Part shown: positions 1-34,661 of the stretch, piece by piece
How the letters are laid out: every line of letters starts with the position of its first letter
Position numbering within the stretch: position 1 is the first letter of the stretch
NCBI GenBank assembly: GCA_031280435.1
Contig: JAITGS010000115.1
Coordinates: forward strand, 1 to 34,661
From: Tannerellaceae bacterium
GTDB lineage: Bacteria; Bacteroidota; Bacteroidia; Bacteroidales; Tannerellaceae
Length of the DNA stretch: 34,661 nucleotides
Direction: 5' to 3'
The notes under the pieces: model-generated
The model's input: only the letters and a program-made list of their open reading frames with translations
Told to the model about the DNA's origin: nothing
The model's database searches: none
Position numbers and translations under genes: made by a program

Positions 1-386
1 TAGGACAGGCCTTAAACGGTTTAGGACAGGCCTTAAACGGTTTAGGACAGGCCTTAAACGGTTTAGGACAGGCCTTAAATGGTTTAGGGAATCCCATAAA
101 CGCTTTAGGGAATCCCATAAATGCTTTAGGGGAGCCCATAAATGCTTTAGGGAATCCCATAAATGCTTTAGGGGAGCCCATAAATGCTTTAGGGAATCCC
201 ATAAACGCTTTAGGGGAGCCCATAAACGCTTTAGGGAATCCCATAAACGCTTTAGGGAATCCCATAAATGCTTTAGGGGAGCCCATAAATGCTTTAGGGA
301 ATCCCATAAACGCTTTAGGGAATCCCATAAACGCTTTAGGGGAGGCCATAAATGCTTTAGGGAATCCCATAAATGCTTTAGGGAAG
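1..386. repeat. 21-bp tandem array 1, about 18 units
   Basis: Eighteen contiguous units start every 21 bp from position 1 to 358, with a partial unit at 379; the array may continue left of the window. Units 1-4 carry TTTAGGACAGGCCTTAAA and units 5-18 carry TTTAGGGAATCCCATAAA or a GGGGAGCCC variant. Both subfamilies share the skeleton TTTAGG...CC-N-TAAA, an interrupted dyad. Variants (A/G type and aaaC/aaaT) are interspersed, as expected from local duplication and conversion. There are no spacers and no plausible coding role. It lies just upstream of the promoter of the GH78 gene. Confidence 0.95.
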
Positions 387-444
387 GAAATATGTTGAAT
401 TTTTCTTGCAATATTCGGATTTTCGGGATGGCTGTCGGTAATAC

Positions 445-474
445 TTGCGCTTAAAAAAAGTCTGTTTATATTTG
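445..474 (+). promoter_or_regulatory. Bacteroidota-type promoter for the GH78 gene
   Basis: TTG at 445-447, 19 bp, then TATATTTG at 467-474 matches the Bacteroidota -33/-7 consensus (TTG, TAnnTTTG). Transcription would begin near 481, giving an approximately 50-nt leader before the ATG at 530. Confidence 0.7.
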
Positions 475-529
475 TCACGCTAAGAACGAGTATCAAAAAG
501 TATTTTTATCCTTTTTAAATCTATAAGTT

Positions 530-2962
530 ATGATTAAAACACGATTATTTCTTTATCTTTTTTTACTTATACAGTGTTTTGCCGTCGATGGGCAAATCGC
601 TCTTCCGGCTTATCAGCAGGCAAATGTCGATGCGGCGCTTTATGAGGGTCGATGGAAGGCCCGCTGGATTTCGGTGGCGGGCGAAGCTGCTAATACTTAC
701 GGTGTTTATCACTTCCGAAAGAGCATTGAGCTTGCTGCTGTGCCCGGCAAATTTGTTGTGCATGCCTCTGCCGACAATCGTTACAAGCTTTATGTAAACG
801 GGAAGCTGGCTTCGCTGGGCCCGGCTCGCGGTGATGTGTTTAACTGGAACTTCGAAACGGTTGATATAGCCCCCTTGCTGAAGGAGGGGCGCAATACGCT
901 GGCTGCGGTTGTATGGAACTATGCGGAGCGGAAGCCTGTTGCACAAATTTCGTTCCATCAGACGGGTTTTATACTGCAAGCTAATTCTGAGGCGGAATCT
1001 GTTATTAATACGGATGCTTCATGGCGCGCTGCGCGGAACAATGCCTACTCTCCGTGGGAAGATTGGCAGGTTTTGGGATACTATGTTGCCGGTCCGGGCG
1101 AATATCTGCGCTCGGCGGAGTACCCATGGGGCTGGGAGGCTGCGGATTTTGATGATTCGCAATGGAAAGCGGCTCGCACGGGCATAGAAGGGGCTATGAA
1201 GGGGGCCCGCGATTATCCTGGGAGGCAGCTTGTTCCGTCGGCTATTCCCCAGATGGAGCTGATGGCGGAGCGATTTGCGGCTGTGGCCGACGTTGAGGGA
1301 ATTGCGGCGCCCAAGGCTTTAGTTGCGGGAGGCGGCCTGACGGTTCCGCCGCGCAGCAATGTGCGTATCCTCCTTGATCAGGGAAAATTGACTACGGGTT
1401 ATTTGTCGCTGCTGTATTCCGGCGGGAAAAATGCGGACATCAAGATTGGATATGCGGAGGCTCTTTACGAATCGCAGAGCCAGTCGACGGTGAAGTCGTA
1501 TCGCCTGAATCCTAAGAATAATCGCAATGATGTGAAGGGCAAGACTTTTATAGGATATGGCGATCGCATACTGGCTGACGGGGGCGACGGGCGCATGTTT
1601 ACGCCGCTCTGGTGGCGCACGTGGCGCTATGTTGAGCTTAGGGTTCAAACTGAGGATCAGGCGCTTCGCATTGATGATGTTTATGGTACCTTCTCGGCTT
1701 ATCCGTTCCGCAGTGAAATAAGTTTTAAGGCTCCGGCGCAGCCCGATCTGGGCAAAATGCTGGATATTGGCTGGCGAACGGCCCGGCTGTGCGCCCACGA
1801 AACCTATATGGACTGCCCTTACTACGAGCAGCTTCAATATTTTGGGGATACTCGCATACAGGCTATGGTTACTCTTTACAATACTCGCGATACTTGCCTC
1901 GTTCGGAGCGCTATCGAGCAGGGCCGGCAGTCTATTGTTCCGGATGGCATCACTATGAGCCGCTATCCGTCGGGCTTGCATCAGTTTATTCCGTCGTTTT
2001 CGCTATGGTGGATTTGTATGGCGCATGATTACTGGCGATACAGGGGCGATGAGGGCTATTTGAGAAGCCTGCTCCCGTCTTTTAGGGGCGTTTTGTCGTT
2101 TTATGAGCGATATATGAAGCCTGATCGCAGCCTTGGTTATATTCCTTACTGGTATTTTGCGGATTGGTCGTCCGGATTTGCAAATGGTGAGCCTGTTCGT
2201 GAGAAGGAGGGCAATTCTGCGTTCCAGGATCTGCTCTATATCCTGGCTTTGGATGCCGCTTCGGAGATGGAGGAGGCTTTCGGGTCGTCTGCTAATTCCC
2301 AATATTACCGTGGGCTGGCCGGCAGGATCAGGGTTGGCATCCGCGCGAAGTATTGGGATGAGGCTAAGGGACTTTTTGCCGACACTCATGATCACAGGGC
2401 CTACTCTCAGCATGTTAACTCAATGGTTGTGCTGGCGGGGATTCTCTCTGTCGAGGAGGCGGGGGCTCTGATGACTCGTACGCTGAGCGATACGACGATT
2501 GCACAGGCCACGATCTACTTCAGGTACTATGTTCACCTGGCTTTGAAGCGTGCAGGCCTGGGTGATCAGTACCTTGATAATCTTGCGATATGGCGCGATC
2601 AGATGAAGCTGGGCCTTACGACCTGGGCTGAGATGCCTGAGCCTTCCCGATCGGACTGCCATGCCTGGGGCGCCAGCCCTAACGTGGAGCTTTTCCGCAT
2701 CCTCCTGGGCATTGACAGCGATGCTCCGGGATTTAAGCGGATCAGGATCGCTCCTTCGCTGGGCGAGCTGAAGGAGGTGAGCGGAACTATGCCTCATCCT
2801 TTGGGATCGGTTTCGGCGGCCTACCTGATCGACAAAAAGGGCGCCTTCCGGGCGACCTTGACGCTGCCCTCGGGCACGGATGGCGTATTTGTCTGGAAAG
2901 GACAAGAATATCCTCTGCATGAGGGAGCCAACATGTTTCAATTTGACGGCAATAAACGCTGA
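530..2962 (+). CDS. GH78 alpha-L-rhamnosidase-like enzyme
   Basis: An 810-residue exported glycoside hydrolase, expected to remove terminal alpha-L-rhamnose from plant or bacterial glycans in the periplasm or at the surface. Residues 1-22 form a signal peptide. A jelly-roll-like N-terminal part (about 40-240, with YGVYHFRKSIEL and YKLYVNGK) precedes the (alpha/alpha)6 barrel. The barrel motif MDCPYYEQLQYFGDTR carries D428, E433 and D440, the acidic cluster of GH78. A later TTWAEMPEP holds E701, the probable general base, and a small beta domain closes the protein. It stands alone with its own promoter and no SusC/D partner in view. Family assignment is firm; the exact substrate is inferred. 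Confidence 0.85.
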   Translation: MIKTRLFLYLFLLIQCFAVDGQIALPAYQQANVDAALYEGRWKARWISVAGEAANTYGVYHFRKSIELAAVPGKFVVHASADNRYKLYVNGKLASLGPARGDVFNWNFETVDIAPLLKEGRNTLAAVVWNYAERKPVAQISFHQTGFILQANSEAESVINTDASWRAARNNAYSPWEDWQVLGYYVAGPGEYLRSAEYPWGWEAADFDDSQWKAARTGIEGAMKGARDYPGRQLVPSAIPQMELMAERFAAVADVEGIAAPKALVAGGGLTVPPRSNVRILLDQGKLTTGYLSLLYSGGKNADIKIGYAEALYESQSQSTVKSYRLNPKNNRNDVKGKTFIGYGDRILADGGDGRMFTPLWWRTWRYVELRVQTEDQALRIDDVYGTFSAYPFRSEISFKAPAQPDLGKMLDIGWRTARLCAHETYMDCPYYEQLQYFGDTRIQAMVTLYNTRDTCLVRSAIEQGRQSIVPDGITMSRYPSGLHQFIPSFSLWWICMAHDYWRYRGDEGYLRSLLPSFRGVLSFYERYMKPDRSLGYIPYWYFADWSSGFANGEPVREKEGNSAFQDLLYILALDAASEMEEAFGSSANSQYYRGLAGRIRVGIRAKYWDEAKGLFADTHDHRAYSQHVNSMVVLAGILSVEEAGALMTRTLSDTTIAQATIYFRYYVHLALKRAGLGDQYLDNLAIWRDQMKLGLTTWAEMPEPSRSDCHAWGASPNVELFRILLGIDSDAPGFKRIRIAPSLGELKEVSGTMPHPLGSVSAAYLIDKKGAFRATLTLPSGTDGVFVWKGQEYPLHEGANMFQFDGNKR

Positions 2963-2969
2963 GCTGTCT

Positions 2970-3001
2970 GCAAGGGCGCTATGCTTGTTTAGCGCCCTTG
3001 C
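2970..3001 (+). terminator. strong hairpin after the GH78 stop
   Basis: CAAGGGCGCT (2971-2980) pairs with AGCGCCCTTG (2991-3000) around a 10-nt loop, extended by G2970-C3001. It begins 8 nt after the stop codon. There is no U-run, so it may act as a 3'-end stabiliser rather than a classical intrinsic terminator. Confidence 0.5.
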
Positions 3002-3131
3002 GGCATTGGCTTCCGATGCGCTAAAGCGGGGTTTAGGATATGGATCGGGCTGTTGCGATTGTTTTTTTGGGTGCTCGAAAGGCGAATTCCGGGGCTACAC
3101 ATATATATATTAGTATGCCGCATCATGCTTG

Positions 3132-3164
3132 TTGAGGGGATATTGGAAAAAACGCATATATTTG
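3132..3164 (+). promoter_or_regulatory. Promoter for the CNNM-family gene
   Basis: TTG at 3132-3134 and TATATTTG at 3157-3164 (22-bp spacing). The predicted transcript start near 3171 lies downstream of an in-frame ATG at 3129. This favours the ATG at 3195 as the true start. Confidence 0.6.
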
Positions 3165-3194
3165 CCCGCATATAATCAAGGCGTTTTATTGCAA

Positions 3195-4466
3195 ATGGAA
3201 ATCTTTATTATCTTGGGTTTGATTGTTGTGAACGGAATACTTGCGATGGCAGAGATTGCGTTGGTATCGGTTCGCAAGTCGCGTTTGGAAACGGATGCGA
3301 AGAGGGGTATTCAACCGGCGCTCAGGGCGCTTAATCTGGCGAATCGTCCCGAAAAATTTCTTTCGACCATACAAATCGGTGTTACGCTGATTGGTATTAT
3401 GACCGGGCTTTACTCCGGCGGCGCTATTGCCGACACTGTGGCCGGCTGGCTTGGACAATTTCCGTGGGCGGCTCCGCATGCGTCCTGGATTGCCCGCACA
3501 GGGATTGTGATCGTTGTAACCTACTTTACGTTGGTGCTTGGCGAGCTTGTACCGAAGCGGATAGGCATGAGTTATGCGGAATCGGTTGCCCGATTCATTG
3601 CCGGACCCATGAATTTGTTCTCCAAGTTGGTTACGCCCTTTGTGTGGTTGCTGTCGGGGAGTACGACTCTGATGGTTCGCCTGATGGGAATCCGTCAATC
3701 GGAGGAAAGTAAGGTGACGGAGGAGGAGATCAAGGCTATCGTGAAGGAGGGCTACGATGTTGGTGAAGTGCAGGAGGTGGAGCAGGACATAGTTGAGCGG
3801 GTGTTTAACCTGGGCGACCGCAACGTTGGCTCGATCATGACGCATCGCACCGACCTTGTGTGGTTAGACGTGAACGATAGCAATGAGAAGATTCGCGGCA
3901 AGGTGCAGGAGAACCTGTATAACACTTATCCGGTGATCTCCGAGAACTTTAACAATCTGCTGGGTATTGTTAACCTGAAGGATCTGTTCGGCAGGATCTA
4001 CTCTACGGACTTTTCCCTCCGCGACCTTATCCGTCCGGTTCAGTACGTGCCGGAAAATCTCAGCGTTTACAAAGCTCTTGAGCAGTTTAAAAACGCTCGC
4101 GTGAAGTACGGACTTGTTACTGATGAGTTTGGCGATGTACTTGGAATCGTTACTTTGAAGGATATAATGGAAGCTCTGGTTGGTGAGATGCCTGAAATAG
4201 GCGAGGAGCAGGAAATAGTTGAGCGTGCCGACGGCAGCTTCCTTGTGGAGGGTCAGATGTCGTTTTATAACTTCCTCGAGTATTTTGATCGCGAGGATCT
4301 GTATGCGGACTATGATTATAATACGCTTAGCGGCCTCCTGCTTGAGATCCTTCAGCATATCCCGCAGATTGGGGAGCAGGTGGATTGGCTTGACTTCCGC
4401 TTCGAGATTGTTGACATGGACGGCGCTCGGATTGACAAGGTGCTGGTTTCGCGTATTGAGAGCTGA
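3195..4466 (+). CDS. CNNM/CorC-type membrane protein with CBS pair
   Basis: A 423-residue inner-membrane protein of the hemolysin-related CNNM family (DUF21, CBS pair, CorC_HlyC). Members are linked to Mg2+ or Co2+ export or homeostasis. Helices lie near residues 1-22, 55-80, 94-118 and 125-150, with the family-typical MAEIALVSVRKSRLE after helix 1 and LGELVPKRIGMSYAE after helix 3. Two CBS motifs follow at about 205-325, then a C-terminal CorC-like domain (WLDFRFEIVDMDGARIDKVL). The start at 3195 was chosen because the promoter at 3132-3164 would not transcribe the upstream ATG and because helix 1 begins here. It is monocistronic, followed by a terminator. Ion specificity cannot be read from the sequence. 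Confidence 0.85.
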   Translation: MEIFIILGLIVVNGILAMAEIALVSVRKSRLETDAKRGIQPALRALNLANRPEKFLSTIQIGVTLIGIMTGLYSGGAIADTVAGWLGQFPWAAPHASWIARTGIVIVVTYFTLVLGELVPKRIGMSYAESVARFIAGPMNLFSKLVTPFVWLLSGSTTLMVRLMGIRQSEESKVTEEEIKAIVKEGYDVGEVQEVEQDIVERVFNLGDRNVGSIMTHRTDLVWLDVNDSNEKIRGKVQENLYNTYPVISENFNNLLGIVNLKDLFGRIYSTDFSLRDLIRPVQYVPENLSVYKALEQFKNARVKYGLVTDEFGDVLGIVTLKDIMEALVGEMPEIGEEQEIVERADGSFLVEGQMSFYNFLEYFDREDLYADYDYNTLSGLLLEILQHIPQIGEQVDWLDFRFEIVDMDGARIDKVLVSRIES

Positions 4467-4485
4467 GCCCTGATAGTGGGGATAC

Positions 4486-4524
4486 AAAAAAAATCATGCC
4501 CGTTTGACGGGCATGATTTTTTTT
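4486..4524. terminator. Bidirectional intrinsic terminator
   Basis: Stem ATCATGCCCG (4493-4502) with CGGGCATGAT (4508-4517) and a 5-nt loop, flanked by eight A on the left and eight T on the right. It serves the CNNM gene on the plus strand and the lipoprotein operon on the minus strand, which converge here. A further weak GGGTCG/CGACCC pairing (4537-4610) precedes a T-run on the plus strand. Confidence 0.9.
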
Positions 4525-4652
4525 GTAGAAATAAGCGGGTCGCCAACCTTATCAGCTTTCACCGTTCCGGTATCCTTACTCTAATATTGATGTTAACTGT
4601 TTGACGACCCTTGTTTTTTAATGACATCTTCCTTTTCGAGATCGGCAAGCTC

Positions 4653-5225
4653 TTAAGTTGCCATTTGAACCTTTACCCTGATGCCTTTGATGGATATCTG
4701 CAGCTTCAGGCGTTCGTTGTCGGAGAGATTGGTTTTGCCCGAAAGGTTGAGCGTTAAAGCATTGCTATTGCTGGTGAGGACAAGGAGCATGAGGGATTCG
4801 ACAAACTTCTTTGCATCGCTATTTTCGTAGACAGACCCAAGAGTATAGTCGGCAATGGTGAAAGAGAAGCCGGGTACGTCTTTGATATTAACAAGAAGGT
4901 CTTTTACGTTGCCGGCCTGGTTGTTGGTGGAAGTGACGTAAACCTTAACGGATTCGCATGTTACGCTCTTGATGTGTTCCTTGTTGTACTTTTTCAGTTC
5001 ATCGGCTCCATCAAAGTCGTCGAGGCTGATGGTTTGTTCCTCGTTGAAGTCGTTGTAGGTACCGGCGGGGCTACCTTCCGGTGCGGGATAAACCTCAAGT
5101 TCGTCGGATGCAAATTCAATGTTGGCTACGTCTACATCCCTTTCGGTCAGATCTTTGAGGATACGGTTGCAGCCTGTGGACAGCAATAGTGCGAATGCAC
5201 AAATAGGAATAATGATACGTTTCAT
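4653..5225 (-). CDS. Lipoprotein of unknown function
   Basis: About 190 residues with a lipoprotein signal ending in LLLSTGC (Cys 19 from the start used here). It is therefore predicted to be lipid-anchored in the envelope. No family is recognised. The mature part is rich in beta-prone segments (VKVYVTSTN, FSFTIADYTLG, LKLQISIKGIRVKVQM) and may form a small beta sandwich. A second ATG two codons upstream (5231) is equally possible. It lies 13-19 bp downstream of the outer-membrane protein gene on the same strand, so the two are probably co-transcribed from the promoter near 6049-6081 and may act together in the outer membrane. Confidence 0.75.
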   Translation of the reverse strand: MKRIIIPICAFALLLSTGCNRILKDLTERDVDVANIEFASDELEVYPAPEGSPAGTYNDFNEEQTISLDDFDGADELKKYNKEHIKSVTCESVKVYVTSTNNQAGNVKDLLVNIKDVPGFSFTIADYTLGSVYENSDAKKFVESLMLLVLTSNSNALTLNLSGKTNLSDNERLKLQISIKGIRVKVQMAT

Positions 5226-5244
5226 CGTCATATGGTTTTAAAAT

Positions 5245-6015
5245 TTATAAAATTCGCCAAGAGAGTTGGAAATTAAGCACGGGATAAGCCGTGATTTGTT
5301 TGAGAACATCGTGGGTGTCCAGCACGTCGGTGTTGGTGGATGCTGAGAGGTCGAGTTTGCGGCCATCCTGCTTCAGAGAGTATGCTCCGAGATAGACTGC
5401 TCCAAGCTCAAACTTGAACGACAGCCTGTTATTCTTCGCTATGGAGCGGCCAACACCTATACCTAAGTAGGGCTTCACGATTCCGCCGAGCTGAAGATCG
5501 AGGTTGGCGCGTCCGTCAGTGAGGATGAGTGTTTGATCGCCGATGTCGATGGTTGGCCAGCTGTATCCGGGCTTCAGTACCGCAGGATTGTCGTTGTTAG
5601 TCCAATCGGAGAGGAATCCCTGCAGCCCAAACTTGGATTGCCCGACATAGAATCCGGCGGTGATGTGGAAAATTCCGGCCGGGTGGAAGTCGACTAATAC
5701 ATTAGCGTGCGTGAAATTCATGCCGAGCTTGGCCCGATAGTCGGGAACATAGCCGAAGGCATCGTAGAGCTCGTTGTTGTCATCGGGCATGGCCACATTA
5801 ACGTAGTCGCTTTTAATACCGGCAGTCAGATTAAGTCCGGCACGGAGCACAAACTTTGACGACAGCGGACTTGCAACTTCGAGTCCGTATCCCAGCGTTG
5901 AAGATTTCAAGCCAATGCTAAACTGAGAGAATGGCGTAACATATTCTTGAGCAATAGATTGAAATGTCGAAAACGCCACAATGATACATGAAAGAATAAT
6001 TGTTTTTGAATTCAT
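5245..6015 (-). CDS. Outer-membrane beta-barrel protein
   Basis: 256 residues. The first 23 are a signal peptide ending in SIAQ. The rest alternates short amphipathic strands with turns (FVLRAGLNLTAGI, ANVLVDFHPAG, FHITAGFYVGQSKFG, KPYLGIGVGRSI, LSFKFELGAVYLG) and ends in NFQLSWRIL, as in a small 8-12-strand barrel. The start at 6015 was chosen because it opens the signal peptide and lies about 25 nt after the predicted transcript start; a longer in-frame start at 6081 would overlap the promoter. First gene of a two-gene operon with the lipoprotein. Specific function is unknown. Confidence 0.75.
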   Translation of the reverse strand: MNSKTIILSCIIVAFSTFQSIAQEYVTPFSQFSIGLKSSTLGYGLEVASPLSSKFVLRAGLNLTAGIKSDYVNVAMPDDNNELYDAFGYVPDYRAKLGMNFTHANVLVDFHPAGIFHITAGFYVGQSKFGLQGFLSDWTNNDNPAVLKPGYSWPTIDIGDQTLILTDGRANLDLQLGGIVKPYLGIGVGRSIAKNNRLSFKFELGAVYLGAYSLKQDGRKLDLSASTNTDVLDTHDVLKQITAYPVLNFQLSWRIL

Positions 6016-6048
6016 TTTTTTGTCAAATTTGATTATTAATATATGCCG

Positions 6049-6081
6049 CAAATATAGTAAAAGTTCTTTTGCAACAACCAA
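6049..6081 (-). promoter_or_regulatory. Promoter for the barrel/lipoprotein operon
   Basis: On the minus strand TATATTTG (plus 6049-6056), with TTG at plus 6079-6081 (22 bp) or 6075-6077 (18 bp). The leader is about 27 nt. Confidence 0.6.
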
Positions 6082-6409
6082 CTAAAATATTTTTTTTGCA
6101 CAAATATTCGCAAATTATTAGATGATTTGGGATAAAACATTTGAGCTAAACGGCTGATTAGTCGGATATTTATGGGAAATAAAGATGAAAATTTCAGTTT
6201 TTTGCTTAAATGCCGTTGCGGAAAAATTTCAACATCTGCTATATATATATAATGTGTACCTGTTCTAATCTCAACCGTCCCTGATGAAATAAGATGCATT
6301 TGCAATGGGTCGATTGCTATGCAGGGCAAAGTGTTTAAACAGAATTGATGCACAACTGTGCAAATCTGTTATGACGCAAGAACCGTGTTGGCCAAAATCT
6401 CGCGAAATG
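6082..6409. other. AT-rich non-coding stretch with TA-rich motif
   Basis: No credible gene is visible here; open frames lack codon bias and recognisable motifs. It contains a TA run at 6239-6257, reading on the minus strand as TACACATTATATATATATAG. Similar runs occur at 3098-3113, 16535-16553 and 21358-21373. Confidence 0.5.
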
Positions 6410-6505
6410 GAGGTCAAGCTCCGGCAATTTGACGTCAAGCAACGGCAACTTGACGTCAAGTAACGACAACTTGACGTCAAGTAACGGCAACTTGACGTCA
6501 AGTTT
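6410..6505. repeat. 21-bp tandem array 2, about 5 units
   Basis: Cores at 6431, 6452, 6473 and 6494 follow an exact 21-bp period, with a degenerate first unit near 6412. Each later core is the perfect palindrome CTTGACGTCAAG (TTTGACGTCAAG in the first full unit) followed by YAACGRCAA. The array sits between two divergent transcription units, so a terminator role is unlikely. Confidence 0.95.
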
Positions 6506-6832
6506 TTTGGATTTGAAAGCCAATCCAGGTCTATTGAAACCCTTTTTCTCTTTGTATATAAGTATATTAGCCTGTATGCCACAAACAATATGAGAAAGGT
6601 AGTGCGAAGAGGGCAATAAACTATGAACTCAAAAACCACACATCGATTAAACGGATATAGGCATTGGGAAAATCGGTGTTAGTTTGTTCAATTGCCGGCG
6701 GGTGCAACTTGAGATTGCTTGTCCCGGCTCTCTGAAACTATTATTTTGTAAGATAATTAAAGTGAAAATGAGGTTTCTCGGCAAAAAATGCAGTAAAATT
6801 AAATACGTTCGCCCCGGATCGCAGCATTGCTA
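6506..6832. other. Non-coding stretch, no gene seen
   Basis: No supported gene or stable structured RNA is evident between array 2 and the tRNA promoter. Minus-strand open frames crossing this area and the tRNA are artefacts. Confidence 0.5.
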
Positions 6833-6862
6833 TTGGCGAAAAGAAAAATAATAATACTTTTG
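6833..6862 (+). promoter_or_regulatory. Promoter of tRNA-Ser
   Basis: TTG at 6833-6835, 19 bp, then TACTTTTG at 6855-6862: a full match to the Bacteroidota consensus, with transcription starting about 28 nt before the mature tRNA. Confidence 0.75.
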
Positions 6863-6896
6863 CAGCGACAATCGTCCTCCGTTCACACACAAGCAA

Positions 6897-6983
6897 GGAA
6901 AGCTGCCGGAGTGGTCGATCGGGCCGCACTCGAAATGCGGTGTACGGGTAACTGTACCGGGGGTTCGAATCCCTCGCTTTCCG
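6897..6983 (+). tRNA. tRNA-Ser (anticodon CGA)
   Basis: An 87-nt type II tRNA. The acceptor stem GGAAAGC pairs with GCTTTCC (6976-6982), with discriminator G6983. The anticodon arm is CCGCA-CTCGAAA-TGCGG, giving anticodon CGA for UCG codons. A long variable arm (GTAC...GTAC) and a T-loop TTCGAAT are present. CCA is not encoded, as is usual in Bacteroidota. An AT-rich gene cassette begins directly downstream, so the tRNA 3' end may have served as an integration site. Confidence 0.93.
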
Positions 6984-7006
6984 CTTGCAACTGCCTGAAA
7001 ATGAGG

Positions 7007-7045
7007 GAAAAGCCTGGCAAACAAACATTTGTCGGGCTTTTCATT
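7007..7045 (+). terminator. Terminator of tRNA-Ser
   Basis: GAAAAGCCTG (7007-7016) pairs with CGGGCTTTTC (7033-7042), with an inner ACAAA/TTTGT stem, ending in TTTTC-ATT. Confidence 0.65.
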
Positions 7046-7099
7046 ATGCCTCAAGCCGCATTAAGCCGTATGGGGGCACACTGTTTTTCGCACTTTTTG

Positions 7100-7107
7100 T
7101 ATCTTTG
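7100..7107 (+). promoter_or_regulatory. -7 element of the channel/exonuclease cassette
   Basis: TATCTTTG matches the Bacteroidota -7 box; the upstream -33 region (TTTTTCG near 7083) is weak. The first start codon in the transcript is the ATG at 7158. Confidence 0.5.
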
Positions 7108-7157
7108 GTGCGAAATCGGGGACGAAATTTTTCCTCCCCACAACAACAACTATCAAA

Positions 7158-7331
7158 ATGAAACCAATAATTTTACGTTATGTGTTTGACCGCAAACGTG
7201 TTGCCGTCGACAGACATAAGCAAGGGCTTCTCCAAATCGAAGCCAGGCTCGAACAGATAGACAAGCTGCTCGCAGAAAAGGATAACGTTATAGGCGAAAA
7301 AGAACGGCTGATTCAAATATTGCTCAAATGA
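7158..7331 (+). CDS. 57-aa protein: integrase-arm-like start, coiled-coil tail
   Basis: A short frame not overlapped by any larger gene, about 44 nt after the predicted transcript start. Residues 1-30 (MKPIILRYVFDRKRVAVD, then GLLQIEAR) resemble the N-terminal arm-binding segment of Bacteroidota tyrosine recombinases. Residues 31-57 (LEQIDKLLAEKDNVIGEK, then ERLIQILLK) have heptad spacing typical of a coiled coil, as seen at the ends of small phage-type regulators. No catalytic recombinase part follows. It ends 9 bp before the channel gene, so translation is probably coupled. It could be a truncated integrase remnant kept as a small regulator or assembly peptide. The family resemblance is from memory and needs a search. 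Confidence 0.6.
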   Translation: MKPIILRYVFDRKRVAVDRHKQGLLQIEARLEQIDKLLAEKDNVIGEKERLIQILLK

Positions 7332-7340
7332 TAATTGTTA

Positions 7341-8081
7341 ATGTATAAAAAAGTCATAGATTATTCTCTTATTACACTAATCATTTCAAACTGTATCGCG
7401 GTAATTGTTGAAACCGTTGATGTTGTTTATAATTCATTTGGTGAGTTTTTTGTAATATTTGAAAAAACATCAGTTTGTATTTTTACAATTGAATATCTTT
7501 TTCGCTTGTGGAATTGCACAATAGAAGAGAGATTTCGCCGACCTATTATTGGCCGGCTGCAGTATATGGTATCGCTGAGAGCATTAGTAGATTTGCTTGC
7601 ATTCCTACCCTTTTATCTCCCATTTAGCACAGTTGACTTGAGATTTATTCGCATTTTGCGATTATTTCGATTTATGCGGATTTTTAAATTAGGACAATAT
7701 TGGAATGCAACAAAGCTGATATCCAATGTTCTAAAAGCCAAAAAAGAAGAGTTAATTTTATGCATCATAATTACTTTCGCTTTAATAATAATAGCGTCAA
7801 GTTTTATGTATTTCGCAGAAACCCAGGCGCAACCAGACAAATATCCAAGCATCCCCGCGACAATGTGGTGGTGCGTAACAACACTCACTACCGTTGGATA
7901 TGGCGACGTTTTCCCCATCACTATAATCGGGAAGGTATTAACGGCTTTGATCGCCATCCTTGGAATTGGTTTATTTGCATTACCTGCCGGAATCTTGGCC
8001 TCCGGGTTTGCAGAAGAATTGCATAAGGGGAAAGGCCGCGTGAAAACAACATGCCCGCATTGCGGGAATATTATACAATAG
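7341..8081 (+). CDS. Voltage-sensor-type K+ channel (6TM)
   Basis: A 246-residue inner-membrane channel of the ion_trans family. Helices: S1 about 8-28, S2 36-56, S3 75-95, S4 97-117 with regularly spaced arginines (LRFIRILRLFRFMRIFK), S5 135-157, pore loop with the K+ filter TVGYGD at 184-189, and S6 197-222. The C-terminal tail is short and carries CPHCGN, a single CxxC pair that could bind metal across subunits. There is no RCK or cyclic-nucleotide domain. The ATG at 7341 is preferred over a TTG two codons earlier. Base composition is clearly more AT-rich than the flanking housekeeping genes. It lies between a 57-aa protein and a membrane-anchored exonuclease, all apparently one transcript. 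Confidence 0.9.
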   Translation: MYKKVIDYSLITLIISNCIAVIVETVDVVYNSFGEFFVIFEKTSVCIFTIEYLFRLWNCTIEERFRRPIIGRLQYMVSLRALVDLLAFLPFYLPFSTVDLRFIRILRLFRFMRIFKLGQYWNATKLISNVLKAKKEELILCIIITFALIIIASSFMYFAETQAQPDKYPSIPATMWWCVTTLTTVGYGDVFPITIIGKVLTALIAILGIGLFALPAGILASGFAEELHKGKGRVKTTCPHCGNIIQ

Positions 8082-8118
8082 CCTACAATTATATTATCAT
8101 TTTAAATTTTAATACATT

Positions 8119-8871
8119 ATGATACCAATGGTCTTTGTAGTTATATCCATGGTCGCATTTCTCATATTTGCGATATATCTCTCAATGTCGGGTGGACACA
8201 AGCCTGTGCAAAGAAAGCACTATCACGGCCCTACGACGCCAATTACAACGGAGGACTTAGAATTTGAAAAATCGACAAACAATATCCCCGCAATTATTGT
8301 GTTTGATCTTGAAACAACGGGGCTGCCACGTGTAAAGAGAGCGACCCCAAACAATATTAACAGCTTCCCGTCTATTGTGCAAATAGCGTGGATGGTCTTT
8401 GATAAAGAATTGAAAATTATAAAAAAACAATCTCACATTATTAAGCAACCAAGAAAAATACCAGATCTGTCTACCAACATTCATAAAATAACAAATGAAA
8501 TGGCTTCGCAGTATGGGGTTGATATTTCGACCGCGGTCAACGAAATACTACAGGATGTCGAGAAATGTATAATATTGGCTGCCCATAATATCGAATTTGA
8601 CTACAATGTTTTAATGAGCAATTTGTATAGGAACGGAATAAATACTGCGCCATTAGAGAAAATCAATTTATTTTGCACAATGAAAACCGGTACGTTTTTT
8701 TGCGCAATACAGCGATATGGCGGAGGGTATAAATACCCAACGCTCGCAGAACTCTATACCGCATGTTATCCCGAAAAAAGCATCGACCCGGAAATATTGC
8801 ATAGCGCTTTAGTGGATGTTGCTATCTGCGCAAAATGCATGGACAAATTCTATGAATTAAACGTCGTATGA
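8119..8871 (+). CDS. Membrane-anchored DEDDh 3'-5' exonuclease
   Basis: 250 residues. An N-terminal hydrophobic helix (about 3-23) anchors the protein with the enzyme most likely cytoplasmic. A DnaQ-like exonuclease domain spans about 55-245: ExoI FDLETTGL with D63 and E65, ExoII AAHNIEFDYN with D161, ExoIII HSALVDVA with H228 and D233. All five catalytic residues of the DEDDh class are present, so it should degrade single-stranded DNA or RNA from the 3' end. A transmembrane anchor is unusual for this family. It follows the K+ channel by 37 bp on the same strand and shares its AT-rich composition. Housekeeping DnaQ is an unlikely identity because of the anchor and context. Confidence 0.88.
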   Translation: MIPMVFVVISMVAFLIFAIYLSMSGGHKPVQRKHYHGPTTPITTEDLEFEKSTNNIPAIIVFDLETTGLPRVKRATPNNINSFPSIVQIAWMVFDKELKIIKKQSHIIKQPRKIPDLSTNIHKITNEMASQYGVDISTAVNEILQDVEKCIILAAHNIEFDYNVLMSNLYRNGINTAPLEKINLFCTMKTGTFFCAIQRYGGGYKYPTLAELYTACYPEKSIDPEILHSALVDVAICAKCMDKFYELNVV

Positions 8872-8967
8872 TATTAAATAATTAAAAAGGAAAAAGCTTT
8901 ATTAAAAAGCTCATTGCTGCGATTATAGGAATAGCCAACAAGTAGACGTCGCATACTCTTAGCTTAT

Positions 8968-9011
8968 GGGGGAATGTTGTGTCGTTGTATTTGCACGACA
9001 ACACTTCCCCC
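8968..9011 (+). other. Long imperfect hairpin in a non-coding stretch
   Basis: GGGGGAA (8968-8974) pairs with TTCCCCC (9005-9011) and TGTCGT (8980-8985) with ACGACA (8995-9000), with a bulged segment between and a 9-nt loop. The surrounding stretch 8872-9373 holds no convincing gene. A second weak pair (CCCCCG near 9093, CGGGGG near 9120) follows before the terminator. It may be the 3' part of the cassette transcript or a structured RNA. Confidence 0.5.
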
Positions 9012-9160
9012 ACCGCCAGGAGATTATTCCAGAGGCGTACTTCACCGTCCCAAACCTCACCAAGGCCCAAAAAGTTTCGCACAATTTTCACCCCCGTTAT
9101 GTTAATGGGCTGATTTTAAGCGGGGGACATAATCCCAATCATTCCGCAATCTCAACAGAA

Positions 9161-9207
9161 CAGCGCCGCAGGCATCAAAAATAAAGCCGGCGGCGCTGTA
9201 TTTTTTG
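9161..9207 (+). terminator. Intrinsic terminator closing the channel/exonuclease cassette
   Basis: CAGCGCCGC (9161-9169) pairs with GCGGCGCTG (9190-9198), followed by TATTTTTT. The long loop contains a weak internal pairing. Confidence 0.75.
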
Positions 9208-9373
9208 CATATACACGCCGACGACTGTCAAAAATTTAGACACTACTGTCTAATTTCTTGACATGCCTCTATCAACAAACTCTCCTAATGGCCTCAAACG
9301 GACACTGTTACATCTTTGGCATGAGGATTGTATTATTACAGTAAATAATTTTAAGAAACAAAATGTTACCATC

Positions 9374-11758
9374 ATGAAAACAATAATTATTGCCTTCCGA
9401 TCGCTTTTCAAGAAGAAAAGAAACAACATTATTAAATTAGCTTCACTCAGCGTGGGGCTTGCAGTGGGGCTAACCCTTATCGCTAAAGTATATTATGAGC
9501 AAACCTACGACGACTTCTTCCCGAATGCCAAGCGTATCTACAAGATAAGCGAAATGGGATTTATTGGCGGACAACTTTTTGAGCATCCGTTTGTTAGCGG
9601 CGGCGTAGCTCCCGGTTTTGCAGCAGAGATTGCCGATGTGGAAGCGGCCACTCGTTTTACGTTTCTGGCCAATGGAGAAACTTTTTACGACAAGGATCGA
9701 AAAAAATATAAGGGAGATTTTACGCTTGCCGACTCGGCTCTCTTCAGCATATTTCCGGTACGAATCATATCGGGCAATCCGCAAGAGATTCTGGCGCGGC
9801 CGTTATATGCAATGGCGTCGAAGAAAATTGCCGATATGCTGGGAGGAGTCGACGCAGCCGTTGGGCAAAATATTGAGATGAACTCGGCTCCCGGTAGGAT
9901 GATAACCATTGGCGGGGTGTTTGACAATTTGCCGCACAATTCTCATCTGAAGTTCGAGATTCTCGTTTCGCTCAAATCCATATCCAATTTCATGGGCGAC
10001 GGAAGCAACAACTGGTTGGGAAATGATCGTTACAGCGCTTATATTCGCTTGCATGAAGGAGCTACGCTGCAAAGCATTAACCCTTTAGTCGACGAAGTTG
10101 TGGGCCGCCATCACGACCCTGCAATGATGGAGCAGGCGGGAATCCAGCTCAGCTATACCTTTACTCCGCTGCTCGAAGTTCATAACGGAACGCCTGAGGT
10201 GAAGCGCATGACGGCTATCCTTTCCGTACTTGCCTTTGCATTGATATTCACCGCGTCCTTGAATTATGTTTTGATCATAGTTTCGTCGCTCGTTGGACGT
10301 TCAAAGGAAATGGCTGTCAACAAATGCTACGGAGCGTCGGCAAAAAACATATACGGTAAGATGCTGGCCGAGACTTTTGCCGATATGACCGCGGGAATAA
10401 TCATCGCCATAATTCTCATTATTGCCTTTCGTGATACGGTGCAGGACTTACTCGGAACCTCGCCCGGCGTGATGTTTAACCTTAGGAGCGCATTGCTGCT
10501 TGGAGTTGTATGCGGTGTTATGATACTGATTACCGGGTTGATTCCGGGATACATGTTTTCGCGCGTACCCGTTGCATCTGCTTTCCGAAGCTATAAGGAG
10601 AACAAGCGTTTTTGGAAACTCGGACTGCTTTTCCTCCAGATCGTTGCCTCCGGATTCCTTACAATTCTCCTTGTCATAATTGCGCGGCAATACGACCTTA
10701 TGCTCAACGATAATCCGGGATATGAATACGAGAATGTTGCTTACTGCTCGCTACCCGGAACCGATACGAGCGCACGCGAACGCGCTCTCGACGAAATTGC
10801 CCGCCTGCCTGAGGTTGCCGCCGTAAGCAGCACTAAATCAGTGCTTCCGTTCTTTGGTTATTCTGGCAACAATGTGCTCCTTCCGGGAAAAAGCGAGGAG
10901 TTATTCAATATGGCCGACGGAGAAGGCGTTGGCGATGGCTTTCTTGATTTATTCAATATCCCGGTTGTTAAAGGCAAGAACTTCACGCAAGGAATGGAAA
11001 AATCGACCGAGATAATGGTCAATCAACATTTTGCCGATCAGATTACTATGCTCACCGGATGGACCGATGGCGTTATCGGCAAGCAGGTAGTAGTTACCTA
11101 TCACAGCGGAAGCGCCGAAAATCCCATTTTGTTTACAATCGTAGGCGTATACGAGAACTATCGCATAGGATTTATCGGCAATGAGCAAAACCGCCCTTCC
11201 GCAATATTTTACAGTAAGGCTCCGGGCAACATCCTTCTCTTCAAATATCACAACTTTACTCCCGAATTAAATGCGAAAGTTGCCGACATACTTAAGAACA
11301 TATTTCCCGACAAAGACTTTAATGTGTATTCATATGCCGCCGAGATGAAAGGGCGATATGTTGAAACCCGTCGCTTCCGTGATTCTGTACTCATTGGCGG
11401 CGGAGTAACCTTCATTATCACCATAATAGGCCTCATCGCCTACATTCGCGACGAAATCAATCGCCGCCGCAAGGAAACGGCCATCCGCAAAATCAACGGA
11501 GCTACCCTGGCCGACGTACTTCGCATGTTCCTGCACGATGTCAGCATCATAGCCATCCCCGCACTTATAATAGGAGGTGGTATTTCGGCCTACGTTGCAT
11601 TCCGTTGGCAAACGCAATTCTCCGAAAAAGTTGCTCTCTCGCCCTTGCTGTTTTTAATATGTACCCTTATCATTCTGATGGTTATTATAGTGGTCGTATC
11701 TGTAAACTGCTATAAAACAGCAAACGAGAATCCGGCCATTGTTGTCAAAAGCGAATAA
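9374..11758 (+). CDS. FtsX/MacB-like ABC transporter permease
   Basis: A 794-residue inner-membrane permease of the duplicated FtsX type common in Bacteroidota. Helix 1 is at about 19-40, followed by a large periplasmic domain. Further helices lie at about 280-300, 330-350, 375-395 and 415-435, then a second periplasmic domain and three C-terminal helices from about 675. Conserved FtsX cytoplasmic loops appear twice (RSKEMAVNKCYGAS and RRKETAIRKINGAT). Such permeases move substrates or transmit force from the periplasm with a MacB-type ATPase. No ATPase is adjacent; the LolD-like ATPase 1.35 kb downstream has a separate promoter. The start at 9374 is chosen because an in-frame ATG at 9263 would add 37 residues unlike a membrane protein start. 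Substrate unknown. Confidence 0.85.
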   Translation: MKTIIIAFRSLFKKKRNNIIKLASLSVGLAVGLTLIAKVYYEQTYDDFFPNAKRIYKISEMGFIGGQLFEHPFVSGGVAPGFAAEIADVEAATRFTFLANGETFYDKDRKKYKGDFTLADSALFSIFPVRIISGNPQEILARPLYAMASKKIADMLGGVDAAVGQNIEMNSAPGRMITIGGVFDNLPHNSHLKFEILVSLKSISNFMGDGSNNWLGNDRYSAYIRLHEGATLQSINPLVDEVVGRHHDPAMMEQAGIQLSYTFTPLLEVHNGTPEVKRMTAILSVLAFALIFTASLNYVLIIVSSLVGRSKEMAVNKCYGASAKNIYGKMLAETFADMTAGIIIAIILIIAFRDTVQDLLGTSPGVMFNLRSALLLGVVCGVMILITGLIPGYMFSRVPVASAFRSYKENKRFWKLGLLFLQIVASGFLTILLVIIARQYDLMLNDNPGYEYENVAYCSLPGTDTSARERALDEIARLPEVAAVSSTKSVLPFFGYSGNNVLLPGKSEELFNMADGEGVGDGFLDLFNIPVVKGKNFTQGMEKSTEIMVNQHFADQITMLTGWTDGVIGKQVVVTYHSGSAENPILFTIVGVYENYRIGFIGNEQNRPSAIFYSKAPGNILLFKYHNFTPELNAKVADILKNIFPDKDFNVYSYAAEMKGRYVETRRFRDSVLIGGGVTFIITIIGLIAYIRDEINRRRKETAIRKINGATLADVLRMFLHDVSIIAIPALIIGGGISAYVAFRWQTQFSEKVALSPLLFLICTLIILMVIIVVVSVNCYKTANENPAIVVKSE

Positions 11759-11785
11759 CATAGAGAAAGCGATATTTGTTGTGAG

Positions 11786-11820
11786 AATAAGCCCGGTCGA
11801 TCATTCGCCGGGCTTATTTT
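11786..11820 (+). terminator. Terminator of the FtsX-like permease
   Basis: AATAAGCCCGG (11786-11796) pairs perfectly with CCGGGCTTATT (11808-11818), with T-rich flanks. Confidence 0.85.
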
Positions 11821-11891
11821 ATAGACAAAAAACTTATTAACGCCAAACATTCTTTTTCGCAATATGCTTCGCAACGCGGCCAAACAGATAG

Positions 11892-11922
11892 TTGCTTTTT
11901 TCGCCGAAAAAAAATATCTTTG
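11892..11922 (+). promoter_or_regulatory. Promoter of the C11 peptidase/LolD operon
   Basis: TTG at 11892-11894, 20 bp, then TATCTTTG at 11915-11922. Transcription would start near 11929, which excludes an in-frame ATG at 11864 and supports the start at 11945. Confidence 0.75.
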
Positions 11923-11944
11923 CGGAGAATTTAAAAGAAACGTC

Positions 11945-13111
11945 ATGAAAATCTATCACACATTTTTCATATTTTTTCTATCCTTGGTAATCTCTTTTTC
12001 CGGATGCGTGCACGACGAAGTAATCATCCCGAATCGTACAATCTTGTATTACATTGCAGGCGACAACAGCTTGAGCAGTTATGCGTATGCAAACATATCG
12101 TCATCGGTGGCAGGAGCAATCGACAATAATCTTAACGGAGGAAACCTTCTCATTTATGTTGATACTCGTAACGACGCCCCGATCCTTCTACAAATCCGGC
12201 GCAACAGCACGGGGCAAATCCAAACGGACACTATAAAACAGTATCCTGAGCACAATTCCGCCTCCATTGAAGTGATGCGAAACGTACTTAACGACGTTTT
12301 TCGCCATCCGCGTTTCGCAGCTCGCAGTACAGGCTTAGTACTCTGGAGCCACGGAACATCATGGCTGCCATCTGACCTTGGCACAGGCGGTTACCTCTCC
12401 CTTCGCGCCTTCGGTCAAGACGGACGCGACTGGATGGAACTCAACATGCTGCGTGACGCTCTGGATGGTTATCATTTCGATTTCATGATATTTGATGCCT
12501 GCTATATGGCTGGAATTGAGGTGATGTACGCCCTCAGACAATGCGCCGATTACATTATGGCGTCGCCCACCGAAGTCATTGCCGAAGGGCTTCCGTACCG
12601 GCAACTCATCAAAACCATGTTTGCCGACCAGCCTATACCTTATATTATGAGAGAAATCTCCGAACAGTTCATGAATTATTACAATGCTATGCCCGGCTTG
12701 GCCCAATCGGCCTCTACCGTTGTTGTTCGCACACAAGGACTTGACCAATTGGCAAATGTTTCACGCGAAATATTTCACTCCAAAGACACCGCCGCCTTCT
12801 TTGCCGTACCACTCTCGGAAATTCAAGTGCTCGAGCGACTGACTACCAACCCTTTCCTCTACGATTTTGAAGATTTCTCCTCGCATCTGAGCAATGAGCA
12901 GCAGCTCGTCTCCCTGCGCAATGCTCTTGGCAATATCACCATTTATAAAGCGACCACCGAGCGAGCTTTCTATGCAAATTTCCCAACACGAACCTACGAA
13001 ATTGACTCCAATCGCTACTGTGGAATGTCGGCATATATCCCCCAAAAAGGATATTCTTTGCTCAACGATTGGTATAAACAATTGGATTGGTATAAAGCCG
13101 TCTACGAATAA
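11945..13111 (+). CDS. Clostripain-like (C11) cysteine peptidase lipoprotein
   Basis: 388 residues with a lipoprotein signal (ISFSGC) placing it in the envelope. It belongs to the clostripain family C11: LYYIAGDNSLSSY opens the caspase-like fold, LVLWSHGTSW contains the catalytic His (H136) and FMIFDACYMAGIE the catalytic Cys (C186). C11 enzymes cleave after Arg or Lys and are often self-processed. The domain spans most of the protein, and residues after about 300 look like a C-terminal extension. The stop codon TAA abuts the ATG of the next gene, so it is co-transcribed and probably translationally coupled with the LolD-like ATPase. Physiological target unknown. Confidence 0.85.
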   Translation: MKIYHTFFIFFLSLVISFSGCVHDEVIIPNRTILYYIAGDNSLSSYAYANISSSVAGAIDNNLNGGNLLIYVDTRNDAPILLQIRRNSTGQIQTDTIKQYPEHNSASIEVMRNVLNDVFRHPRFAARSTGLVLWSHGTSWLPSDLGTGGYLSLRAFGQDGRDWMELNMLRDALDGYHFDFMIFDACYMAGIEVMYALRQCADYIMASPTEVIAEGLPYRQLIKTMFADQPIPYIMREISEQFMNYYNAMPGLAQSASTVVVRTQGLDQLANVSREIFHSKDTAAFFAVPLSEIQVLERLTTNPFLYDFEDFSSHLSNEQQLVSLRNALGNITIYKATTERAFYANFPTRTYEIDSNRYCGMSAYIPQKGYSLLNDWYKQLDWYKAVYE

Positions 13112-13762
13112 ATGATCGAAACACGCGGAATCACCCGTAGCTTCGGTGCCCTCCAGGTGCTGAAAGGCATAGACCTCAATATAAACCGTAGTGAAATTGT
13201 TGCCATCGTAGGGCCCAGCGGAGCCGGCAAAAGTACTCTGTTACAAATCATCGGCACTCTCGACCGCCCTAATGGCGGAATTCTTCGCTTCGACGGCACA
13301 GATGTACTAAGCCTCAATGATCGCGAACTTGCTACTTTCAGGAACAGGCATATCGGCTTCATTTTTCAATTCCACCAACTGCTGCCTGAATTTACCGCTC
13401 TCGAAAACGTCATGATCCCTGCGCTCATTGCTCGTGCTAAGCCTGCCCAGGCTGAGAAAGATGCCATGCAGATCCTAAACTTCCTCCATCTTGCCGATCG
13501 CATATCACACAAGCCCTCAGAGCTTTCCGGGGGTGAAAAGCAGCGTGTGGCCGTGGCGCGCGCCCTCATCAACAAGCCTTCGGTCATACTTGCCGACGAA
13601 CCCTCCGGCAGCCTCGACACTCAAAGTAAGGCCGAGCTTCATGCCCTCTTCTTCGAGCTCCGCGAGCAGATGGGGCAAACGTTTGTAATTGTCACTCACG
13701 ACGAACCGCTCGCACTGCTTACCGACCGCATCATCCGTCTAAAGGACGGAATGTTGGTTTGA
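13112..13762 (+). CDS. lolD: LolD-like ABC transporter ATPase
   Basis: A 216-residue ATPase of the MacB/LolD branch. Walker [10 protein letters not shown] at 34-42, Q-loop in [18 protein letters not shown], signature LSGGEKQR at about 138-145, Walker [13 protein letters not shown] at about 159-170 and switch His in [10 protein letters not shown]. LolD powers release of lipoproteins from the inner membrane with LolC/E, which are not next to it here. The FtsX-like permease upstream is an alternative partner but is separated by a terminator and a promoter. It starts immediately after the stop codon of the C11 lipoprotein gene. The ATPase class is certain; the LolD identity is likely rather than proven. 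Confidence 0.8.
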
Positions 13763-13958
13763 CGATGTTGCATAATCCGGAAAGCGGAATAAAAGAATAG
13801 GATGAAATGCCAAACGGATACATCTTATACATATTATATAGTACATCGTTGCCGGCCATGCGGCAGTGGAGCCGTAATATTACCTCACCTGCACTTTTGA
13901 ATTGCTGTCGAAGATTGTGTAGACAGTGAAGTTTTTATAGTATTGAAAAATTTTATCA

Positions 13959-15254
13959 ATGAAATACATCCCAATTTTTATTCTCTCTCTCTTTGTTTCC
14001 TGCAAAGTAGAAAAGCCTGCGGTTGATACTTTTTACATAAATCTAAAAGACAGTCTCAACAATACGACTGACCGGTTTTTATTGAGCAGTATTGCGGAAA
14101 ACATTGAAATCGTCCCGCTGGAAATGAACGAAAAATATTTATACCGTAAAATAAATAATATTACGGTGGAGACTAATGATATCTTCCTAAATGGAACAGG
14201 ACATGTCCTTAGATACAACAAAGAGGGGAAATTTCTGAACCCGATCGGAATGCAGGGATTAGGTCCCAAGGAACATTTGTATGCGAAGGGCGTTGGCGTG
14301 GACGATACATCCCGTATCGTATATGTTCTTTCCGGTATAAATCCAGACATCAAGGCTTATACCTACGAAGGAAGGTTTGTTAAGGCGACACGGGTGGCTC
14401 CCGACGGCATAATAAGCGGAACAGACCATGCTGCTCGACAGGGAACAAATCACAATCGCACCTATGCCTTTATCAATAATAAGCATTTTATTAGAAGGAT
14501 GTTACCAATATGGGATGGTTCAAGCGACAATTGGCTCATTCAGAGTTTGGATACTTCCGGCAAGAAAATAAGATCCTTTTATGATCCGGTAAATAGAGGG
14601 AAAGAGAAAGGAATCCTTTCACATGGCGCTGATGGGAAAAACCTTATACCGGCATACTGGACAGAATCAAGCCCTGCCATAAACTGTTACGGAAATAACA
14701 TGAATATTCTATATGAAGGGAATGATACGCTTTACAAATATAACGCCGATAACAATGTCTTAACCCGCAGGCATATATTGTTGTGCGGACAGCGGCCCGG
14801 GTTTACAGAACTTCGACAGATGAACAAAGAGATGGAATATTTTCGGTATTTGATGATAGTGGAAGTTTGGGAAACAAAGGATTACATTTTCTTTGTGGGG
14901 GAGAAAGATCGTGATTCGTACTTAATCCGGGTGAGTAAGGAAGACGGCTCCATAAAAACCATCAAACAAAAGGGAGAGATAAAGGAATCGAAAATAATGG
15001 GTATAAGATACAGGTCGTCGGACTATCCAAATTTCACGAATGATTTATCCGGAGGCCTGCCATTTATTCCTGTATACCAAAATAAAAAATATTGGATAGA
15101 CATACGCCAGCCCGAACAGTTACTTGATATGGATTTGGAAGAGCTGAAAAATATGGAAGTCGTATTGCCGGAGAAACGGGACAAACTGATAAAAGTTGTT
15201 GAAAATTTAAAAGAAGACGACGATCCGGTATTAATAATTATCACATTAAAATAA
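13959..15254 (+). CDS. Six-bladed beta-propeller lipoprotein
   Basis: 431 residues with a lipoprotein signal (LSLFVSC, Cys 15). The body matches the Bacteroidota 6-bladed beta-propeller lipoprotein family: SIAENIEIVPLE near the start, RKINNITVETNDIFL, HVLRYNKEGKFLNPIG with the typical GLGPKEH, then blades with YVLSGINPDIKAYTYEGRF and later DYIFFVGEKDRDSYLIRV. These proteins are abundant in Bacteroidales and mostly uncharacterised; binding of a ligand or partner at the outer membrane is inferred. It stands alone on the plus strand, 196 bp after lolD, with no clear promoter match. Composition is more AT-rich than lolD. Confidence 0.75.
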   Translation: MKYIPIFILSLFVSCKVEKPAVDTFYINLKDSLNNTTDRFLLSSIAENIEIVPLEMNEKYLYRKINNITVETNDIFLNGTGHVLRYNKEGKFLNPIGMQGLGPKEHLYAKGVGVDDTSRIVYVLSGINPDIKAYTYEGRFVKATRVAPDGIISGTDHAARQGTNHNRTYAFINNKHFIRRMLPIWDGSSDNWLIQSLDTSGKKIRSFYDPVNRGKEKGILSHGADGKNLIPAYWTESSPAINCYGNNMNILYEGNDTLYKYNADNNVLTRRHILLCGQRPGFTELRQMNKEMEYFRYLMIVEVWETKDYIFFVGEKDRDSYLIRVSKEDGSIKTIKQKGEIKESKIMGIRYRSSDYPNFTNDLSGGLPFIPVYQNKKYWIDIRQPEQLLDMDLEELKNMEVVLPEKRDKLIKVVENLKEDDDPVLIIITLK

Positions 15255-15484
15255 TTGATTTTCCGGGATTTTCCGGGAAGGCAATGTGCACAAAACAATT
15301 CATGCAAATCGGATGCTATTAAAAAAGCGAATCATTCCCAAGAAGGCGGAAAGTATCTATTGGGGCAGGCTGAATGACTTATTAAATATTGAGCCTCTTA
15401 CACAATGGGCGGCAACATAGCCTCATGAATTAATTCGATTTTTCAAACTTATCAAACAAAATATAAACTTCAAATTATTCCCCA

Positions 15485-15808
15485 ATGAACAAAACAAATT
15501 TAATGCAAGTATTTAATGAAGAAGCGCCTGATGTTGCGCAAGCTTTCGGAGGTCTTATCCGGGCTGTCGCCGCTATGCCGGCCTTAGAGCCTAAGATTAA
15601 ACAACTGATTTACATTGCCCTGAGAGCGGCGCAAGGTGAGACAACAGCCGTCACATCCCACGTACTAATGGCCAAACAGGCCGGCGCAACGCGCGACGAA
15701 CTTAAGGAGGCCATTCTGATGACTACCACCGTTTGCGGAATTAAGGGCGTGGCGAGCTGCCTTATCCCGGCTCTTGAAATTTTTGACAAAAACCATGTCA
15801 CTCCTTAG
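15485..15808 (+). CDS. Carboxymuconolactone decarboxylase-like small protein
   Basis: A 107-residue all-helical protein of the CMD/AhpD fold. IKQLIYIALRAAQ and SHVLMAKQAGATRDELKEAI are the family signature, including the His (H59 in TSHVLM). The CxxC pair of redox-active AhpD members is absent: the equivalent position reads GETTAVTSH. Thiol peroxidase activity is therefore unlikely, and a PcaC-like or structural role is more plausible. Two cysteines (CGIKGVASC) occur later, outside the usual site. It is monocistronic. Substrate cannot be assigned. Confidence 0.8.
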   Translation: MNKTNLMQVFNEEAPDVAQAFGGLIRAVAAMPALEPKIKQLIYIALRAAQGETTAVTSHVLMAKQAGATRDELKEAILMTTTVCGIKGVASCLIPALEIFDKNHVTP

Positions 15809-15872
15809 CATAACTTTTGCCGGACTTTGTCATTAACCATAATTGTGGCGTCTTTTTTCTGTACGGACATGA

Positions 15873-16097
15873 GATTGTCATCAATTTATATCAGCTTCAT
15901 TTATATCAAATTTCAATCGTCTTCTATGCATATCAAATAATTCTTCATTGATTTCGCGCCATCGCTCATTCCTTTCGGATTACTCCCTACAAGAATTGGA
16001 ATCTTTTGCAAAGGCTTCGGAAGAGTGGACGGAAAAAATCGGAACACGGCAAAAATATTTTGAGCAAGCATATCCTCTTTTAGACTATTCTTTGTAG
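15873..16097 (+). pseudogene. Decayed reading frame, unknown origin
   Basis: An open frame of 74 codons without a start codon, ending in TAG at 16095-16097. Its second half reads like true protein, rich in charged helical residues (ELESFAKASEEWTEKIG and RQKYFEQAYPLLDYSL), whereas the first half is low in complexity. It may be the 3' remnant of a lost gene in the 375-bp gap before array 3. No family recognised. Confidence 0.35.
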
Positions 16098-16183
16098 TAT
16101 AAGGATATAGTTCGCTTTACAATGGGGAAATCCGCAAGTATTTTGCAGCCTCATTTTATTCTTCTATACATATAAAAATTGTT

Positions 16184-16435
16184 GCGGCTAAGTAGCCGGA
16201 AAATGCGGCTAAGTAGCCGGAAAATGCGGCTAAGTAGCCGGAAAATGCGGCTAAGTAGCCGGAAAACGCGGCTAAGTAGCCGGAAAATGCGGCTAAGTAG
16301 CCGGGAAATGCGGCTAAGTAGCCGGGAAATGCGGCTAAGTAGCCGGAAAACGCGGCTAAGTAGCCGGAAAACGCGGCTAAGTAGCCGGAAAATGCGGCTA
16401 AGTAGCCGGGAAATGCGGCTATTTAGCCGTAACTT
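16184..16435. repeat. 21-bp tandem array 3, 12 units
   Basis: Twelve units start every 21 bp from 16184 to 16415. Each contains the perfect dyad CGGCTA-AG-TAGCCG followed by GRAAAYG; the last unit has CGGCTA-TT-TAGCCG, changing only the loop. It sits between the decayed reading frame and the pheT promoter. No spacers and no plausible coding role. Confidence 0.97.
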
Positions 16436-16611
16436 TCAGGGGATGTTCAGGATTGTTTGGTGAGTGTTTTAAATTGTTTTGGGAATGCCCCGGATTGTAT
16501 AGAGAAGGGCGTAAATTTGTCGAGTACATCCTAATACATATATATATGTGCACGGGCGCAGGATTTTTGCTTCCGAAAACAGAATGGGGGTTTTTCGCCC
16601 GGAAAACTTTT

Positions 16612-16619
16612 TATCTTTG
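16612..16619 (+). promoter_or_regulatory. -7 box of the pheT promoter
   Basis: TATCTTTG at 16612-16619; the -33 region is T-rich (TTTTTCG near 16591) but lacks a clear TTG. The transcript start near 16626 excludes the long in-frame extension to 16453 and supports the start at 16648. Confidence 0.6.
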
Positions 16620-16647
16620 CAAAAATTATAACTCTATAAACGATGCA

Positions 16648-19119
16648 ATGAACATTTCTTACAATTGGCTTAAACATTATATTGATATTGAAGTAACCCC
16701 TGACAATTTGGCGGAAATCCTGACTTCCATAGGCCTCGAAACGAAAGGCGCCGAGGAAGTTCAACTTGTTAAAGGAGGCCTCAAAGGCCTGATAACCGGT
16801 CGTGTAATTACTTGCGAGAAGCATCCGAACTCGGATCATCTTCACATAACAACAGTGGACATAAATGCTGGCGGCGAGCCTTTGCAAATAGTTTGCGGAG
16901 CGCCCAATGTGGCTGCTGGTCAGAAGGTTGTTGTGGCGCCGGTGGGTACTGTACTTTATAGTGGTGATGAAGAATTTGTTATCAAAAAGTCTAAAATTCG
17001 CGGGGTTGAGTCCTTCGGAATGATTTGTGCTGAAGACGAAATTGGGATTAGTGATAAGCACGACGGGATAATTGTTCTTCCGGAGGATATTCCTGTTGGT
17101 ATTTCGCCCGCCGAGCACTACGGATTGGAAAGCGATTATGTGCTTGAAGTTGACATTACTCCCAATCGCGTGGATGCCACTTCGCATATTGGGGTTGCTC
17201 GCGACCTGGCAGCCTGGATGCGTCAAAACGACCGAAAAGCCTCGCTAAATCTCCCGCCGCTGGATGATTTTAGCATAGACGATGATGCCGGAGCTATCCG
17301 GGTAGAGGTGGTTGATACGGAGGCTTGTCCGCGCTATTCAGGCCTGACTATCAGAGGAGTTAAGGTGAAGGAAAGCCCTCGCTGGCTCCGGCAGGCTTTG
17401 ATGGTGATAGGACTTAGACCAATTAATAATATTGTAGACATAACTAATTATGTGCTGCACGAAATGGGGCGTCCGCTGCATGCTTTTGATGCCGACAAGG
17501 TGAAAGGCGGGCGCGTAATAGTGGCTCCGGCAGCGGATGGTAGCTGTTTTGTGACCCTCGACGGAGTAGAGCGGAAGCTCTCGGCCCGCGACCTGATGAT
17601 TTGCAATTCTGAGGAGCCGATGTGTATAGGAGGAGTATTTGGCGGACTTGATTCGGGGGTAACTGAGGCGACAACTGATGTTTTTCTGGAATCAGCAAAT
17701 TTTCATCCGGAATGGATTCGCAGCACTGCCCGCCGGCATGGGCTGAACACGGATGCCTCGTTTCGCTTTGAGCGTGGGCTGGATCCTAACGGCACTATTT
17801 ATGCTTTGAAGCGAGCGGCTTTGTTGATAAAAGAGGTGGCCGGAGGACGTATTTGCGGTGATATTCAGGATGTTTACCCTGTGCCGGCGAAGCCTTGGGA
17901 AGTATCGGTGTCATGGGAGAAAATAAATGAAGTAATTGGGAAAAATATTCCTGCGGATACGGTTCGAGATATTCTTGACAGCCTTGAGATTGAGGTTATT
18001 AGAGAGGATGCCGAGGGCCTGTCGCTACGGGTGCCGGTGTATCGCTACGATGTGCGCAGGGATGTGGATGTGATTGAGGAGATTCTGCGAATTTACGGAT
18101 ATAATAATGTGGAAATTGGCGGGCAGGTAAAATTGAGCTTAAGCTCTCCAACTGCTGCAGATGAGGCATATAGGATGCAAAATATAGTATCGGAGCAACT
18201 CTGCGGCGCTGGTTTTCGAGAAATCATGAACAATTCTCTCACGCGCTCCTCTTATTATGATGAGCTGACAACCTGGCCTGTGTCTCATGCAGTTATGCTC
18301 CAAAATCCACTTAGCGCCGAGCTGAATTGTATGCGCCAAACGCTAATTTTCGGAGGGTTGGAGAGTATCCGCAGAAACGAGAAACGTAAACAACGTAATC
18401 TCCGATTCTTTGAATTCGGCAACTGTTATGAGTATAATCCTTCGCGCTCGACGGAGGCCGACGCGCTCTCCGCATACACTGAAGATCGCAGGCTTGGGCT
18501 GTGGATGTGCGGAAATCGGGTGGAAAATCATTGGGCACATCCTGAGGAAGAGGTTTCGGTTTATGAGCTTAAAGCTCACGTCATCAATCTGTTCGCCCGA
18601 CTTGGTATTGACCGCTCGGATATGCAATTTTCAAGCTTCGAGAGCGATATTTTTTCTGCCGGGCTGAAGCTTATGTCTGCCGCGGAGAAGATCGGCGAAC
18701 TTGGAGTTGTAAAAAAATCTCTGCTGAAACAAAGTGATGTTGATGCCGAAGTGTATTACGCCGAACTGCTTTGGACAACGCTAATGAAGCGGATGAAACA
18801 TCACACGGTGGTGTTTGGCGAGCTTCCTAAGTTTCATATGGTGAGGCGCGATATGGCTTTTTTAATAAATAAGCATGTTGCTTTTTCCGAAATCGAGAAA
18901 GTTGCATATGCAAGTGATAGCAAGCGACTTAAAGAGGTGATTCTTTTTGACGTTTATGAGGGGAACAAGCTCCCCGAAGGAAAAAAATCGTATGCTGTGA
19001 GCTTCTATCTGTCTGATCCTGATAAAACTATGACGGACATACAAATCGACGGCATCATGAGCCGGATACAAGCGAATATTGAAAAGGAAACCGGAGCGCA
19101 ATTGCGTTCTGCCGATTGA
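16648..19119 (+). CDS. pheT: Phenylalanyl-tRNA synthetase beta subunit
   Basis: 823 residues, the usual length for Bacteroidota PheT. Together with PheS (not in the window) it charges tRNA-Phe as an alpha2beta2 enzyme. Order: N-terminal MNISYNWLKHYIDIEVTPDN, an EMAP/OB-type tRNA-binding domain (about 44-155, HPNSDHLHITTVDI, IVCGAPNVAAGQKVV), B3/B4 editing domain (DITPNRVDATSHIGVARDLA), B5 domain (VRDILDSLEIEV), catalytic-like core (IYGYNNVE onward) and a C-terminal anticodon-binding FDX-ACB domain (VRRDMAFLINKHVAFSEI). The start was fixed by the conserved N-terminus and the promoter. An imperfect hairpin at about 19127-19176 follows the stop without a U-run. Confidence 0.97.
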   Translation: MNISYNWLKHYIDIEVTPDNLAEILTSIGLETKGAEEVQLVKGGLKGLITGRVITCEKHPNSDHLHITTVDINAGGEPLQIVCGAPNVAAGQKVVVAPVGTVLYSGDEEFVIKKSKIRGVESFGMICAEDEIGISDKHDGIIVLPEDIPVGISPAEHYGLESDYVLEVDITPNRVDATSHIGVARDLAAWMRQNDRKASLNLPPLDDFSIDDDAGAIRVEVVDTEACPRYSGLTIRGVKVKESPRWLRQALMVIGLRPINNIVDITNYVLHEMGRPLHAFDADKVKGGRVIVAPAADGSCFVTLDGVERKLSARDLMICNSEEPMCIGGVFGGLDSGVTEATTDVFLESANFHPEWIRSTARRHGLNTDASFRFERGLDPNGTIYALKRAALLIKEVAGGRICGDIQDVYPVPAKPWEVSVSWEKINEVIGKNIPADTVRDILDSLEIEVIREDAEGLSLRVPVYRYDVRRDVDVIEEILRIYGYNNVEIGGQVKLSLSSPTAADEAYRMQNIVSEQLCGAGFREIMNNSLTRSSYYDELTTWPVSHAVMLQNPLSAELNCMRQTLIFGGLESIRRNEKRKQRNLRFFEFGNCYEYNPSRSTEADALSAYTEDRRLGLWMCGNRVENHWAHPEEEVSVYELKAHVINLFARLGIDRSDMQFSSFESDIFSAGLKLMSAAEKIGELGVVKKSLLKQSDVDAEVYYAELLWTTLMKRMKHHTVVFGELPKFHMVRRDMAFLINKHVAFSEIEKVAYASDSKRLKEVILFDVYEGNKLPEGKKSYAVSFYLSDPDKTMTDIQIDGIMSRIQANIEKETGAQLRSAD

Positions 19120-19249
19120 CGATCGAGGAGGGCAAAAGTCGGAATCAGGATAATCTCAGGCTCGGATTTTGGCCCTTTCGCTCTCAGCAATATCCATAAA
19201 TTTATCATACAATAGTTTTCAACGCTTAAATTTTCAACTTACAAATAAT

Positions 19250-19984
19250 ATGGGACGCGCATTTGAATATCGTAAAGCAAGAAAAATGAAGAGGTGGGGC
19301 AATATGGCAAAGGTTTTCACCAAACTTGGTAAAGAAATCTCCATCGCTGTAAAGTCGGGAGGCTCCGAACCTGAAAGTAATCCCCGACTAAGAGTGTTAA
19401 TTCAACAGGCAAAAAAGGAGAACATGCCTAAGGAAAACGTTGAAAGAGCTATTAAAAAAGCCTCTTCCAAGGATTTTACCGACTACAAGGAAATGAATTA
19501 CGAAGGCTATGCCCCATTCGGAATTGCCATTTTTGTTGAAACAGCTACGGACAATACTACACGAACGGTTGCCAATGTCCGCAGTTATTTTAACAAACAC
19601 GGAGGTTCGCTGGGGACAAGCGGCAGCCTTGAGTTTCTTTTTGACCACAAGTGTGTATTCCACGTTGTAAAAAAAGATGATATATCGCTCGAAGACTTGG
19701 AACTTGAACTTATAGATTATGGTGTAGATGAAATTGAAGAAGATGAGGGCGAAATAATACTCTATGGTGAATTTGCACAAAACTCAGCCATACAAAAGTA
19801 TCTCGAGGAGAACAATTTTGAAATTAACAGCGCTGAATTTGTACGTATTCCGAACGACGTAAAAGACGTCACTCCAGACCAGCGCGAGCAAATCGAAAAG
19901 TTAATAGACAAGCTTGACGATGACGAAGATGTCCAGAACGTATTTCACAATATGCGTGAAAGCCTTATACTTTCAGACGAATAA
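19250..19984 (+). CDS. yebC: YebC/PmpR (TACO1) family protein
   Basis: 244 residues, normal length. The N-terminus MGRAFEYRKARKMKRWGNMA, then FTKLGKEISIAVKSGG, is characteristic of YebC. The family was long described as transcription regulators; members are also linked to relief of ribosome stalling (YebC2, TACO1). NPRLRVLIQQAKKENMPKEN and GSLGTSGSLEFLFDHK are further hallmarks. The start at 19250 is fixed by the conserved N-terminus. A near-consensus -7 box (TAGTTTTC, about 19213-19220) lies upstream. folC follows 9 bp downstream, so the two form an operon. Confidence 0.95.
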   Translation: MGRAFEYRKARKMKRWGNMAKVFTKLGKEISIAVKSGGSEPESNPRLRVLIQQAKKENMPKENVERAIKKASSKDFTDYKEMNYEGYAPFGIAIFVETATDNTTRTVANVRSYFNKHGGSLGTSGSLEFLFDHKCVFHVVKKDDISLEDLELELIDYGVDEIEEDEGEIILYGEFAQNSAIQKYLEENNFEINSAEFVRIPNDVKDVTPDQREQIEKLIDKLDDDEDVQNVFHNMRESLILSDE

Positions 19985-19993
19985 TTGAGATAA

Positions 19994-21334
19994 ATGGCCA
20001 TAACTTATTCCGATACTCTGAACTATTTGTTTGCCTCCACTGCTGTTTTTGAGCGTGATGGCATCGCCGCCTACAAGCCCGGACTTGACAGAATTGACCA
20101 ATTAACCTCAGCTCTCGGCAACCCTCACAATGAATATGAAATCATACATGTGGCGGGAACCAACGGTAAAGGCACTGTTTGTCATACACTTGCAGCCATA
20201 CTTCAGGAATCAGGCCTGCGAACCGGACTGTACACGTCGCCGCATCTTGTTGATTTCAGCGAACGTATCCGCGTGAACGGCAAGAGTCTCCGACAAAAAT
20301 TTGTGGTTGATTTCGTTCGTGCGCATGGTGGTTCCAAGTCGGAAATAGGGCGATACTCTTTCTTTGAGCTAACTACGGCAATGGCATTCGACTATTTCCG
20401 CGAGATGAAAGTTGACGTTGCCGTTGTCGAAACCGGACTTGGAGGAAGATACGATTCCACAAATATAGTTAGGCCCATCCTTAGCATAATCACCAGCATT
20501 TCTCTCGATCATACTGATATTCTGGGTACAACTCTTGAGAAAATCGCTGCTGAAAAGGCCGGCATTATTAAACAGAATGTCCCTGTCGTTATAGGAGGCG
20601 GCTGCAGCAGCTCCATCAACAATATTTTTATAGAAATAGCAGAACAAAAGAACGCTCCTATATTCATCGCCGACCAAATTGGCCATGTGCAATCAGTTAG
20701 CAAATCTTGCGAACACGGTCAAGATACAATTTCATCGGACTTCGGGACATTTAAGCCGGAGCTTAAAGTACATAACGCACGTACAATCCTCACATCTTTA
20801 ACAGTTCTCAAGGACGCATATCCCTCAAAATATTCTGCGATTAACACACAAGCCATAGCCAAAGGATTTGCCAACGTAAGGCGCATCACCGGTCTGCGTG
20901 GGCGCTGGGAGGAAATAAACTTTATGGGACGGCAAATTGTTGTTGACATTGCTCACAATATTGGAGCCTGGAATAGCAACCGCCCTCTTATCGACGAGCT
21001 TGTTAACAAAGCCGTTGGAACCGTGCACATAATTGTTGGCTTTTGTAAGGAAAAAACATTCTCCGAGATTTTCACTTGGCTACCTGAAACTGCTGGGTAT
21101 CACTTCGTCACGGCGAATACTCAACGCGCTATGCCCGCCGGTGAAGTTGCCGAAATAGCCAAGGCTTATGGTCGCATAGGGAAGGTTCATGGCAGTGTCA
21201 TCAAAGGCGTTCTCAATGTAATCAAGAATACAAAATCGGGCGACATAATACTCATTAGCGGAAGCGCTTACGTTGCCGGCGAGGCATTATCGCTGATTGA
21301 CAGTCTAAGAGGCAACGAAGGATTACCTATGTAA
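19994..21334 (+). CDS. folC: Folylpolyglutamate / dihydrofolate synthase
   Basis: 446 residues of the Mur-ligase superfamily. It adds glutamate to dihydropteroate and to folates, using ATP, in the cytoplasm. The P-loop GTNGKGT lies at about 55-61. TSPHLVDFSERIRVNG (folate site), VVETGLGGRYDSTNIV (metal and ATP site), SLDHTDILGTTLEKIAAEKAGI and the C-terminal-domain motif DIAHN are present. The start is 9 bp after yebC, and the MFS gene begins 61 bp after the stop. Confidence 0.95.
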   Translation: MAITYSDTLNYLFASTAVFERDGIAAYKPGLDRIDQLTSALGNPHNEYEIIHVAGTNGKGTVCHTLAAILQESGLRTGLYTSPHLVDFSERIRVNGKSLRQKFVVDFVRAHGGSKSEIGRYSFFELTTAMAFDYFREMKVDVAVVETGLGGRYDSTNIVRPILSIITSISLDHTDILGTTLEKIAAEKAGIIKQNVPVVIGGGCSSSINNIFIEIAEQKNAPIFIADQIGHVQSVSKSCEHGQDTISSDFGTFKPELKVHNARTILTSLTVLKDAYPSKYSAINTQAIAKGFANVRRITGLRGRWEEINFMGRQIVVDIAHNIGAWNSNRPLIDELVNKAVGTVHIIVGFCKEKTFSEIFTWLPETAGYHFVTANTQRAMPAGEVAEIAKAYGRIGKVHGSVIKGVLNVIKNTKSGDIILISGSAYVAGEALSLIDSLRGNEGLPM

Positions 21335-21395
21335 GACGCCACCAAACAAAAATCTCCCACATTATATATATGACAATCACCTAAAATCTAATGTT

Positions 21396-22757
21396 ATGAC
21401 CGAAAAACAATTCAAGCGACTGAGCGAATCAAAAGCAGCACGCTGGACGGCTATGATACTCGTCTCATTCACAATGATGTGCAGCTATTATGTCTATGAC
21501 GTTGTCGCACCACTCGAAGACACGCTCATAAAAACTTTCGGATGGGCAACCGTTGAATACGGGTTCTTCACCAGCTCATATACTTTTTTCAATATTTTCC
21601 TTTTTGCCTTAATCATTGGCGGGATATTTCTCGACAAAATGGGAATCCGCATCACCGGAACAATATGTTGTTTGTTGATGACCGTGGGCGTATTGATAAA
21701 AGTATGGGCTTTCTCCGATTGGTTCGTCGATGACAGCATTATAATGGGATATCACTCTCGAACATGGATTGCCGTCATCGGTTTTGCCATTTTCGGTATG
21801 GGAGCCGAAACGTCCTATGTGGCTTTGAACAAAGTCGTGGCAAAATGGTTTACCGGACACGAACTTGCCCTTGCGATGGGACTGCAGGTAGCTCTTGGAC
21901 GCCTCGGAACAGCTGCAACGCTGGCCATAAGCCTCCCTTTAGCCAACTATTTCGGCTCGGTATCAGCACCAATTTGGCTTGGAGTGATGCTCATCATTAT
22001 CGGGTCGCTCTCCTTTTTTGTATACTGCGCTATGGATCGCCGTGAAGATCGCTCGGTTAGCGCTATTGTCGCCACAGAGCCCGAAGAATCATTTAAACTG
22101 TCTGATAGCAAATCTCTTATGACTAATCGCGGCTTCCTAATCATTGCTGTACTTTGTGTACTTTTTTACTCTGCCGTCTTCCCATTTCTGAAATATGCCA
22201 CCAAGCTGATGATTTACAAATATGGCGTCCCTGAGCATCTTGCAGGCACGATTCCGGCCATGCTACCCTTCGGCGCCATCATTCTTACCCCCATTTTCGG
22301 ACGAATATTCGACGTCGTAGGCCGTGGCGCCACACTCATGTTCATAGGCTCCGTGCTGCTTGCCATCGTACACCTTTTGTTTGCCGCACCCTTCGGCAAC
22401 GTGTGGTGGGTGGCGGTGATTATCATGATCTTACTGGGTATTGCTTTCTCGCTTGTGCCCTCAGCCATGTGGCCCTCCGTAGCCCGGATCATTCCTCACA
22501 AGAGCCTCGGTACGGCCTTCGCTATTATCTTTTATATACAAAATTTGGGGCTTATGCTCGTTCCCATACTCATCGGTTGGATCATAGATCGCTTCGCAAT
22601 TCGCCCGGGCGATTCACCAGCATACGATTACACCATACCTATGCTCACTTTCGCAGTCTTCGGATTTCTTGCAGCATTTTTCGCATGGAGATTGAAAAAA
22701 GTAGACAAACGTGAAGGATACGGCCTTGAGGAACCAAATACTGTGCGCCGAGCATGA
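21396..22757 (+). CDS. MFS transporter (12 TM)
   Basis: 453 residues with twelve hydrophobic helices in two halves joined by a cytoplasmic linker (about 205-245, CAMDRREDRS to SLMTNRG). The MFS loop between helices 2 and 3 appears as GGIFLDKMGIRITG, and its counterpart in the second half as FGRIFDVVGRGATL. The linked gene ispE overlaps by the four bases ATGA, so both are translated together. Substrate cannot be inferred; oxalate/formate-like or nucleoside-like MFS groups are possibilities. A TA-rich run (21358-21373) lies just upstream. Confidence 0.85.
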   Translation: MTEKQFKRLSESKAARWTAMILVSFTMMCSYYVYDVVAPLEDTLIKTFGWATVEYGFFTSSYTFFNIFLFALIIGGIFLDKMGIRITGTICCLLMTVGVLIKVWAFSDWFVDDSIIMGYHSRTWIAVIGFAIFGMGAETSYVALNKVVAKWFTGHELALAMGLQVALGRLGTAATLAISLPLANYFGSVSAPIWLGVMLIIIGSLSFFVYCAMDRREDRSVSAIVATEPEESFKLSDSKSLMTNRGFLIIAVLCVLFYSAVFPFLKYATKLMIYKYGVPEHLAGTIPAMLPFGAIILTPIFGRIFDVVGRGATLMFIGSVLLAIVHLLFAAPFGNVWWVAVIIMILLGIAFSLVPSAMWPSVARIIPHKSLGTAFAIIFYIQNLGLMLVPILIGWIIDRFAIRPGDSPAYDYTIPMLTFAVFGFLAAFFAWRLKKVDKREGYGLEEPNTVRRA

Positions 22758-23563
22758 TTGTCTTTCCCAACGCAAAAATCAATATAGGACTGCACGTAAC
22801 CTCACGGCGCCCTGACGGATTTCATAATATCGAAACCATTTTTTTTCCTATTCCTCTCTGCGATGCCATCGAAGCAACTCCTGCCGACAACTTCAGCTTC
22901 AGCCAATCCGGAATTTTACTCGACAGCTCTCCGGAAAATAACCTTGTCATTAAGGCATTAAGGCAAATTTATCCCGATCGCCTCCCAAACATCGCTCTTA
23001 ATCTCATAAAAGGTATCCCCTTCGGAGCAGGGCTTGGAGGAGGGTCGTCGGATGCGGCTTTTATGCTAAAAATGATCAACGAAGTCCACAAACTTGGTTT
23101 CACAACCGACATTTTAGAGGAAAAAGCTGCAAGGGTAGGGGCAGACTGTCCGTTTTTTATTCGCAATCGCCCGGCTTATGCCAGCGGAACCGGAAATCTC
23201 TTGGAGCCCGTCGCCTTAAGTCTTGCCGGATACCATATCACGCTTGTCAAACCGCCCTTTTGCATATCAACCGCCGAGGCATACGCCGGCATAAGTCCAA
23301 GCCAACCGGCCTGCGACCTTCGCGACGTCGTGCAAAAAGACATAAACGAATGGCGCAATAGCCTCCGCAACGACTTTGAGCCCAGCATAGTTGCCAAATA
23401 TCCACAAATCGCTCGCATCAAACAGATACTCTACGACAAAGGTGCCCTGTATGCCTCAATGTCAGGCTCCGGATCCACCGTATATGGGCTGTTCTCCAAG
23501 GAGATTAATATGCGGGAAATCTTTCCGAATTATCAGGTTTTCAATTTAGAGATAAAGAATTAA
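22754..23563 (+). CDS. ispE: 4-diphosphocytidyl-2-C-methyl-D-erythritol kinase
   Basis: 269 residues of the GHMP kinase superfamily. It phosphorylates CDP-ME in the MEP pathway of isoprenoid synthesis. PNAKINIGLHV contains the catalytic Lys (K8), GAGLGGGSSDAA at 91-102 is the ATP-binding loop, GADCPFF holds the catalytic Asp (D131), and SMSGSGSTVYGLF is the C-terminal GHMP motif. The start codon overlaps the stop of the MFS gene (ATGA). No clear terminator is seen in the 200 bp before array 4. Confidence 0.96.
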   Translation: MIVFPNAKINIGLHVTSRRPDGFHNIETIFFPIPLCDAIEATPADNFSFSQSGILLDSSPENNLVIKALRQIYPDRLPNIALNLIKGIPFGAGLGGGSSDAAFMLKMINEVHKLGFTTDILEEKAARVGADCPFFIRNRPAYASGTGNLLEPVALSLAGYHITLVKPPFCISTAEAYAGISPSQPACDLRDVVQKDINEWRNSLRNDFEPSIVAKYPQIARIKQILYDKGALYASMSGSGSTVYGLFSKEINMREIFPNYQVFNLEIKN

Positions 23564-23770
23564 TCGTCACGCGGCATTTGTTATCAAAAGCTCCTCCTAC
23601 GTAACTTTTCGGTTCAAAATAACATTTCACCATGCTTTTCGAGCTTCTCAAAGGAGCCATAAATTCGGATTTGATGGTTTTCAGTGGTACTTCAAATAAA
23701 ATAGCTCAACATATTGATTTGTATATGATTTTGCATCTAAGGATATGGAAAAAGCTTCCGGTTGGCGATT

Positions 23771-23976
23771 CCCAACATGTTGGAAAGCTCGCGCAAAATT
23801 CGCTGAAGGTTCCCAACATGTTGAAAAGCTCGCGCAGAATCCGCTGAAGGTTTCCAACGTGTTGGAAAGCTTGCGCAGAATCCGCTGAAGGTTCCCAACA
23901 TGTTGAAAAGCTCGCGCAGAATTCGCTGAAGGTTCCCAACATGTTGAAAAGCTTGCGCAGAATCTGCTGAAGGTTT
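23771..23976. repeat. 41-bp tandem array 4, 5 units
   Basis: CCAAC cores at 23772, 23813, 23854, 23895 and 23936 follow an exact 41-bp period. The first unit has the perfect palindrome CCAACATGTTGG; others have a single change (CCAACATGTTGA, CCAACGTGTTGG). The core is followed by a conserved AAAGCTCGCGCAGAATYCGC part. The period is not a multiple of three, which argues against coding. The rest of 23564-24133 shows no gene; a short frame at 23632 lacks support. Confidence 0.95.
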
Positions 23977-24133
23977 CCACAAAGGGGGTTGTAAAGAAAG
24001 CCTGTCGGAATGGTAAAAGACAGCCCTTGTTTCTTCGCCGGATTTATTTTACCGGACAGCACTTCTGTATAGCCGTATAGCATTCAGCATAAAACCTTAG
24101 GTGCTTTTTTAGGAGAATGATGGCAGGTTTTAT

Positions 24134-24163
24134 TTGCTTTATTCTAAGAAATAGATATATTTG
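24134..24163 (+). promoter_or_regulatory. Promoter of the hybrid histidine kinase
   Basis: TTG at 24134-24136, 19 bp, then TATATTTG at 24156-24163; the leader to the ATG at 24236 is about 65 nt. Confidence 0.75.
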
Positions 24164-24235
24164 CCAAATATGCTATTGGAGGTTTCCACGACACTTAAAC
24201 AATTATCATGATGTGACGCATCACAATTCATTAAT

Positions 24236-26716
24236 ATGGAGCAAACAACAAATAAAGAACATGTAAAAAGATGGGTAGTGGCCGGATATACTGCTATTAT
24301 TACCATTATTGCCGTTACAATGGCTTATGTTGCCGGGCTGCTTTGGCGTATGCCTCACGAAGAAGGCCGCTCAAACGAGCCGCTGGCGAAGGCAAAGATC
24401 GTGTCCGGCATAATTTTATCGCTTTATGAATCTGAAACTCGTACTCTTTCATCGGTTGCTTCAGGCGACGTCGAAGGGCTGACTGTTCTATTCAACAAAA
24501 CTCTCGGCAATGTGTCGGAGCAATTGAACGCTCTACGGACTCTCACGCCCGACTCTGCATCGCTTGCCAGAATAAGCGAAATCGAATCGCTGCTTAAACA
24601 AAAGCAGGAAAATATTTACCGCTTGATAAATACAGTTTTGGAACGCGAAAAGCTTATGGCCGTATCCTTCGAAGATGAGTTGAATGAAAAACGTAAAACC
24701 TTCAAAATCCCCGAAGTGTTGATCACGAACGAACGTCAAACTACCGACACGTTCATCGTACAACGCGCTTCGAAAAGCTTCTTCAGGCGCTTGGCCGAGG
24801 CTTTCGTCCCTGTTAAAGTCGATACCGCCATGCGAACTAATACAACCAGCACGCAGCACGTAGATTCGTTGCTCAGGGAATATGATCCTCATCTTGCCAT
24901 TGCAGAGGCTCTCCTTAACCTCCATCATACCATTATCATACGAAAGGAAAACACCAATCGCAAGCTGATGCGCGAATCTGAGGAGCTGCTTAGCAACAAC
25001 CGGATGATTACGGCTCGTATCAATATTTTGCTCAATGATATTAAGGATGAGGAAACGAAAGAAGCTTCGACGCTTGAAGCAGAGCTACACATGTTTGTCG
25101 ACAGAAGCATGAAAGAGCTTGCCATAATTGCCGGAATTGCTCTCATCATAATACTTGTTTTCCTCTTCATAATTCTCGGAGAGATAAGCAAAGCGCGAGA
25201 ACTGCGCCGTCGGCTGGAATTGGCCAGGCAGCAAACTGAGAATCTGTTGCTCAGCCGCGAGAGGCTTATGCTAATGATAAGCCACGACATACGCGCGCCG
25301 CTTTCGTCTATGCTCAGTTCGGTGGAGCTGCTCCGACGGAACGGATTGAGCATCGAACAAGAGAAATGTGTAGAAAACATGGGCATGGCGGCTAAACATA
25401 CTCTGCTGCTTGTAAACGATTTGCTCGATTTTCATCGTCTCGAATCGGGGAAAATGGAAATACAGCTCCAACCGTTTGCCATCTCGGCTCTGATGGAGGA
25501 AATCCACGCGAGATTTAAGCCTCTCAGCGATGCCAAGGGCTTGAGCCTTAATCTTGACATAGCGAATATAACCAACGCGCGCTGCTTCATGGGCGATCCG
25601 ATGCGCATCAGCCAGGCCATCGGAAACCTTATATCTAATGCTATAAAGTTCACGCCGAGCGGTAAGGTCGACCTTCGCGCTGCCATAGAACCTGCTTCCG
25701 AAGCGGGTCGGATTGTGCTGGTCGTTTCGGTCGTCGACGAAGGGCCGGGAATCGCCAAAGCCGAGCAAGAGAAAATCTATCACGAATTTGCCCGCCTCGA
25801 AGGGAGTGAATCCACCGAAGGCTTTGGACTTGGGCTCTCGATTGCGAACCGCCTCGTGGCCCTGATGAACGGCAATATTGTTTTGCAGAGCGAGAAGGGA
25901 GAAGGATGCGATTTCACAGTAAAAATTCCGTTGGAACCGGCTTCTGCAGAGTTGCAACAGACCATCACATCCGATCTGAAAGGTCGCAATCTCAATTGTT
26001 TGGTAATCGACGACGATGTGGTGCAGCTCAAGCATGCCGAATCGCTTCTGAGGCATTTGCACATCAACGTAATTGCCTGCTCCGACTCCAACAAGGCAAT
26101 CAATCTGCTCAGCCTGGCATCGTTCGACCTTATACTTACTGACATGCAAATGCCTGGTCTCGATGGACATGCTCTTCTCCGGAAAATACGCTCGTTGGAG
26201 GTTCCGGAGGTAAAAAACATCAGGATTGTGGCGCTTTCGTCGGGGAATGCTGTGGGCAAAGACGAGTTTATACGCGAAGGATTTGCCGGCTTCCTGAGCA
26301 AACCGCTTACGGCCGAGTTGCTATTGATGCTGCTTCACGAACTTTTTCCGTCTATGCAGGTTGAGACCGGGCCCCGGATTAATCTCGACCTCCAGGCTAT
26401 CATATCTTATGCAAGCAATGAGGAAGAAGTAAAGAGTATACTTAAACTGTTTGCGGAAGAGACCGGTAAAAGTGTCGAGACATTGCGCAAAGCTATGAAG
26501 TCAAACGACCGCATGCTGGCTGCACGAACGGCTCACAAACTGCTTCCGACGCTTACGATGTTAAAAGCCGACGAACTCGTAGGCTTGCTGAGCATCCTCG
26601 AGCAAGAGCCAAAGATGCAGGCAAAAGCCTGGCACGACACTGTCGAGCATTGCATCAAAGGGATCATTTCGGTCATAGACCGTGTAGAAGCGGATGGCGG
26701 CAGCGCCACAATGTAG
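24236..26716 (+). CDS. Hybrid histidine kinase with REC and HPt domains
   Basis: An 826-residue inner-membrane sensor. TM1 at about 14-36, a mostly helical periplasmic sensor region (37-292), TM2 at about 293-312, and a cytoplasmic coiled coil. The HisKA H-box ISHDIRAPLSS carries H350. The ATPase domain has the N-box NLISNAIKFTPSG, G1 box VDEGPGIAKAEQ and G2 box EGFGLGLSIANRL. A receiver domain follows (VIDDD, phospho-acceptor D636 in LTDMQMPGLDG, Lys in FLSKPLT), then an HPt domain (H767 in RTAHKLLP). The order is that of an ArcB/BarA-type phosphorelay. There is no DNA-binding output and no neighbouring regulator, so the final partner lies elsewhere. The gene has its own promoter. Confidence 0.92.
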   Translation: MEQTTNKEHVKRWVVAGYTAIITIIAVTMAYVAGLLWRMPHEEGRSNEPLAKAKIVSGIILSLYESETRTLSSVASGDVEGLTVLFNKTLGNVSEQLNALRTLTPDSASLARISEIESLLKQKQENIYRLINTVLEREKLMAVSFEDELNEKRKTFKIPEVLITNERQTTDTFIVQRASKSFFRRLAEAFVPVKVDTAMRTNTTSTQHVDSLLREYDPHLAIAEALLNLHHTIIIRKENTNRKLMRESEELLSNNRMITARINILLNDIKDEETKEASTLEAELHMFVDRSMKELAIIAGIALIIILVFLFIILGEISKARELRRRLELARQQTENLLLSRERLMLMISHDIRAPLSSMLSSVELLRRNGLSIEQEKCVENMGMAAKHTLLLVNDLLDFHRLESGKMEIQLQPFAISALMEEIHARFKPLSDAKGLSLNLDIANITNARCFMGDPMRISQAIGNLISNAIKFTPSGKVDLRAAIEPASEAGRIVLVVSVVDEGPGIAKAEQEKIYHEFARLEGSESTEGFGLGLSIANRLVALMNGNIVLQSEKGEGCDFTVKIPLEPASAELQQTITSDLKGRNLNCLVIDDDVVQLKHAESLLRHLHINVIACSDSNKAINLLSLASFDLILTDMQMPGLDGHALLRKIRSLEVPEVKNIRIVALSSGNAVGKDEFIREGFAGFLSKPLTAELLLMLLHELFPSMQVETGPRINLDLQAIISYASNEEEVKSILKLFAEETGKSVETLRKAMKSNDRMLAARTAHKLLPTLTMLKADELVGLLSILEQEPKMQAKAWHDTVEHCIKGIISVIDRVEADGGSATM

Positions 26717-26926
26717 AATCTTTCCACACTTCAGGCAGCAAACGGAAAAGGCGCGCATCGCCACATATTGCTGATATTAAAAGATATAGCCCCATAACGG
26801 ATTTATGGCACACTTTGGCACGCTATTCTCTTATAAGTAGGCATGTATTTCTACATTTAACCGTTTGAACAAAAACCTTTATTAGATTAAAAAGCGTCAC
26901 ATGATTTTTAGAATTCGATTATTAAG

Positions 26927-26959
26927 AAAGACTGTCTCTGTTGAAGAGACAGTCTTTTT
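26927..26959. terminator. Intrinsic terminator downstream of the kinase
   Basis: AAAGACTGTCTC (26927-26938) pairs perfectly with GAGACAGTCTTT (26946-26957) around a 7-nt loop, with T-run on the plus strand. It lies 210 bp after the kinase stop. The interval between them holds no recognisable gene. Confidence 0.85.
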
Positions 26960-26999
26960 GTTTCAGGTGCGCTGTTACCATGGCTTAGCGTCTGCCTCT

Positions 27000-27190
27000 T
27001 TGCCCGGCAATTATCCTCCTGTATCTTTGGTTCGCTTGGGTTAAACAATTAACAATCTATTCATATTTATAAGCGCGAAGCGCTTTGAGATCTACCGGCC
27101 TTTCGGAGTATGCGGCGGGTACAGGTAGCTGTTGCATCCGACTTTCATGCTCATGCGGGGCTTCGTTATCGGTTGCTCCTTAAAAAAAGC
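27000..27190 (+). ncRNA. Candidate small RNA from an orphan promoter
   Basis: TTG at 27000-27002, 19 bp, then TATCTTTG at 27022-27029 is a full consensus promoter facing right. No gene lies on the plus strand before the next terminator region. The predicted transcript from about 27036 would include a perfect AAGCGC-GAA-GCGCTT hairpin (27071-27085). It would run toward the aquaporin terminator, whose stem could also fold in this direction but lacks a plus-strand U-run. A 53-codon frame from 27110 overlaps the aquaporin 3' end and is not convincing. RNA identity is unknown. Confidence 0.35.
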
Positions 27191-27217
27191 AAGAGCCGGA
27201 CAAATAGCGTCCGACTC
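27182..27217 (-). terminator. Terminator of the aquaporin operon
   Basis: Minus-strand stem GAGTCGGAC (plus 27217-27209) and GTCCGGCTC (plus 27201-27193), one G-U pair, followed downstream by a run of seven T on the minus strand (plus 27182-27188). Confidence 0.85.
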
Positions 27218-27243
27218 CCGCACTCATTGAATTTTAACGTAAC

Positions 27244-27918
27244 TCAGTCTTTTATCGCTCTCCAAATGTAAGCGGCGAGGGCTCCGCCTGCCAGTGGAGC
27301 AACGATAAAGACCCATAATTGTGTGAGCGCGGCTCCTCCCTGGAAGATGGCCGGGCCAATGCTGCGCGCGGGATTAACCGACGTGCCGGTGATCGGAATA
27401 CATACGATGTGGACAAGCACAAGGGTCAGTCCGATGGCTAAGCCTGCCAGGTTTCCGGCGCCTTTCTTTGCATCGGTAGAGCCAAGTACGACGAGCACAA
27501 AAATGAAGGTGAACACCAGCTCAGCCGTGAAGGCCTGCATGAAGGCGCCTTCGGCATAGCCGTTGGAGCCGGTGGCTGTCGGGCCGCCGTGGCTGCCGGT
27601 CGATACGAGGCCGAACAGGATCGCAGAGCCTATGATGGCGCCAACAACCTGCGAGATCATGTAGAAAGCTGCTTCCTTGCCGCCCATTTTGCCCGACAGA
27701 TATACGCCAAAGGTGATAGCCGGATTGATATGACAGCCTGATACGTTGCCGATTGCGTATGCCATAGCTACAACCGAGAGGCCAAACGCGAGCGCTACGC
27801 CTATCGTGCCTACGCCGGCTCCTACTGCATCCGGAGCTGCTCCTGCAAAGACTGCACTGCCGCATCCCATCAGAACCAATACCATAGTTCCGATCATTTC
27901 TGCTAAATACTTTTTCAT
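27244..27918 (-). CDS. aqpZ: Aquaporin Z
   Basis: A 224-residue MIP-family channel with six helices and two half-helices bearing NPA motifs (65-67 in CHINPAIT, 182-184 in TSVNPARS). Residues matching the AqpZ selectivity filter are visible: F45, H170, T179 and R185, the narrow water-specific set rather than the wide glycerol-facilitator set. It should move water across the inner membrane. It lies 56 bp downstream of the ABC-2 permease on the same strand and ends with a terminator, so it could be the last gene of that operon. No exact promoter was found immediately upstream, though TATTGTTTG (minus strand, near 27960) is one base off spacing. Confidence 0.95.
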   Translation of the reverse strand: MKKYLAEMIGTMVLVLMGCGSAVFAGAAPDAVGAGVGTIGVALAFGLSVVAMAYAIGNVSGCHINPAITFGVYLSGKMGGKEAAFYMISQVVGAIIGSAILFGLVSTGSHGGPTATGSNGYAEGAFMQAFTAELVFTFIFVLVVLGSTDAKKGAGNLAGLAIGLTLVLVHIVCIPITGTSVNPARSIGPAIFQGGAALTQLWVFIVAPLAGGALAAYIWRAIKD

Positions 27919-27974
27919 TTTGCTGTAAGTTTTTAATTGGTGAATAATCTATGTACAAACAATATTTTGTTGAT

Positions 27975-29081
27975 TTAATACCATTTGAAGCGCTTCATGC
28001 CGATGATGAAGCAGCTGACGCCCAAGACCGACAGGGCAAGCGTTGGCGACAGTATTTCCATCCACCCCGCGCCCTCGTTGAATATGCTGCGGATGCCGTC
28101 GGCCATCGCCGTCAGGGGCAGCAGGCGGATGAAACCTATGCTCCAGTCCGGAAAGTTGTGGTAGCTGAAAAAGATGCCGGAGAGGATCATCATCGGCATC
28201 TGTACGAGATTTATCAGGCCGGTACCTACCTCCGTTTTGTGCGTGCGGCTCGAAATGAGGATAGCTATTCCTGCGAAGGCAAGGTTGCCGGCCATGTATA
28301 AAGTGATGAGGGCGGCGATGTTACCCTGAACAGTTATCCCAAAGATGAGCGCCGCGAAGGCTATCAGGATCAGCGCCTCGATGATGTTCATGAAGGTGCG
28401 CACGGCCATCAGGGAGATCAGGTAGTTAGACTTTCTCATCGGCGTAGCCACCATTCTTCGCAGAAGCTTCTGAGAGCGTCGCTCTATAATTGTATAGCTC
28501 ACGCCCCACATCATCGAGCCCATCAGCCCGAAGGCTATCAGGCCGGGAATCAGGAAGTCGATGTAGCGCACGCCTTTCAGCGTTATGGGCTCGACGGGAG
28601 AACTGTCCTCGGTGCGCACCGAGGGCGACTTCAGCATGGCCGACAGCTTCATATACACCAACTGCGCCTGAGAGTTATGAGGATCGAAGTGGTACCTCAG
28701 GGCGCCCAGCGTGTCGCCTATCATCACGTCGGCCTCGCCGCGCTTCAGCGACACTATGGCCGAGCGCAGGTCGGAGCGCACGAAGTTGAATTCGGCATTG
28801 CCCAGAACCTTGTCTGTTACGCGCCAAACCTGAGCAGGCCGGCCTTTATATTCGCCCGCACGGCCGTATATTGCGAGTACGGAATCGAGTTCGGTGGGGC
28901 GTTCGGATATGACGAGCACCTGGAATTTCTCTTCCGATTTCTGCGTGAATGCAAGTCCGAGACCTATGGAAATAAGCACAGGGAAGACTATTCCCCAGAA
29001 GAGAGTTTCGGGTTCGCGTATGGTTTCGAGCCAAAAGGTTCGTATCAGTTCAAAAAGTTGTTGACCGCGGAATCGTTTCAT
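27975..29081 (-). CDS. ABC-2 type exporter permease
   Basis: 368 residues. One N-terminal helix (about 22-42, FWGIVFPVLISIGLGLAF), a long periplasmic segment (45-165), and five C-terminal helices between about 175 and 365 (IDFLIPGLIAFGLMGSMMWG, LISLMAVRTFMNIIEALILI, ALITLYMAGNLAFAGIAILI and others). This is the ABC2_membrane_3 arrangement. RRSQKLLRRMVATPMRKSNY is the conserved coupling loop. The ATG directly abuts the stop of the ATPase gene, so the two proteins are made together. The substrate is unknown; lipids, drugs or glycans are usual for the family. Confidence 0.88.
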   Translation of the reverse strand: MKRFRGQQLFELIRTFWLETIREPETLFWGIVFPVLISIGLGLAFTQKSEEKFQVLVISERPTELDSVLAIYGRAGEYKGRPAQVWRVTDKVLGNAEFNFVRSDLRSAIVSLKRGEADVMIGDTLGALRYHFDPHNSQAQLVYMKLSAMLKSPSVRTEDSSPVEPITLKGVRYIDFLIPGLIAFGLMGSMMWGVSYTIIERRSQKLLRRMVATPMRKSNYLISLMAVRTFMNIIEALILIAFAALIFGITVQGNIAALITLYMAGNLAFAGIAILISSRTHKTEVGTGLINLVQMPMMILSGIFFSYHNFPDWSIGFIRLLPLTAMADGIRSIFNEGAGWMEILSPTLALSVLGVSCFIIGMKRFKWY

Positions 29082-29831
29082 TTATTGTTGGGATATGAGG
29101 GATGGGTCGTCGCTAAGTTTTTTTCCGGTGAGATTGATAAATAGCTCGTCGAGATTGCGCGAGCGTTCGTCGAGCAGGTCGGCCAGCCGGCCTTCTTTCA
29201 GTATCTGTCCCTCGTCTATGATGATGATGCGGTCGCAAAGGGTTTCGGCCTCCTCCATGTAGTGCGTTGTGAGGATGAGCGTAGTTTCGCCTTTGGTTTT
29301 CAGCTCATGGAGTATGTTCCAGAGGTCGAGGCGCGAGTGAGGGTCGAGGCCGGTTGTAGGCTCGTCGAGGAAGAGTGTCCGCGGCCGGTTGAGAAGTGCA
29401 ACCGCAAGGGCGAGGCGCTGCTTTTGTCCGCCCGAAAGGGTTCCCACCCGCGACTTGCTTTTAGCCTCCAGCCCGGTGAGGGCTATCACCTCGCCAATGC
29501 GCTCCTCATCATCAATGGCGAAGAAGGAGGCGAACAGCTTTAGCGTCTCGTGCACGGTCAGCTTCTCGGCGAAGCGGGTTTCCTGAAGCGAGATGCCTAT
29601 CGAGCGCCTGAGCTCGCGCTCATGCTGTTTCCATCGCTTGCCCTCAATCAGAATCTCGCCGCTGTCGGGTTTCTGCAGTCCCTCCATCATCTCCACCAGA
29701 GTAGTTTTTCCTGCACCGTTGGGCCCCAGAAGTGCAACAAACTCGCCGCGGGCTATCGCAAGCGATATGCCTTTCACGGCCTGCACATCCTTGAAACTCT
29801 TAACGACCTTGCTTACCTCAATCTGCAGCAT
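29082..29831 (-). CDS. ABC exporter ATPase (partner of the ABC-2 permease)
   Basis: 249 residues. Walker A GPNGAGKTT at 36-44, Q-loop GISLQETRF, signature LSGGQKQR at 132-139, Walker B LFLDEPTTGLD from 153 and switch His in TTHYMEEAE. This is the DrrA/CcmA-type ATPase that drives an ABC-2 permease. It starts 2 bp after the stop of the nucleoside hydrolase gene and ends adjacent to the permease start, giving a tight three-gene transcript. A C-terminal segment of about 35 residues (LADLLDERSRNLDELFINLTG) is typical of this subgroup. Confidence 0.92.
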   Translation of the reverse strand: MLQIEVSKVVKSFKDVQAVKGISLAIARGEFVALLGPNGAGKTTLVEMMEGLQKPDSGEILIEGKRWKQHERELRRSIGISLQETRFAEKLTVHETLKLFASFFAIDDEERIGEVIALTGLEAKSKSRVGTLSGGQKQRLALAVALLNRPRTLFLDEPTTGLDPHSRLDLWNILHELKTKGETTLILTTHYMEEAETLCDRIIIIDEGQILKEGRLADLLDERSRNLDELFINLTGKKLSDDPSLISQQ

Positions 29832-29833
29832 GA

Positions 29834-30817
29834 TCAGTTTTTGACCGGTTGATGCATCATGTATCCCTCAATAATCGCCGCCATTTCCTGCGGAGGCAGC
29901 TTCTCGATGAGCCGTATATGCTTGCCGGACGGATCGGCCGACCAGCTGTTGGAGCCGTTTTCATTGACTATTATCCGCCCGCGCTCCGTGTTGAAATAGG
30001 GTTCATAACCTTTGATGGCCACCAGAACCGCCGTCTGATCCCAACTCATCCGCCCGTCGAAATCCTGTTCCGCAAGGCACAGAGTATATGTATCCTTAAC
30101 CGGACTGTTTTCTATTGGCGATGCAACGATGCGCGTGCCCGTCAGGATGTTGACGCCTATCTCGAAGCCGCTGAGTACAATTTCGACGGGCCAGCCGCCG
30201 AACACAGCAACGGAGGCCATCGAATCAACAAAAACATTATACTCCCTGCCCTCCGGGAAGGCTCCGGCCATAGACGCAAGCCGCTTGACCTTCAGCGCAA
30301 CAAGCTCGCGGCCGCCGAGAGGGCTGAACTCGTCCGGCTCGCTTTCCAGCAGGTTCCGCATGTTTGTGAGGAAGCCTATCGTGCATATAGTGACGCTGCG
30401 ATCGGGCTGCGAGGCGAGAATCCTGCGGTACAGCCGAACGGCATCTTCGGCATCGGAGGTGCGCGAAACAGAGTGCGGATAGCGCGAGGGGAGCGCCTCC
30501 GTCCACTTCACCACGTGCCAGTCGCCCATGTCGGCAGCCTTGCCCTTGGGCGCTCCAAGCGGAATATCGGGACGATTAAAGTAGTGATTGATAACACTTA
30601 TGCAGGGCGCCACAAGCTCGTTGCCGTTCGACGAAACCGTAGCCAGGATGTTAACATATCCGCTGTCGGCCAGTGCATGCATCAGAGCCATAGCGCCGAC
30701 GTCGTCGAAGTCCGGCCCGAGGTCGGTGTCCAGAATCAGGTTCACCCGGCCGGCCTGCTGCTGTGCGCATGAGGCGGAAATCAGTATGATAACGAGTAGG
30801 GAGAAAAAAGTTTTCAT
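29834..30817 (-). CDS. Exported nucleoside hydrolase (IUNH family)
   Basis: 327 residues. The signal (ILISASC, Cys 17) suggests a lipoprotein, so the enzyme works in the envelope. DTDLGPDFDD at 30-39 is the Ca2+-binding motif of inosine-uridine-preferring nucleoside hydrolases; MSWDQTAVLVAI supplies the late conserved Asp. The reaction splits ribonucleosides into base and ribose. The start at 30817 opens the signal peptide; an upstream in-frame ATG at 30907 would lie before the promoter. The ABC exporter ATPase follows 2 bp downstream. An extracytoplasmic location is less common than the cytoplasmic form and fits a scavenging role. Confidence 0.88.
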   Translation of the reverse strand: MKTFFSLLVIILISASCAQQQAGRVNLILDTDLGPDFDDVGAMALMHALADSGYVNILATVSSNGNELVAPCISVINHYFNRPDIPLGAPKGKAADMGDWHVVKWTEALPSRYPHSVSRTSDAEDAVRLYRRILASQPDRSVTICTIGFLTNMRNLLESEPDEFSPLGGRELVALKVKRLASMAGAFPEGREYNVFVDSMASVAVFGGWPVEIVLSGFEIGVNILTGTRIVASPIENSPVKDTYTLCLAEQDFDGRMSWDQTAVLVAIKGYEPYFNTERGRIIVNENGSNSWSADPSGKHIRLIEKLPPQEMAAIIEGYMMHQPVKN

Positions 30818-30841
30818 TCTATAATAGTATTTGATTTGCCG

Positions 30842-30849
30842 CAAAGATA
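30842..30849 (-). promoter_or_regulatory. -7 box of the nucleoside hydrolase operon
   Basis: Minus-strand TATCTTTG at plus 30842-30849, about 25 bp before the ATG at 30817. No clear TTG at the -33 position. Confidence 0.55.
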
Positions 30850-30954
30850 ATAGGGAATTTCTAATAATAGCATTCTCTGCCTTAGCCAAGGTCGGCAAAA
30901 TGCTCATTTACTAAAGTAAAAGCCCGCAAAATATTCAAATTTGCCTCCGCTAAG

Positions 30955-31225
30955 CTTTTGCGGTACATCATTGCCTTCCGCCGGCCTTGCAGGAGAGAAT
31001 TGCTGCGTAGAAATTATCTCGCGCCGGCCTTCCGGAAGTCGAAGCTGCATAGAAAAAGCTTCAAATTGCGCTTCGGAAAGTGGTTTCTACGCAGAAAAGG
31101 CTTCAAAATCCATTTCGGGAGGCGATTTCTATGCAGAAAAGGCTTCAAAATCGCCTTAGTGAAGCGTTTTCTACGCAGAAATGGCTTGCCGCCGGGCGAA
31201 TTGAGGTCTTTGCTACGCAGATATG
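30955..31225. repeat. 42-bp tandem array 5, 6 phased cores
   Basis: Eight-base cores at 31003, 31045, 31087, 31129, 31171 and 31213 follow an exact 42-bp period. The first two read CTGCGTAG or CTGCATAG and the rest CTACGCAG or CTATGCAG: the core flips to its reverse complement within the same register. In the best units it is the dyad TTTCT-ACGC-AGAAA, followed by AAGGCTTCAAAATC. One unit adds GCTTCA...TGAAGC. A degenerate further unit may lie at 30955-31002. It lies between two minus-strand operons. Confidence 0.85.
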
Positions 31226-31310
31226 AGTTTGGAAGAGGGTGGGGGGAGGATTGTGCTGCCCGGCTTTAATCAGCCGCAGGGCTGCCTCGGCAGAATGTTG
31301 CCTAAGCTGC

Positions 31311-31330
31311 TTATATGCCGCGGCATATAA
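31311..31330. other. Perfect 20-bp palindrome
   Basis: TTATATGCCGCGGCATATAA is identical to its reverse complement over 20 bases. It is adjacent to the phosphatase terminator and downstream of two smaller hairpins (CGGCT-TTAATC-AGCCG and CTGCC-TC-GGCAG). It could be a dimeric regulator site or an RNA structure. Confidence 0.7.
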
Positions 31331-31364
31331 AAACAGGGTGGAAGCGACATTGTTGCTCCCACCC
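31331..31364 (-). terminator. Terminator of the susCD/phosphatase operon
   Basis: Minus-strand GGGTGGGAGC pairs with GCTTCCACCC (plus 31336-31364, one mismatch), followed on the minus strand by TGTTTTTAT. Confidence 0.85.
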
Positions 31365-31407
31365 ATTAGCAAAGGTGTGAAATGAACTGTGATTTTAAAG
31401 AAATCTA

Positions 31408-32553
31408 TTATTTGAAAAGCTCTATCTTATCCACCGGCTTCCCCTGCATGTCAAGGACTTCGAGGCGGAGCTCCTTTGCCGTCACACTGGCCCTGACGGC
31501 GGCCTTGTTGGAATTAATCAGCACAGGGAACCGGATCCGGGAGTTTGCGGGGCGCTTGTAGTGGCGGTGGAGATGGCCGCAGAGCATGAGGTCGATGCCG
31601 GCTTCGTTCAGTATGGGGACGAACTTGTTGAGGATTTCGGCCTCTCCGTGCCAATCCCTTTCCGGGGGCATGTGGCATACGACGACTTTGAATGGGGCTT
31701 CCGTAAACTCTTTGCTTGTGACGGCGCCTTTGAGCCAAACGGCCTGGAGGCTACGGTAGGCGTCGTAGTCGGTGATGCCGCTGTACTCTATGTCGGTATC
31801 GGGCTTGTCTTCACCGCAGTCGAGCACGACGAAGCAAACGGGCCCCTGTCGAACGAGATAGTAGAGCTCCGGACTGAGAGGCGAGAAATAGTCCTGGAAG
31901 CGTGGTGCAAAGACTCCGCGGGTTTCGTGATTGCCTCGGGCGTAATACATGGGCACGTTCGAAGCAAAAGCCTTGACGCCAACGTCCATGAAGCCCCGGA
32001 AAAGGTCGTCCTCGTCTGTCATCGACGAAACCATGTCGCCGTTGAAGAATACAAGGTCGGCCTCGCCGGCCTTAGTGAGGTTCAGCATAGTATCCAAGGC
32101 TTCGCTGCGCCCGTGAATGTCGTTGACCATCACAAATGACAGCGCAGCCTTATTGGGGTTCAGCGTTGTGAAGGTGAAGGGACGGTAGGCCGTGGTTGAA
32201 GCCACCTTGCCGTAAGTGATCTCGTGCCTGTCCCTGCCGAGCACTTCCTGCGAGAAAACCCGATAGCGATAGGTTGCTCCCGGCTGAAGGCCTCGCAGCT
32301 TCACAGCGTGAACGTAGCCTTCAAGCTTAATGCCGTTCTTGACGGCAAAGGTTTTAGGCCTCTCCGTGAGGTAAAAATGAGTGCTGTCGATGGGCGCAGT
32401 CTCAACCCATGACACGGCGCTCCTGTTCGTAGTCCAGACAATAGTCACTTCGTCAGCTCCAAGATTCTGAAGATAGGGGCCATGGCTGATACTGATTTTC
32501 TCCTGCGCCACCGCAAAGAGCGGCAGCATAAGAAACAAAAGGATTCTTTTCAT
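31408..32553 (-). CDS. Secreted calcineurin-like metallophosphatase
   Basis: 381 residues with a signal peptide (1-17, ending LFAVAQ). Residues about 20-130 form a fibronectin-like N-terminal domain as in purple acid phosphatases (GPYLQNLGADEVTIVWTTNR). The catalytic domain has all metal motifs: NDIHG (D145, H147), NGDMV (D173), RGNHE (N208, H209), VVCHMPP (H294) and CGHLHRH (H327, H329). It should hydrolyse phosphomonoesters or diesters outside the cytoplasm. It lies 23 bp downstream of susD on the same strand and ends at a terminator, so it is the last gene of the susCD operon. This suggests that the operon handles phosphorylated substrates. Confidence 0.9.
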   Translation of the reverse strand: MKRILLFLMLPLFAVAQEKISISHGPYLQNLGADEVTIVWTTNRSAVSWVETAPIDSTHFYLTERPKTFAVKNGIKLEGYVHAVKLRGLQPGATYRYRVFSQEVLGRDRHEITYGKVASTTAYRPFTFTTLNPNKAALSFVMVNDIHGRSEALDTMLNLTKAGEADLVFFNGDMVSSMTDEDDLFRGFMDVGVKAFASNVPMYYARGNHETRGVFAPRFQDYFSPLSPELYYLVRQGPVCFVVLDCGEDKPDTDIEYSGITDYDAYRSLQAVWLKGAVTSKEFTEAPFKVVVCHMPPERDWHGEAEILNKFVPILNEAGIDLMLCGHLHRHYKRPANSRIRFPVLINSNKAAVRASVTAKELRLEVLDMQGKPVDKIELFK

Positions 32554-32576
32554 TGCTTGCTGTTGTTGTTTATTGG

Positions 32577-34379
32577 TTAGTAATTGGGGTTCTGTTTCAA
32601 GGCGTTGTTCTTATTCATCTCATCGCGGGTAATGGGGAAGTAATAGGCTTTGTTGTCCCATTTTCTTTGCTCCCATACTTCGTGAGTGATTGTAGGAACG
32701 CTGGCAGTAACTTTGTTTTCATCGAGTTTATAGATTATGATAGCGCGAGATACCGGCTTATATGCCTCAGGCCCGATCACCCATCTCCTTACATCGTAGA
32801 AGCGATGTTCTTCAAATGCAAGCTCAACCCGCCGCTCGTTGCGGTAGCGGGCTTTTAAGGCCTCTCCCGATTCAGTCAGCGCAGGCTGTCCGGCTCTTTT
32901 GCGTATCATATTAATATATGTTCGTGCGGTTTCATCTTCGCCGAGTTCAATGCATGCTTCGGCATAATTGAGCAGAATCTCGGCATAGCGGAAATAGCGC
33001 CAGGTTACTTCCTGCTTGTAATACTGTGCATCTACACTCGGATCCATAAACTTGCGGACGTAGTATCCCGTATAGGAACCGTTCCAGTCTTCGATAGGGC
33101 TTTTCCGAGTATCAACTCCATAATCTTCGCGTATGGAATTGGTTGCTGGCTCCCATCGTTCCCACATTCCTGTGCGCACAATGCCGTCGGCTTCTATAAC
33201 GGTTACATCAGCCGGTCGGGGACGATAGTAAGAACCTTCGAACAGGATAGTGGAATAAAAGCGGGAGTCGCGATTATTATATGGGAATGCTGCATGTGCA
33301 GGATTGTCCCAGTCAAACTTAGAGCCGTCTTTCATCTCATAGCTATCTACAAGGTCGGCCAACGGAGCGTTGGAGCCCCAATTATGGAATCCGTTAGGGC
33401 CGGAATACAAGCCGAAGTTCTGCCCCATGACCGGCGTGAAGAACTTGACGAAGATGTCCTCCTCCGAATCCTTTGTAAGGAAAAAGTCGACGAAGTTTTG
33501 AGCTATGGAATCAGCAGGCAATGGATCGGGTTTGTAGAGCTTGTATATGCCAAGGTCGATGACGGCTTTGGCTGCATCTCTGGCTGCTCTCCATCTTGCC
33601 GACCGGTCGCCTCCAACGTATCCTATCAGCTCCTTGTCGGCATAGTCTGAGAAGATAGCGGAGGATGAATGGTACAGATCGCTTGCGGCGTACAGCAGTG
33701 TTCGTGATTTCAATGCCAAGGCGGCTCCCTTGGTTGCTCTTCCGTAGTTAGCTCCTGTATTTGCAACAGGAAGCAAGTCGGCAGCTTTATCACATTCGGA
33801 TACGATAAAGTTTATACATTCCTCAAAGGTGTTGCGCGGCACGTTGTATTCGTCCGACAGTCCGTAAACGTTCGTAATAAGCGGCACTCCTCCAAAGAGA
33901 GTGACAAGATTGAAATAGTTATATGCCCTGAGGAATGTCACTTCGCCGGTGATACGATCTTTCATCGTCTTGCCGTCGCTCAGAGTTGTGCCGAAGTTGA
34001 CGAGCTCTACGTTGTCGAAGAAGAGGTTGCAGTTGCGTATGGTCTTATACATATCAGCCCAGGTTCTGTACCGAGTGGCGGCCGACCAACCCGGATAGGT
34101 ATCCGGAGTGAGCAAGCTGTTATTGAAGTCGTAGGAACCTGCGTTCCCCCTGTAATGAGCTTCGTCCACCAAACAGGCTTTTAAGCGTCCGGCCGTCATT
34201 GGTTCGTCCAATCGGAAATATATGTTGTTCACAAAAGTCTCGACGAGAATAGGGTCAGACCATACATCAGGACCGGAAAAGTCGGTTCTGGATTTAGTGT
34301 CCAAATCTTCGCTGCATGCAGAGAAGAAGATTGTAAGGACGCTAAGGAGAATACTTGTTGTAAGTAAATATCGTTTCAT
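32577..34379 (-). CDS. SusD/RagB-like nutrient-binding lipoprotein
   Basis: 600 residues. A lipoprotein signal with FFSACSED (Cys 22) leads to a surface lipoprotein that caps the SusC channel. SusD hallmarks include FSGPDVWSDPILVETFVNNI, ITGEVTFLRAYNYFNLVTLF, GRATKGAALALKSRTLLYAA and the C-terminal YFRYAEILLNYAEACIELGE and ELAFEEHRFYDVRRW. TPR-like helices span the body. It begins 12 bp after the stop of susC. Ligand unknown; its phosphatase neighbour hints at a phosphorylated molecule. Confidence 0.95.
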   Translation of the reverse strand: MKRYLLTTSILLSVLTIFFSACSEDLDTKSRTDFSGPDVWSDPILVETFVNNIYFRLDEPMTAGRLKACLVDEAHYRGNAGSYDFNNSLLTPDTYPGWSAATRYRTWADMYKTIRNCNLFFDNVELVNFGTTLSDGKTMKDRITGEVTFLRAYNYFNLVTLFGGVPLITNVYGLSDEYNVPRNTFEECINFIVSECDKAADLLPVANTGANYGRATKGAALALKSRTLLYAASDLYHSSSAIFSDYADKELIGYVGGDRSARWRAARDAAKAVIDLGIYKLYKPDPLPADSIAQNFVDFFLTKDSEEDIFVKFFTPVMGQNFGLYSGPNGFHNWGSNAPLADLVDSYEMKDGSKFDWDNPAHAAFPYNNRDSRFYSTILFEGSYYRPRPADVTVIEADGIVRTGMWERWEPATNSIREDYGVDTRKSPIEDWNGSYTGYYVRKFMDPSVDAQYYKQEVTWRYFRYAEILLNYAEACIELGEDETARTYINMIRKRAGQPALTESGEALKARYRNERRVELAFEEHRFYDVRRWVIGPEAYKPVSRAIIIYKLDENKVTASVPTITHEVWEQRKWDNKAYYFPITRDEMNKNNALKQNPNY

Positions 34380-34390
34380 GGCTTCTGTTG

Positions 34391-34661
34391 TTAAAAAGTT
34401 AAGTTGACACCTAAATTATATACTCTGTTAAGAGGATAGGAACTTGCGGAGGTCGTTTCCGGATCAAAGTCCGGTACCTTATCCAGAGTGATAAGATTCA
34501 TGCCGCTCAAGTATATCCGCAGAGCTTTCAGACCAAGTTTATGGTTCAAAAAAAGTTTGAGGTGCTATGAAAAATATCCGGCTATGCGATAGAGAATAAA
34601 ATCTCTGTTTTTGAGCCCCATGTTGTTTGAGACGAAGCGTTGAATTTTGCCGTTGAGTCTT
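34391..34661 (-). pseudogene. 3' end of a SusC TonB-dependent transporter, interrupted
   Basis: The minus strand encodes the C-terminus of SusC: GLKALRIYLSGMNLITLD and PLNRVYNLGVNLTF, the latter ending at TAA (34391-34393). Reading further upstream in the same frame, a TAG appears at plus 34565-34567. Beyond it, NNMGLKNRDFILYRIAGYFS is again typical SusC. Relatives normally have about ten more residues (the RLKNxxLGY segment) between IAGYF and the LNHKLGL part; these are missing. A small deletion with scrambled bases would explain both features. The gene continues beyond the right edge, so its full state cannot be judged; assembly error is an alternative. Confidence 0.7.

Follow-up and report, generated by a model that had tools for sequence, protein, structure and literature searches.

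The 34,661-nucleotide stretch of DNA analyzed here (hereafter, the window; contig C103 of a Bacteroidales-type genome of 3.06 Mb in 143 contigs, estimated to be ~83% complete) probably harbors the decayed left end of a phage-like integrative element at a tRNA-Ser(CGA) gene, carrying two separate cargo genes, those of a six-transmembrane Kv-type potassium channel and of a membrane-anchored DEDDh (DnaQ/epsilon-like) 3'-5' exonuclease. The anatomy of an element relic is the part of this reading which we hold with considerable confidence; an anti-phage role of the locus, suggested by its position, may be possible and is put forward tentatively.

The tRNA-Ser gene (6897..6984, forward strand, as are all the features of the locus described below; anticodon CGA), the 3' end of which is the putative attL core, is followed by a 57-aa ORF (7158..7331), regarded in the preliminary description as a small protein with an integrase-arm-like start. 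Residues 2 to ~32 of this ORF matched the N-termini of tyrosine integrases from members of the same genus and family (identity of 44-61% across ~30 residues, E-values down to 5e-5), and the corresponding segment (7158..7247) comprises the first ~30 codons of an integrase gene, encoding its arm DNA-binding start. The rest of the ORF (7248..7331) is an unrelated tail fused to the integrase fragment and resembling the coiled-coil tails of unrelated proteins. The integrase-like start was therefore confirmed by the matches, but the ORF turned out to be a gene fragment, and its interpretation as a functional small protein was rejected, since the integrase match is confined to the N-terminus and the tail is a generic coiled coil. 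The relative encoded in genome G007 is a full-length integrase (Phage_integrase 1.2e-15, SAM-like 1.9e-10), whose gene closes a block of phage-like genes next to a tRNA-Arg gene.

Short repeats accompany these integrase genes. In four relatives (G010, G007, G044 and G003) the interval between the tRNA gene and the integrase start contains TTCGYAC followed after 21 nt by GTRCGAA and after a further 12 nt by a second GTRCGAA. The window retains site 1 (TTCGCAC, 7087..7093) and site 2 (GTGCGAA, 7108..7114) at the same 21-nt spacing as in the relatives with intact integrases, genus mates among them, while site 3, at the 12-nt distance from site 2 that those relatives also show, is decayed (GGACGAA, 7120..7126). 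The sites occur in two types, CAC/GTG and TAC/GTA, which covary on both sides (window 7087-7126; L085, L086, L087, L088). Judging by their position, symmetry and spacing, the TTCGCAC/GTGCGAA repeats are presumably integrase arm-type sites. With the first ~30 codons of an integrase left beside the tRNA gene and the arm sites present, the 57-aa ORF is, as far as sequence can tell, a relic of an element that used this tRNA gene as its integration site; the earlier suggestion of such a use of the tRNA gene is supported by the integrase fragment and by the conserved 21-nt spacing of the arm-type sites.

The 57-aa ORF, the channel gene (7335..8081, with the start codon TTG at 7335 or ATG at 7341) and the exonuclease gene (8119..8871) follow in this order on one strand between the tRNA-Ser gene and a strong terminator (9160..9207), which consists of a hairpin at 9160-9199 (-26.2 kcal/mol, z -5.5) and the subsequent ATTTTTTG. 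All the features listed in the preliminary description, namely the tRNA-Ser, the channel with the TVGYGD filter, the anchored DEDDh exonuclease and the terminator, were thus located and confirmed. The single transcript proposed to lie directly after the tRNA agrees with the co-orientation of the genes and their shared terminator, but the tRNA gene is separated from them by an intrinsic-terminator-like hairpin (7007..7042; -23.7 kcal/mol, z -4.2) and by a Bacteroidetes-type -7 promoter motif of their own, TATCTTTG (TAnnTTTG; 7100..7107), which is located between arm sites 1 and 2 inside the inverted repeat TTTCGCAC...GTGCGAAA. Because the stable hairpin at 7007-7042 lies in between, the tRNA transcript probably ends there, before the cassette. 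The GC content of the block 7085-9212 is 39.0% versus 47.4% for the whole window, which places it among the lowest 1.5% of equal-length stretches; the cassette is indeed AT-rich, as had been noticed, but the genes at 13959-15254 and 19169-19984 nearly equal it in this respect. The foreign character of the cassette genes is borne out by their absence from the 18 other genomes of the genus, save for one distant exonuclease homologue.

Several other structures were observed around the cassette. A strong hairpin of ~48 nt without a T-run (8966-9014, z -3.6) lies between the exonuclease gene and the terminator. The palindrome TGTCAAAAATTTAGACA-CTAC-TGTCTAATTTCTTGACA at 9226-9263, which immediately precedes an FtsX/MacB permease gene, has the look of a site for a regulator, and DNA resembling it occurs in several copies in genome G014 and also in G017 and G009. 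Upstream of the tRNA gene, tandem 21-bp repeats with palindromic TTGACGTCAA cores occupy positions 6405-6509. The same genome possesses a second tRNA-Ser(CGA), 98% identical to the first and located near a contig end (L073, G000:C44, 49-139).

As to the opposite end of the element, an exact-word search of the window for attR found no stretch of at least 12 nt in which the tRNA end is directly repeated, and the best match obtained by local alignment stayed within the shuffled null; attR was not found in 15 kb of contig C118 of the genus mate G005 either. Since attR was not found, we call the locus a relic rather than a complete element, a shorter core being possible. Indeed, the intact elements of G007 and G041 likewise contain no repeat of at least 12 nt within 60 kb and 40 kb, respectively, and the attachment core may therefore be short. 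Comparison across species could demonstrate no empty site, because the flanking synteny differs between them; in G009 the orthologue of the downstream FtsX gene stands after an SNF2 helicase gene and a tRNA-Val gene.

The channel is a member of the Pfam family Ion_trans (PF00520; 1.8e-29, 103.1 bits against a curated cut-off of 25) and matches 213 distinct solved sequences, Kv/KCNQ channels being the best of them. Its S4 charge ladder (R103, R106, R109, R112, R115, K118) is intact, and the TVGYGD selectivity filter occupies residues 186-191 (codons at 7890..7907). As predicted from these sequence features, the channel should open on depolarization and conduct K+, the ion selectivity being part of the prediction. 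The segment preceding S1 is ~20-25 residues shorter than in its relatives, and the subfamily is marked by a C-terminal CPHCG (CPxCG) knuckle, invariant in 18 aligned members. Close relatives (42-61%) are scattered among Bacteroidota, Chloroflexota, archaea and many other phyla; none of the 18 other genomes of the window's genus encodes the channel, and in the genus of G374, another bearer, it was found in G374 only, being absent from 20 other genomes. The channel is an accessory, horizontally moving gene.

The exonuclease matched RNase_T (PF00929; 2.1e-14) and phrog_192 (3e-32), and its catalytic residues D63, E65, D161, H228 and D233 are all present in the proper order and invariant in a 34-sequence alignment. 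The structure model built with this alignment (pLDDT 91; the single-sequence prediction was unusable at pLDDT 39) superposed on DnaQ (8h18; Z 19.8, rmsd 2.1 over 167 residues) and on the E. coli epsilon subunit (1j53; Z 19.3), and the search of solved structures with the exonuclease sequence gave no match. The N-terminal transmembrane helix comprises residues 4-23 (8128..8187); because positively charged residues follow it, the catalytic domain should reside in the cytoplasm according to the positive-inside rule. TREX1, a DEDDh exonuclease with an anchor of its own at the C-terminus, may serve as an analogy only. In the phylogenetic tree the sister of the exonuclease is an anchored homologue from G014 (support 0.86), which has no channel nearby and has lost the His and Asp of the third motif. 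Anchored relatives are also present in G147 and G529, and the relatives in G398, G244 and G332 bear a signal peptide; no channel lies near any of them in the stretches covered. Exonuclease homologues in phage and plasmid records were mostly polymerase-type exonucleases. Beyond this comparison, the loss of catalytic residues by the anchored relatives in G014 (L014, 1453-2217) and G529 (L446, 1505-2245) makes it possible that they are pseudo-enzymes, and the signal-peptide-like N-termini of the relatives at L449, L450 and L451, with MKRFLVSLLVMFVCGLAFA in two of them, suggest an exported DEDDh exonuclease.

The arrangement seen in the window has counterparts in G005, in which the same 28-nt promoter block and truncated integrase start stand behind tRNA-Ser(TGA) on contig C84 and behind tRNA-Ser(GCT) on contig C118. 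With up to 3 mismatches allowed, the block was found in 125 family genomes nowhere beyond the window and these two tRNA-Ser genes, and a scan of viral contigs gave no match. Contig C84 stops ahead of any visible cargo. The cargo on C118 (L400, 11786-15460), in itself a small defence-type slot, consists of a 252-aa TIR/deoxyribosyltransferase-like protein, AbiH (Pfam 6.7e-42) and a 311-aa protein with no Pfam match; therefore, such tRNA-Ser slots can hold a known abortive-infection gene.

Related channels encoded on viral contigs occupy a peculiar position. Of 61 viral channel loci, 27 have an integrase within 1.5 kb, 38 have an HTH repressor-like gene at this distance and 25 have both, counts that are optimistic because some of these loci also contributed to the profiles used; the corresponding numbers for 80 genomic channel loci were 0, 1 and 0. 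Pfam scans of 45 proteins from the viral neighbourhoods concur, with up to 8 HTH proteins, 3 tyrosine recombinases and 2 serine recombinases. According to its annotation, the complete phage Dulem virus 33 carries an HTH gene, an ion transport protein, four hypotheticals and an integrase in succession, and many prophage-like contigs (L336-L391; L413, PP511792.1) carry a Kv-type channel flanked by an HTH repressor on one side and by an integrase of the tyrosine or serine type on the other. The repressor-integrase interval is a documented defence hotspot of Vibrio K139-like prophages (PMC9122126), and prophage exclusion via a proposed ion channel has been documented for Sbash, CarolAnn and lambda Rex (PMC6426596, PMC6426606); literature searches for a link of potassium channels to anti-phage defence, to prophages or to lysogeny yielded nothing relevant. 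The position of the window channel beside an integrase relic fits this placement, which by itself does not prove a defence function. A broader proposition, that Kv channels are a recurring gene of temperate-phage lysogeny modules acting as Rex-like exclusion effectors, of which the window would hold a copy stranded behind an integrase relic, with AbiH in a sibling slot, seems to us unlikely. Decayed islands like this locus are familiar; less so is the repeated occurrence of Kv channels in the repressor-integrase interval of prophage-like viral contigs. Were such channels indeed to keep superinfecting phages out, what some prokaryotic Kv channels do could be tested directly.

The two genes might instead perform ordinary accessory functions, the channel in ion or osmotic balance and the envelope-associated exonuclease in nucleotide scavenging or repair, and have arrived on a mobile element by chance. 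The wide occurrence of the channel family in bacterial and archaeal phyla, the mixed neighbours of its genomic members, metabolic genes included, and the solitary position of the anchored or signal-peptide-bearing exonuclease relatives in other Bacteroidales are in line with this explanation. So is the comparison of gene neighbourhoods: defence genes, proximity to which was proposed earlier as a check, were not in excess beside genomic channels, matches to defence models being no denser there than among the outer genes of the same loci. The location behind an integrase relic, AbiH in the sibling slot and the concentration of the viral-contig channels in the lysogeny module argue against it, and on balance we consider it somewhat unlikely.

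It is quite improbable that the locus is a still mobile, integrase-less cassette which has kept the tRNA end, the arm sites and the integrase start, and which an intact integrase encoded elsewhere would move in trans among tRNA-Ser genes. The occurrence of one promoter block and truncated integrase start behind three different tRNA-Ser genes of two species, each time with different downstream DNA, and the absence of this block from the intact-integrase loci examined would be expected of such a cassette. However, only three such cases were found, of the third arm site the window and C118 keep a decayed version and C84 none, and attR is found neither in the window nor in 15 kb of C118.

The question whether the channel and the exonuclease form a pair was addressed by searching 393 genomes of the order with both proteins. 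A single adjacency was revealed outside the window, in the distant order member G374 (C16; L156, 8504-11633), where a 189-aa exonuclease without an anchor is followed by a channel of the same subfamily and by a SAP-domain protein, so that the gene order is reversed relative to the window. With eight genomes possessing both genes, ~0.005 adjacencies are expected under uniform placement, a null which is too strict because accessory genes cluster. The exonuclease was not found in the flanks of any of the 80 further genomic (0/80) or 61 viral (0/61) channel loci, the profile controls recovering both genes wherever expected. Recurrent adjacency being thus not observed, a conserved channel-exonuclease defence module was rejected as a candidate; the two genes are rarely adjacent elsewhere, an outcome named beforehand as speaking against the anti-phage module supposed in the preliminary description. 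PADLOC-DB 2.0.0 recognized no complete system, the exonuclease giving generic DEDDh and weak partial PDC-S48 domain matches and the channel and the 57-aa ORF none, in agreement with the earlier failure to match the locus to a named defence system. Since the pairing is rare and defence genes are not in excess near the channels, there are good grounds to read the two genes as independent cargo, and what persists of the defence idea is the position alone, with AbiH in a sibling tRNA-Ser slot and viral channels between repressor and integrase. That the two genes form a dedicated abortive-infection system akin to lambda RexAB or Sbash gp30/gp31, the exonuclease sensing or attacking the DNA of phages at the membrane while the channel depolarizes the cell, is very improbable, for to the close spacing, common strand and shared terminator of the genes, the adjacency in G374 (unlikely under uniform chance) and the existence of prophage ion-channel exclusion systems one has to oppose the reversed order and missing anchor in G374 itself, the zero counts at the genomic and viral loci, the G014 relative devoid of a channel and of two catalytic residues, the Kv and not RexB-like nature of the channel, and the lack of a PADLOC match.

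Taken together, these data lead us back to the decayed element with independent cargo, for which the following course of events may be envisaged. A phage-like integrative element would have inserted at tRNA-Ser(CGA) and later decayed, unless the locus is the end of a satellite, so that what survives is the tRNA gene together with the arm-type sites, the promoter region of the integrase gene and its first ~30 codons, and a deletion would have joined the integrase start to the foreign tail. The channel and the exonuclease, as cargo of separate ancestry behind the relic, are probably expressed from the promoter that once served the integrase, with transcription ending at the terminator at 9160. 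With the channel the cell would gain a depolarization-gated pathway for K+, and the exonuclease, seated at the inner membrane on its cytoplasmic face, would shorten DNA or RNA from the 3' end. Each gene would presumably bring an individual benefit, be it phage exclusion or another, and not act as half of an obligate pair. In the case of an anti-phage role, the channel could disturb the membrane potential while a phage enters, and DNA ends near the entry site could be the target of the exonuclease.

Compared with known systems, the channel shares segments S1-S6, the S4 arginine ladder and TVGYGD with the Kv-type (Shaker/KCNQ-like) six-transmembrane channels (PF00520, phage family phrog_7872), but differs from them in its short pre-S1 segment, its C-terminal CPHCG knuckle and the lack of a cytoplasmic ligand domain. 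The exonuclease has the fold and all five catalytic residues of DnaQ/DNA polymerase III epsilon-like DEDDh exonucleases (phrog_192, PF00929), but is only 18-20% identical to the solved domains and bears an N-terminal membrane helix in place of the polymerase fusion. The hotspots of Vibrio K139-like prophages (PMC9122126) likewise hold cargo beside an integrase, and related viral channels lie between repressor and integrase, whereas the locus retains only an integrase fragment, with no phage genes left. Lambda RexAB, Sbash gp30/gp31 and CarolAnn gp44/gp43 are prophage-encoded combinations of a membrane channel proposed to depolarize the cell and a soluble partner. A RexA-like (DUF4747) partner with a four-transmembrane channel was not found at the locus, the two proteins matching RNase_T and Ion_trans and not DUF4747; thus, where those systems combine a four-transmembrane RexB-like protein with a DUF4747-type partner, the locus combines a six-transmembrane Kv channel with an exonuclease.
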